Source: Verrucomicrobiota bacterium (GTDB lineage: Bacteria > Bacteroidota > Bacteroidia > Flavobacteriales_E > Vicingaceae). From it: 45,838 nucleotides of DNA. The notes beneath the pieces are model-generated. The model did not search any database, was not told the origin of the DNA, and saw only the letters and a list, made by a program, of their open reading frames with translations. The translations under genes and the position numbers were made by a program. Positions 1-45,838 of the stretch are shown here, in pieces (positions within the stretch are counted from its first letter, which is position 1; every line of letters begins with the position of its first letter). The DNA lies in contig PAVT01000041.1 of NCBI GenBank assembly GCA_002713165.1, positions 1 to 45,838 of the forward strand. The letters are read 5' to 3'.

Positions 1-660
1 AAGCATTGGGCAAGACACAACAACTTTAAGCTGAAAGGAAAAACCTTCATTGTTCAGGGCTTTGGTAACGTTGGCTATTGGGCGGCTCATTTCTTAGAAA
101 AAGAAGGGGCAAAATTAGTGGCAGTACAAGATGCCTTCGGAAGCATTCAGAATCAAAACGGAATAAAGGTAGAAGAGCTGTTTAACTACAGCCAAGGGAA
201 TAGCGGCAGCATCTTGGGCTATGCAAAAGCAGACCAAATGGCAAATGAAGACTTCTTTGGCACAAGCTGCGACATCTTAATTCCTGCGGCTTTAGGAAAT
301 CAGATCACAGAAAAGAATGCCGAGCAGATTAAAGCCATACTCATTGCTGAAGGGGCCAATGGTCCGACTAATGTAGAAGGAGAGAAAATACTCTTGGAAA
401 GAGGTGTTAGTATCATTCCTGATATTCTCTGCAACTCAGGTGGAGTAATTGCAAGCTACTTTGAGTGGCTGCAAAACCGCAACGGAGAGTTATGGCAGAT
501 GGATGAAGTGATTGACCGCTTAGACAAGAAGCTAAAAGAATCTTTTGAAAAGGTGTTCAACTACGCTAAAACCGAACAAACGGATATGAGAACTGCCGCT
601 TATTGCATGGCCATTCAACGAATTGAGAAGGCTTATGTACAAAGAGGCATTTTCCCTTAA
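1..660 (+). CDS. gdhA: Glu/Leu/Phe/Val (glutamate) dehydrogenase, C-terminal part; 5' end outside window
   Basis: Frame 1 is open from base 1 (KHWARHNNFKLKGKTFIVQGFGNVGYWAAHFL...); Rossmann GFGNVG motif and LIPAALGNQIT / EGANGPTN / GGVIASYFEW motifs of the GDH family. Confidence 0.93.
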   Translation, partial: KHWARHNNFKLKGKTFIVQGFGNVGYWAAHFLEKEGAKLVAVQDAFGSIQNQNGIKVEELFNYSQGNSGSILGYAKADQMANEDFFGTSCDILIPAALGNQITEKNAEQIKAILIAEGANGPTNVEGEKILLERGVSIIPDILCNSGGVIASYFEWLQNRNGELWQMDEVIDRLDKKLKESFEKVFNYAKTEQTDMRTAAYCMAIQRIEKAYVQRGIFP

Positions 661-679
661 TCATTAAAAAAGAACAATC

Positions 680-1099
680 ATGAAATACGGAAATATAACC
701 ATAGAGAAGAAAGACTTTGTGTACCTGAAAAGCATTTTGAAGGTCGCAGGATTTGACAATAACAGAGAAACAAGAGACTCTTTGCAAAAATTAGAGAGCG
801 AATTACAAACCGCCATTGTGGTGGATGAGCAGGAAATGCCGGAAGATGTCATTCGATTCAATAGCAAGATTAGCCTGAACATAGATGGCAACCAAAAATT
901 TGAGGTGCAGTTAGTAAAACCTGCCCTCAAAGATTTGGAGAAAAACAGAATATCTATTCTTACCCCAATGGGTTCGGCATTAATCGGCTATGCAAAGGGA
1001 GATCAACTGATGTGGAAATTTCCTAACGGACTAAAGAAAATCACCATTCTTGAAGTAGCACATGATAATTTGTATGCAAAGGAACGCCTTGCAGTTTAA
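680..1099 (+). CDS. GreA/GreB C-terminal-domain protein (Rnk-like)
   Basis: 139 aa; ISILTPMGSALIGYAKGDQLMWKFPNG matches the C-terminal FKBP-like domain of GreA/GreB/Rnk (SPLGxALLGkkxGDxVxxxxP). Confidence 0.75.
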   Translation: MKYGNITIEKKDFVYLKSILKVAGFDNNRETRDSLQKLESELQTAIVVDEQEMPEDVIRFNSKISLNIDGNQKFEVQLVKPALKDLEKNRISILTPMGSALIGYAKGDQLMWKFPNGLKKITILEVAHDNLYAKERLAV

Positions 1100-1110
1100 A
1101 CCCAATAACA

Positions 1111-1530
1111 ATGGAAATACTAAAACACGAAACCGAAATAGACATTACCCATAAGTTAAATACTTATGAATTGGACGCTTGGTTGAAACATTTAGAGCTC
1201 ATTCAGAAAGAGATAGATTCCATGGAGAAGATGTGGGCTTTTGATGTTGATGGAGAGTTGGAGGACAAATTTGTCCTCCAACAACTTCAGGAAAGCAGAC
1301 AAGCCAATCAAAGCTTACAGCATAAGTTGGAAAGCTATACCATCAGTAAACCCAATGAGTTATTGTGTGAAGATTTTCAATGCGATGTTGACCTGATTTC
1401 AGTGCATGAGCAATATAGAAACCTATACCTGCAATATCTGAGTCAGTATCGAAATCTGAAAAACAAAATTTACAGACTGTTGAACGGTAAACCTGCTACA
1501 TCAGATTTGCGAGCAATCAAATACGGATAA
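1111..1530 (+). CDS. hypothetical coiled-coil protein, paralog of the next gene
   Basis: 139 aa Leu/Glu/Lys-rich helical protein; C-terminal FQCDVD...QYRNLYLQYLSQYRNLKNKIY resembles the following ORF. Confidence 0.7.
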   Translation: MEILKHETEIDITHKLNTYELDAWLKHLELIQKEIDSMEKMWAFDVDGELEDKFVLQQLQESRQANQSLQHKLESYTISKPNELLCEDFQCDVDLISVHEQYRNLYLQYLSQYRNLKNKIYRLLNGKPATSDLRAIKYG

Positions 1531-1531
1531 A

Positions 1532-1930
1532 ATGAAACATCAAGAGAACAACCAAAATCAGGAGCTAATGGAAACGTTTGATAAAGAGCAATATGTTGTT
1601 ACAGTCAAACAACTGAAGAGAGTAGAAAGTGAATTGGATTATCTCAGTAAAATCGTCGATCTGAATTTAAAAACTAATCCTGACTATTCGGAATTGAAGG
1701 AAGACATTGCAATGAACAGAAGTGAGTTAGAATTACTTATGGATTGGATGCAAAAAGATGATGATAAAAAAAGGAACAATCCTTTGTTTCAGCATTTGGA
1801 ATGCGATCCTGATGAGTTCTCAAAACAAGCCTGTAACCAACGGAATTACCTCAACTACATGTTGAAGTTCAATCAGCTAAAAACGAAGTTAGTTAATGCT
1901 GTACATGAAAAGCTCATTGATAAAAAGTAA
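1532..1930 (+). CDS. hypothetical coiled-coil protein, paralog of the previous gene
   Basis: 132 aa; LECDPD...QRNYLNYMLKFNQLKTKLV aligns by eye with the previous ORF. Confidence 0.7.
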   Translation: MKHQENNQNQELMETFDKEQYVVTVKQLKRVESELDYLSKIVDLNLKTNPDYSELKEDIAMNRSELELLMDWMQKDDDKKRNNPLFQHLECDPDEFSKQACNQRNYLNYMLKFNQLKTKLVNAVHEKLIDKK

Positions 1931-1957
1931 AAACATTAAACCCTAAAAATCAATAAA

Positions 1958-2455
1958 ATGAAAAAGATATTATTGCCCACCGATTTCTCAAAAGCATCTG
2001 ATCAAGTAATTGCATTTGCCCTAGAAGCTTTTAACGATGAACCTTGTGTGTTCTATTTTATGCACGCTTACCCCTATGAAGTATATGGCTTAGATGCTCT
2101 TTGTCTATTACAGCAAGGAGAAGAAATCTTTAAAGAAGCGGACATGAAAGTTTTTGTAAAGATGGTAGATCAAGTTAGCCATTTTGCCAAACAAGAAAAA
2201 TATTCTAAACACTTCTTAAAGCTAATCTGCAAAGACGTCGAGTTAATTAAGGGAATCAGGGAGGTGATTAAAGAATTTGATATAGACATTTTGTTGATAG
2301 GTACTGAAGGTGAGAATCCGAAAACACATCAGTATAAAGAAAAAACAGTCAATAAGATAGTTGAAGAAATAAAAAGCTGTCCGGTAATGACAATTCCTCT
2401 GAGCGGAGAAGCATGGGCAAGTATGGGCTTAGAAGACATTAAGTTAGCGTGTTAA
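1958..2455 (+). CDS. universal stress protein (UspA family)
   Basis: MKKILLPTDFSKASDQVIAFALE N-terminus and DIDILLIGTEG motif typical of Usp. Confidence 0.88.
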   Translation: MKKILLPTDFSKASDQVIAFALEAFNDEPCVFYFMHAYPYEVYGLDALCLLQQGEEIFKEADMKVFVKMVDQVSHFAKQEKYSKHFLKLICKDVELIKGIREVIKEFDIDILLIGTEGENPKTHQYKEKTVNKIVEEIKSCPVMTIPLSGEAWASMGLEDIKLAC

Positions 2456-2474
2456 GAAATAAGTAAACAGAAAA

Positions 2475-3593
2475 ATGAACAAATTAGGCGTTTTAAAAGA
2501 GGGGGCAGATCATAAAATTGTCGCCCTTAGCCCAAACGGAGTTGAAAAACTGAAGAAGAATCTTCAAATTTTCGTAGAACAAGGAGCAGGACTTGCTTCA
2601 GGGTTTACCGATGCAATGTATGAGGCAGCCGGAGCAACACTCTGCAAATCCCAAAAGGAAGTGATGGTCAATTCAGACATCCTGTTAAGTTTTGGCAGCA
2701 GATTAAAAGAAGTTGACTTCAATAGAAAAAAAACCTACATCGGTTTTTTTAACGTACTGAACGACAATGCTGTGGTAATGCCCTACACCAACACCCAATC
2801 GGATGTTTACAGCTTAGACCTGATACCGAGAAGCACCATTGCTCAGCCGATGGATATTATTTCTTCGGTGGCTTCTATTTCAGGTTATCAGGCTGTTTTA
2901 ACCGCTGCTGAAATGTCTCCTATGGTTGTCCCCATGGTTACAAGTGCAGGAGGTACACTAAAACCTGCCAAATTTTTGATACTCGGAGCAGGTGTGGCAG
3001 GCTTGCAAGCCATTGCTACTGCGAAACGATTGGGAGCAAGTGTGAAAGCATTTGATGTAAGAAGCAGCACCAAAAACGAAGTAGAAAGCTTAGGTGCTAA
3101 ATTCATTGAAATTGAAGGTGCTGTAGAAAATAAAAATGCCGGAGGATATGCGATTGAGCAAAGTCAAGACTATTTGAATTTAGTGAATCAACGGATCGCA
3201 GAAGAATCCATAGATGCGGATGTAATCATTACCACGGCAAAAATTCCCGGGAAAAAATCACCCACTTTGGTGCTTAGATCAACCGTTGAGAAAATGAAAG
3301 CCGGCTCAGTCATCATTGATCTTGCCGCAGAAAATGGCGGCAACTGCGAACTGACCAAACGGAATGAGATTGTAGACTATAACGGAGTTCAGATAGTTGG
3401 TTGGGTTTCTTTGCTTAACCGATGCTCCAATTCAGTTTCAACCTTAATCTCAAATAACTTTTCCTCCTTTATCAACTACTATTTAAACCATTTAGAGGAG
3501 GAAGAAAAAAATGAAATTCTGAAAGCCACTAAAGTAGTGGCAGCGGGAAAAATTATCAATCAATATTTAATCAACGAAGTAAACACATTATAA
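2475..3593 (+). CDS. pntAA: NAD(P) transhydrogenase subunit alpha part 1
   Basis: 372 aa; LILGAGVAGLQAIATAKRLGASVKAFDVR and AlaDH/PNT motifs; followed by pntAB and pntB. Confidence 0.93.
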   Translation: MNKLGVLKEGADHKIVALSPNGVEKLKKNLQIFVEQGAGLASGFTDAMYEAAGATLCKSQKEVMVNSDILLSFGSRLKEVDFNRKKTYIGFFNVLNDNAVVMPYTNTQSDVYSLDLIPRSTIAQPMDIISSVASISGYQAVLTAAEMSPMVVPMVTSAGGTLKPAKFLILGAGVAGLQAIATAKRLGASVKAFDVRSSTKNEVESLGAKFIEIEGAVENKNAGGYAIEQSQDYLNLVNQRIAEESIDADVIITTAKIPGKKSPTLVLRSTVEKMKAGSVIIDLAAENGGNCELTKRNEIVDYNGVQIVGWVSLLNRCSNSVSTLISNNFSSFINYYLNHLEEEEKNEILKATKVVAAGKIINQYLINEVNTL

Positions 3594-3595
3594 TC

Positions 3596-3904
3596 ATGGA
3601 ATCATTTTACCTGTCCAACATCGACGGAATTTATGTAATCGTATTCAGCGTTTTAATTGGCATTGAACTAATCAAAAATGTGCCTGCGGTATTGCACACT
3701 CCGCTTATGTCGGGAGCTAATGCCATAAGCGGTATCATTGTCATTGGGGGGATTATTCACCTCTTAACCCTATCCATTAGTGATGTTAGTTCCATTGTTG
3801 CAGCTTCACTTGCTGTGCTAATCGGAACCATCAATGTATCAGGCGGCTTCTTTGTAACCCATCGAATGCTTGCCATGTTTGCAAAACCTAAAAACAAACA
3901 ATAA
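3596..3904 (+). CDS. pntAB: NAD(P) transhydrogenase subunit alpha part 2
   Basis: 102 aa membrane protein with VPAVLHTPLMSGANAISGI. Confidence 0.92.
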   Translation: MESFYLSNIDGIYVIVFSVLIGIELIKNVPAVLHTPLMSGANAISGIIVIGGIIHLLTLSISDVSSIVAASLAVLIGTINVSGGFFVTHRMLAMFAKPKNKQ

Positions 3905-3905
3905 G

Positions 3906-5291
3906 ATGACCATTTACATGAACGCCACCTATCTGCTATCTGCGGTAGGATTCATTTTAGGATTAAAATTTATGGCAAGCCCTGCTAAGGCCAAATTGGG
4001 CAATGTAGTTTCTGCTGTTGCCATGGGTATTGCCTTAACTGCAACCATCTTTTGGTACATCACGGCAGACATTACTTACACCAATGGTTTATTGGTTTTA
4101 GGCTTGTTGGTATTCGGTAGTTTCATCGGTAGGTTCCTATCCAAATCGTACGCCATTACTCAAATGCCGGAACTCATTTCGCTCTTTAATGCTTTTGGAG
4201 GTTTATGTGCCATGATTATTGGAATAAACGAGGCGGCATTGAGAGATACCAACAGTTTGTTTTTGGTAGATAAAAGCATTTTGTTGTTAGGGGTAGTATT
4301 AGGAGCAGCCTCCTTTACGGGAAGTATTGTTGCCTATTTTAAATTGGGTAACAAAATGAAATGGAATGCTCCTCCAAGAGCATTCACTACAATCGCCATT
4401 CTACTGATGCTTTCTCTACCTTTTCTGCACATGTTAGCCCCAATTGACTTTAACTTTTTCTACCTTACAGCAGTATTGGGTGGTTTGGCTTTGATATATG
4501 GCTTGTTGTTTGCCCTACCTGTTGGTGGAGCAGATATGCCTGTGTTGATCTCTATTTTAAATGCTGTTACCGGACTTGCTACCGCCTTATCGGGAATCGT
4601 TTTTGAAAGCACCATTATGCTTTTAGGTGGAATCTTGGTAGGATCTACCGGAATACTACTAACGGCACAAATGTGCAAAGCCATGAACCGCTCTTTGGCT
4701 ACTGTGCTTATTGGGAACAGGAAGACTGCTAAAGCAGGCAACTCAGTAAGTGAAGAGCAGCAAGTACAATCCATCAGTTCTGCCGAAACCGCTACTTTAT
4801 TAGCATTTTCAAAGAAAGTGGCTATTATTCCCGGCTTTGGGATGGCAGTAGCTCAAGCTCAAAAAGAATGCTTTGAGATACAAAAACGCTTGGAAACCGC
4901 AGGAGCGGAAGTCAATTACATCATTCATCCTGTTGCAGGTAGAATGCCCGGACACATGAACGTTCTGTTGGCAGAGGCCAACATTGACTACCAATACATT
5001 ATTGACATGGATGAAGTTAACCATAAAATGCGGGACTACGATGCTGTGGTGGTGATCGGAGCAAATGATGTGGTGAATCCCGCAGCAGAAGAAGACGAAA
5101 ATAGCGTGATTTATGGGATGCCAATCATTAAAGCATATAACGCCAAGCAGGTAATCGTACTAAAAAGAAGCATGGCTTCAGGGTATTCCGGAGCTACGAA
5201 TACCTTGTTCGATCGTAACAATTGCCGTTTATTGTTTGGGGATGCAAAAAGCAGCCTGTTGCAAATATTAGACGAATTAAAAAAAATATGA
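3906..5291 (+). CDS. pntB: NAD(P) transhydrogenase subunit beta
   Basis: ATG at 3906 just after the pntAB stop; C-terminal VAIIPGFGMAVAQAQ..., HPVAGRMPGHMNVLLAEA, VVVIGANDVVNPAA. Confidence 0.93.
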   Translation: MTIYMNATYLLSAVGFILGLKFMASPAKAKLGNVVSAVAMGIALTATIFWYITADITYTNGLLVLGLLVFGSFIGRFLSKSYAITQMPELISLFNAFGGLCAMIIGINEAALRDTNSLFLVDKSILLLGVVLGAASFTGSIVAYFKLGNKMKWNAPPRAFTTIAILLMLSLPFLHMLAPIDFNFFYLTAVLGGLALIYGLLFALPVGGADMPVLISILNAVTGLATALSGIVFESTIMLLGGILVGSTGILLTAQMCKAMNRSLATVLIGNRKTAKAGNSVSEEQQVQSISSAETATLLAFSKKVAIIPGFGMAVAQAQKECFEIQKRLETAGAEVNYIIHPVAGRMPGHMNVLLAEANIDYQYIIDMDEVNHKMRDYDAVVVIGANDVVNPAAEEDENSVIYGMPIIKAYNAKQVIVLKRSMASGYSGATNTLFDRNNCRLLFGDAKSSLLQILDELKKI

Positions 5292-5298
5292 TATAATT

Positions 5299-5508
5299 AT
5301 GGTGATTGCTTTTATATTAGATGCTATAATGGAATATGGATTGATATTTCTGTTGATAGTAATAGTGATAGGGCTAATCACCTATGCTATCGCTTTTTGG
5401 TCGATGTTTATGGAAAAGATCAGATCAAAATACAGTTCTGAAAATGAGGAAATAAAGAAAAAGAAGGTTAAAACGGATAATTCTTCTCAGTTAAAACAAA
5501 GTAACTGA
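5299..5508 (+). CDS. small membrane protein of unknown function
   Basis: 69 aa with one strong hydrophobic segment (YGLIFLLIVIVIGLITYAIAFW) and a Lys-rich tail. Confidence 0.5.
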   Translation: MVIAFILDAIMEYGLIFLLIVIVIGLITYAIAFWSMFMEKIRSKYSSENEEIKKKKVKTDNSSQLKQSN

Positions 5509-5545
5509 AAGAAGTTGCTATAATTTAAATGAATAGAAAACACAC

Positions 5546-5974
5546 ATGACGAATCAAAATATAAGCATTTCTGAACATGATTTTGAAGTCTTAACGACTT
5601 TACTTGCCACCTTTAAAGTTGTTGATCCTGAACTTATAAAATGTCAAGATCTATTGCTTGAAAAGATTAAGACAGCCACTGTTTTGAAAAACGAAAAACT
5701 GCCCGAAAACTTGGCTCAGTTAAACAGCATTATTACAGTAGGAACTTCCTTTGGTAGAAAAGTAGGTTTGGAATTAGTTGTACCTGTAGAAGCGGACTTT
5801 TACGAGCGTAAATTATCTGTGCTTTCGCCCTTAGGAGTCGCACTGTTTGGAATCAGAGAGGGCGAAAAATCTAAGTGGCACTTTCCTGAAGGAGATGAAT
5901 GGGTCAGAATAGAAAAAGTAGATAACTCACGCTTATATTTGGTTGAAGAACATTCTAAAACAAAATCAACATGA
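5546..5974 (+). CDS. GreA/GreB C-terminal-domain protein (Rnk-like), second copy
   Basis: LSVLSPLGVALFGIREGEKSKWHFPEGDEWVRIEKV; paralog of 680..1099. Confidence 0.75.
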   Translation: MTNQNISISEHDFEVLTTLLATFKVVDPELIKCQDLLLEKIKTATVLKNEKLPENLAQLNSIITVGTSFGRKVGLELVVPVEADFYERKLSVLSPLGVALFGIREGEKSKWHFPEGDEWVRIEKVDNSRLYLVEEHSKTKST

Positions 5975-6492
5975 AAAAAGCACTTTATTTTTTGATATTT
6001 GTCGTCGTCGTTGGAGGTAGTTGCTCTCAACATAAAACCTATGATGAAGCCCCTCACATAGAGAAATGGTCGGATCGAAAAGCAGAAATTTCTAAACAAG
6101 ACAGTTTAATTGAAGGAAGCACCTATCTTTCGGTCTATTCGCACATCTACAGTTACAGCGAACACAGCACTCAGCACCTCACATCGACTATTAGTTTGAG
6201 AAATACGAGCAGAACCGAAAAGGTGTTTGTTAACAAAGCAGAATACTTTAATACCCACGGAGAGTTGGTAAAAACCTATATTGATGAAACCATTTTTATT
6301 CGCCCAATGGAGACCATTGAAATTATGATTTTTGAAAAGGATGATCATGGAGGAACAGGTGGTAATTTCATTTTTGATTGGGCGACAAGAAGTAAAGCAA
6401 ATAAACCGTATTTTGAGGCTGCTATGATTTCTACTAATGGTCAGCAGGGGCTTTCCTTTACCACTAGAGGTGTTGAAATAAACACTTTATAA
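5971..6492 (+). CDS. DUF3124 family lipoprotein
   Basis: Signal with GGSC lipobox; YLSVYSHIY, GGNFIFDW, FEAAMISTNGQQGLSFTTRG typical of DUF3124. Confidence 0.75.
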   Translation: MKKALYFLIFVVVVGGSCSQHKTYDEAPHIEKWSDRKAEISKQDSLIEGSTYLSVYSHIYSYSEHSTQHLTSTISLRNTSRTEKVFVNKAEYFNTHGELVKTYIDETIFIRPMETIEIMIFEKDDHGGTGGNFIFDWATRSKANKPYFEAAMISTNGQQGLSFTTRGVEINTL

Positions 6493-6511
6493 ATGAAGAA
6501 AATGAAACACT

Positions 6512-7099
6512 ATGAAAAGAATTACCTATATCGTTTATCTATTTACCGCTTTAGGAGTGTTGTATGCTGCTAATCGTTTAGATGAACGTCATTTTGAAAC
6601 CGCACAGCATACCCTAAATTCTATTCACAAAGATCGGGTCGTCGCTCAGGACATCATCTATCAATTAAGCTCTACCTTCAACGACAGGCACTTACGCTAC
6701 ATCACCGACACGGCCATTTCGCCTACTGACGTTAAACTATCTCAACAAGATCAGTTAATTACCAAGCTCTTTGAGCAATTCAGTCAAACTAAATTAACTG
6801 AACAAGAAAAGTTTCAGTTTTCCTCCTTACAAAGAAGTTACCAAAAACTATTGCGATACGAAAGTGCATTAGATAATACAGCCGAAAACCCCTTGCTCAA
6901 CATCAAAAACGCTTTTGCAGAAATCAATGATAATCTTGATGAGCTCTCAAAAATACAAGTGTCTGAAAGTAGTAATCTAAAATCCTTAGGGCAAAAATCA
7001 TTGGACAGCAATATGTTACTGTCCATGACAGAAATTGCTCTGATGGTGGTCTTGGTGGTGGTCATTCTCTTTTCCATTTTTTACAAGGGATTTAAATAA
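6512..7099 (+). CDS. MCP-type four-helix-bundle membrane sensor domain protein without an output domain
   Basis: TM helix, long helical extracytoplasmic region, second TM helix at the C-terminus, then stop. Confidence 0.5.
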   Translation: MKRITYIVYLFTALGVLYAANRLDERHFETAQHTLNSIHKDRVVAQDIIYQLSSTFNDRHLRYITDTAISPTDVKLSQQDQLITKLFEQFSQTKLTEQEKFQFSSLQRSYQKLLRYESALDNTAENPLLNIKNAFAEINDNLDELSKIQVSESSNLKSLGQKSLDSNMLLSMTEIALMVVLVVVILFSIFYKGFK

Positions 7100-7123
7100 T
7101 GTAATGAACCGGATCTATAGCCA

Positions 7124-8011
7124 ATGACACAGTCCATTCAGCAAATCAACCGTTTAATAGTAAAGCGATCTGTAAAAGACTTTTGTTTTATAAGTGCGGG
7201 AGTGGTAATGGCTGCCATTGGTCTAAAAGCTTTTTTACTGCCAAATGATATTTTAGACGGCGGAGCAATGGGGGTTTCCTTATTGATTCATTTGCTAACT
7301 GACGTTCGCCTTTCAATACTGATTGTACTTGTTAATCTGCCTTTCATGTTTTTGGGGGCGAGACAGTTCTCCAAAACTTTTGCAATCAAAAGTAGCATGG
7401 CAATTCTGCTTCTTGCTGTATTGGTCTATTTTGTACAATTTCCTCCTGTAACCACCGACCGATTGCTAATTGCCGTTTTTGGTGGGTTTTTTCTTGGTGC
7501 GGGAATCGGCTTAACCATTCGAGGAGGAGCAGTAATTGACGGTACAGAAGTGTTGGCTTTAACCATAGGTAAACGCTCAAGCTTAACGGTGGGCGACTTT
7601 ATCGCCATCTTTAATGTTCTGTTGTTTGGCGTTGCGGTGGCATTAGTGGATGTAGAAACAGCCATGTATTCTATGTTGACCTATTTAGCGGCATCAAAAA
7701 CAGTAGATTTTATTCTGAATGGTATAGAAGAGTACATCGGTATAATGGTGGTTTCTGATGAATACACGGAGCTAAAAGAAGCCATCTCTCTGAAAATGGG
7801 CAGAGGGGTTACTGTTTTTAAATCCAATAGTGCTTTTGACACCAACAAACACGTATTGGCCGATCGTGAAATTCTGTATTGTGTAGTCACTCGATTAGAA
7901 GTAACACGAGTAATGTTAGAGATTGACAAAATTGATCCTAAAGCTTTTGTTATTCAGCAAGCTATTAAAGACACTAAAGGTGGCATGATAAAGAAGAGAG
8001 CGATGCAGTAG
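7124..8011 (+). CDS. YitT family membrane protein (DUF161 + DUF2179)
   Basis: LPNDILDGGAMGVSLL, GAGIGLTIRGGAVIDGTEVLAL and C-terminal DUF2179-like GRGVTVFKSNSAF. Confidence 0.85.
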   Translation: MTQSIQQINRLIVKRSVKDFCFISAGVVMAAIGLKAFLLPNDILDGGAMGVSLLIHLLTDVRLSILIVLVNLPFMFLGARQFSKTFAIKSSMAILLLAVLVYFVQFPPVTTDRLLIAVFGGFFLGAGIGLTIRGGAVIDGTEVLALTIGKRSSLTVGDFIAIFNVLLFGVAVALVDVETAMYSMLTYLAASKTVDFILNGIEEYIGIMVVSDEYTELKEAISLKMGRGVTVFKSNSAFDTNKHVLADREILYCVVTRLEVTRVMLEIDKIDPKAFVIQQAIKDTKGGMIKKRAMQ

Positions 8012-8083
8012 AACTGCTTATACACTTCCTCCACCCCCAATAACAATTATTTCAATTAAAAAATAAATACTAGTGATACCATT

Positions 8084-9433
8084 ATGATTAGAAGAATTTT
8101 ACTTACCCCATTTCAGAAATTTATTAAAACCGGAAGTACGGCAGGAATGCTGCTTTTTGCAACTACAGTTGTTGCATTGATATGGGCTAATTCGGAGTAT
8201 GCTTCTTACTACGAGTCGCTTTTACAATACAAGTTAGGATTTTCATTTGAAAATTTTGAACTCAAAAAGCCACTTACTTTATGGATTAACGATGGTTTAA
8301 TGGCCATCTTCTTTTTTCTCATTGGGTTAGAGTTGAAAAGAGAGTTACTTGTGGGAGAAATAAACACCCTAAAAAAAGCGATTTTCCCTTTATTTGCAGC
8401 CTTAGGTGGCATTTTTGTACCGATAGCTTTTTATCTTTTCTTGAATGACAATCCTGCTACGGCAAAAGGTTGGGGAATCCCTATGGCAACAGATATAGCA
8501 TTTGCCTTGGCTATATTGAGTATGTTAGGCAAACGAGTACCCTTGAGTCTCAAAGTATTTTTAACTGCATTCGCCATCATAGATGATATTGCTGCGGTAG
8601 TCGTTATCGCTGTTTTCTATAGCTCTAATGTAGATGTAGTACTACTATTGTCGGGAGTTGGAGTAATCGTTCTCTTGGCATTCGTTTACAAATACATTAA
8701 ATACAACCTAGAAATTGGGTTAGTTTTGGCTGTTGTTACATGGTTTCTTTTTCTAAAATCAGGTATACACCCAACAATAGCAGGCGTTCTATTGGCTTTT
8801 ACCATACCTTTAAGAAGAAACCTCAATATGAAAGAATTTGCTTACAACCTGAGTTCCATCTCCAATGAAATTGTAAAAAAATCTACCGATGATGTAGATG
8901 ATAATTCTGATAAACACATCCTAACATCAGAAGAAATTGAGTGTATTGATAATCTTGATGAATTATCATCAGAAGCGGTTGCTCCATTGCAACATCTTGA
9001 GCATAAACTTCATAATTTAACGGCTTATGTCATTTTACCAATTTTTGCCTTTGCCAACGCAGGAGTAGCCATAGGTGCAGGCTACGCCTACGATATGAAT
9101 CTCATTTTCAATATCGCTATCAGCTTGTTCTTAGGAAAACTAATCGGTGTTGTATTGTTCTCTTTCGTAGGTATCAAGTTGCGTTTAACCGAAATGCCAA
9201 ACGATCTAAATTTCAAACATATAATCGGCATTGCTGCCATTGCAGGAGTGGGCTTTACCATGTCTATATTTATTGACTACCTAGCTTTTGCAGGAAATGA
9301 ACGAAGCATTATTTCCGCTAAAATCGGAGTAATTGTTGGCTCGTTTCTATCGGGTATTATGGGTTACTTGATTCTTATGTTGGCTAGTAAGGATGAAACG
9401 AGTCCTAAACCACTTATAAGTAAGATTAAATAG
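8084..9433 (+). CDS. nhaA: Na+/H+ antiporter NhaA
   Basis: LWINDGLMAIFFFLIGLELKRELLVGEI; GWGIPMATDIAFALAIL; FLTAFAIIDDIAAVVVIAVFY. Confidence 0.95.
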   Translation: MIRRILLTPFQKFIKTGSTAGMLLFATTVVALIWANSEYASYYESLLQYKLGFSFENFELKKPLTLWINDGLMAIFFFLIGLELKRELLVGEINTLKKAIFPLFAALGGIFVPIAFYLFLNDNPATAKGWGIPMATDIAFALAILSMLGKRVPLSLKVFLTAFAIIDDIAAVVVIAVFYSSNVDVVLLLSGVGVIVLLAFVYKYIKYNLEIGLVLAVVTWFLFLKSGIHPTIAGVLLAFTIPLRRNLNMKEFAYNLSSISNEIVKKSTDDVDDNSDKHILTSEEIECIDNLDELSSEAVAPLQHLEHKLHNLTAYVILPIFAFANAGVAIGAGYAYDMNLIFNIAISLFLGKLIGVVLFSFVGIKLRLTEMPNDLNFKHIIGIAAIAGVGFTMSIFIDYLAFAGNERSIISAKIGVIVGSFLSGIMGYLILMLASKDETSPKPLISKIK

Positions 9434-9455
9434 TAGTGGATAATTGTATCCACTA
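9434..9455. promoter_or_regulatory. inverted-repeat operator, probable Rrf2 site 1
   Basis: TAGTGGATA-ATTG-TATCCACTA, perfect 9-nt arms; upstream of a TACATTTG -7 element (9469-9476); 18/22 identical to the copy at 9944-9965. Confidence 0.7.
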
Positions 9456-9493
9456 TTATTTAATTTCCTACATTTGCGATGTAAAATCAGAGT

Positions 9494-9928
9494 ATGTTTT
9501 CAAAAGCCTGTGAATATGGAATAAAGTCAGCAATTTATGTTGCTGAGCAATCTATTGACGGCAGACGAGTAAGCATCAAAGATGTAACCAAAGCCATAAA
9601 CTCGCCTGAAGCTTATACTTCGAAAATATTACAACAGCTCAAAAACAATGGACTGATTAATTCGGATAGAGGACCCGGAGGAGGTTTTTCAATTGACCCT
9701 AAAACCATGGAGAAAATGACACTTAGTGATATAGTAACCGCTTTTGATGGTGACAGTATTTACAGAGGATGTGGCTTGGGATTTAAAAAATGTAATGCTG
9801 CCAAACCTTGTCCCGTTCATCATGAGTTTGCTAAAATTCGGGATCAACTAGCAAAAATGTTAAGTGAAACAACGATTAAATCTCTTGCATTGCAATTGCA
9901 GGATGGTTTATCCTTTTTAAAGACATAA
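9494..9928 (+). CDS. Rrf2 family transcriptional regulator (putative Fe-S or NO sensor)
   Basis: MFSKACEYGIKSAIYVAEQS...GGGFSI winged helix; Cys cluster CGLGFKKCNAAKPCPVHHEF (C-x6-C-x5-C). Confidence 0.93.
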   Translation: MFSKACEYGIKSAIYVAEQSIDGRRVSIKDVTKAINSPEAYTSKILQQLKNNGLINSDRGPGGGFSIDPKTMEKMTLSDIVTAFDGDSIYRGCGLGFKKCNAAKPCPVHHEFAKIRDQLAKMLSETTIKSLALQLQDGLSFLKT

Positions 9929-9943
9929 AAAAATTTGAAATAA

Positions 9944-9965
9944 TAATGGACAAGTTTATCCACTA
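9944..9965. promoter_or_regulatory. inverted-repeat operator, probable Rrf2 site 2 (upstream of the ccoN-like gene)
   Basis: TAATGGACAAGTTTATCCACTA, same 22-nt length and 18/22 identity to 9434-9455; lies 10 nt before the ccoN-like ATG. Confidence 0.65.
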
Positions 9966-9975
9966 ATAAAACATA

Positions 9976-11721
9976 ATGGTAGTAAACAGCATTTTTAATG
10001 AATCGGGAATCCTAATCACAATCGCCTTAATTATGGTTCCTGTCTTGGTTGGGGCATTGCTCGCCTATTCAAAAGCAATTCAGGTATTAAAAGAACTTAA
10101 CACCAAGCATAAAATCAAAGAGTTTCAAAAGAGAATTGAATCCCTGAGCGAAGAAGAAATAAATGAATTAAAACAGAGACAGGAAGAGTTGGAGTTTCGT
10201 TTGGCAGACAATGAATTGTCAGGCAAACACCTTCCAAAAGATAAGCGAGGTTTAATCAACAAAATAGAGCAGATAGAAGAATTAAGGTTTATTGATAGAA
10301 AAAAGAAAAGTATCCCTAGGCCTTCTGTAGATCCACGACTTGCTAAACTCATTTTATGGTTTTTGGGAACCGCTACTTTTTGGCTGTTATTTGGTACTAC
10401 AGTTGGCGAGTACTTAGGTATCAAATTCGTTGTGCCCGATGCAGATCATTATTCTTGGTTGAGTTTTGGTAGGCTTCGTCCTGTACATACCAACGCTGTA
10501 TTTTGGGGGTGGTCATCTTTAGCAATGCTTGGACTAGCATATTATGTAGTACCAAGAGTAAGCAATGTCCCAATTTTTAGTGTCAAACAGGGATATTGGA
10601 CATTATTTTTAGTCAATATTACTGTGATTACCGGAAGCTTGTTCCTGATGACAGGTATTAACAATGGCGGTGGAGAATACCGAGAATATATATGGCCGGT
10701 TATGTTGTTGTTTGGTATTGCCATTATCATTACCCTAAACAACTTTCTGAAAACTATTGCAAGAAGAAAAACCAAAGAAATCTACGTTTCCAATTGGTAC
10801 ATTGTGGCAGCTTTAATGTTTGTAGTCGTTATTGCCATTGTTGCCTATTGGCCTACATGGCAAATCGGCTTAGGAGAAACCATCGTACAGGGTTATTATA
10901 TGCATCAGGGCGTTGGTATGTGGTTCATGCTTTTCACCCTCGGATTAATGTATTACTACCTGCCTCAGCAACTGAATAAACCCATTTACTCTTATAGCTT
11001 AGGAATACTAGCATTTTGGGCACAGATTATTTTCTACACTTTAATCGGAACCCATCATTTTATATTTAGTGCCATCCCTTGGTGGTTGCAAACAGTTGCC
11101 ATTGTCGGGAGTGCAGGAATGGTCATTCCCGTTATTGCAGGAACAACCAACTTTCTGATGACCTTCAAAGGTTCATGGCATAAAGTGTCAAACAGTTACA
11201 CCCTCCCCTTCTATCTGATTGGAATCATTTTTTACTTTACAGGATCGTTGCAAGGAACGGCTGAAGCTTTCAGGTACACCAATCTATTATGGCATTTTAC
11301 TGACTTTACTGTTGCTCACTCTCACCTGACCATGTATGGCATAATTGCATTTATGTTGTGGGCATTTATTTATACCATTGTTCCGAGATTAACAGGGAAA
11401 GAACCTCCTCAAAGTACGGTGGGTGCTCATTTTTGGTTAGCTCTGATCGGTTTGATGTTTTATACCGTTCCCTTAATGATCGGAGCTTCAATAAGGGGCT
11501 TAATGTGGATGGATGCCAAACCTTTTATAGATAGTGTGAGTATGATGGCTCCTTATTGGCTTTGGAGAGCCATCGGCGGAAGCTTAATGTGGCTGTCTCA
11601 CATCCTATTTGCCTATAATTTTTACAAGATGGTTTTTCAAAAAGAAGAAATAAAGATTCCCGATTCTCCTCAAGAGATATTGAGACTAAGAGAGCAACTT
11701 GAGAAACAACAAACTACATAA
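9976..11721 (+). CDS. ccoN: C-family (cbb3-like) heme-copper oxidase catalytic subunit with an N-terminal TM/coiled-coil extension
   Basis: FGRLRPVHTNAVFWGW, MHQGVGMWF (CuB His), FYTLIGTHHFIF (CuB HisHis with Tyr at -6), HFTDFTVAHSHLTMYG (heme His). Confidence 0.88.
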   Translation: MVVNSIFNESGILITIALIMVPVLVGALLAYSKAIQVLKELNTKHKIKEFQKRIESLSEEEINELKQRQEELEFRLADNELSGKHLPKDKRGLINKIEQIEELRFIDRKKKSIPRPSVDPRLAKLILWFLGTATFWLLFGTTVGEYLGIKFVVPDADHYSWLSFGRLRPVHTNAVFWGWSSLAMLGLAYYVVPRVSNVPIFSVKQGYWTLFLVNITVITGSLFLMTGINNGGGEYREYIWPVMLLFGIAIIITLNNFLKTIARRKTKEIYVSNWYIVAALMFVVVIAIVAYWPTWQIGLGETIVQGYYMHQGVGMWFMLFTLGLMYYYLPQQLNKPIYSYSLGILAFWAQIIFYTLIGTHHFIFSAIPWWLQTVAIVGSAGMVIPVIAGTTNFLMTFKGSWHKVSNSYTLPFYLIGIIFYFTGSLQGTAEAFRYTNLLWHFTDFTVAHSHLTMYGIIAFMLWAFIYTIVPRLTGKEPPQSTVGAHFWLALIGLMFYTVPLMIGASIRGLMWMDAKPFIDSVSMMAPYWLWRAIGGSLMWLSHILFAYNFYKMVFQKEEIKIPDSPQEILRLREQLEKQQTT

Positions 11722-11732
11722 CAGACACAGCA

Positions 11733-12737
11733 ATGGAATTTTTTAACAATCATAGAAAGCTATTTACCACCGCATTGTTCATGTTTGTGGCATTGACCAT
11801 AATAGTAGCTCTGAAACCTGCTATTAACAATCAGGAGAACAATTCACCTTTGCCCAATGCAGAGCCACTTAACAAAGTGGAAATGGCCGGAAAGAAAGTA
11901 TATATCTCAGAAGGCTGTGTCGCTTGCCATACCCAACAAGTAAGAAATGTTGAAATGGATGAGGTTTGGGGTAAACGACCCGGTATTGCGGCAGATTACG
12001 CCAACATTAGGCGAACAGATTTTTGGCGAAATACAGCGACCCTCATGGGAACAGAAAGAACCGGCCCCGACCTAACCAATGTAGGAAATCGTCAGCCTAG
12101 TTTAGCATGGAATCTGCTGCATTTGTATCAGCCAAGGGCGGTAGTAAAGGAATCCATTATGCCTGCCTATCCGTGGTTATTCGAGATAAAGGATTCCGTG
12201 GGTGTAGAAGATGTAGAGGTGATTGTGCCGGAAGAATATCGAAAGACCGATAAAGGAAAAGTGGTGGCTACTCAAAAGGTACTTGATTTAGTGGCCTATT
12301 TACAAAGCCTAAAACAAACTCCACTTACCAACGAAAGTGACAATCCTGAATTTCTTTACAAGAAAAAGAAAGAGCCTGAATTTCTAAAAGAGAAAGTCGG
12401 CTCATTAGATGGCAAAGCACTATACGCAAGTAACTGTCAGAGTTGTCATCAGGCAAACGGAGAGGGTTTAAAAGGAGCTTTTCCACCCTTAAAAGGGAGT
12501 TCAATTGTACTCGGTGATGACTTAGAGTTATTAGTTTCTATAATTATGCTTGGTTATGATGCCCGACCTGAATACGCAGTTATGAATGCCGTAGGTAAAG
12601 ACAATGGGCTTACGCCTGAAGAAATCACAGCCATCATTAACCATGAAAAAACAAGTTGGGGCAATGATGCACAGACTGTAAGTACAGAAGAAGTAAAAAA
12701 AATAGTTGAATTCATTGAATTGACCTCCGGAAAATAG
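11733..12737 (+). CDS. CcoO-like cytochrome c subunit fused to a second cytochrome c domain
   Basis: CcoO motifs CVACHTQQVRN, RTGPDLTNVGNR, LHLYQPRAVVKESIMPAYPWL; second heme site CQSCHQANGEG. Confidence 0.88.
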   Translation: MEFFNNHRKLFTTALFMFVALTIIVALKPAINNQENNSPLPNAEPLNKVEMAGKKVYISEGCVACHTQQVRNVEMDEVWGKRPGIAADYANIRRTDFWRNTATLMGTERTGPDLTNVGNRQPSLAWNLLHLYQPRAVVKESIMPAYPWLFEIKDSVGVEDVEVIVPEEYRKTDKGKVVATQKVLDLVAYLQSLKQTPLTNESDNPEFLYKKKKEPEFLKEKVGSLDGKALYASNCQSCHQANGEGLKGAFPPLKGSSIVLGDDLELLVSIIMLGYDARPEYAVMNAVGKDNGLTPEEITAIINHEKTSWGNDAQTVSTEEVKKIVEFIELTSGK

Positions 12738-12741
12738 AAAC

Positions 12742-13026
12742 ATGAAGAAAAAATATTGGATTACCGCAGTTTTAATCACCATTTATCATCTCTCAATGGC
12801 GTGTGATGTATGTGACAAACAACAACCAAAAATTACTGCGGGTTTAACACATGGTGTTGGCCCCACAAGTAATTGGGATTGGGTAAATATATCCATTATC
12901 ACCGCCTTCACACTGCTTACCCTTTTTCTTTCAATTAAATACTTAGCAAAACCGGGAGAAAAAAATAAAAACCACATCAAAAGAAGCATTTTAACAAACT
13001 CAGAGCAATACGATGAAACAAGATAA
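12742..13026 (+). CDS. small membrane protein with CxxC after a signal-like segment
   Basis: 94 aa; N-terminal hydrophobic segment then CDVCDK, second TM NISIITAFTLLTLFLSIKYL. Confidence 0.6.
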   Translation: MKKKYWITAVLITIYHLSMACDVCDKQQPKITAGLTHGVGPTSNWDWVNISIITAFTLLTLFLSIKYLAKPGEKNKNHIKRSILTNSEQYDETR

Positions 13027-13417
13027 TAGCAAGGTAGTACTGTTCATAGATGAAGATGTTGAACCGATTGCTGAGCTATCAACGCCCATTCAGTTTGAAT
13101 TGGATACTACCAAACTCACCGATGGAGAGCATACATTGAGAATTGTAAGTAAATCTCCTCATGGAAAAGAAGGTTTAAGAAAGATAAAGTTTACCGTAAA
13201 AAACGGTCCTGACATAACCCTATCAGGGTTAAAAGACAATCAGGTAATAGATGGAATTCAACCCATTATGATTAATGCCTATGATAAGGGTAACCAAAAG
13301 GAATTCATCATAAAAGGGAGTGAAACTCCTGAAAGCATTCCCAATTGGCTTTGGATTATAATTATCCTCTTTGTTGGATGGATGATTTACTACTTAACCA
13401 CAAATTTTAATTTATAA
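13013..13417 (+). CDS. Ig-like/beta domain protein with a C-terminal TM anchor (HCO operon accessory)
   Basis: Overlaps the upstream stop; LTDGEHTLRIVSKSPHG...KIKFTVKNGPDITLSGL, C-terminal IPNWLWIIIILFVGWMIYYL. Confidence 0.6.
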   Translation: MKQDNSKVVLFIDEDVEPIAELSTPIQFELDTTKLTDGEHTLRIVSKSPHGKEGLRKIKFTVKNGPDITLSGLKDNQVIDGIQPIMINAYDKGNQKEFIIKGSETPESIPNWLWIIIILFVGWMIYYLTTNFNL

Positions 13418-13421
13418 AACT

Positions 13422-13757
13422 ATGGAAGCAATAATCTCAAAAACAGTACAAATGGAAACGACGTCAACGCAAGCTGCTCAGCTTAATTGGTTTAACAGAC
13501 AGGTAGCCAATTTTGAAGAATCAAGATTTGGTGTTATGGCAATGATGCTAGCGGTTCAAACCTGTTGGGGTTCCATAGCGGCAGGATTAAGTTATAGTAA
13601 CGAAACCATCTTGGGTCTAGCCCTTTGTGGGACTTTTACCATGCTCAATAACACCGTATTGATTGCACAAGGCCCTGCGAAATGGTGTGTAGGTATATTT
13701 TCGGCGGCTATAATTGTAAACACCATTATTATTCTAATAGAATTAATCGGAGGATAA
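13422..13757 (+). CDS. small multi-TM membrane protein
   Basis: 111 aa with about three hydrophobic segments; stop overlaps the next ATG. Confidence 0.6.
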   Translation: MEAIISKTVQMETTSTQAAQLNWFNRQVANFEESRFGVMAMMLAVQTCWGSIAAGLSYSNETILGLALCGTFTMLNNTVLIAQGPAKWCVGIFSAAIIVNTIIILIELIGG

Positions 13758-14149
13758 TGAAAAGAAAGGAAATCATCAGTTTGGAGGAAGTAAAAACATT
13801 GGTAGATGAATTTTACACCAAAGTGAGAAGTGATGAATTGCTAAAAAATATTTTCAATGAGCGAATTCAGAGTCGATGGTCGGAGCATTTGGAAAATATG
13901 TACCGCTTTTGGCAAACTGTTTTATTAGATGAGCACACATATAGCGGAAGTCCATTTCTGCCACATGCCAATATGCCTGTGAAGCTTATTCATTTTGAAC
14001 GTTGGCAAGAGCTATTCAATAAAACTGTGGACGAGAACTTTATTGGAGATAAAGCCATGGAAGCAAAAAGACGTGCTAAAATGATGGCTACCATGTTTCA
14101 TCATAAAATTGAATATTATAAAAACAATACAGCAACACCACTTAAATGA
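13757..14149 (+). CDS. group III truncated haemoglobin
   Basis: ATG at 13757 (TAATG overlap); FYTKVRSDELLKNIFNERI, HLENMYRFWQTVLL, PHANMPVKLIHFERWQELF typical of group III trHb. Confidence 0.88.
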   Translation: MKRKEIISLEEVKTLVDEFYTKVRSDELLKNIFNERIQSRWSEHLENMYRFWQTVLLDEHTYSGSPFLPHANMPVKLIHFERWQELFNKTVDENFIGDKAMEAKRRAKMMATMFHHKIEYYKNNTATPLK

Positions 14150-14598
14150 GCATTGTTAAATATCCTATTAGTGTAATTGCCACTTTTTTGTGGGTTGGTT
14201 TTATATGTGCCATTAGTTTTATGGAGGCTTGGCTAAAATTCAGAGCCGATGGCATTACCTTGTCTTTAGGTTTAGGAATTGGTCGATTGGTATTTAGTGC
14301 TTTAAACAAGGTTGAATGGGTATTAGCCATAGCAATTCTGCTTAATCAGTTTTTTGACCTAAAATCAATCTCTGTAAAGAAGTTAATCCCCTTTTTTATA
14401 CCATTTGTGCTTTTAATAACTCAAACTTTTTGGCTTTTACCTGCTTTAGATTATAGGGCAGAATTAATCATTCAAGGGCAGATCTTACCTCCTTCAAATC
14501 TACATTTCTATTATGTAGGTATGGAAGTAGTTAAAGTGATTAGCCTATTCCTGTTCGGAATATCATTATTTACCTTAAAAACGAAAAATGAAGGATAA
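14146..14598 (+). CDS. 4-TM membrane protein of unknown function
   Basis: 150 aa, four hydrophobic segments; overlaps both neighbouring genes. Confidence 0.65.
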   Translation: MSIVKYPISVIATFLWVGFICAISFMEAWLKFRADGITLSLGLGIGRLVFSALNKVEWVLAIAILLNQFFDLKSISVKKLIPFFIPFVLLITQTFWLLPALDYRAELIIQGQILPPSNLHFYYVGMEVVKVISLFLFGISLFTLKTKNEG

Positions 14599-15499
14599 AC
14601 TTTTGCAAGAAATTAAGAATAAGTACAGGGATTTGGGAGAAAACTCCGAAACCTATTTGAAAGGATTATTACACGCTAAACCCATCAATTATTGGGATTA
14701 TGTAGAAGTTGAAACCTTGCTTTCGCTTCAAAAACCAAGAACCAATTTTAAGGATGAAGAAATCTTCATCATGTATCATCAGGTAACTGAATTGGTTTTA
14801 AAGATGATCGTACACGAATTGAAACAACTTGTTTTTGAACAATTTAATGAACAGATATGGCTCGATAAACTCAATCGAATTATTCGTTATACTGATATGC
14901 TGATTACTTCTTTTGATGTAATGAAATCGGGAATGAGTTATGATGACTACAATACCTTTAGAAGTACGCTGACACCTGCAAGTGGATTCCAAAGTGCTCA
15001 ATTCCGACAAATTGAATTGTACTGTACTCGTGTAGAAAATTTATTAAATGAGGAAGGAAGAAAAAGAATCGGAGAGAATCCTTCAGTTCAGGATTACTTT
15101 GAACACATTTATTGGAAAGATGCAGGCTTAAACAGAAAGACAGGAAAGAAGTCTTTGACCTTAAGCCAATTTGAGGAGAAGTATTTGAATCAGTTTATTG
15201 CTTTGGCAGAGCAAGTGAAAGGAGAAACCTTAGAAGAAAAGGTTCTAAAAGCGAACTGCTCTAATGAATTGAAAGAGAAATTGAGAGCCTTCGATGACTT
15301 CTACAATGTAAAATGGCCAATGGTTCATTTAGAAACAGCCCAACATTACTTAGATAAGAAAGGAGAAAATAAAGCAGCTACGGGAGGCAGTGAATGGAAG
15401 AAATATCTACATCCGAAATTTCAACAGCGTAAATTCTTCCCAACCTTATGGGATAAAGAAGAGTTGGAAATTTGGGGTGAAAAATCAAACGAAAAATAA
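14588..15499 (+). CDS. tryptophan 2,3-dioxygenase family heme protein
   Basis: FIMYHQVTELVLKMIVHEL, FRSTLTPASGFQSAQFRQIE, HLETAQHYL...ATGGSEWKKYL correspond to TDO motifs. Confidence 0.88.
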   Translation: MKDKLLQEIKNKYRDLGENSETYLKGLLHAKPINYWDYVEVETLLSLQKPRTNFKDEEIFIMYHQVTELVLKMIVHELKQLVFEQFNEQIWLDKLNRIIRYTDMLITSFDVMKSGMSYDDYNTFRSTLTPASGFQSAQFRQIELYCTRVENLLNEEGRKRIGENPSVQDYFEHIYWKDAGLNRKTGKKSLTLSQFEEKYLNQFIALAEQVKGETLEEKVLKANCSNELKEKLRAFDDFYNVKWPMVHLETAQHYLDKKGENKAATGGSEWKKYLHPKFQQRKFFPTLWDKEELEIWGEKSNEK

Positions 15500-15515
15500 A
15501 TTAAAAACATAAGAA

Positions 15516-16244
15516 ATGAATATTACAGAAAATGACATTGTAGGAGAATTGGTGGCGAAAGATTATAGAACAGCATCTGTTTTTAAGTCAGAAGGCATTG
15601 ACTTTTGTTGTCGAGGGAATCGTAGCATTCAGGAGGTTTCTAAACACAACAACATTGAAACGGAAACCCTGATTGAAAAATTAAATGCAGCTATAACCGG
15701 AACAAGTGGAACTACGGATTATGATTCATGGCCAATTGATCTTTTAGCGGACTATATTGAAAAAAAACACCACCGCTATGTAGAAGAAAAAATTGCTGAA
15801 ATAAAACCTTATCTGAGTAAGGTAGTGAGTGTGCATGGAAAGCAGCATCCGGAATTAGAAGAAATACAAGTGCTATTCAATGGAGCGGCAGGCGAATTGG
15901 CGATGCACATGAAAAAGGAAGAATTGGTATTGTTTCCATTCATCCGTAAAATGGTAAAATCAAAACAAAGCAATGAGTCGATAGAGGTACCTCATTTTGG
16001 AACAGTTGACAATCCTATAGCCATGATGAAAGAAGAGCATGACAAGGAAGGCATTCGATTCAGGAAGATTGCCGAATTAAGTTCCAATTATACGACACCT
16101 ACTGATGCTTGCAATACTTACAAAGTAACTTATGCACTGCTAAAGGAGTTTGAAGCAGACTTACATTTGCACATTCACTTAGAAAATAACATCTTGTTTC
16201 CAAAAGCTTTAAAAATGGAACAGGATTTACTTCATACAACGTAG
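15516..16244 (+). CDS. ric: iron-sulfur cluster repair di-iron protein (RIC/ScdA/YtfE)
   Basis: N-terminal DUF542 FKSEGIDFCCRGNRSIQEV; hemerythrin-like H/E motifs (HHRYVEEK, MKKEELVLFPFI, EEHDKEG, HIHLENNILFPKA). Confidence 0.93.
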   Translation: MNITENDIVGELVAKDYRTASVFKSEGIDFCCRGNRSIQEVSKHNNIETETLIEKLNAAITGTSGTTDYDSWPIDLLADYIEKKHHRYVEEKIAEIKPYLSKVVSVHGKQHPELEEIQVLFNGAAGELAMHMKKEELVLFPFIRKMVKSKQSNESIEVPHFGTVDNPIAMMKEEHDKEGIRFRKIAELSSNYTTPTDACNTYKVTYALLKEFEADLHLHIHLENNILFPKALKMEQDLLHTT

Positions 16245-16588
16245 TGATTGAAGAAAATAGATTGAGAGAAACATACAAAGTGCAGGTGATTGATTTTTTA
16301 GGTGAATCAAACACATTAACATTTCGAAGCCATCAATACCGAAACCTTATGGAAATGATTGTAGATCAGTTAAGCGAAGATATTGGCGACTGTATGGGCA
16401 GGGCTTGGTGTGGCACATGCCACGTTGAATTGGTGCAAGGAAACTTAGTAGATGATAAGGATAGCAAAGAAGATCATAAACTAAAAGAGTTATACAATCA
16501 TAGCCAAGCTAGCAGGCTTTCCTGTCAAATTATGGTGAACAAAGAATTAGATGGCTTAACCTTCAAACTATTGTCAGAATATGTCTAA
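16244..16588 (+). CDS. [2Fe-2S] ferredoxin-like protein
   Basis: GTG start overlapping the RIC stop; CMGRAWCGTC (C-x5-C-x2-C) plus RLSCQIMV gives the ISC-ferredoxin Cys pattern. Confidence 0.75.
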   Translation: MIEENRLRETYKVQVIDFLGESNTLTFRSHQYRNLMEMIVDQLSEDIGDCMGRAWCGTCHVELVQGNLVDDKDSKEDHKLKELYNHSQASRLSCQIMVNKELDGLTFKLLSEYV

Positions 16589-17042
16589 GCCCTTAAAAAG
16601 ACATCTGTTATTACAGGATTTAAGCCGGGATCATCATCATGGTTTATTGCTATGTTGGAAAATCAGAACAGGCTTCAAAAAAGAAATTGCTCCAAAACGC
16701 ATGATGAAGTATGCTCAATGGTTTTGGAAGAATCATTTAAAAGTCCACTTTAAAATTGAAGAGGAAACTGTTTTCCCTATTCTTGGAAAAGAGCACGATT
16801 TGATTAAAAAAGCATTGAGTGAACACCGGAAAATTAAACGCTTAATGGAAGGAACTGATAACATAGAAGTCCGATTAAATAGCATTGAAGAGCAATTAGA
16901 GCAGCACATTCGTTTTGAAGAAAGAATATTGTTTCAGGAAGTTCAGTCTATAGCAACAGAAACTGAGCTAAAGCACGTAAAAGAAGCTCATTCTGAAGAA
17001 AACTTTGTTGATAACCTAAATGATCCCTTTTGGGAAAAATAA
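16581..17042 (+). CDS. hemerythrin domain protein
   Basis: LSRDHHHGLLLCWKIR, HFKIEEETVFPIL, EHRKIKRLM, HIRFEERILF. Confidence 0.88.
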   Translation: MSKPLKRHLLLQDLSRDHHHGLLLCWKIRTGFKKEIAPKRMMKYAQWFWKNHLKVHFKIEEETVFPILGKEHDLIKKALSEHRKIKRLMEGTDNIEVRLNSIEEQLEQHIRFEERILFQEVQSIATETELKHVKEAHSEENFVDNLNDPFWEK

Positions 17043-17067
17043 AGCAGGATAAGAAGAATATTTTATT

Positions 17068-17086
17068 TAGTTAGGAATCCTTACTA
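17068..17086. promoter_or_regulatory. palindromic operator overlapping the redox-cassette promoter (putative MarR site A)
   Basis: TAGTTAGGAATCCTTACTA (8 of 9 position pairs complementary) adjoining TATATTTG -7 element at 17085-17092. Confidence 0.55.
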
Positions 17087-17128
17087 TATTTGCAACGCAA
17101 TAATGCAATAACTAAAATTCTTTTAATT

Positions 17129-17362
17129 ATGAGTAAATCAATTTTTTATCACGCAGGCTGCCCTGTATGTGTAAGTGCAGAGCAAGACATTATCGATCTA
17201 GTGGGTTCTGCCAATGTTGAAGTCGTGAACATCGGTGAAGACAAGTCAAGAATTCCCGAAGCTGAAGCAGCCGGTGTTAAGTCTGTACCTGCATTGGTAA
17301 CTCCAAACGGCAATGCATTGCACATCAACTTTGGTGCTTCAATGGCTGACGTAAAAGGCTAA
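17129..17362 (+). CDS. glutaredoxin/thioredoxin-like protein (CPVC)
   Basis: ATG at 17129, since the ORF-track start at 17090 lies inside the promoter; MSKSIFYHAGCPVCVSAEQDI...GVKSVPALVTPNG. Confidence 0.8.
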   Translation: MSKSIFYHAGCPVCVSAEQDIIDLVGSANVEVVNIGEDKSRIPEAEAAGVKSVPALVTPNGNALHINFGASMADVKG

Positions 17363-17377
17363 TTTTTTAATCTATAT

Positions 17378-17412
17378 AGTTAGGAGTCCTATTTATTATG
17401 GGGCTCCTAACT
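17378..17412. promoter_or_regulatory. long inverted repeat: hairpin/terminator or paired operator (putative MarR site B)
   Basis: AGTTAGGAGTCC ... GGGGCTCCTAACT; left arm lies within TAGTTAGGAGTCCTATTTA (17377-17395), resembling site A. Confidence 0.5.
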
Positions 17413-17426
17413 TGTAAAATCTAAAC

Positions 17427-18152
17427 ATGATGAAATCAACAATAAATTTATTTTCAGCAATCTTTTTTTCGGCGGTTAGTTTAACTAGCATAGCACAAGA
17501 AGGAAAGTATAAAAATGACGACTTCTCAATTAAAGAAGTAAGTGTAAAACACAATTCGGAACTAAAGCAAACCGTGTGGACAATTGAGGTGAAAGGCACA
17601 GCAGGAAAAACTACACCAACCAAAGTTGGTCAGTTAGATGGTGCTCCTGTTTTAGGATATGTATTTCCTACTAACCTAAAACCTACTGATGTAGGATTCA
17701 ATCAAACAGAAGGAATAGTTGCATTGGCTTTAACCTCACACCCTGACTTTGATGACACACCACTATGGGATGAGAACAGCGACAATGTCTTCGACAATGA
17801 TGGAATTGTTTGGCATCCTCATTGGGTAATTCTAACGGAAGACCAAAAAGTGAAAGGTGGTTTGGCGGTAAAGCAATTTAAAAAGGCAGATGAAACGGTT
17901 GTTCTTCCTCCTACCAACCCCGGTATGCCCATGTACATGGATTCTCCGGGTTATCCTGTAATCACTTCAAGTAAAACCATTACGGTCATTGTTCCTGACT
18001 ATAGAATAAACAATCAGATTAGTTTTAATTACGATGGCGTTACTGCTTTTATGAAAGTAAATACGAGTAAGGAAGACCTACCCATGTTAGGTGTTTATGA
18101 AGTATTTAGCATTGCTAGTGGAGATCTATCATTACCATATCAAGTTAAATAA
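17427..18152 (+). CDS. secreted protein of unknown function
   Basis: Signal peptide (NLFSAIFFSAVSLTSIAQ); Asp/His-rich HPDFDDTPLWDENSDNVFDNDGIVWHPHWVIL. Confidence 0.65.
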   Translation: MMKSTINLFSAIFFSAVSLTSIAQEGKYKNDDFSIKEVSVKHNSELKQTVWTIEVKGTAGKTTPTKVGQLDGAPVLGYVFPTNLKPTDVGFNQTEGIVALALTSHPDFDDTPLWDENSDNVFDNDGIVWHPHWVILTEDQKVKGGLAVKQFKKADETVVLPPTNPGMPMYMDSPGYPVITSSKTITVIVPDYRINNQISFNYDGVTAFMKVNTSKEDLPMLGVYEVFSIASGDLSLPYQVK

Positions 18153-18157
18153 GCAAG

Positions 18158-18415
18158 ATGAAAGTTTCAGTTTACGATACGTTTGTTCCTAAAGAAGACA
18201 ACACAGAAATGCATTTCGATATACTTGTTGAAGAAGGGACTTCAGTAGAGAAAGTATATCAGTACGGTAAAGCTTATTTGAAAGAAAAAAGTATAGCTGA
18301 TGTTGAGTTATCGACCAAAGAGTGTAAGTTTTGCCACATAGAAACTGCTCCTGAAAAGGTGCAGTTAGAAATAAAGAGCAAGGGCTTCTCAATAGTTGAA
18401 TTAGAGAACTGCTAA
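18158..18415 (+). CDS. DUF2024 family protein
   Basis: MKVSVYDTFVPKEDNTEMHFDILVEEG...CKFCHIE...GFSIVELENC. Confidence 0.75.
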   Translation: MKVSVYDTFVPKEDNTEMHFDILVEEGTSVEKVYQYGKAYLKEKSIADVELSTKECKFCHIETAPEKVQLEIKSKGFSIVELENC

Positions 18416-19038
18416 TGAGAAAATTAGAACTGCATTTTGATACAGAACTGCAAGGGAAGTTTGAGTTAAAAGAACTCAATCTTCTCCTTGTGTTTCAAGT
18501 GCATTGTCCCGGTTGTTTCTCCTATGCACTGCCATTGTTCAATAAATTGTTCATGAACTTTGAGTCAGAAAACATCTCCTTCTTAGCCCTTTCCACGGCG
18601 TTTGAAGACTTTGAGAAAAATACCATGCAAAACACTAAGAGTTTGGTAGAAAGTGGCACACTAATCGGAGAAACAAAGAAGTTTTTGAATCAACAAGGGT
18701 ATAAGAAATTACCCTATCAACTAGACTTCCCTATTGCTATGGATAAAATAGGATTAAATAATCCTGAAGAGCTAAGGAATGCAATTGAGAGAATTTGCTC
18801 TATCAATCCAAATTATAAGATATGGCCTGAATTTGAAAAGACTGCATTACAAGACAAAGTGAAATCCTACCTAAATTCATTGGATCAGATAGCCCTTACG
18901 TTTACCATAAATCAATTGAGAGGAACTCCTAGTCTTGTATTATTTAATTCTAACTATGAAATCCTGAGTGAATGGTTTGGTCATGTTTCGTATCAAGAGA
19001 TAGCTAGTAAAGTCAAGCAATTCAACAGATCAAGTTAA
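18415..19038 (+). CDS. thioredoxin-fold redox protein with CPGC active site
   Basis: LLLVFQVHCPGCFSYALPLFNKL; RGTPSLVLFNSNYEILSEWFGHV (TlpA/AhpC-like cis-Pro region). Confidence 0.72.
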   Translation: MRKLELHFDTELQGKFELKELNLLLVFQVHCPGCFSYALPLFNKLFMNFESENISFLALSTAFEDFEKNTMQNTKSLVESGTLIGETKKFLNQQGYKKLPYQLDFPIAMDKIGLNNPEELRNAIERICSINPNYKIWPEFEKTALQDKVKSYLNSLDQIALTFTINQLRGTPSLVLFNSNYEILSEWFGHVSYQEIASKVKQFNRSS

Positions 19039-19056
19039 ATAGAGTACTCTTATTAA

Positions 19057-19069
19057 TTAGGATTACTAA
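19057..19069. promoter_or_regulatory. putative MarR operator site C overlapping the marR promoter
   Basis: TTAGGATTACTAA (TTAG/CTAA arms) overlapping TAACTTTG -7 element at 19067-19074. Confidence 0.5.
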
Positions 19070-19101
19070 CTTTGTCACATCCTTATTGGGTAATTTTTAA
19101 A

Positions 19102-19707
19102 ATGAAGAATAGTAGTTTCAATCCGGATCAACAGCAGAAAGAAGTTTCAAGTAAGATTGTAACAGGACTTGAAAGAATCTCTGAGGTTTTCAAGGTACTG
19201 CTATGGGAAAAAGCAAAATTGGTTGGTCTAAGTCCTATACAGATTCAAATTCTGATTTTCATTGCCTACCATAAAGAAGCACTTTGTAACATTAGCCACC
19301 TTGCTAAAGAGTTTAACGTATCCAAGCCAACCATTAGCGATGCAATAAAAGTGTTGGTTAAAAAGGAATTACTGATTAAAGATTTCACTTCTTCTGATAG
19401 CCGAAGCTATAGCATTCGATTATCTTCATTGGGTGAAAAAATAGTTGAGGAAACTAACGATTTTGCCAATCCTCTAAAGACTCAAGTAGATAGTTTTAAT
19501 CAAAGTGAGCTAGAAGGGGTATTTAAGACCTTGAGTGAATTGATCTATAAACTCAACAAAGTGGGTATTTTAACAGTTCAAAGAACCTGTTTAAGCTGCA
19601 AGTATTACCAAAAGGATTACACTACGCACTACTGTAAATTGTTAGAAAAAGAATTGATGAGTCAAGACATTAGAATAGATTGTCCGGAACATGAAAAAGT
19701 ACATTAG
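19102..19707 (+). CDS. MarR-family winged-helix regulator with a C-terminal Cys-rich extension
   Basis: ISHLAKEFNVSKPTISDAIKVLVKKELLIKDFTSSDSRSYSIRLSSLGEK; tail CLSCKYYQKDYTTHYCKLL...RIDCPEH. Confidence 0.85.
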   Translation: MKNSSFNPDQQQKEVSSKIVTGLERISEVFKVLLWEKAKLVGLSPIQIQILIFIAYHKEALCNISHLAKEFNVSKPTISDAIKVLVKKELLIKDFTSSDSRSYSIRLSSLGEKIVEETNDFANPLKTQVDSFNQSELEGVFKTLSELIYKLNKVGILTVQRTCLSCKYYQKDYTTHYCKLLEKELMSQDIRIDCPEHEKVH

Positions 19708-19732
19708 CAGCAGAATCATACCTCATTAATTT

Positions 19733-20278
19733 ATGAGTACTAAAAATAACAAACAGAGGCTAAGAAACTCTTTCTTTGCTCAAAGAGATGCATACCCAAT
19801 CGTCTCAAAAAAACGAGACGATGCAGCTTTGAATGACCAACTTGTTCAGTTGATTGACCAATCGGAGTATCTGAGTGTGCACATTTTTCTACCCATGCGG
19901 AGCGAACCTAATCTATATCCATTTATTCAGCATCTGTTAGATCGAAAGATTAAAGTATCATGTCCTAAAAGTTTGGCGGGTGGAAAGATGGAAAACTACT
20001 ATTTGAGTTCAATCAATCAGGTAGCAAAAGGGATTTTCGGAACAACTTACCCTGCCAATGCAGAACGCTCTGAAGAGGCCTATGACCTGATTATAGTTCC
20101 CGGTCTTGCATACAGCAAACAGTTTGATCGGTTAGGCTACGGAGGAGGTTACTATGACCGCTTTTTGCAACAACAAAGCAAGGCTCTAAAAATTGCTCCT
20201 GCTTATTGCTTTCAATTGGTTGATTCTTTACCCTCAGAGGATCATGACATTAAAATGGATAAGTTGCTTACACCATAA
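19733..20278 (+). CDS. 5-formyltetrahydrofolate cyclo-ligase
   Basis: IIVPGLAYSKQFDRLGYGGGYYDRFL signature; C-terminal D-IKMDKLLTP. Confidence 0.9.
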   Translation: MSTKNNKQRLRNSFFAQRDAYPIVSKKRDDAALNDQLVQLIDQSEYLSVHIFLPMRSEPNLYPFIQHLLDRKIKVSCPKSLAGGKMENYYLSSINQVAKGIFGTTYPANAERSEEAYDLIIVPGLAYSKQFDRLGYGGGYYDRFLQQQSKALKIAPAYCFQLVDSLPSEDHDIKMDKLLTP

Positions 20279-20281
20279 GCA

Positions 20282-20884
20282 CTAAACATCTGTCAAAAGC
20301 TTATCAATCAGTTCTCTATTCTCACGAATAGCTGATAACTGTAAAACTTCTAAACGTGCTTTACCGAAATCTGTGAAAAAATGATGATTCTCCAAAAATT
20401 TCAAATTGCTCTTTAACCAATCTATTTCAGCAATTTCTATCTGTTCACAGCTTTCTATTTCTTTCAGTAAGTTATTGCTTCGCTCCCAATAGATGGAAGA
20501 GGCAATGTGTGTCAGGTCGCTATCACAAAGAATTTTTTCCAAGAGTGTTTTAGGGCTTTGCGGTATTTTGGTTGCCCGAATGCAAGCAGCAATTACTTCA
20601 ATATCTTCTTCCTCAAAACGATGCTTTCTTAAATAAGCTTCGGCTATCTTCACACTTTCTTCTTCATGGCCTGTCCTCATTCGTGTAAAGCCCGTATCGT
20701 GAAACCAAGCCGCAACCTGCACCAATTCTAATTCTTTATCCGTTAAACCTTCTTTCTCGCCGATATATGCCGTCGACATCACCACATGCTGTGTGTGCAT
20801 GAGGTTATGAAAATAGTAGACCTCCGGAATTTCATTGGTCAGCAATTCTGTAACATATTCTTCTATTTTTTGTAGTCTCGTCAT
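20282..20884 (-). CDS. HD-domain metal-dependent phosphohydrolase
   Basis: YYFHNLMHTQHVV...VAAWFHDTGF...GHEEESVKIAE...ILCDSDL HD motifs. Confidence 0.85.
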   Translation of the reverse strand: MTRLQKIEEYVTELLTNEIPEVYYFHNLMHTQHVVMSTAYIGEKEGLTDKELELVQVAAWFHDTGFTRMRTGHEEESVKIAEAYLRKHRFEEEDIEVIAACIRATKIPQSPKTLLEKILCDSDLTHIASSIYWERSNNLLKEIESCEQIEIAEIDWLKSNLKFLENHHFFTDFGKARLEVLQLSAIRENRELIDKLLTDV

Positions 20885-20941
20885 GATTCTTTTAAGTTAT
20901 CGTTCTAATATACGTATAACAAAAGCTACAGCCGTACTTCT

Positions 20942-21205
20942 TTACTCATCTTTTTGGATGTATTTGTAGATAATACTCTCTACTTTTTGACGTTCAGCTA
21001 AACCCACAAGTACACGGTTTATCTTCATGGTAAGCGAAGAACCTATCGGAAATGCAAAGCCATAACCCTGCTTAAAATACTCTGCTTTGCAGATGTACAA
21101 CTCATCTCCATTGTACTCTTTCAAAAAGTACAACAGTTGTGGACGATCATACACTACAGCATCTACTTCTTTAGCTTCCAATTTTTTCATGGCATCATCT
21201 AACCC
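20942..21205 (-). pseudogene. C-terminal remnant of an extracellular solute-binding protein (SBP_bac_3-like)
   Basis: GLDDAMKKLEAKEVDAVVYDRPQLLYFLKEY...YGFAFPIGSSLTMKINRVL matches an SBP C-terminal lobe; similarity extends a few codons upstream of the ORF-track ATG to an in-frame TAA, so the N-terminal part is missing. Confidence 0.65.
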
Positions 21206-21327
21206 TTAGGAGTTCGCTTATTGAAGCAATTTTTTAGAGTAGAATTAGAATAAGTTCTGTTGACTAATAAGTGAAATGTCTACCTTCAAAAAAGTTCGAA
21301 CTTTTGACTGCCACCCCGACAAACAAG

Positions 21328-21354
21328 AACCGCAGTTTTACTGCGGTTTTTTTA
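21328..21354. terminator. rho-independent terminator
   Basis: AACCGCAG-TTTTA-CTGCGGTT followed by T-run. Confidence 0.8.
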
Positions 21355-21355
21355 T

Positions 21356-22270
21356 TTATGGAGAAACAGCTCTGAAATCTCCACTCTGAAGCTGGAGCTG
21401 TTTTGAAGTGGTTAAGCTATTCGCTGTAAAATTAAACTTGCCTCTTACATCTTTCAACAATCGACTTACACTGTTGATTTTTATACTTCCTTGGGAAGCT
21501 TCAAAAAATTCATTATTGCGAATATCTCTCACTGTAATTGTAATGTTGGAAGTATCCAACAATCTTTCTCCTTTCTTAACTAAATCAGGAAAGGTCATCC
21601 TCACCTGATATGTACTGTCGTCAGTGGTTGATGTAATTACGTCAATTTGCTGATTGCCTTGAATGGTTTGTGTAAAATAACATTCAGAAGAACTGTAATT
21701 TACATTGTTGTTGATCCAATTCATAGTGCCTGTCGTTGGTGCCTCCAATACAACATCTGTAAATTCTCCTGAAAAAATATTGACCACCTTTTGTCCTGTA
21801 ACATTGCTCAAGGCGCCTGAAAAGGTTCCCGAAATTCGTGAAGCACTTGACAATCCACTGATTGTAATTCTGCCGTTGGAAGCATTTCCAGAATAGAACG
21901 TTCTGTAGTCTGTAAAGGTTGAATCGGGCAAATAGTCAATTGAATTGAATAAAGGATTTGATCTCACAAAATAAGATGCTGGAGTATTGTTTTCAGTTGA
22001 TAAAATCAGTTTACCTTGATTTGTATATGCCTCGATGGTAACAGATTTGCCAAATAAAAAGTTATCTTCAATGATTCCTCTTATGGCCAAAGCATCGAAT
22101 GGTTTACCATTGATGTTCGCAAACAATGAGGCCGGCCGATTAGTTCTACCTTCAAATCCTTCTTGTAAAGGCAATGCTTGCTTATTGACTGCTAAGGTTT
22201 CTTCTTTTTGGCAGCCAATAAAAAAAAGCGTTATAGTGAGCAGACTCAAAAAATAATTCAATGGTTTCAT
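21356..22270 (-). CDS. lipoprotein, DUF6252-like
   Basis: MKPLNYFLSLLTITLFFIGCQKEE lipobox; FANINGKPFDALAI...ITISGLSSASRISGTFSG. Confidence 0.6.
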   Translation of the reverse strand: MKPLNYFLSLLTITLFFIGCQKEETLAVNKQALPLQEGFEGRTNRPASLFANINGKPFDALAIRGIIEDNFLFGKSVTIEAYTNQGKLILSTENNTPASYFVRSNPLFNSIDYLPDSTFTDYRTFYSGNASNGRITISGLSSASRISGTFSGALSNVTGQKVVNIFSGEFTDVVLEAPTTGTMNWINNNVNYSSSECYFTQTIQGNQQIDVITSTTDDSTYQVRMTFPDLVKKGERLLDTSNITITVRDIRNNEFFEASQGSIKINSVSRLLKDVRGKFNFTANSLTTSKQLQLQSGDFRAVSP

Positions 22271-22318
22271 GACTTATGTTAAGCAGGGTTAAAATTAAGC
22301 AATTGCGTTTAATGTGCT

Positions 22319-23857
22319 CTAACTGGCCCATCCCTCTCTATCAAGGCTTCTAAATTGTATCGCTTCTGCCAAATGTTGTGGCTGGATCATAGAGGTTTCT
22401 TCCAAGTCGGCAATTGTTCTTGCTACTTTTAAAATACGGTCATATGCCCTAGCTGAAAGGCCCAACTTTTCCATGGCGTTTTTCAAGATCATGTGGCCTT
22501 CATCATTGATTTGACACACTTGCCTTAGTTGCTTTGCATCCATTGATGCATTTGTAATGACTTCCTCAGTTTGGTTGAACCGCTTTTCTTGAATTAGCCT
22601 AGCTTTTTCTACCCTTGTGCGAATAGACGAACTACTTTCTGCCAATCGATTTTCGGAAAGCTTTTCAAAATCAACTGGAGTTACCTCAACATGCAAATCA
22701 ATCCTGTCCAACAAGGGTCCTGAAATTTTATTCAAATACCTATGAACCATGCCAGGAGCGCACATACATTCCTTTTCAGGATGATTGTAATACCCACAGG
22801 GACATGGATTCATTGAAGCCACTAGCATAAAAGAGGCTGGATAATCTACAGTAAATTTCGCACGTGATATGGTCACTTTTCTTTCTTCCATTGGTTGCCG
22901 CATCACCTCAAGCACTGAACGCTTGAACTCTGGCAATTCATCCAAAAAGAGGACTCCATGATGCGCTAGTGAAATTTCTCCAGGTTGAGGATATCCTCCT
23001 CCTCCAACTAAAGCCACATCAGAGATGGTATGATGCGGTGAACGAAAAGGACGGTGTGCAATTAAAGAAGTGTCCTTGCTCATTTTACCTGCAACAGAAT
23101 GAATTTTGGTTGTCTCCAAGGCTTCATGCAAACTAAGTGGTGGCAGTATAGTTGGCAATCTTTTGGCCAACATCGTTTTCCCAGCTCCAGGCGGTCCAAT
23201 CAATATAACATTATGTCCTCCAGCAGCGGCAATTTCAAGTGCTCTTTTTATATTTTCTTGACCCTTAACATCCTCAAAGTCTATTTTGCTGTGATTTAAT
23301 TGTTGAACGAAATTCTTACGTGTATCCATCTTTAATTGCGGAATTCTTTTTTTGCCTTCTACATGATCAATAAGCTCCTTGATGTTGCCTACTCCATAAA
23401 CCTCTAAATCGTTAACTATAGCAGCCTCTGCAGCATTCTGTGTGGGGAGAAAAAACCCCTTGAATCCTTCCTTTCTAGCCTGTATGGCTATGGGAAGCGC
23501 TCCGCGAATGGGCTGCAAGCTTCCATCCAAGCTCAATTCTCCCATGATTAGGTAGCGGTCAATTTCGATTGCTTGAATTTGAGCGGATGCAGCAAGTATT
23601 CCTATTGCGATGGTCAAGTCATAGGAGGATCCTTCTTTTCGAATGTCTGCAGGCGCCATGTTAATCACAACTTTTTTGCCTGGAATTTTATATCCAAATT
23701 GCCTTAAGGCAGAATCTACCCTTTGTTGACTTTCCTTCACAGCATTGTCCGGCAAACCTACTAAATGAAAGTTGATCCCTTGACTAACACTTACCTCTAC
23801 TGTAATCGTTAAGGCATTTACCCCTACCAATGCACTTCCGTATGTTTTAACCAGCAT
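22319..23857 (-). CDS. comM: YifB/ComM family Mg-chelatase-like AAA+ ATPase
   Basis: [67 protein letters not shown]. Confidence 0.95.
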
Positions 23858-23901
23858 TTCTTTCGATGAATTTCAATAACTTAGTGGAAAGATAAGATAA
23901 A

Positions 23902-24696
23902 ATGAAGTTTCAAAAAAAGGCTTCACTACTGATATTGAATTTTTTATGGCTTTTTGCGATTCCAATGATGTCGCAGCAAATGCATTTATTCCGTACAGTA
24001 TATTATCCTGCAGAACCTTACGGCGGCCTTGAGGAATTGGAATTGTTGGTGAAACAAGAAGTTGTATATCCAAACACCCTTTTGGAATCTGGCGAAGATG
24101 GAGAAGTTTTTATCACTTTTATTGTTGACTACCAGGGCAATGTGCAATTCAAACACATAGAAGACCATGGAGACAGCTTATTTCGAGCAGAAGCATCGAG
24201 AATTTTTGATCGAATACTTTGGGAAAAGGACCCTAGTAGAAATCAATCGGGTTTGGGTTATGAAAAATTAAAAATCGCTTTCAATGCCAGAAAATATGAA
24301 AAGTTAGTAAAGAAAAGAGGGTATAGCGCATTGCCTAAGGAGCTTAGTAACAACATAACCTCTGGCAAATACTATACGATAAACCAGGTAGATGAGGCTC
24401 CTCAAACAAAAGAAGGAAATTCAATCAATGCATTTGTACAAAACAACATTAAATATCCTGCCATCGCCTACCAGAGGGGAATTTCTGGACGAGTCACTGC
24501 GGAATTCATCGTTGAACCTTATGGAAAAATTTCGAATTTCAAAATTGTAGAATCACTGCCGGGAGGATGTGATGCTGAAACCAGAAGATTGATGCGTATG
24601 ATTGAATGGGCACCAGGAAAGATTAATGGAAAAGCTGTAAGAACCTTATATAGGTACCAATTGAACTTTGTGCATCCTGGTGGCACAGTGCGCTAA
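23902..24696 (+). CDS. protein with two TonB C-terminal-like domains (energy-transducer-like)
   Basis: Two modules: VYPNTLLESGEDGEVFITFIVDYQGNV... and IKYPAIAYQRGISGRVTAEFIVEPYGKISNFKIVESLPGGCDAETRRLM. Confidence 0.8.
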   Translation: MKFQKKASLLILNFLWLFAIPMMSQQMHLFRTVYYPAEPYGGLEELELLVKQEVVYPNTLLESGEDGEVFITFIVDYQGNVQFKHIEDHGDSLFRAEASRIFDRILWEKDPSRNQSGLGYEKLKIAFNARKYEKLVKKRGYSALPKELSNNITSGKYYTINQVDEAPQTKEGNSINAFVQNNIKYPAIAYQRGISGRVTAEFIVEPYGKISNFKIVESLPGGCDAETRRLMRMIEWAPGKINGKAVRTLYRYQLNFVHPGGTVR

Positions 24697-24699
24697 GCA

Positions 24700-25275
24700 T
24701 TAATTAACCTTTTCTTCGATCATTTGAATTAAACTATGAATGATCTTAATGTGTATTTCCTGAGCACGATCTGCATAATTAGAATAAGGCGCCCTTATTT
24801 CGAGGTCACATTTATTTTCCATTTCTCCACCGGATTTTCCGGTGAGTCCAACTACATACATGCCTCTCTTTTTAGCAGCATCTATGGCCTCAAGAATATT
24901 GGGAGAATTGCCGGAGGTGCTGATGGCTAATAGTACATCTCCTTCATTTCCAATAGCCTCTATGTACCTCGAAAATACATACCTGAAACCATAATCGTTT
25001 CCAACGCAACTCATGTGTGAGGGATCTGAAATTGAAATGGCTGCCAATGCTTTGCGGTCCTCTCTATAGCGACCACTTAACTCTTCTGCAAAATGCATAG
25101 CATCACACATCGAACCGCCATTTCCACATGAGATTATCTTATTTCCTCGCTTTAGAGATTTTGCCATTTCATCCCCTGCTTCTGCAATCTTTCTTAGTTT
25201 CTCTTCATCGCTCATAAACGTCTTTAAGATTCTTTCCGCTTCCTCCAGATTTTCTTTTATGGTGCTTGTATTCAT
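24700..25275 (-). CDS. gmhA: D-sedoheptulose-7-phosphate isomerase (SIS domain)
   Basis: GNKIISCGNGGSMCDAMHFAEELSGRY; LLAISTSGNSPNILEAIDAAKKRG; E-HIKIIHSLIQMIE. Confidence 0.92.
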   Translation of the reverse strand: MNTSTIKENLEEAERILKTFMSDEEKLRKIAEAGDEMAKSLKRGNKIISCGNGGSMCDAMHFAEELSGRYREDRKALAAISISDPSHMSCVGNDYGFRYVFSRYIEAIGNEGDVLLAISTSGNSPNILEAIDAAKKRGMYVVGLTGKSGGEMENKCDLEIRAPYSNYADRAQEIHIKIIHSLIQMIEEKVN

Positions 25276-25353
25276 ATATCTATCTTTTTAAAGGTCAAAC
25301 TCCTTGCAATTCTATATGCAAGCAGTATTTTTACGCCAATTAAAACAACTACA

Positions 25354-25785
25354 ATGAAAAAAATTATTCTATCTACTTGTCTTTACATTGGCAGCAGCAT
25401 GCTACTTGCTCAGGACAATTCTACTTGTTATCAAAAATATGTGAAAGTTTTTGAAGTTAGAGGTGCAAATGAAATTAGTGATGGCTTGCATGAAAATGTG
25501 GTAATTACAATACGAAAAGGAAGTTTCGCCGATTGTTTTGTTGGAAGGGCAAAAGTAAAAGACGGCTACATCGACACGAAGACTTTACAAATGAGTTTTA
25601 TTGATGAAACATTCGAACCTTTTAGAAGGTCCTATAAATATGATGAGCCTGTTACCATTGTCAATGGAATCTCTAAGACACTCGTTACTAATGACGAGGA
25701 GTTAGTAAACATATTATTTGTAGATGCCATAAAGCCTAAGAAAAAAGCATACAAGAGGGCTCCAGAGCCGGAATTTGAATTGTAG
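25354..25785 (+). CDS. hypothetical secreted protein
   Basis: Signal peptide MKKIILSTCLYIGSSMLLAQ; no recognised domain. Confidence 0.6.
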   Translation: MKKIILSTCLYIGSSMLLAQDNSTCYQKYVKVFEVRGANEISDGLHENVVITIRKGSFADCFVGRAKVKDGYIDTKTLQMSFIDETFEPFRRSYKYDEPVTIVNGISKTLVTNDEELVNILFVDAIKPKKKAYKRAPEPEFEL

Positions 25786-25801
25786 ATTTCTATAAAAAAA
25801 A

Positions 25802-25824
25802 AGCCTCGAAACAATTTCGAGGCT
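25802..25824. terminator. bidirectional terminator between convergent genes
   Basis: AGCCTCGAAA-CAA-TTTCGAGGCT flanked by A/T runs. Confidence 0.85.
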
Positions 25825-25829
25825 CTTAT

Positions 25830-28800
25830 TTATTTAGTCACAATCATTTTTCGACTGTATTGTTTATTGTTGTACCACATGGTATAATAATAGATACCCC
25901 CAGATAGCTCACTCACATCCAACTCAAGAATACCGTCACCAGAGGGCCTAGATTGATTCTCACTGTAAACTGATTGACCAAGCATGTTCCTTATCACGAA
26001 ATTTACATTCCCAGCATCAGGGAGATAAAATGGAATGGTTGTTTGTGATGTAGAAGGATTGGGTATGTTTTGCCCCAAATACACTTTGTCTCTATCAATG
26101 TTCAACTCACTCAATCCTACTGGGAAGCACTGAGCCCTGTCTACCCTTTCAATGCAAAAATCATCAATTGCCCAACCATCACTGTTTTGCGATCCATCAG
26201 ATTCAAACCTCCAACGAAAAACCACGTTTTGATTTCTATTTTTGAAAAACCTTGAATCATTTACTTCAGAAAGAGTATCAATAAAGCTGGGGAAAATGTT
26301 CTCAGATTTTATCCATCCTCCTGAATTTCCGGTCCAACCGGCAGGTGAACCAAGGTTGATAGTATCTACTGTTCGAATTGAGCCGTCTCTTCGGAATACA
26401 GTATCTAAAACAAATACATCAGGCATTGACAGAATGTGTCTTGTATTGAACCAATTTGTTTGTCCAACTCTCCCTGAATCACCATTAAAGTTGCCAAAAG
26501 AAGACCATCGTGGCAATTCGGGAGATCTACCATTACTTATATCCACACCAATTTCCATCGTACCTCCATCATTCAACGAATCCGTGATGTAGTAATTATG
26601 ATAGAAGCTAACTTTATAACAAGAATCTTTTTGCAAGTTCAACCAAGGAGAGAAAACAGAAGATTCGTCAATGTCGGGATAATTCCCATCTCTTTTAGTT
26701 ACCCAAGCACGAGTACCGCTGTTTGTTGAATTAATGTTGAATGTATTGGGACGCCCCAATTGGAAGGAATTGTTTAACGGAGATTGTCTGTAGGTGTATG
26801 AGTTTCCACTCATCCACAACAAATCTAATGGTAAAGGTCCATCAAAATCCTCACAATAGATTCCGTTTGCATCAAATTGGGCTGTATCCATTGTTACAAT
26901 CACAAAAGTAGTTGTATCTTCAGGTCCGGGCAATTGATCTTGTTGTCCATTTGGCAACTTAGTGTAGCCTTTCAACACATGTCTTCCAGGTGTTAGAAAA
27001 TGTACTCCTAAATCAACTCTCTTGAAAGTGTTGTAACGCAATGGTGGACTAAAATTATTTACTTCCTCAAACACTTGAACTCCATCTATCAGCAGACCAG
27101 CTGTTACAAAATCCATACTGTCCAATCCATTGTTGAGAATTTTCATCCTAACACCAAATTCTTTCGCAATGGGAAGTTGAATACGACCTGTATCAATGAT
27201 CAAATTAATGGCAGCAGCTGAACGATCAGGAGGACAGTACCAGTTGAAAAATTGTGTCGGCGAATCAGGTCCTCCACGCACATTTTCAAAAACGATCGTA
27301 TCCTCAGCTCCATCAAAGGCAATCATGGAATAGGTCCCTACCAAAGAATCTCTATCGTCCAAGTCAAACCTGACTTGCGAATTGCTCTTTATGCATACAA
27401 ATAGATTTCTGATTGTATCAAAGACCGTTGAGGTATTGATACCAAATTTAGGATCATTGTATGCTCCCCATTCTCTGTACTTTTTTCCTCCAGAGGTATA
27501 ATTGAATTCCCATACTGTAGAATCATTCGGAATCAAAGGATTAAACCTACCAGAAGTAGAAATCTCAAATCGGAAGCTACACCCATCTATGTTCTCTACA
27601 ATTCGAGTCAATGTATCATTCAAAGCAAAACCATCTCCCGCCGCCTTGGCAATAATTTTTATTTCATAATCACCAAAAGCAAACATGTTAAATGTTGGAG
27701 TCGAAAGGACGTGCAGAGTATCACGCCTGAGCAATGTCCGGTTAATGGTCTCTGTTTTTACCTCTACAGGGCTATTCGTTGTGAGATTGCGCACCCTATA
27801 TTCAATATCAAAGCCATTAATCGTTTGAAGCCCCCTATTTTTAAATATGGTTTGAATTTTTTGATCTACTTTCAAATCGCATTGATCATTTGGACCAAGA
27901 GAGTATTGGGGCTCTAAATCAATAGGGTCCGGATCATAGAGCAAGAAATTATCGATACTCATGCCATCATTCCCGTCAAGATCGTTTTCTGCAAAGAAAT
28001 TGAATCTAAAGAGCACAAATTGTTGATTGTCGAATGTGTCAGGTAAAATCAATTCACTTTCTAACCACCCCGGCTTCCATGTATCGGCAAAACGACCAGT
28101 CATATCAGAAAACACAGGTGTTCCGCCAAATCCACCAGAAGACAATGTTGCATTGTACCAACGAATAGCTCCGGGATCATGCCTTCTTCCCAATGAATCC
28201 CATGTAATGCCTTTATCAAATGAATACTCAATAAACACTCCATCCTTAGTCGTATCCATGTCACGGTTATTCAAGAATGACATAATGGTACTATCGGCTC
28301 CTCTTAAATCAATCAAGGGAGTATAAAGAATATTGACCACACCAGATCCTGTGTATTGTCTATCTAGTAATACATCCCATGCATTTGGATCAGTAAGCGC
28401 ATGATTGGTTCTGTCAAAATTTGGCGTGCCGAGCTCCCAGCTATTTTGAGCAGAAACTGAGTCTGATACACCTATTGAATTCCATAAGGTATCACCGTCA
28501 AAATTATCTCTGTATTTCAATCCACTCACATAAGGTATGCACTCCGAAAGGGCGAATGTGGTATCGTTAAAAACATTTCCATCTCCAGGAAAAGTTAAAA
28601 ACGTTTTGATAAAATAGTTTCCTTCAGGAACGGTATACGTGATATTTGAAGGGAAGGTAACATCTACCGAAGCTCCTACTGGAACAGTTCCAGGCCAATT
28701 GTATGTGCCTGATTCAAGGTTGCAGAGAGTATCTCCATTGGGTTTGACCCTGCATACTTCAAAACCAAAAGTAACACCATTGGCATCTGCGACTCCTAAA

Positions 28801-30584
28801 TTCTGAACATTGATTATCACTGGTTCTTCCTCTCCACAAGGATTAAAAGGCGCAAGTGCCACCGGATTCAACCTTAAATCAATCAGAGGTGCATCAGTAA
28901 CCTTGAATGAATCAAGTGCCATGTCACTTAAACCTGTAGCGTTCCCTGGCGTGCCTCTAAACCTCAATTGTGTCACTTGGTTTCTAAATGGATATGTAGT
29001 AAACTCGAAAGAGATCCAACGGTCACCTTGTTTACCGACAATAGGAGGAATGACATCATTCTTAAATCCTCCAAACGGCTGACCGGGTGTAGGTGTTGCA
29101 TCATAGATATCAACATTTATGGTATCCTCAAGAGAACTAGTGTTCATGTTCACATAAAACTTTACCAAGCCATTTGTTACCAATCCCTGAGTCAAATCAA
29201 AACAGGGAGAAAGTAGATAGGCCGAACTGTCTTTAAATGTCGATTGTCTAGGATTTGTAGATTCTACATATAAATACTTACCTCCACCAGGAAAATCATC
29301 AGATGGACCTGTACTTCCTGTATCTGAAGGCGAAGTGCCGCCCGTAGTCCCTGCATTTACCCACCAATCGTGGAAATCACCAGTTGGATTGCTCCATCCA
29401 TCATCTAGGTCTCCGCTTTGACCTTCAACAAACTCAGTTCCGTCAAAATCTTGGTAGTATGGATATTGAAAAACAGGCTGACTATTGCAAGTTTTAGGCA
29501 GGTCATTAATCACCAAAAACTTTGTGTAACCAGCAGGTGGATCTTGATTTACATTTCGGCAATCACTGGCATCCCACGCCAAGACTTGCCAAGCGATACT
29601 ATCACCTGGCAGGATTGTATCTTTTGTTGTTGGAGTTCTACGCCCTGGTATAACTTTCGGAATTATCCCTGAAAAGTTTCCACCAGCCAATCGAATCATT
29701 GGAAATGTATCGATATCAAGGGTATCAAAAGCTGCATTTGGGGTAACATCCCTTAAATGTACCATAGCAACTACAGATGTATCAATCAATGAGTTGTCTA
29801 GTATTTGTGCATCAAAATAATAAGGGCCTGTGCTGTATACTCTCCCCTCATATCGTATGGGGTAATCGATGGGAGGCTCAACAAGGTCAATGGTAGGTGG
29901 AACAATTTCGCAATCTGATCCACGAATACAGAAATTTTCTATGTACCATATATGAGTTCCGAATCTACCAGGTGTTGCAGGATCGTCCACCAATCCAAAA
30001 CGTATTCTTACGGTAGTAGGTGTAACTGCTTGTTCATTTATTATGTCAGTCAAGTCAAATGATTCTCTTCTCCATTGTGCGTTACCATTGGTCCATATAT
30101 ATGTGGAGTCACTAAATCTCCAAGCCGAACCATAACTTTGTTTGTTGAATTTCCATTCGCCTTGTAAAAAATCATAAACTCCATTTCCTCCATAAGAGGA
30201 GGGTCTGAATCTAAACCAAGTAACACCGTTATCAAAAGAATACTCTACCGTTCCATCATCAGAAACGTCAAGGTAACAAATGTGCTCGAATATAATTCCG
30301 ACGTTCACAAAACCTGCAATGCTCACATTTGGTGAAGTTAAGTATGAACGTACCGCATTTCTTGCTGTATCGGCTGCACAATAGGGAGTGTTGTCTAATG
30401 TAGGAACAGTATCTTTGTAAAAATGATTTACTGGTCCTGGATTCGGCAGATAGGATGTATCCATTTGCCAAACTCCATCAAAATCTTCGCAAAAAATATC
30501 CTTTACCGCTATCTGGGCATAGAGTGCATTAGAAAAGGTTAAGAATGTACAGGAAAAAATAAGTGCGTAAAATATCTTTTTCAT
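25830..30584 (-). CDS. large (1584 aa) secreted surface protein with T9SS type A sorting domain
   Basis: Signal peptide; repeated jelly-roll-like blocks; C-terminal YLGQNIPNPSTSQTTIPFYLPDAGNVNFVIRNMLGQSVYS...LDVSELSGGIYYYTMWYNNKQYSRKMIVTK. Confidence 0.9.
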   Translation of the reverse strand: MKKIFYALIFSCTFLTFSNALYAQIAVKDIFCEDFDGVWQMDTSYLPNPGPVNHFYKDTVPTLDNTPYCAADTARNAVRSYLTSPNVSIAGFVNVGIIFEHICYLDVSDDGTVEYSFDNGVTWFRFRPSSYGGNGVYDFLQGEWKFNKQSYGSAWRFSDSTYIWTNGNAQWRRESFDLTDIINEQAVTPTTVRIRFGLVDDPATPGRFGTHIWYIENFCIRGSDCEIVPPTIDLVEPPIDYPIRYEGRVYSTGPYYFDAQILDNSLIDTSVVAMVHLRDVTPNAAFDTLDIDTFPMIRLAGGNFSGIIPKVIPGRRTPTTKDTILPGDSIAWQVLAWDASDCRNVNQDPPAGYTKFLVINDLPKTCNSQPVFQYPYYQDFDGTEFVEGQSGDLDDGWSNPTGDFHDWWVNAGTTGGTSPSDTGSTGPSDDFPGGGKYLYVESTNPRQSTFKDSSAYLLSPCFDLTQGLVTNGLVKFYVNMNTSSLEDTINVDIYDATPTPGQPFGGFKNDVIPPIVGKQGDRWISFEFTTYPFRNQVTQLRFRGTPGNATGLSDMALDSFKVTDAPLIDLRLNPVALAPFNPCGEEEPVIINVQNLGVADANGVTFGFEVCRVKPNGDTLCNLESGTYNWPGTVPVGASVDVTFPSNITYTVPEGNYFIKTFLTFPGDGNVFNDTTFALSECIPYVSGLKYRDNFDGDTLWNSIGVSDSVSAQNSWELGTPNFDRTNHALTDPNAWDVLLDRQYTGSGVVNILYTPLIDLRGADSTIMSFLNNRDMDTTKDGVFIEYSFDKGITWDSLGRRHDPGAIRWYNATLSSGGFGGTPVFSDMTGRFADTWKPGWLESELILPDTFDNQQFVLFRFNFFAENDLDGNDGMSIDNFLLYDPDPIDLEPQYSLGPNDQCDLKVDQKIQTIFKNRGLQTINGFDIEYRVRNLTTNSPVEVKTETINRTLLRRDTLHVLSTPTFNMFAFGDYEIKIIAKAAGDGFALNDTLTRIVENIDGCSFRFEISTSGRFNPLIPNDSTVWEFNYTSGGKKYREWGAYNDPKFGINTSTVFDTIRNLFVCIKSNSQVRFDLDDRDSLVGTYSMIAFDGAEDTIVFENVRGGPDSPTQFFNWYCPPDRSAAAINLIIDTGRIQLPIAKEFGVRMKILNNGLDSMDFVTAGLLIDGVQVFEEVNNFSPPLRYNTFKRVDLGVHFLTPGRHVLKGYTKLPNGQQDQLPGPEDTTTFVIVTMDTAQFDANGIYCEDFDGPLPLDLLWMSGNSYTYRQSPLNNSFQLGRPNTFNINSTNSGTRAWVTKRDGNYPDIDESSVFSPWLNLQKDSCYKVSFYHNYYITDSLNDGGTMEIGVDISNGRSPELPRWSSFGNFNGDSGRVGQTNWFNTRHILSMPDVFVLDTVFRRDGSIRTVDTINLGSPAGWTGNSGGWIKSENIFPSFIDTLSEVNDSRFFKNRNQNVVFRWRFESDGSQNSDGWAIDDFCIERVDRAQCFPVGLSELNIDRDKVYLGQNIPNPSTSQTTIPFYLPDAGNVNFVIRNMLGQSVYSENQSRPSGDGILELDVSELSGGIYYYTMWYNNKQYSRKMIVTK

Positions 30585-30717
30585 AAATAGATATTGGTTT
30601 CTTAAAAATTCAATCCGCTAATTTAACTAATTGTCGTTAATCAAGTGGACTTTTTTGTTTCCCCTTTTTGAGGTACTTTATAGCTTCTAATAGTTGACGA
30701 AAAATAGAATATATACG

Positions 30718-30743
30718 TTGCATTTCTTTGCAAGGAAATGCAA
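30718..30743. promoter_or_regulatory. palindromic operator-like repeat at the fumarylacetoacetase promoter
   Basis: TTGCATTTC-N8-GAAATGCAA (perfect 9-nt arms) immediately upstream of TATCTTTG -7 element at 30749-30756. Confidence 0.6.
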
Positions 30744-30794
30744 AGCATTATCTTTGTGCATTGAATTAATATTCATCCAAATTCCTTTAAAAAC

Positions 30795-32045
30795 ATGAAT
30801 AAATCTTGGCTAGTAACACCCAAAAACACAGATTTCAGCATTCACAATATCCCCTTTGGCATTGTAAAGTCCTCAAGTAAAAATCCAAGAGTGGCGAGTA
30901 GAATTGGTGATTATGCGATTGACTTACTTGCACTTTACGACTTAGAATTACTGAATGGTTTAACTGTTGAGAGGTCAGATTTAGATGTTGCTCATCTAAA
31001 CGAATTGATGCGCCATGGGAAAAAAGGCGTTAGAGCACTTAGAAAAAGAATTATTGAATTGTTTAGTGAGGGAAACACAGAGCTAAGGCATCAGAACGAA
31101 CTTCACGAAAATGTTCTACTGCCAATTTCTGAAGTTGAAAACTTAATGCCAGTAAAAATTGGAGATTACACAGATTTTTATTCGAGTATTGAACATGCCA
31201 CCAATGTAGGCACTATGTTTCGAGATCCTAACAATGCTTTGTTACCAAACTGGAAATACATACCCGTGGGTTATCACGGTCGCGCCTCATCGATTATACT
31301 CTCTGGTCAAGAAATACATCGACCTAAAGGACAGCAGAAACCTAATGAATCTGAACCTCCAGTATTTGGCCCAAGCAAATTAATGGATTTTGAATTGGAA
31401 ATGGGATTTATCACCTTTGATGGAAAACCTTTGGGAGAGCGCATTAGCACTGCAGAGGCTGATGATTACATTTTCGGTATGGTTCTGTTTAATGACTGGT
31501 CTGCAAGAGACATTCAGAAATGGGAGTATGTTCCTTTGGGGCCATTTTTAGCGAAAAATTTTGCTTCTTCCGTGTCAGCCTGGATTGTTACCCTTGATGC
31601 CCTAGAACCATTTAGAGTTGAAGGTCCCAAACAAGATCCTAAAGTGTTTCCCTACCTTGAATTTGAAGGCAATAAAAACATTGACATATCCCTTGAAGTT
31701 CTATTACAAGCAGAGGGAGCCGAAGAAAACAGCATTTGTAAATCCAACTACAAATACATGTACTGGAATCAATGCCAACAATTGGCCCACCATACAGTCA
31801 ATGGTTGCAACATCAAAGCTGGAGATTTATACGCTTCTGGCACCATAAGTGGCCCTACACCTGATTCTTATGGATCCATGTTGGAGTTGAGTTGGAAAGG
31901 AACAAAACCCATTCGATTAAAAGACGGCACCGAACGCAAATTCATTCAAGACAATGACACCATCATCATGAAAGGGCACTGCGAAAAAGAAGGTATTAGG
32001 GTAGGTTTTGGTGAAGTATGCACAAAACTTTTGCCTTCGATATAG
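30795..32045 (+). CDS. fahA: fumarylacetoacetase
   Basis: DYTDFYSSIEHATNVGTMFR; YHGRASSIILSGQEIHRPKGQ; FNDWSARDIQKWEYVPLGPFLAKNFASSVSAWIV. Confidence 0.95.
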   Translation: MNKSWLVTPKNTDFSIHNIPFGIVKSSSKNPRVASRIGDYAIDLLALYDLELLNGLTVERSDLDVAHLNELMRHGKKGVRALRKRIIELFSEGNTELRHQNELHENVLLPISEVENLMPVKIGDYTDFYSSIEHATNVGTMFRDPNNALLPNWKYIPVGYHGRASSIILSGQEIHRPKGQQKPNESEPPVFGPSKLMDFELEMGFITFDGKPLGERISTAEADDYIFGMVLFNDWSARDIQKWEYVPLGPFLAKNFASSVSAWIVTLDALEPFRVEGPKQDPKVFPYLEFEGNKNIDISLEVLLQAEGAEENSICKSNYKYMYWNQCQQLAHHTVNGCNIKAGDLYASGTISGPTPDSYGSMLELSWKGTKPIRLKDGTERKFIQDNDTIIMKGHCEKEGIRVGFGEVCTKLLPSI

Positions 32046-32051
32046 GCAGCG

Positions 32052-32336
32052 CTATTCTTCTATCAGCACGAAAAGTTCTTCATTTTCTTTCTTCATGAAA
32101 TACTTTTCTCGTGCAAATTTTTCTAAGCTCTTGGGATTGGATTCTAATTCATTGAGATCTTCCTTTATCTTTTTGATCTCCTGTTGGTAAAAGCGTTGTT
32201 CATCCTCTAGTTTGGAAAGCTCCATGCGGTATTGCACTTGTGTGATTAGATTGTTTTGATCAATAAAGGTCAACCAAATAGCAAAAGCCAGCAACGACCA
32301 TGCATATTTATTTTTGAACAACTTAGGAAGTTTCAT
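32052..32336 (-). CDS. septum formation initiator family protein (FtsB/DivIC-like)
   Basis: 94 aa; N-terminal TM, coiled coil, ESNPKSLEKFAREKYFMKKENEELFVL. Confidence 0.85.
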   Translation of the reverse strand: MKLPKLFKNKYAWSLLAFAIWLTFIDQNNLITQVQYRMELSKLEDEQRFYQQEIKKIKEDLNELESNPKSLEKFAREKYFMKKENEELFVLIEE

Positions 32337-32370
32337 TCATCAAAAATAGTTCTAATAAGACCAGAATAAC

Positions 32371-32402
32371 AAAAGCCTGTTGAATCTCATCAACAAGCTT
32401 TT
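32371..32402. terminator. hairpin terminator downstream of pruA (- strand)
   Basis: AAAAGCCTGTTGA-ATCTCA-TCAACAAGCTTTT imperfect stem with flanking A/T tracts. Confidence 0.65.
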
Positions 32403-32420
32403 GTTAAACTCAATATTGAA

Positions 32421-34043
32421 CTATCCTAAAAAAGGATACCTGTAATCAGTTGCAGGCACAAACGTTTCTTTGATGGTTCTCGCAGATACCCAACGCATTA
32501 GATTTTGCTTTGCGCCAGCTTTGTCATTGGTTCCGGATTTTCTTGCTCCACCAAATGGCTGCTGACCCACGACAGCACCCGTAGGTTTGTCATTGATGTA
32601 AAAATTGCCTGCTGAATTTTCCAATGCTTTACACATTTGATTAAGGACATGACGATTCTTTGCAAAAATTGCTCCTGTAAGGGCATAACTGTTGTCATCT
32701 ACAAGTCTTAAGGTTGCCTCAAAATCATTTTCATTGTAGACGAAAATGGTAATTACCGGACCAAAGATCTCCTCACACATGGTGGTGTATTTTGGATCCT
32801 TTGCAAGAATTACCGTCGGCTCAATAAAATAGCCGGTAGATTTATCGTATTGACCTCCTGCGATTATTTCTGCATCATCAGAAGCTGCCGCATTGTCGAT
32901 GTAGGAAGCAATCTTGTCAAAGGCTTTTTCATCAATTACCGCATTGACAAAGTTTTCAAAGTTCTCAGGGCTGCCCAACTTAATGCTTTTCAAATCATCT
33001 AGAATATAGGTCTTCACATTCGACCATAAACTTTCAGGAATGTAAGCTCTGCTGGCTGCAGAACATTTCTGTCCTTGGAATTCAAAGGCACCTCTTGTAA
33101 TGGCAGTTGCTACTTCTTTTGCATTGGCAGATTTATGCGCCACAATAAAATCTTTCCCTCCAGTTTCACCTACTATTCGAGGGTACGCATCAAATTTTTC
33201 TATGTTGTTGCCAATGGACTTCCAAATCTGCTGAAAAACACCGGTGGATCCAGTAAAATGGATGCCTGCAAATGCTGAATGATTGAAAATTACATCTCCT
33301 GCAGCAGGTCCACTTGTATACACCAAATTGATTACACCATCTGGCAATCCGGCCTCCCTCAATACTTCCATGATTACCCATGCAGAGTAAATTTGCGTAT
33401 TGGCGGGTTTCCAAACAACTGTATTGCCCATCATTGCAGGGCTCGAGGGCAAGTTGCCTGCGATGGCAGTAAAATTGAAGGGAGTCAATGCAAACACGAA
33501 CCCTTCAAGGGGCCGATATTCTAATCGGTTCCAAACACCCTCAGAGGATTCTGGTTGCTCGCTGTACAATTGACACATGTATTCAACATTGAATCGAAAG
33601 AAGTCAATCAACTCGCAAGAAGAATCAATCTCTGCTTGAAATGCATTTTTCGATTGGGCCAACATGGTGGCTGCATTTATTTTTTGACGATAAGGCCCTG
33701 CGATCAATTCTGCTGCTTTTAAGAATATAGATGCTCGTTGCCCCCAAGGCAGTTCTGCCCAGTCCTTTTTGGCCGCCAATGCAGCCTCAATGGCAAGTGT
33801 AACATGTGAAGCATCTCCTTTGTGAAATTGGCCCAACAAGTGTTTATGGTCATAAGGCGGGTGCATACTTTGTGTATTGCTAGTACGTACCTCTTTACCA
33901 CCGATAAACATTGGAATGTCTACCTCATTTGCACGCATTTCTGCGACTGTTTTTTGCAGTTCTTCTCTCTCGGCAGAACCAGGAGCATATGATTTTACTG
34001 GCTCATTGACGGCCATTGGTGGATTGAATATAGCGTTTGACAT
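32421..34043 (-). CDS. pruA: L-glutamate gamma-semialdehyde (1-pyrroline-5-carboxylate) dehydrogenase
   Basis: ALTPFNFTAIAGNLPSSPAMMGNTVVWKPA; GGKDFIVAHKSA; FQGQKCSAASRAYIP; VVGQQPFGGARKSGTNDKAG. Confidence 0.95.
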   Translation of the reverse strand: MSNAIFNPPMAVNEPVKSYAPGSAEREELQKTVAEMRANEVDIPMFIGGKEVRTSNTQSMHPPYDHKHLLGQFHKGDASHVTLAIEAALAAKKDWAELPWGQRASIFLKAAELIAGPYRQKINAATMLAQSKNAFQAEIDSSCELIDFFRFNVEYMCQLYSEQPESSEGVWNRLEYRPLEGFVFALTPFNFTAIAGNLPSSPAMMGNTVVWKPANTQIYSAWVIMEVLREAGLPDGVINLVYTSGPAAGDVIFNHSAFAGIHFTGSTGVFQQIWKSIGNNIEKFDAYPRIVGETGGKDFIVAHKSANAKEVATAITRGAFEFQGQKCSAASRAYIPESLWSNVKTYILDDLKSIKLGSPENFENFVNAVIDEKAFDKIASYIDNAAASDDAEIIAGGQYDKSTGYFIEPTVILAKDPKYTTMCEEIFGPVITIFVYNENDFEATLRLVDDNSYALTGAIFAKNRHVLNQMCKALENSAGNFYINDKPTGAVVGQQPFGGARKSGTNDKAGAKQNLMRWVSARTIKETFVPATDYRYPFLG

Positions 34044-34112
34044 GCGTCTAAATGGTTTTAATGGTTTTTAATTGAGGCGCAAAAATAGGCCTTCAATTAG
34101 GGATTAACAAAC

Positions 34113-34135
34113 GGACTCCTCAGGTGGAGGAGTCC
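34113..34135. terminator. hairpin downstream of the 34148..35527 gene
   Basis: GGACTCCTC-AGGTG-GAGGAGTCC perfect 9-bp stem; no clear U-tract. Confidence 0.55.
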
Positions 34136-34147
34136 AGATAAGGAGAT

Positions 34148-35527
34148 TTATTGTTTGATGAACGAACGATGCACATATTTGTCATTTGATATGATCCGCA
34201 AATAATATTGGCCTGATTTCAATTTCGAAACATCAATCTCTTGATTTACATTGGCTCCATCAAATTGGTATCTAAAATAACGTCTGCCCAATTGGTCGAT
34301 AATCTGTAATTCTATCTTCCCATTCAAGCCTTCCATCTGGAGCTTGAGCACTGATTCTGTCGGATTTGGATATAAGGTGATTGTTTGAATGTCTGGATGT
34401 TGTTTGTCAAGGCTCGTAATGATAGATTTCAATTTCAAATCATCCAAGAAAAGAGTACTACCTATGGCAGGAACATTGCTTACAGATGAATATACGTAAA
34501 TTATCAAGGTATCGGGTGTTTGAGGTAAGACAAAAGGCACTGAAAATTGACGGTAATTAGATGTGGCGGCCAATAGTTGAGCAACACTTCCAATATCATT
34601 GCCGTTTCGTAAGAAATTAAAAAGTATGGCAGCGGTATCCAAACCGATGGGAGAATACTTATAATTGCCCACCAAAGTGTCGAACACAATACTGAAAGGA
34701 TGGCCGCCGATTATCGTCGAATCACCGAAAATACCATTGGTAATAAACCCTATCGTATCGCCTAAAGCTTCAATAGTCTCCAACCTCAATGCATAAGTTC
34801 CGGAATAACTGTCCGTTGTTTTTGTTACCGCATCTTTTGGTCCATCCGAAGTGGCTGCATTGAGAGTACTCCAATCATCTGGTTCTTCAAAACTCACGTC
34901 CGACCAATTTTCAAAATCACCGTTTAGAATTTGCTGTGTAATCCCCGTTCCAACAAAATGTAAGCTATCCAGCATTAACATGCTGCCATTTTGAATGTTA
35001 ATTTCATTGATCGCATTGCTTGATACAGCAGCAATAAACATAGAGTCAGGTGTTTGCAATAAGTTTAGTGGCAAAGAAAAGCGAGTCCAATTTGCTTGGA
35101 TACCTGTAAATTCTTGCAGAGAGAAACTAAATATAGATCCTGCGGAAGAAAACCTTACTACCACAAAGGCCGAATCCCCTGCCTGAACATCACATTTATA
35201 ATATCCCACCAATGAATCTGGTCGTTGAGAGTATGGAAAACCATTTTCAGTGTCAAAGTCACCTGAAGTAAAAAAACCAAAGACTGTATCAGTTCCTGAA
35301 ATTATCGTTTGCATTTTGATTGAATAATTTCCGGCAATACGATCTGTATCCCGACTAACCACCATAGAATCCAACACAAACAATATAAAAGCTGGCTCTG
35401 TGGTATAATTGTCTAATTTTTGATAGGTGGTTGTAGTCCAATTTTCAAAACCAGAATTTGGTATAGTGTTTTGCCCAATTAATGGTATTACTAAAAGAGT
35501 GAGTAAAAGGCTGTAAACTGATTTCAT
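34148..35527 (-). CDS. secreted protein with internal duplication and T9SS type A sorting domain
   Basis: Signal peptide; two NSGFENW/NGDFENW repeat modules; C-terminal ITLYPNPTESVLKLQMEGLNGKIELQIIDQLGRR...KLKSGQYYLRI. Confidence 0.88.
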   Translation of the reverse strand: MKSVYSLLLTLLVIPLIGQNTIPNSGFENWTTTTYQKLDNYTTEPAFILFVLDSMVVSRDTDRIAGNYSIKMQTIISGTDTVFGFFTSGDFDTENGFPYSQRPDSLVGYYKCDVQAGDSAFVVVRFSSAGSIFSFSLQEFTGIQANWTRFSLPLNLLQTPDSMFIAAVSSNAINEINIQNGSMLMLDSLHFVGTGITQQILNGDFENWSDVSFEEPDDWSTLNAATSDGPKDAVTKTTDSYSGTYALRLETIEALGDTIGFITNGIFGDSTIIGGHPFSIVFDTLVGNYKYSPIGLDTAAILFNFLRNGNDIGSVAQLLAATSNYRQFSVPFVLPQTPDTLIIYVYSSVSNVPAIGSTLFLDDLKLKSIITSLDKQHPDIQTITLYPNPTESVLKLQMEGLNGKIELQIIDQLGRRYFRYQFDGANVNQEIDVSKLKSGQYYLRIISNDKYVHRSFIKQ

Positions 35528-35556
35528 TATGAATCGCTTAAGGGATTTTTCTAAAA

Positions 35557-36510
35557 TTAATCTATTTTCCTAAAATAGAGCTTTAACGTACCCCCTTTTT
35601 TGAAGGTAGAAGCCACTAAATCGCCCATGAAAAAAAAAGGAAATGACACTCCCATAAACAACATTTGCAAAAGAATTAAAGTGGCCGAATGGCCTTTGGT
35701 ATATTGTGTATTGCCTTTCAGCTTTTCGTACAATAACTCTCGCTTGAAACCCAATGCATTTAGGAGGCTTTGTTGCATTCCATAAGGATTAAATTGAAAA
35801 GAGTTATACCTTTCCTTAAATAGCTTCCATCCCCGCTCAGCAAGCTTCTTTTGCAATTCTATTCTGCTAAGAAAAACCAAATGTCTGGGAGCATCCAAAT
35901 GAAACCAATTCCCTTTAAATAGTCTTGCCTGCCAACTTTCAATGTTGGGCAATTCTAAGTACAAGACACTGTTCTTTTTAGCAATATCAGACACGATATT
36001 TAAGACCTCTTTGGGATTGGACAAATGTTCAATGACGTGCACTAAACTGATCAAGTCAAAGGTTTCTTTAGCATAATCGTCTTTCTTAAGCGTGCCTATC
36101 TTTAAATTTATCTCGCTGAACAATGCAGCTCGATCAGCTGATTTTCCAGCCAACTCTATCCCATGCAACTCATACTGTCCTGTTTTTCCAATATAATGCA
36201 AGAAACTCCCATTGCCGCAACCGACATCAAGCACCTTCGCATTTGTGGGAATAAGTTGTGAAAAGGAACGAGCTTTTCGCAATCTCAGTTGATCTACCAT
36301 CCCTTCAATAAACGGATTGAATTTCTTGTCCCCAGTTCCATAATAGGCATCGTCATAGGCTTGCTCAAGTTGAGCCACAGTAGGCTGAGGATCTAGAAAA
36401 TAAGCTTTGCAGAGATTGCAATGCATTAAGGAATACTCATCCTCGAAAATGTCTTTGAAGGCAAATTGTTCATTTGCATCTGTTCTACTGCAATAGGTGC
36501 AAGTCATCAT
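35557..36510 (-). CDS. class I SAM-dependent methyltransferase with N-terminal zinc-ribbon-like segment
   Basis: MMTCTYCSRT...LMHCNLCKAYFLDPQP; VLDVGCGNGSFLHYIG; DLISLVHVIEHLSNPKEVL. Confidence 0.88.
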   Translation of the reverse strand: MMTCTYCSRTDANEQFAFKDIFEDEYSLMHCNLCKAYFLDPQPTVAQLEQAYDDAYYGTGDKKFNPFIEGMVDQLRLRKARSFSQLIPTNAKVLDVGCGNGSFLHYIGKTGQYELHGIELAGKSADRAALFSEINLKIGTLKKDDYAKETFDLISLVHVIEHLSNPKEVLNIVSDIAKKNSVLYLELPNIESWQARLFKGNWFHLDAPRHLVFLSRIELQKKLAERGWKLFKERYNSFQFNPYGMQQSLLNALGFKRELLYEKLKGNTQYTKGHSATLILLQMLFMGVSFPFFFMGDLVASTFKKGGTLKLYFRKID

Positions 36511-36525
36511 TTCAAAGCTTAAGCA

Positions 36526-37266
36526 CTAGTTATACCTTTTCAATTGCAGCAAACCCATCTTCTGGAATCGATGCTCAAAAGATACTCTCAGAACACCAAG
36601 ACCATAAATGATGCTGCTCGAAAGATTGATGGAAGAACCTTCGTCAAAATACTTTGTAGGGCATGTGACCTCAGCAATCTCGAATTTCTTGTACAATATT
36701 TGTGAAAGCATCTGATTGTCAAATACAAAGTTGTCTGAATTCTTTTCAAAGTCAATGGCGTTCAAAACCTCTTTAGAAAATGCACGATAGCCTGTATGGT
36801 ACTCCGATAATTTTGCCCCAATCATGACATTCTGGAAAAGGGTCAAAAAGCGGTTTGCTACGTACTTGTACAAGGGCATGCCTCCTTTCAAGGCTCCTGT
36901 CCCAAGAATTCGGGAGCCTAACACAACGTGAAATACTTCATTTGCAATCAGAAAACACATTGATGGGATAAGTTTCGGTGTGTATTGATAGTCTGGATGC
37001 ACCATAATAACGATGTCTGCTCCTAGCTCCAGTGCTTTTGCATAACAACTTTTCTGATTGCCACCGTAGCCTTTGTTTACTTCATGGCGAATGACATGTT
37101 TGATGCCTATTTCTTTTGCCTTCTCTGCAGTATTGTCATGACTACAATCGTCAACCACTACCACTTCATCTACTAAATCAAGAGGGATTTCCCTGTATGT
37201 ATCCTCCAATGTTTGAGAGGCATTGTAAGCTGGCATAACAACCACAACTTTCTTATTCTTGATCAT
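36526..37266 (-). CDS. glycosyltransferase family 2
   Basis: VVVVMPAYNASQTLEDTYREIPLDLVDEVVVVDDCSHDNT...MVHPDYQYTP. Confidence 0.9.
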   Translation of the reverse strand: MIKNKKVVVVMPAYNASQTLEDTYREIPLDLVDEVVVVDDCSHDNTAEKAKEIGIKHVIRHEVNKGYGGNQKSCYAKALELGADIVIMVHPDYQYTPKLIPSMCFLIANEVFHVVLGSRILGTGALKGGMPLYKYVANRFLTLFQNVMIGAKLSEYHTGYRAFSKEVLNAIDFEKNSDNFVFDNQMLSQILYKKFEIAEVTCPTKYFDEGSSINLSSSIIYGLGVLRVSFEHRFQKMGLLQLKRYN

Positions 37267-38036
37267 ATTTCTCGAATGTTAAAATATTGCACTATTTGCA
37301 ACGCAATCATGAATGCGATAAAAAAGTACAAAAAGAGTGTGAATAAAGCTGCAAACAGTGCTTTTAAGGCTCCCCATATTTTGAGAGTCGGACGGTAAAA
37401 AGAAAAAATTGCATAAGTCAAATAAGCCAATGCGATAAATAGGTAGAGTCTGTAAATGGGCGGAAACAAACTCACAATAGGAATAATCAAAGCTCTAAGC
37501 AACAGGTATTGTCCTCCAATAAAAAACCCCATCGTTGTTCGTTCGGCAAGGCCAAATTTTACTTTGAAAAAAAACAATTTTGTAACTAAAGCAATTACGA
37601 ACGGAAAAATAAATATGAACCAATTAAGGTTTCGATGCATAAATTCACCTGCTACAATAGATTCTGAATATTGAATTTTTTGAAAATCATGCCCGTCTAA
37701 TTCCATTTGTATCCTAACTGGATCAAAATCAAAAATTTTAGTCATCACGATACTAATCCCAAGGCATATGATTAAATAACGAACAGGAGCAAAGTAGGTT
37801 TTTCGCTTACCTGCCAGGTATTCTCGAATCAACTTGCCTGGTCTCACAAACAAATTGCCAAAAGTCTTTGGAAAGGGTGCTTCATAATTGGCAAAAGCCG
37901 CTAAAAAATCTTTGCCGATGTCTGCAAATGTTATCGGTGTAAGGTTGCCTTTTTGTCCACAATTCAGACAGAACTTCCATTGGATGGGTGTTTCATAATT
38001 TTTACATCTTGCTTCTTTTTCCATATTCTTGCCCAA
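37263..38036 (-). CDS. DUF3667 family membrane protein
   Basis: Zinc-knuckle-like CKNYETPIQWKFCLNCGQ, PFPKTFGNLFVRPGKLIREYLAGKRKTYFAPVRYLI, multiple TM. Confidence 0.82.
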   Translation of the reverse strand: MGKNMEKEARCKNYETPIQWKFCLNCGQKGNLTPITFADIGKDFLAAFANYEAPFPKTFGNLFVRPGKLIREYLAGKRKTYFAPVRYLIICLGISIVMTKIFDFDPVRIQMELDGHDFQKIQYSESIVAGEFMHRNLNWFIFIFPFVIALVTKLFFFKVKFGLAERTTMGFFIGGQYLLLRALIIPIVSLFPPIYRLYLFIALAYLTYAIFSFYRPTLKIWGALKALFAALFTLFLYFFIAFMIALQIVQYFNIREI

Positions 38037-38081
38037 AGAAAATAAATCTAAAGCGACTATCCTCTTTATCCTTCAGAAGAT

Positions 38082-38708
38082 TTGAAAAAAACAAATAATT
38101 ACAACGGCATTGCTTGGTGTTATGATTTCCTTGCTTCATTGGTTTTTAAAGGAAACATTCTGAAGTCTCAGCGTGCATTCTTGAACACCATCCCTTCTAA
38201 TTCGCAGATCTTATGGATAGGCGGAGGAAGCGGAAAAGTACTGCCACAACTGCTTGATCCAACAAGACAGCTTCGCATTGATTATCTGGACACTTCCGAA
38301 AAAATGCTCCTCAAAGCAAAGAAGATAGCCCATACTTCAAATGGATGTGATAGAATTCAATTTATCCTTGGGGATCACACCAAAATCCCCAACAAAAAAT
38401 ATGATGTTGTACTAACGTACTTTTTTTTAGACTTGTTTGATAAAGACAAAGGAGCACTCATCTTTGATTCGCTGAACTCGAGCTTGAAAAATGGAGGTCT
38501 TTGGCTTTATGCTGATTTCACCCCGACAAAACGCAAGAAGTATCAATTTTTGGAGAAAATTATGTTTTGGTTCTTCACGCGATATACAAATATCGAGAGC
38601 AGTAAAATAGAAGCGCATACCCCTCTTTTCAAAGCATCTTTTTCATTGCAAATGAGTGCAGAATTCAATGATAGGTATATCGTTTCTTCGGTCTATCAAA
38701 AAATGTGA
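38082..38708 (+). CDS. class I SAM-dependent methyltransferase
   Basis: YNGIAWCYDFLASLVFKG...QILWIGGGSGKVLPQLL; YDVVLTYFFLDLF; TTG start. Confidence 0.8.
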   Translation: MKKTNNYNGIAWCYDFLASLVFKGNILKSQRAFLNTIPSNSQILWIGGGSGKVLPQLLDPTRQLRIDYLDTSEKMLLKAKKIAHTSNGCDRIQFILGDHTKIPNKKYDVVLTYFFLDLFDKDKGALIFDSLNSSLKNGGLWLYADFTPTKRKKYQFLEKIMFWFFTRYTNIESSKIEAHTPLFKASFSLQMSAEFNDRYIVSSVYQKM

Positions 38709-38717
38709 GCTGTAGCT

Positions 38718-41700
38718 CTACATGTTTCTTCTGTACTGCCCACCGACTTCGAATAAGGCGTCAGTTATTTGTCCCAATGAACAATATTTAGAGGCTTCCA
38801 TGAGACTTTCAAAGAGGTTTTGATTTTGAATGGCCGTCTTTTGCAACTCACGTAATAAATGTTGTGATTTATCTTTATTGCCTTCATGTAAATTGTTCAG
38901 CATATTAATTTGATACTCTTTCTCCTCTTTTGTTGCTCTGATTACTTCTTTTGGAGTAATGGTTGGTGAACCTTTAGAACTTAAGAAGGTATTGACACCT
39001 ATGATCGGAAATTCGCCACTGTGCTTCAATCCTTCATAATAAAGACTTTCCTCTTGAATTTTACTGCGTTGATACATGGTTTCCATTGCGCCCAATACGC
39101 CACCACGCTCTGTGATTCGATCAAATTCGGTCAAGACTGCTTCTTCGACCAAATCAGTCAATTCTTCTATGATGAATGAACCTTGTAAGGGGTTTTCATT
39201 TTTTGCCAAGCCTAACTCTCTGTTGATGATCAATTGGATCGCCATTGCCCTGCGTACAGATTCCTCCGTAGGTGTTGTAATTGCCTCATCATAAGCATTT
39301 GTGTGCAATGAGTTGCAATTGTCGTAAATTGCATACAAGGCTTGTAATGTGGTACGAATATCATTGAAATCAATCTCTTGCGCATGCAAGGATCTCCCGG
39401 AAGTTTGAATGTGGTATTTCAGCATTTGAGCCCTTGGGTTGGCGCCGTATTTTAACTTCAATGCTTTTGCCCAAATTCGTCTTGCAACCCTTCCAATCAC
39501 CGCGTATTCAGGATCAATTCCATTGGAGAAAAAGAAGGACAAATTTGGGCCAAATTTATTGATGTCCATACCTCGGCTGAGGTAATACTCCACATAGGTA
39601 AACCCATTGGCGAGTGTAAATGCCAGTTGTGTGATTGGGTTTGCTCCTGCCTCAGCGATATGATACCCAGAGATCGAAACGGAGTAAAAATTTCTGACAT
39701 TGTTGTCAATAAAATACGACTGTACGTCTCCCATTAAGCGCAATGCAAACTCAGTAGAGAAAATACAGGTGTTTTGTGCTTGGTCTTCTTTCAAGATGTC
39801 TGCCTGAACAGTTCCTCTTACTTTACTGATCGTATCTGCTTTGATTTTTTGATAGATTTCAGCATCCAAGACCTGATCTCCGGTAACCCCCAGAAGCAGT
39901 AGGCCTAAACCATCATTTCCCTTCGGCAATTCTCCCTGATATCGTGGTCTTTCGACACCTTTCTCTTTGTAAATCGCCGCTATTTTCCTTTCAATCTTGG
40001 CTTCGAGACCCTCTTTTTTGATGTACAGTTCGCACTGTTGGTCTATGGCTGCATTCATGAAGAATCCTAAGAGCATTGGTGCAGGACCGTTAATTGTCAT
40101 GGACACAGAGGTCATTGGGTCGGCCAAATTGAAGCCCGAATACAGCTTCTTAGCATCATCTAAGCAACAAATAGACACCCCAGCATTTCCAATCTTGCCA
40201 TAAATGTCTGGCCGGTAGTCTGGGTCTTGCCCATATAAGGTGACTGAATCAAAAGCAGTAGACAATCTTTTTGCCGGCAAGTCAAGAGAAACGTAATGAA
40301 AGCGGCGATTGGTCCGTTCTGGTCCACCCTCTCCAGCGAACATTCGTGTTGGGTCTTCACCTTTTCGTTTAAAGGGGAACAAACCAGAAGTGTATGGGAA
40401 AGCACCTGGCACATTTTCCTGCAGGTTCCATTTTAGCAAGTCACCCCAGGCTTGGTATTTTGGCAATGCCACTTTGGGTATGCGCGATTGGGAAAGCGAT
40501 GTCGTTTTGGTTTCCATTTTGATCTCTTTGTCCCTAACCTTAAAGGTATAAACATCCTCACTGTAACGTTCTTTTAGCACTGGCCATGTCTCAATCATTT
40601 GCCAGTTTTTAGGATCAAGTTCTAATTTAACTTGTTCAAAGCTTTCTTGGAGTTGTTTTAACAATCGGTCTTTGTCTTCCACGTCCATGCCAGAGACGGT
40701 CGAGATGGTGTGTTGAATGCCATAAAGCTTTTGGGCAACCTCAGATTGCTCCTCAACCCATTGATCATATGATCGATTATTTTCTGATATTTCTGCTAAG
40801 TAGCGTGTTCGCTTTGGAGGAATCACAAATATTTTCTCAGACATTTCATCGGTTACCTCAAATTTTGATTTCAAGGCAGCTCCTGACTTCTCGACCAGCA
40901 CATCCATGATCTTTTTGTAGAGCTGATTCATTCCCGGATCATTGAATTGAGAGGCAATGGTACCAAACACAGGAAGGTCTTCATCTTTTGCTTCAAAAAG
41001 CAAATGATTCCTAACGTATTGCTTTTTTACATCTCTGAGCGCATCTAGCGAGCCACGTTTGTCGAATTTATTGATGGCCACCAAATCTGCAAAATCAAGC
41101 ATGTCGATTTTTTCCAGCTGAGTTGCTGCACCAAATTCTGGCGTCATTACATAAAGACTCACGTCCGAATGCTCAGTAATTTCTGTGTCTGATTGCCCAA
41201 TTCCGGAAGTTTCCAAGATGATCAAATCATACTGCGCAGCTTTTAAAATGGAGATGGCTTCTTTTACGTGTTTTGACAAGGCCAAATTGCTTTGGCGTGT
41301 AGCCAGTGAACGCATATACACCCTTTCGTTCTTGATGGCATTCATGCGAATTCTATCGCCCAAAAGAGCGCCTCCTGTCTTACGCTTTGAGGGGTCTACC
41401 GAAATTATGCCGATGGTTTTGTCCTCAAAATCAATCAAAAATCTTCTGACCAACTCATCTACCAATGAAGACTTTCCTGCTCCCCCAGTTCCTGTAATTC
41501 CCAATACCGGTGTGGTAACTTTATCGGCCATCTGATGTACCTGATCAAGCACCGCTTTGGATGCATCTGGGAAATTTTCTGCCGCAGAAATTAATGTCGC
41601 AATGGACTTATTGTTCTTCTCGCCAAGATGGTTTACTTCGCCGCTTAAATTTTGACCAGTTGGGAAATCACTTTTTTGCACCAGATCGTTGATCATTCCC

Positions 41701-42104
41701 TGCAAACCCATTTCTCGACCATCGTCTGGAGAGTAAATGCGCGTAATCCCATAGTTGTGCAACTCCTCGATCTCTTCAGGCAGAATGACACCACCTCCTC
41801 CGCCAAAGATGCGGATATGACCTGCTCCCTTCTCTTTGAGAAGATCGTGCATGTACTTAAAATATTCATTGTGCCCCCCTTGGTAAGAAGTCATGGCAAT
41901 CGCATTGGCATCTTCTTGTATGGCCGTATCCACCACTTCTTGCACACTTCTGTCGTGGCCAAGGTGAATGACCTCTACCCCGGTCGCTTGAATGATTCTG
42001 CGCATCACATTGATGGCAGCATCGTGCCCATCGAACAAAGAGGCTGCGGTGACAATTCTGATCTTATTTTTTGGTTGGTAAGGTGGGGTAGTTTCCATAG
42101 ACAA
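38718..42104 (-). CDS. icmF: fused acyl-CoA mutase with B12-binding and MeaB-like GTPase domains (isobutyryl-CoA mutase IcmF type)
   Basis: B12 domain ([12 protein letters not shown]...), G domain ([21 protein letters not shown]), mutase domain ([37 protein letters not shown]) in one 1128-aa ORF. Confidence 0.93.
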
Positions 42105-42193
42105 AAGTTTGCAAACGCAAAGTTAATCTTTGCTTTATGAACGAAGAAATGTGAGAACCATCAAAAAAAGAAATGATCGGAGGAAATGTTCAA

Positions 42194-43423
42194 TCAGAAG
42201 GTTACTTTTTCTTCAATAATTTCCTCTCCTCTCTTGACCTTTACTTTGGTTTTATCTCCTTTTTTAAACTTGCTCAAACCTTCCATGTAGCTATGCATGT
42301 CAGTGACTTTAGTGTCCCCCATTTGAATCACAATGTCTCCTTTTTCAAAACCTGCCTTTTTCGCAGGTCGGTCTTCCATAACTCCATCAATGCGCATGCC
42401 TTCTCCTTGAAACATATAATCTGGCATCACGCCCAAAGTCACTGTAAATCTTGGAGTTTTACTCTGCTCTTCCTTGGTATTTGTAAATTCCAATTTGGCA
42501 GCACGCATGTCTACAGCTGCCATTAATTCAAGCACTAAAAATTTAATATGCCCAATTCCATCAAAATTGATGCGGTCAAAATCATCTTCAGGCTTGTGGT
42601 AATCCTCGTGTTGGCCTGTAAAAAAATGCAAAACCGGAATGTCTTGCAGGTAGAATGAAGTATGGTCTGAGGGCCCAACTCCAGATTCTCCAAGGATGAG
42701 TTTCATTTCTTTCTTGTTCGCCACCTCAATGTATTCTTTCCAAGAAGGAGAAGTACCCACTCCGTTAATGGCTATTCCCTTATTTTCATCCAAGCGACCT
42801 ACCATGTCAAAATTTATCATGTAATTCACTTTGGTCAAATCCAAGGTAGGGTTCTTTACAAAATGATTGGATCCCCATAGTCCTTTCTCCTCACCTGAAA
42901 AAGCGATGAATACATAATTGTTGTTCAGTGGGCGTCTAGTATTGGCTAATTTTTCTGCAATTTGCAACATTAATGCAATCCCAGATGCATTGTCATCAGC
43001 CCCATTGTGTATCGCAGCCTCTCCTGCATGCAAGGAACCTTCAGCACCCATTCCGAGATGATCGTAGTGTGCACCAATGATTACAGTAGTTTCTTTTCCT
43101 TTATCAATCTGCCCAATCACATTCATGCCTTCAATGGCTTCACCCTCAGAATTTGAATTCACGATATGAGGATTGGCTTTCGGTGTTACTGAAAAATATT
43201 GAAAAAAGCCTTCTGTTCCTCTTGGTGTTAGCCCTAATTTGCCCATTCTCTCAGCAATGTATTGGGCAGCCATTTTCTCACCCTCAGTGCCCATTTCCCT
43301 TCCTTTTAATTCATCCGAAGCAAGAAAGTAAATGTCTTGTTCCAATAAATTTTGTGGCGTTGATTGGGCAATCAGTTGCGCAGCAGCAATCAACGTACAG
43401 ATCGTCAGTATCCAACTTTTCAT
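42194..43423 (-). CDS. M28 family zinc aminopeptidase with C-terminal PDZ domain
   Basis: VIIGAHYDHLGMG; HNGADDNASGIALMLQIAE; FSGEEKGLWGSNHFV; PDZ: RPAKKAGFEKGDIVIQMGD. Confidence 0.92.
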   Translation of the reverse strand: MKSWILTICTLIAAAQLIAQSTPQNLLEQDIYFLASDELKGREMGTEGEKMAAQYIAERMGKLGLTPRGTEGFFQYFSVTPKANPHIVNSNSEGEAIEGMNVIGQIDKGKETTVIIGAHYDHLGMGAEGSLHAGEAAIHNGADDNASGIALMLQIAEKLANTRRPLNNNYVFIAFSGEEKGLWGSNHFVKNPTLDLTKVNYMINFDMVGRLDENKGIAINGVGTSPSWKEYIEVANKKEMKLILGESGVGPSDHTSFYLQDIPVLHFFTGQHEDYHKPEDDFDRINFDGIGHIKFLVLELMAAVDMRAAKLEFTNTKEEQSKTPRFTVTLGVMPDYMFQGEGMRIDGVMEDRPAKKAGFEKGDIVIQMGDTKVTDMHSYMEGLSKFKKGDKTKVKVKRGEEIIEEKVTF

Positions 43424-43506
43424 GATTCTATAATTTTCTGCAAAACTACCTATAAAAGGGGTTTTTTGCTTGAAAAACCAATAACTTCGCGGCCAAATTT
43501 TACACT

Positions 43507-44628
43507 ATGAAAACCCTTCTTCCACTCTTTATGGTGCTCATCATAGCAGGATGCGACACTGCACAAAAACCAGAACCGCAAACAAGCAAAAATGACAATA
43601 TTGCTGACAGCACTGCTTTCGTAAAAACCAAATCGCTCATTAAGTCTGGAGAGAAGCATTTCAGCTCCCTAAAGCAGTTGACTTTTGGTGGCGACAACGC
43701 AGAGGCTTATTGGAGCTTTGATGACGAACAACTGGTATTTCAGGTCACCAATCCTGAATGGAACCTAGCATGTGATCAAATATATATGTTTGATTGGAAG
43801 AACGACCAACTGGCTATAAAAATGCCACAACTGATATCTACTGGCTATGGACGCACTACCTGCGCATATTTTCTTCCTGGTGACTCGACCATTGTCTACG
43901 CTTCCACCCATCTGGTTGACAGTGCTTGTCCTCCCGTTCCTGAGCGAAAAGAGGGAAAATATGTTTGGCCGATTTATCCCTCATTTGACATATTTATCGC
44001 CGACACCAAAGGAAATATTCTGAAGCAACTCACTGATGAAGAGGGCTATGATGCAGAGGCAACTGTATCGCCCAAGGGAGATAAAATCGTGTTCACCTCA
44101 ATGCGTTCAGGTGATCTTGAATTGTATACCTGCAATATTGATGGTTCGAATGTGACACAAATTACTAACGAACTTGGCTATGACGGTGGTGCATTTTTCT
44201 CCCCAGATGGCTCAAAGCTAATCTTTCGTGCTTCTCGACCACAAAGCGAGGCCGAAATCCAAGAATACAAATCGCTCCTAGAACAAGGCCTTGTTCAACC
44301 GACCAACATGGAACTTTTTGTTTGCAATGCTGACGGGAGTGACTTGCGTCAATTGACTGATTTAGGCCAAGCAAATTGGTGTCCATTTTTTCATCCATCG
44401 GGAGAGAAAGTCATTTTTGCCTCGAACCATACTTCTCAAAGAGGATTCCCTTTCAATCTCTACATGATCAACATAGACGGCAGTGAGTTAGAGCAAATTA
44501 CCGAGGATGATACCTTCGACGCTTTTCCAGTGTTTTCAAATGACGGAAAGCATCTGGTATTTTCTTCGAATCGAAACAATGGGGGAACAAGGGAGACCAA
44601 CCTCTTTGTTGCGGAGTGGAAAGATTAG
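43507..44628 (+). CDS. TolB-like beta-propeller (PD40 repeat) lipoprotein
   Basis: Lipobox IIAGC; repeats such as SPKGDKIVFTSMRSGDLELYTCNIDGSNVTQIT and SPDGSKLIFRASRP. Confidence 0.9.
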   Translation: MKTLLPLFMVLIIAGCDTAQKPEPQTSKNDNIADSTAFVKTKSLIKSGEKHFSSLKQLTFGGDNAEAYWSFDDEQLVFQVTNPEWNLACDQIYMFDWKNDQLAIKMPQLISTGYGRTTCAYFLPGDSTIVYASTHLVDSACPPVPERKEGKYVWPIYPSFDIFIADTKGNILKQLTDEEGYDAEATVSPKGDKIVFTSMRSGDLELYTCNIDGSNVTQITNELGYDGGAFFSPDGSKLIFRASRPQSEAEIQEYKSLLEQGLVQPTNMELFVCNADGSDLRQLTDLGQANWCPFFHPSGEKVIFASNHTSQRGFPFNLYMINIDGSELEQITEDDTFDAFPVFSNDGKHLVFSSNRNNGGTRETNLFVAEWKD

Positions 44629-44708
44629 GTCTTGACAGGTGCATTTTATATTTGATCGTTCAGAACCTTCTCACGGTAGTAATTCACTGCCATCTGTAAG
44701 TCTTTCAT

Positions 44709-45524
44709 CTATTCTTGAGTGATCAAAATTTTTGAATTTGTGACTACTGTGGAATTTCCATTTTCCGCAGACTTTTTTGCAGATTTCACCTCTTCCAAAG
44801 CCGCCAATATTTCGCGAATGTCTTTCAATTCCCTGATGGCCTGAGCTACGCCAAGTCCCTCCTCTTGAGCCTTTAAATAAGTATATAAATTCCAAAAAGT
44901 GATTTTTTGATCTGCAATCCTTTGTGCGGCTTTTGAAGATGGGTCAAAACTTTCTAGAGAATTTAATGTAATGTACAAACTTTCGATCCATCCTCCTAAA
45001 GACCTCAATGCAAGTTTATCAGCTTGTTTGTGATCCTCTAAAAACTTGACAGAGGCGTAATAAGAATTGCCTGCGATAATCACGAGGGAATCAGGGTTTT
45101 CAAAATGTGAGAAAACTTCTTCCAACAATTCTTCCGTCATCATTTCCTCAATGTGTAACTTTGCACTTAGTGTTTTTACAACCTTGTACAATTCGATTGC
45201 GTTCTCAAAGTCTTTGTAGGCTGCAGCGTAGGCAAGGTCTGCTGTATACATGCCAAAAATCAATGACTTTGTCTCCGGATGATTGTATTCAATGGCTTTA
45301 TCTATGCTGTTGATCAATTCTTTCGTGTAGGGGACGCCATTGTCGCTGATAAAACAGAACATTTTTTCAGGTGAAGGAATGGGATAATTTGCCTTCTCCA
45401 AATGCTCCTAAATGGGCTCTACCGCTTTTTCATTCAATTCAGTGTTTTCCTCTGAATTTTCCTCTTGACTTATTTGTGGCTCAACACATGAATGGAACAG
45501 TATTGTACAAACAATGAGTGGCAT
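44709..45524 (-). pseudogene. lipoprotein of unknown function interrupted by an in-frame TAG (45408-45410)
   Basis: Reading through TAG gives MPLIVCTILFHSCVEPQISQEENSEENTELNEKAVEPI*EHLEKANYPIPSPEKMFCF..., with a lipobox upstream of the stop in the same frame as the 230-aa ORF. Confidence 0.65.
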
Positions 45525-45599
45525 GTAAATCGCTTTTCATTGTCGTTGATTTAATGGAAAAGATAAACACCCTTTAATCCTCTCAAAAGTGCTTCTAGA

Positions 45600-45838
45600 T
45601 TAACTTATCGAGGGCTTCTTGTTATTTACCACTGCCCTGGAAATGGTCATTAATGCCAAAAAAGTGAGGAAACCATTCAAAATAATAATGTCGAAACCAA
45701 ACACATAACCGTTCAACAAGGACTGCGAGTAGGCATTGATAAGATAGGTAAGCATTGGCATTATTATGCATATCCATGGCACCCATCGATCCTTCACCTT
45801 TCGCTTGCTCATTACTCCAAAAGCATACAAACCCAACA
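45600..45838 (-). CDS. membrane protein C-terminus, probable sodium:solute symporter; truncated by window end
   Basis: ICIIMPMLTYLINAYSQSLLNGYVFGFDIIILNGFLTFLALMTIS resembles the C-terminal helices of Bacteroidota SSS transporters. Confidence 0.5.
   Translation of the reverse strand, partial: LGLYAFGVMSKRKVKDRWVPWICIIMPMLTYLINAYSQSLLNGYVFGFDIIILNGFLTFLALMTISRAVVNNKKPSIS

Follow-up and report, generated by a model that had tools for sequence, protein, structure and literature searches.

Palindromic sites flanking an Rrf2-family regulator gene are probable operators of an NsrR-like repressor in Bacteroidota

Results

Two palindromes flank a regulator gene at the head of a gene cluster

The window (the whole 45,838-nt stretch of DNA analyzed) carries a gene for an Rrf2-family regulator, followed on the same strand by all the genes from one for a CcoN-like oxidase subunit to one for a hemerythrin-domain protein (Table 1). 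An earlier note on this DNA had described a duplicated 22-nt palindrome on either side of the regulator gene. Both copies, here called sites A and B, are present where it placed them, site A with the pattern TAGTGGATA-N4-TATCCACTA. A direct count agreed that 18 of the 22 positions of site B match site A and that the arms of site A are perfect over 9 nt. Site A begins immediately past the stop codon of an nhaA-like gene (9431-9433) and is therefore intergenic, and 10 nt separate site B from the ccoN-like start codon.

Table 1. Features of the regulator locus in the window
Feature	Position	Strand	Basis
Site A, probable operator TAGTGGATA-ATTG-TATCCACTA ahead of the Rrf2 gene	9434..9455	.	Sequence, shuffles, conservation
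Putative TAnnTTTG (-7-type) promoter element TACATTTG	9469..9476	+	Sequence, conserved spacing
Rrf2-family regulator, 144 aa	9494..9928	+	PF02082 / TIGR00738, alignment, model
Site B, probable operator TAATGGACA-AGTT-TATCCACTA past the Rrf2 stop	9944..9965	.	Sequence, shuffles, conservation
CcoN-like heme-copper oxidase subunit I, 581 aa, oxidase Tyr-x5-His-His	9976..11721	+	
FixO/CcoO-cytochrome c fusion	11733..12737	+	Profile searches
Bacterial (truncated-type) globin	13754..14149	+	PF01152
Tryptophan-2,3-dioxygenase-like (TDO-like) protein	14588..15499	+	PF03301 over residues 33-177
RIC / ScdA / YtfE-type di-iron Fe-S repair protein	15516..16244	+	TIGR03652, 232.4 bits, cut-off 204.7
2Fe-2S ferredoxin-like protein	16244..16588	+	PF00111
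Hemerythrin-domain protein	16581..17042	+	PF01814

When TAGTGGATANNNNTATCCACTA was searched for at up to 3 mismatches, the only matches in the window were site A (0 mismatches) and site B (2 mismatches), and 100 shuffles of the window gave none. By itself, the 14-base core is not a rare sequence here, with 6 places in the window at up to 1 mismatch vs 3.2 expected. A third exact core, GGACAAATTTGTCC at 1263-1276, falls within the reading frame 1111-1530, and we took it as chance. The genome scan that the note had proposed as a check returned one extra match, a weak one with 3 mismatches, from an assembly of 1.77 Mb that is 66.7% complete.

Two COX1 proteins were found in the genome of the window. 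Since the second is encoded by a frame of 716 aa, as long as a fused CcoNO, we took the CcoN-like protein of the window to be accessory. We considered and rejected the idea that it is an NO reductase. All 18 such proteins (17 at Rrf2 loci, the window's included, plus that of L271) keep the oxidase Tyr-x5-His-His, and none has an acidic residue four positions past the helix-VI His, which we take to be a contrast to NO reductases. Reduction of O2 would thus be the default reading. A search of this genome, at its 66.7% completeness, gave no quinol NO reductase domain; cbb3 enzymes are described as able to reduce NO too (PMC8780969).

The CcoN-like proteins of the window and of L271 (915-2720) have a long N-terminal part and the motif AHSHLTMYG, with the oxidase Tyr kept, at the place where the canonical CcoN of the same genome has AHVHVGALG, and the family may form a separate branch of the C-family oxidases. 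The TDO-like protein is covered by its Pfam match in its N-terminal part only. It recurs in NO-type operons (15 of 80 loci among the best 80 of 544 relatives), a copy in L265 (1672-2583) is preceded by an operator-like site, and it is perhaps a heme protein used against NO. Finally, small proteins encoded at 13422-13757 and 14146-14598, which have no Pfam match, recur beside globin and RIC genes (at 9 and 16 of the 80 loci from the same best 80 of 544 relatives); we read them as probable NO-linked families.

The regulator has the cluster residues of NsrR and a histidine of IscR

The regulator scored 87 bits against PF02082 (cut-off 30) and 86.5 bits against TIGR00738 (cut-off 73.3), which places it in the Rrf2 family. 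The C-x6-C-x5-C cluster noticed earlier is C93-x6-C100-x5-C106. These cysteines, together with C6, E7, and H109, are invariant across 81 rows of an alignment of the window's protein with the best 80 of 544 relatives. In a larger set (see below), C93, C100, and C106 are present in 171 of 171 rows, and they align with C91, C96, and C102 of E. coli NsrR. In S. coelicolor NsrR, the fourth cluster ligand is reported to be Asp8 of the other subunit, paired with Arg12 (PMC5411485). E7 corresponds in the alignment to Asp8 of E. coli NsrR, making it the candidate acidic fourth-ligand position, and is E in 105, K in 3, and N in 1 of the 109 rows that carry an upstream site. Position 11, aligned with Arg12 of NsrR, is K or R in 107 of those 109. 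The same protein carries H109, which aligns with His107, the fourth ligand in IscR, so an IscR-like [2Fe-2S] center is possible.

Neither curated model claimed the protein: it scored 37.8 bits against the NCBIfam NsrR equivalog (cut-off 182) and 52.5 bits against the IscR equivalog (cut-off 207.55). Because both fail by far, we regard the regulator as probably NsrR-like in its work, not as a member of NsrR. An AlphaFold model (pLDDT 84.5) showed a normal Rrf2 winged-helix fold, with the recognition helix at approximately residues 39-51 carrying Y41 and S43. VIA-align placed the model closest to CymR (Z 16.3; 2.1 Å over 126 residues), followed by IscR (14.6), RsrR (14.0), and NsrR (13.8), with no wide margins among the four. 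With the lone protein as query, phmmer hit no solved structure at 1e-6.

Other comparisons would fit a different signal. A sequence profile found RsrR, CymR, and IscR as the nearest solved structures, with NsrR only at E 0.0043, and Foldseek ranked RsrR first. Along with the match of H109 to IscR His107, they would fit a reading in which the sites are the regulator's operators but the protein senses general redox or Fe-S status, as with RsrR and IscR, rather than NO; NO-type genes would then be induced as one part of a broader response to Fe-S damage. The genes that follow the unlinked sites, given below, speak against this reading.

The sites are conserved at regulator loci as a dyad with variable outer arms

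We looked for the operator core at the loci of the best 80 of 544 confirmed homologues, taken from one contig scan, whose titles name Bacteroidota groups except for one that says "bacterium." Leaving out L032, which was too short, gave upstream regions for 79 relatives, and the window made 80. The core GGAYA-N4-TRTCC, at up to 1 mismatch, was present within 120 nt before the start codon in 76 of these 80, compared with 0.56 expected from shuffles, and past the regulator stop in 54 of 81 loci (these 80 relatives and the window), compared with 0.5 expected. Placement was nearly constant, at about -60 for site A and about +15 for site B.

The set was enlarged in two ways. A draw of 395 genomes across the phylum contributed 69 homologues, and further draws within the order (46 genomes) and the class (395 genomes) contributed 32 loci. 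The resulting 182 proteins, less 10 duplicates and 1 with a short upstream region, made 171 rows, 109 of them with a site. The earlier note had named absence of the sites from orthologous Rrf2 loci as a finding that would refute it. This was not borne out: of the 133 homologues with ≥45% identity, 105 have the site before the gene, against 4 of 38 below that level. Many of the 28 near homologues that lack the core keep a dyad with a looser one, e.g., TTAAAGATA-N4-TGTCTTTTA. The outer arms vary by clade yet remain dyad-symmetric. The dyad site that the note had described therefore stands, but the T beside GG in its motif is specific to a clade, and the general motif is GGAYA-N4-TRTCC with clade-specific arms. 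Some lineages lack any site B. In L026, L028, L030, L034, L038, and L047, the symmetric site B gives way to a recurring lopsided form, e.g., TAAAGGATATAAAGGTCTTAAT.

The link to a ccoN operon calls for refinement. Among the best 80 of 544 relatives, a ccoN-like gene lies at 16 of 80 loci, and the most constant partner is instead RIC, at 63 of 80; hemerythrin genes are at 38 and globin genes at 35. Owing to contig ends, all four counts are lower bounds.

The sites behave as DNA elements next to a putative promoter

As the note had said, a promoter element follows site A closely. In the window, TACATTTG lies 13 nt downstream, and TAnnTTTG starts 10 to 16 nt past site A in 97 of the 109 site-bearing rows. 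We take TAnnTTTG to be the Bacteroidota -7 promoter element. A -33 region would fall within site A, which fits repression. Across the relatives, an A-tract with TTT(G), which may be a promoter, usually lies ahead of site B; no clear TAnnTTTG lies ahead of site B in the window.

Site A folds well as RNA (-14.5 kcal/mol, z -5.4), and a terminator-like match was called there, though on the minus strand. Site A might thus be the terminator hairpin of the upstream nhaA-like gene, with site B a decayed copy. Yet site B folds poorly (z -0.38), the placement of the sites tracks the Rrf2 gene despite differing neighbors, and the same sites recur ahead of unlinked genes. At outer pair 4 of the site (T-A 28, C-G 26, A-T 22 of 109), both sides change together. 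At the variable Y/R pair of the core, RNA-compatible T-G and RNA-breaking C-A are near equal with both sites pooled (51 vs 44), being 45 vs 24 at site A and 6 vs 20 at site B. Because RNA pairing is not favored while the dyad is kept, we read the sites as DNA operators; on the core balance and on site B, we dropped the hairpin, which we regard as hardly credible.

Unlinked sites lie ahead of NO-type genes

Pattern scans of 25, 15, and 26 genomes found 38, 22, and 56 sites, respectively (116 in 66 genomes), whereas the reversed pattern gave 1, 0, and 8 matches (9 vs 116). Of the 116 sites, 72 were site A or site B, and we inspected all of the other 44. NO-type genes lay behind 17 of them, or behind 13 if only RIC/ScdA_N, quinol NO reductase, and nosZ clusters are counted. 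Globin, TDO-like, and CcoN-like genes had been classed as NO type partly for recurring at the regulator locus. RIC or ScdA_N followed the site in L123, L127, L131, L135, L270, L272, and L273, and two sites in L129 preceded gene runs that start with a cupredoxin or cupin gene and lead to RIC (RIC was identified by its sequence alone in L129 and L135, without a Pfam scan). Quinol NO reductase followed in L126 and L266 and, as the third gene, in L125; cytochrome c and then nosZ followed in L267, globin in L268 and L269, a TDO-like gene in L265, and a CcoN-like gene in L271. Among the 17 is a perfect palindrome 52 nt ahead of RIC in a genome of the window's family.

The other 27 of the 44 sites fell within reading frames (such as those of L124, L128, L133, L134, L274, and L276) or ahead of unrelated genes (such as those of L130, L132, L275, L277, and L278). 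The 26-genome scan used a looser pattern, and 9 of its 30 unlinked sites were NO type and 21 were not, many of the latter within reading frames; 14 of these 30 had been chosen by eye first and the remaining 16 gave zero NO-type cases, so that 9 of 30 is the fair count. Five of these 16 (L286, L288, L290, L291, and L293) are in Muricauda-like genomes, where a recurring palindrome (e.g., AATCGGATATAGCTATCCTGTA) lies 87 to 94 nt ahead of a conserved pump gene, presumably of the RND type; it probably belongs to another regulator.

The redox/NO regulon suggested by the note gains support from the genes behind the unlinked sites, and their positions favor NO over general redox status. RIC, quinol NO reductase, a nosZ cluster, and globin are all fronted by such sites; no isc or suf gene was recognized when the unlinked targets were looked through. 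We therefore consider general redox or Fe-S status an unlikely signal.

Residue 43 covaries with the operator base beside GG

Residue 43 of the regulator aligns with Glu43 of IscR and Val43 of NsrR. Glu43 of IscR is reported to contact bases 7 and 8, with E43A altering site choice (PMC5411485; PMC9338935), and affinity in Salmonella NsrR is reported to be set by Val43 (PMC10783083). Among the 109 site-bearing rows, those with Ser43 had T beside GG in 60 of 64 half-sites, and those with Ala43 had C in 76, A in 70, G in 5, and T in 3 of 154. The base in question is the eighth from the center. Our first grouping by residue 43 covered 73 of 80 rows and left out 7 with mixed arms; a count of all 109 gave 7 rows that are exceptions to the pairing. 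Sites B of L033, L035, and L071 are half-and-half. Cultivable relatives with the T-type site include Flavobacterium aquicola and F. taihuense. L186 combines Y41 with A43 and has no T beside GG, which points to residue 43 over residue 41 as the specificity position.

Within the family of the window, the arms carry T in three genomes whose regulator has Ser43, and C or A in the seven with Ala43, of which two have a poor core. Because the arms follow the type of regulator, host lineage is not the cause. A tree built without the helix columns required 2 to 3 changes, and only 1 independent pair lies on well-supported branches (sign test p = 1). As this amounts to only about one origin, the tree does not support an independently repeated switch at residue 43, and the link between residue and base is suggestive, not proved.

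Operators can belong to regulators encoded elsewhere, so some other DNA-binding protein might use the sites, with the Rrf2 gene merely one of its targets. This is very improbable, given that the site travels with the regulator and is rare with distant homologues and that the base beside GG tracks a residue of the recognition helix.

Discussion

Sites A and B are very probably binding sites of the adjacent regulator, and sites of this type lie, in many Bacteroidota, ahead of genes for removing NO or mending the damage it does. The sites themselves, their fixed places, the promoter spacing, the dyad in the DNA, the genes behind unlinked copies, and the cluster residues can all be read in the sequences. 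We consider it likely that the two sites serve as a pair of operators for an Fe-S Rrf2 repressor, NsrR-like in action but with a motif of its own. A cluster-bearing dimer would bind site A over its own promoter, causing autorepression, and site B ahead of the downstream operon of CcoN-like oxidase, globin, RIC, and hemerythrin. Attack of NO on the Fe-S cluster would make the regulator release the DNA, and the detoxification and repair genes would then be expressed. That the protein binds the sites, that it represses instead of activating, and that it responds to NO is what we infer from these data. Against this reading, both the curated NsrR score and the known NsrR motif failed, and the regulator's own genome, at 66.7% completeness, has no further good site. 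The match of H109 to IscR His107, the 27 of 44 unlinked sites away from NO-type genes, and the short 10-nt gap after site B together with the lack of a clear TAnnTTTG before it also count against it.

Like NsrR of E. coli, Salmonella, and Streptomyces coelicolor, the regulator has an Rrf2 fold, three cysteines, and an acidic residue at the Asp8 position. NsrR proteins control few genes, their own included, and these regulons contain RIC and NO reductase genes (PMC1274295, PMC9268430, PMC5411485), and the regulon predicted here from gene positions would be of the same kind. The regulator is, however, only 24% identical to E. coli NsrR and carries the IscR histidine as well. The published NsrR motif, gATGyAT-N5-ATrCATc (PMC1274295), is odd-centered (N5), whereas GGAYA-N4-TRTCC is even-centered, and ATGYAT-N5-ATRCAT at up to 1 mismatch had 0 matches in the window. 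RsrR of Streptomyces venezuelae, the best profile and Foldseek match among solved structures, is about 24% identical. IscR shares the three cysteines, the His107 equivalent, and residue 43 in the recognition helix, but it is 23% identical, has Arg at the position of E7, and differs in that isc genes are absent from those named at the regulator locus. In Vibrio fischeri, NsrR reportedly controls an alternative oxidase, a precedent for an NsrR-type repressor over a terminal oxidase, which here is a cbb3-type heme-copper enzyme. A nitrogen-oxide regulator of the CRP/FNR type, HcpR of Bacteroides, has also been predicted in this phylum (PMC1274295); it is unrelated to the present regulator in protein family and motif.

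More tentatively, with odds that we put a little short of even, these proteins may form a subfamily of NO-sensing Rrf2 repressors of Bacteroidota's own, using the even-centered GGAYA-N4-TRTCC to govern RIC, quinol NO reductase, nosZ, globin, and an accessory cbb3-like oxidase. Their specificity would have been retuned by a change of residue 43 (between Ala and Ser, with F41 or Y41) and a joint change, at every one of the few operators of each, in the base pair next to GG/CC; half-and-half loci may be relics of the switch. We found no NsrR-type regulon of Bacteroidota in the literature searched, which left most subscription papers and the regulon databases outside. A metagenome paper places Rrf2 genes near clade II nosZ (PMC6264515), which fits nosZ behind an operator site.

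The operator sequence could be used to read probable NO regulation across Bacteroidota, with an accessory cbb3-like oxidase as one probable target of NO control. Tiny regulons and a paired change of residue 43 and base pair would make a clean natural test of how repressor and operator change together, at a position already known for specificity or affinity in IscR and NsrR.

At E ≤ 1e-40, the regulator occurs in only 10 of 45 other genomes of the window's family, with 48 to 80% identity and with both types of operator. This patchy spread, with both operator types in one family, suggests horizontal transfer of the module.

Follow-up and report, generated by a model that had tools for sequence, protein, structure and literature searches.

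Closest described systems

The described system that the operon reported here most resembles is the canonical cbb3 oxidase CcoNOP (PDB 3mk7, 9g6b), with which it shares the CcoN fold, the heme and CuB ligands, the cross-linking tyrosine and the CcoO domain. On the other hand, its CcoN-like subunit has only about 30% identity to the canonical one, ccoP is missing from the operon, a second cytochrome c on CcoO, an Ig-like transmembrane protein (Ig-TM) and a CxxC protein are added, and both the palindrome and the neighbouring genes are of the NO type. With the NO reductases cNOR and qNOR it shares a distant fold, and the palindrome is also found at the cNOR of Flavobacterium antarcticum, whereas the CcoN-like enzyme lacks the helix-VI glutamate, keeps the tyrosine and falls in a separate clade. 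Another related system is the NsrR regulon (PMC1274295), which is likewise governed by an Rrf2-family protein and has hmp, nor and RIC-type genes as targets, although the palindrome of the operon, TAAagGAcAaattTgTCctTTA, differs from gATGyAT-N5-ATrCATc and the locus regulator scores far below the NsrR model cut-off. Finally, CcoN4 of P. aeruginosa (PMC10790758) is likewise an extra catalytic subunit of cbb3 that a respiratory poison induces; CcoN4 is an orphan subunit linked to cyanide and MpaR, whereas here a whole operon would be linked to NO and Rrf2. No account of the operon was found in the literature searched, whose coverage was partial, and the 22-bp palindrome before the regulator is new here.

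Organization and conservation of the operon

In the window (the whole stretch of 45,838 nucleotides that was analysed), 11 genes are tightly packed on the + strand between positions 9976 and 17042, with an intergenic spacing of -14 to +16 bp that points to co-transcription. The preliminary description had recognized this cluster; all of its genes are present about where they had been placed, and domain searches agree with the labels given to the 11. The true unit starts one gene earlier: the gene of an Rrf2-family regulator (9494-9928, + strand; Pfam Rrf2 E 1.6e-24), located 47 bp upstream of the CcoN-like gene, belongs with them. Of 80 loci, 69 have it next to the oxidase gene, a figure that, like all gene counts over these loci, is a lower bound because contigs are short.

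The 80 loci are the best of 407 relatives of the query found in a scan of GTDB species genomes, and 78 of them are recorded as Bacteroidota from several orders. Within a set of 197 Bacteroidia genomes, the CcoN-like clade occurs in eight (9 loci) at 56-75% identity, separated by a gap from ordinary CcoN, which begins at 34%. Four genes, all on the + strand, are found together in 76-80 of the 80 loci, more than chance: those coding for the CcoN-like catalytic subunit (9976-11721; COX1 domain match, with an N-terminal transmembrane and coiled extension), a fusion of CcoO with a second cytochrome c (11733-12737; 80 of 80), a secreted or transmembrane protein with CxxC and THG motifs (12742-13026; 77 of 80) and Ig-TM, which in its predicted model has an Ig-like domain followed by a C-terminal transmembrane helix (13013-13417; 76 of 80). 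The neighbourhood is thus conserved across Bacteroidota, the check on which the preliminary description had made its proposal depend. Other flanking genes are rarely common to the loci and, where shared, are often so within one genus. The conserved core comprises four to five genes and the remaining members of the operon are optional.

The optional members, again on the + strand, recur to very different degrees. A group III truncated hemoglobin (13757-14149), for which group III 2ig3 was the only PDB match (E 1.1e-13), is present in 48 of the 80 loci, the di-iron Fe-S repair protein RIC (ScdA/YtfE; 15516-16244; TIGR03652, 232 bits for a cut-off of 205) in 33, a hemerythrin HHE protein (16581-17042; E 9.7e-10) in 30 and a [2Fe-2S] ferredoxin (16244-16588; Fer2 E 5.7e-7) in 23. 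Less frequent are a four-helix (4-TM) membrane protein without Pfam match (14146-14598; 17 loci), a divergent heme protein of the tryptophan 2,3-dioxygenase (TDO) family recognized by domain searches (14588-15499; 10 loci) and a small membrane protein of 111 aa (13422-13757), conserved in a single locus. In an alignment to 2nw7 whose C-terminal part is weakly aligned, the TDO-family protein keeps F51, H55, Y113, R117, H240 and T254 (X. campestris numbering), which we take to be the residues with the corresponding roles in TDO; its score of 106 bits falls below the NCBIfam equivalog cut-off of 390.7. Neither ccoP nor ccoGHIS was detected at the locus in the ORF list or by domain searches, as the preliminary description had remarked, and a CcoP gene lies on another contig. 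Taken over the Bacteroidota, the loci show that many of these bacteria have a second, rebuilt cbb3 enzyme packaged with NO-protection proteins, apparently under an NO-responsive switch of its own.

The catalytic subunit

Judged from its sequence, the CcoN-like protein belongs to a distinct clade within the C-family heme-copper oxidases. A tree that also included canonical CcoN and cNOR among further heme-copper enzymes, built by a quick method without bootstrap and with some long branches flagged, grouped all 22 sampled members into one clade on the cbb3 side (SH-aLRT 100). H171, H310, Y354, H360, H361, H448, H450 and N392 are invariant in 88 CcoN-like sequences, and all the heme and CuB histidine ligands as well as the helix-VII cross-linking Tyr354 of the C family are kept. 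To our knowledge, dedicated NO reductases have lost this tyrosine. In addition, the FeB glutamate that cNOR carries in helix VI is absent (YMHQGVGMW here versus VVHLWVEGVWE in cNOR). By these residues, the active site is that of an O2-reducing cbb3 oxidase. In the AlphaFold model, of moderate confidence (mean pLDDT 65) and taken for the overall fold only, the best structural neighbours are cbb3 CcoN chains (TM 0.82 by target length), NorB also matching at weaker E-values. The invariant glutamate of canonical CcoN is replaced by Gln426, a substitution that we count against a remodelled oxidase. As for the N-terminal extension, its alignment with CcoP gave an hhalign P of 2.6e-7; a CcoP origin is not claimed because the alignment is gappy, involves hydrophobic segments and has 9% identity.

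A possible redistribution of subunit parts

The remaining core proteins suggest that the operon may encode a cbb3 oxidase whose subunit parts have been redistributed. The mono-heme CcoO subunit of the C family is present (FixO domain; PDB CcoO chains), and the separate diheme CcoP is missing from the locus. An alignment to the cytochrome c part of CcoP was obtained for the C-terminal domain of the CcoO fusion (hhalign P 2e-11), cytochromes c resembling each other in general. In the case of Ig-TM, 27 of the 44 members gave weak FixP_N matches, none better than E 0.012, and in the hhalign profile alignment with the CcoP helix (P 0.004) the invariant E104 falls on the glutamate of ELDNxLPPWW. By position, this glutamate is E49 of P. 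stutzeri CcoP, presumably the proton entry. When a model of the CcoP helix was run against 9492 ORFs, Ig-TM accounted for 21 of the top 50 matches, which are mutually dependent and have E values no better than about 1. Taken together, homology between the Ig-TM helix and the CcoP helix is suggestive. No known fold was matched by Ig-TM in the PDB at E <= 0.001. In the CxxC protein, C21, C24 and H37 are invariant, and the family searches placed it in no convincing known family.

The Rrf2 regulator and its candidate operator

The regulator has an Rrf2 fold with three conserved cysteines (CX6CX5C), as in NsrR-type proteins, and scores 37.8 bits against the NsrR equivalog cut-off of 182. A symmetric motif search upstream of the regulators gave the consensus TAAagGAcAaattTgTCctTTA, with a log-likelihood of 603 compared with about 50 for shuffled sequences; of four widths compared, 22 performed best, whereas shuffling was done at width 21 only. 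The palindrome is found in 65 of 73 loci above the 99th percentile of shuffled sequences, a proportion that is optimistic because the same sequences built and scored the matrix; independent support for the motif comes from its fixed position, in most loci some 40 bp upstream of the regulator's start codon and 12-16 bp before TAnnTTTG, which we take to be the Bacteroidota -7 box. In the window, the first palindrome, TAGTGGATAATTGTATCCACTA (9434-9455), is a candidate operator upstream of the regulator and is followed by the candidate -7 element TACATTTG (9469-9476, + strand). A second one, TAATGGACAAGTTTATCCACTA (9944-9965; 21.5 bits), follows the regulator and precedes the CcoN-like gene, where 28 of 72 loci also have a second site. 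The incomplete (66.7%) genome of the window contains no exact match to the pattern other than these two.

In 24 genomes the palindrome pattern matched 46 times and a reversed control pattern 25 times. By hand count, CcoN-like loci account for about 24 of the 46 matches; of the 22 that are left, about 10 immediately precede norCBQ, a NOR-like cluster, flavohemoglobin, RIC, truncated hemoglobin/ferredoxin or related genes, this sorting being post hoc, made with the genes already seen and without a formal null. For example, the palindrome is found 23 bp before norC of norCBQ in F. antarcticum and upstream of flavohemoglobin in Niastella. Several of the remaining matches are inside genes or before unrelated genes and are probably due to chance; the 25 control matches indicate that some of the 46 are. 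As is usual for NsrR-type regulators, the candidate operator is shared by NO-detoxification genes, and its occurrence before norCBQ, flavohemoglobin, RIC and truncated hemoglobin genes elsewhere makes an NO-responsive regulon in Bacteroidota likely. We infer that the locus Rrf2 protein binds the palindrome and senses NO, which would provide these bacteria with a testable NO-type Rrf2 regulon having its own candidate operator. NO-linked regulation of a real and conserved cbb3 variant is well supported and, in our judgement, highly probable. The link to NO drawn in the preliminary description is strengthened both by these shared sites and by the recurrence of RIC, truncated hemoglobin and hemerythrin among the loci. 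That description had proposed a complex specialized for growth under NO or using NO; the NO link and the conserved neighbourhood support it in part. The use of NO by the enzyme is no more than a possibility, the active site being that of an O2-reducing cbb3 oxidase.

Proposed roles: oxygen respiration under NO or NO reduction

The explanation towards which we incline, with moderate confidence, is that of an NO-induced remodelled cbb3 oxidase that would sustain O2 respiration under NO and may also reduce NO. As long as NO is absent, Rrf2 in its Fe-S form would sit on the promoter palindrome or palindromes and keep the operon repressed; damage of the cluster by NO would free the promoter. The remodelled cbb3 would then be made, consisting of the CcoN-like protein, CcoO with its second cytochrome c, the CxxC protein and Ig-TM, whose helix would replace that of CcoP, and with it the NO-binding and Fe-S repair proteins. 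This complex would most likely reduce O2, working on where NO blocks ordinary cbb3, and probably some NO as well. The assembly of these subunits, the main substrate and the NO tolerance are deduced from the sequences; O2 is favoured as the main substrate because the tyrosine and the CuB ligands are fully conserved, and NO is a possible one because several carriers have no other detected NO reductase.

The main alternative, possible though less likely, is a dedicated C-family respiratory NO reductase that would convert NO to N2O and fill a gap in Bacteroidota with nirK and nosZ but without norB. A third of the Bacteroidetes with nirK and nosZ have been reported to lack norB (PMC4250227), a gap in denitrifiers for which the operon is a concrete candidate for NO handling, with consequences for how N2O is formed and consumed, and the P. 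stutzeri cbb3 oxidase is able to reduce NO (PMC8780969). Three CcoN-like loci adjoin a nos cluster, and the presence of the palindrome before norCBQ speaks for the same reading. In four species of Kaistella, which amount to about one observation because they belong to one genus, nirK and nosZ are present and the heme-copper enzymes detected number just two, the canonical CcoNO and the CcoN-like one; Brumimicrobium salinarum, a second lineage, has a similar set plus an A-type enzyme. No other NO reductase was detected in these five with the COX1 model, which other families or very divergent enzymes could escape. Against a dedicated NO reductase stand the invariant tyrosine and CuB ligands and the missing FeB glutamate. 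Moreover, qNOR is also present in 17 of 50 carriers, compared with 10 of 189 genomes without the CcoN-like enzyme, further carriers have cNOR-like enzymes, and two nirK+ genomes (G125 and G130) lack both a detected NO reductase and the CcoN-like enzyme. Mutual exclusion with known NO reductases, considered as a further pattern, was discarded on these same counts. It seems to us rather unlikely that the Bacteroidota with nirK and nosZ but without norB rely chiefly on a C-family enzyme whose His-Tyr active site is intact for respiratory NO reduction.

Alternatively, Rrf2 might sense Fe-S or iron status instead of NO, the operon being a general Fe-S stress response. The nearest NCBIfam Rrf2 subfamilies are IscR-like models, all below cut-off, and the operon contains a ferredoxin and RIC; nevertheless, we hold this to be very improbable, since the palindrome lies upstream of flavohemoglobin and norCBQ, which are classic NO targets, and no isc or suf genes were found at the palindrome sites examined. 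Least probable of all is an ordinary low-O2 cbb3 paralogue that adjoins NO genes merely because both serve microaerobic life, as cbb3 enzymes typically do and as the canonical active site would allow, given that an Rrf2 gene adjoins it, that its palindrome is shared with NO-detoxification genes and that the linkage to RIC, truncated hemoglobin and HHE proteins is repeated across loci.

Compared with the 189 genomes without the enzyme, nosZ, nirK and qNOR are more frequent among carriers; nosZ is found in 43 of 56 carriers versus 68 of 189 non-carriers (Fisher P 9e-8), counts that ignore kinship and come from two genome sets drawn differently, and the association is confounded by lineage, because same-family relatives without the enzyme are mostly nosZ+. 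In the genome of the window, a nos cluster with nosZ is located on another contig. The only other COX1 locus of this assembly, also on another contig, is a fused CcoNO followed by a CcoP gene; this presence of a canonical oxidase beside the CcoN-like one was counted in favour of a remodelled oxidase.

Other neighbours of the enzyme and of the palindrome

A connection of the CcoN-like loci with tryptophan may be hinted at by their surroundings. Two of these loci are adjoined by putative tryptophanase-like genes (L038:4029-6912 and L041:12387-13814, loci in other genomes numbered by their own coordinates), a call that rests on the N-termini, and other loci contain the TDO family gene. Another neighbour is the gene pair coding for a U32 peptidase and a ferredoxin. 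In L038 (7063-8530) this pair directly precedes the CcoN-like gene, and in L192 (4029-5517) it has the palindromic candidate operator in front of it. In addition, one small protein family, presumably resembling DUF488, is common to 12 of the 85 loci around the enzyme (L121:13829-14191 and 11 further loci). HxHSH motifs are present in membrane proteins of approximately 400 amino acids, whose genes adjoin nos genes in L164 (1864-3075) and L037 (4927-6165); the one in L190 (3224-4438) has the palindrome upstream, and its product had no match in Pfam.

Copy number and related heme-copper proteins

A single genome, G134, has the CcoN-like operon twice, and its two copies (L033 and L036) are divergent. 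In the carrier genome G235 (L105), the canonical CcoNO was not found, which may reflect incompleteness of the assembly. Finally, one clade of NOR-like heme-copper proteins (L141, L142, L144-L148, L150, and L151) has a helix-VI segment devoid of His, for example QWKSYGSMVGSWNM; several of the corresponding genes are adjoined by a NorC-like gene, with nirK or nosZ close by.
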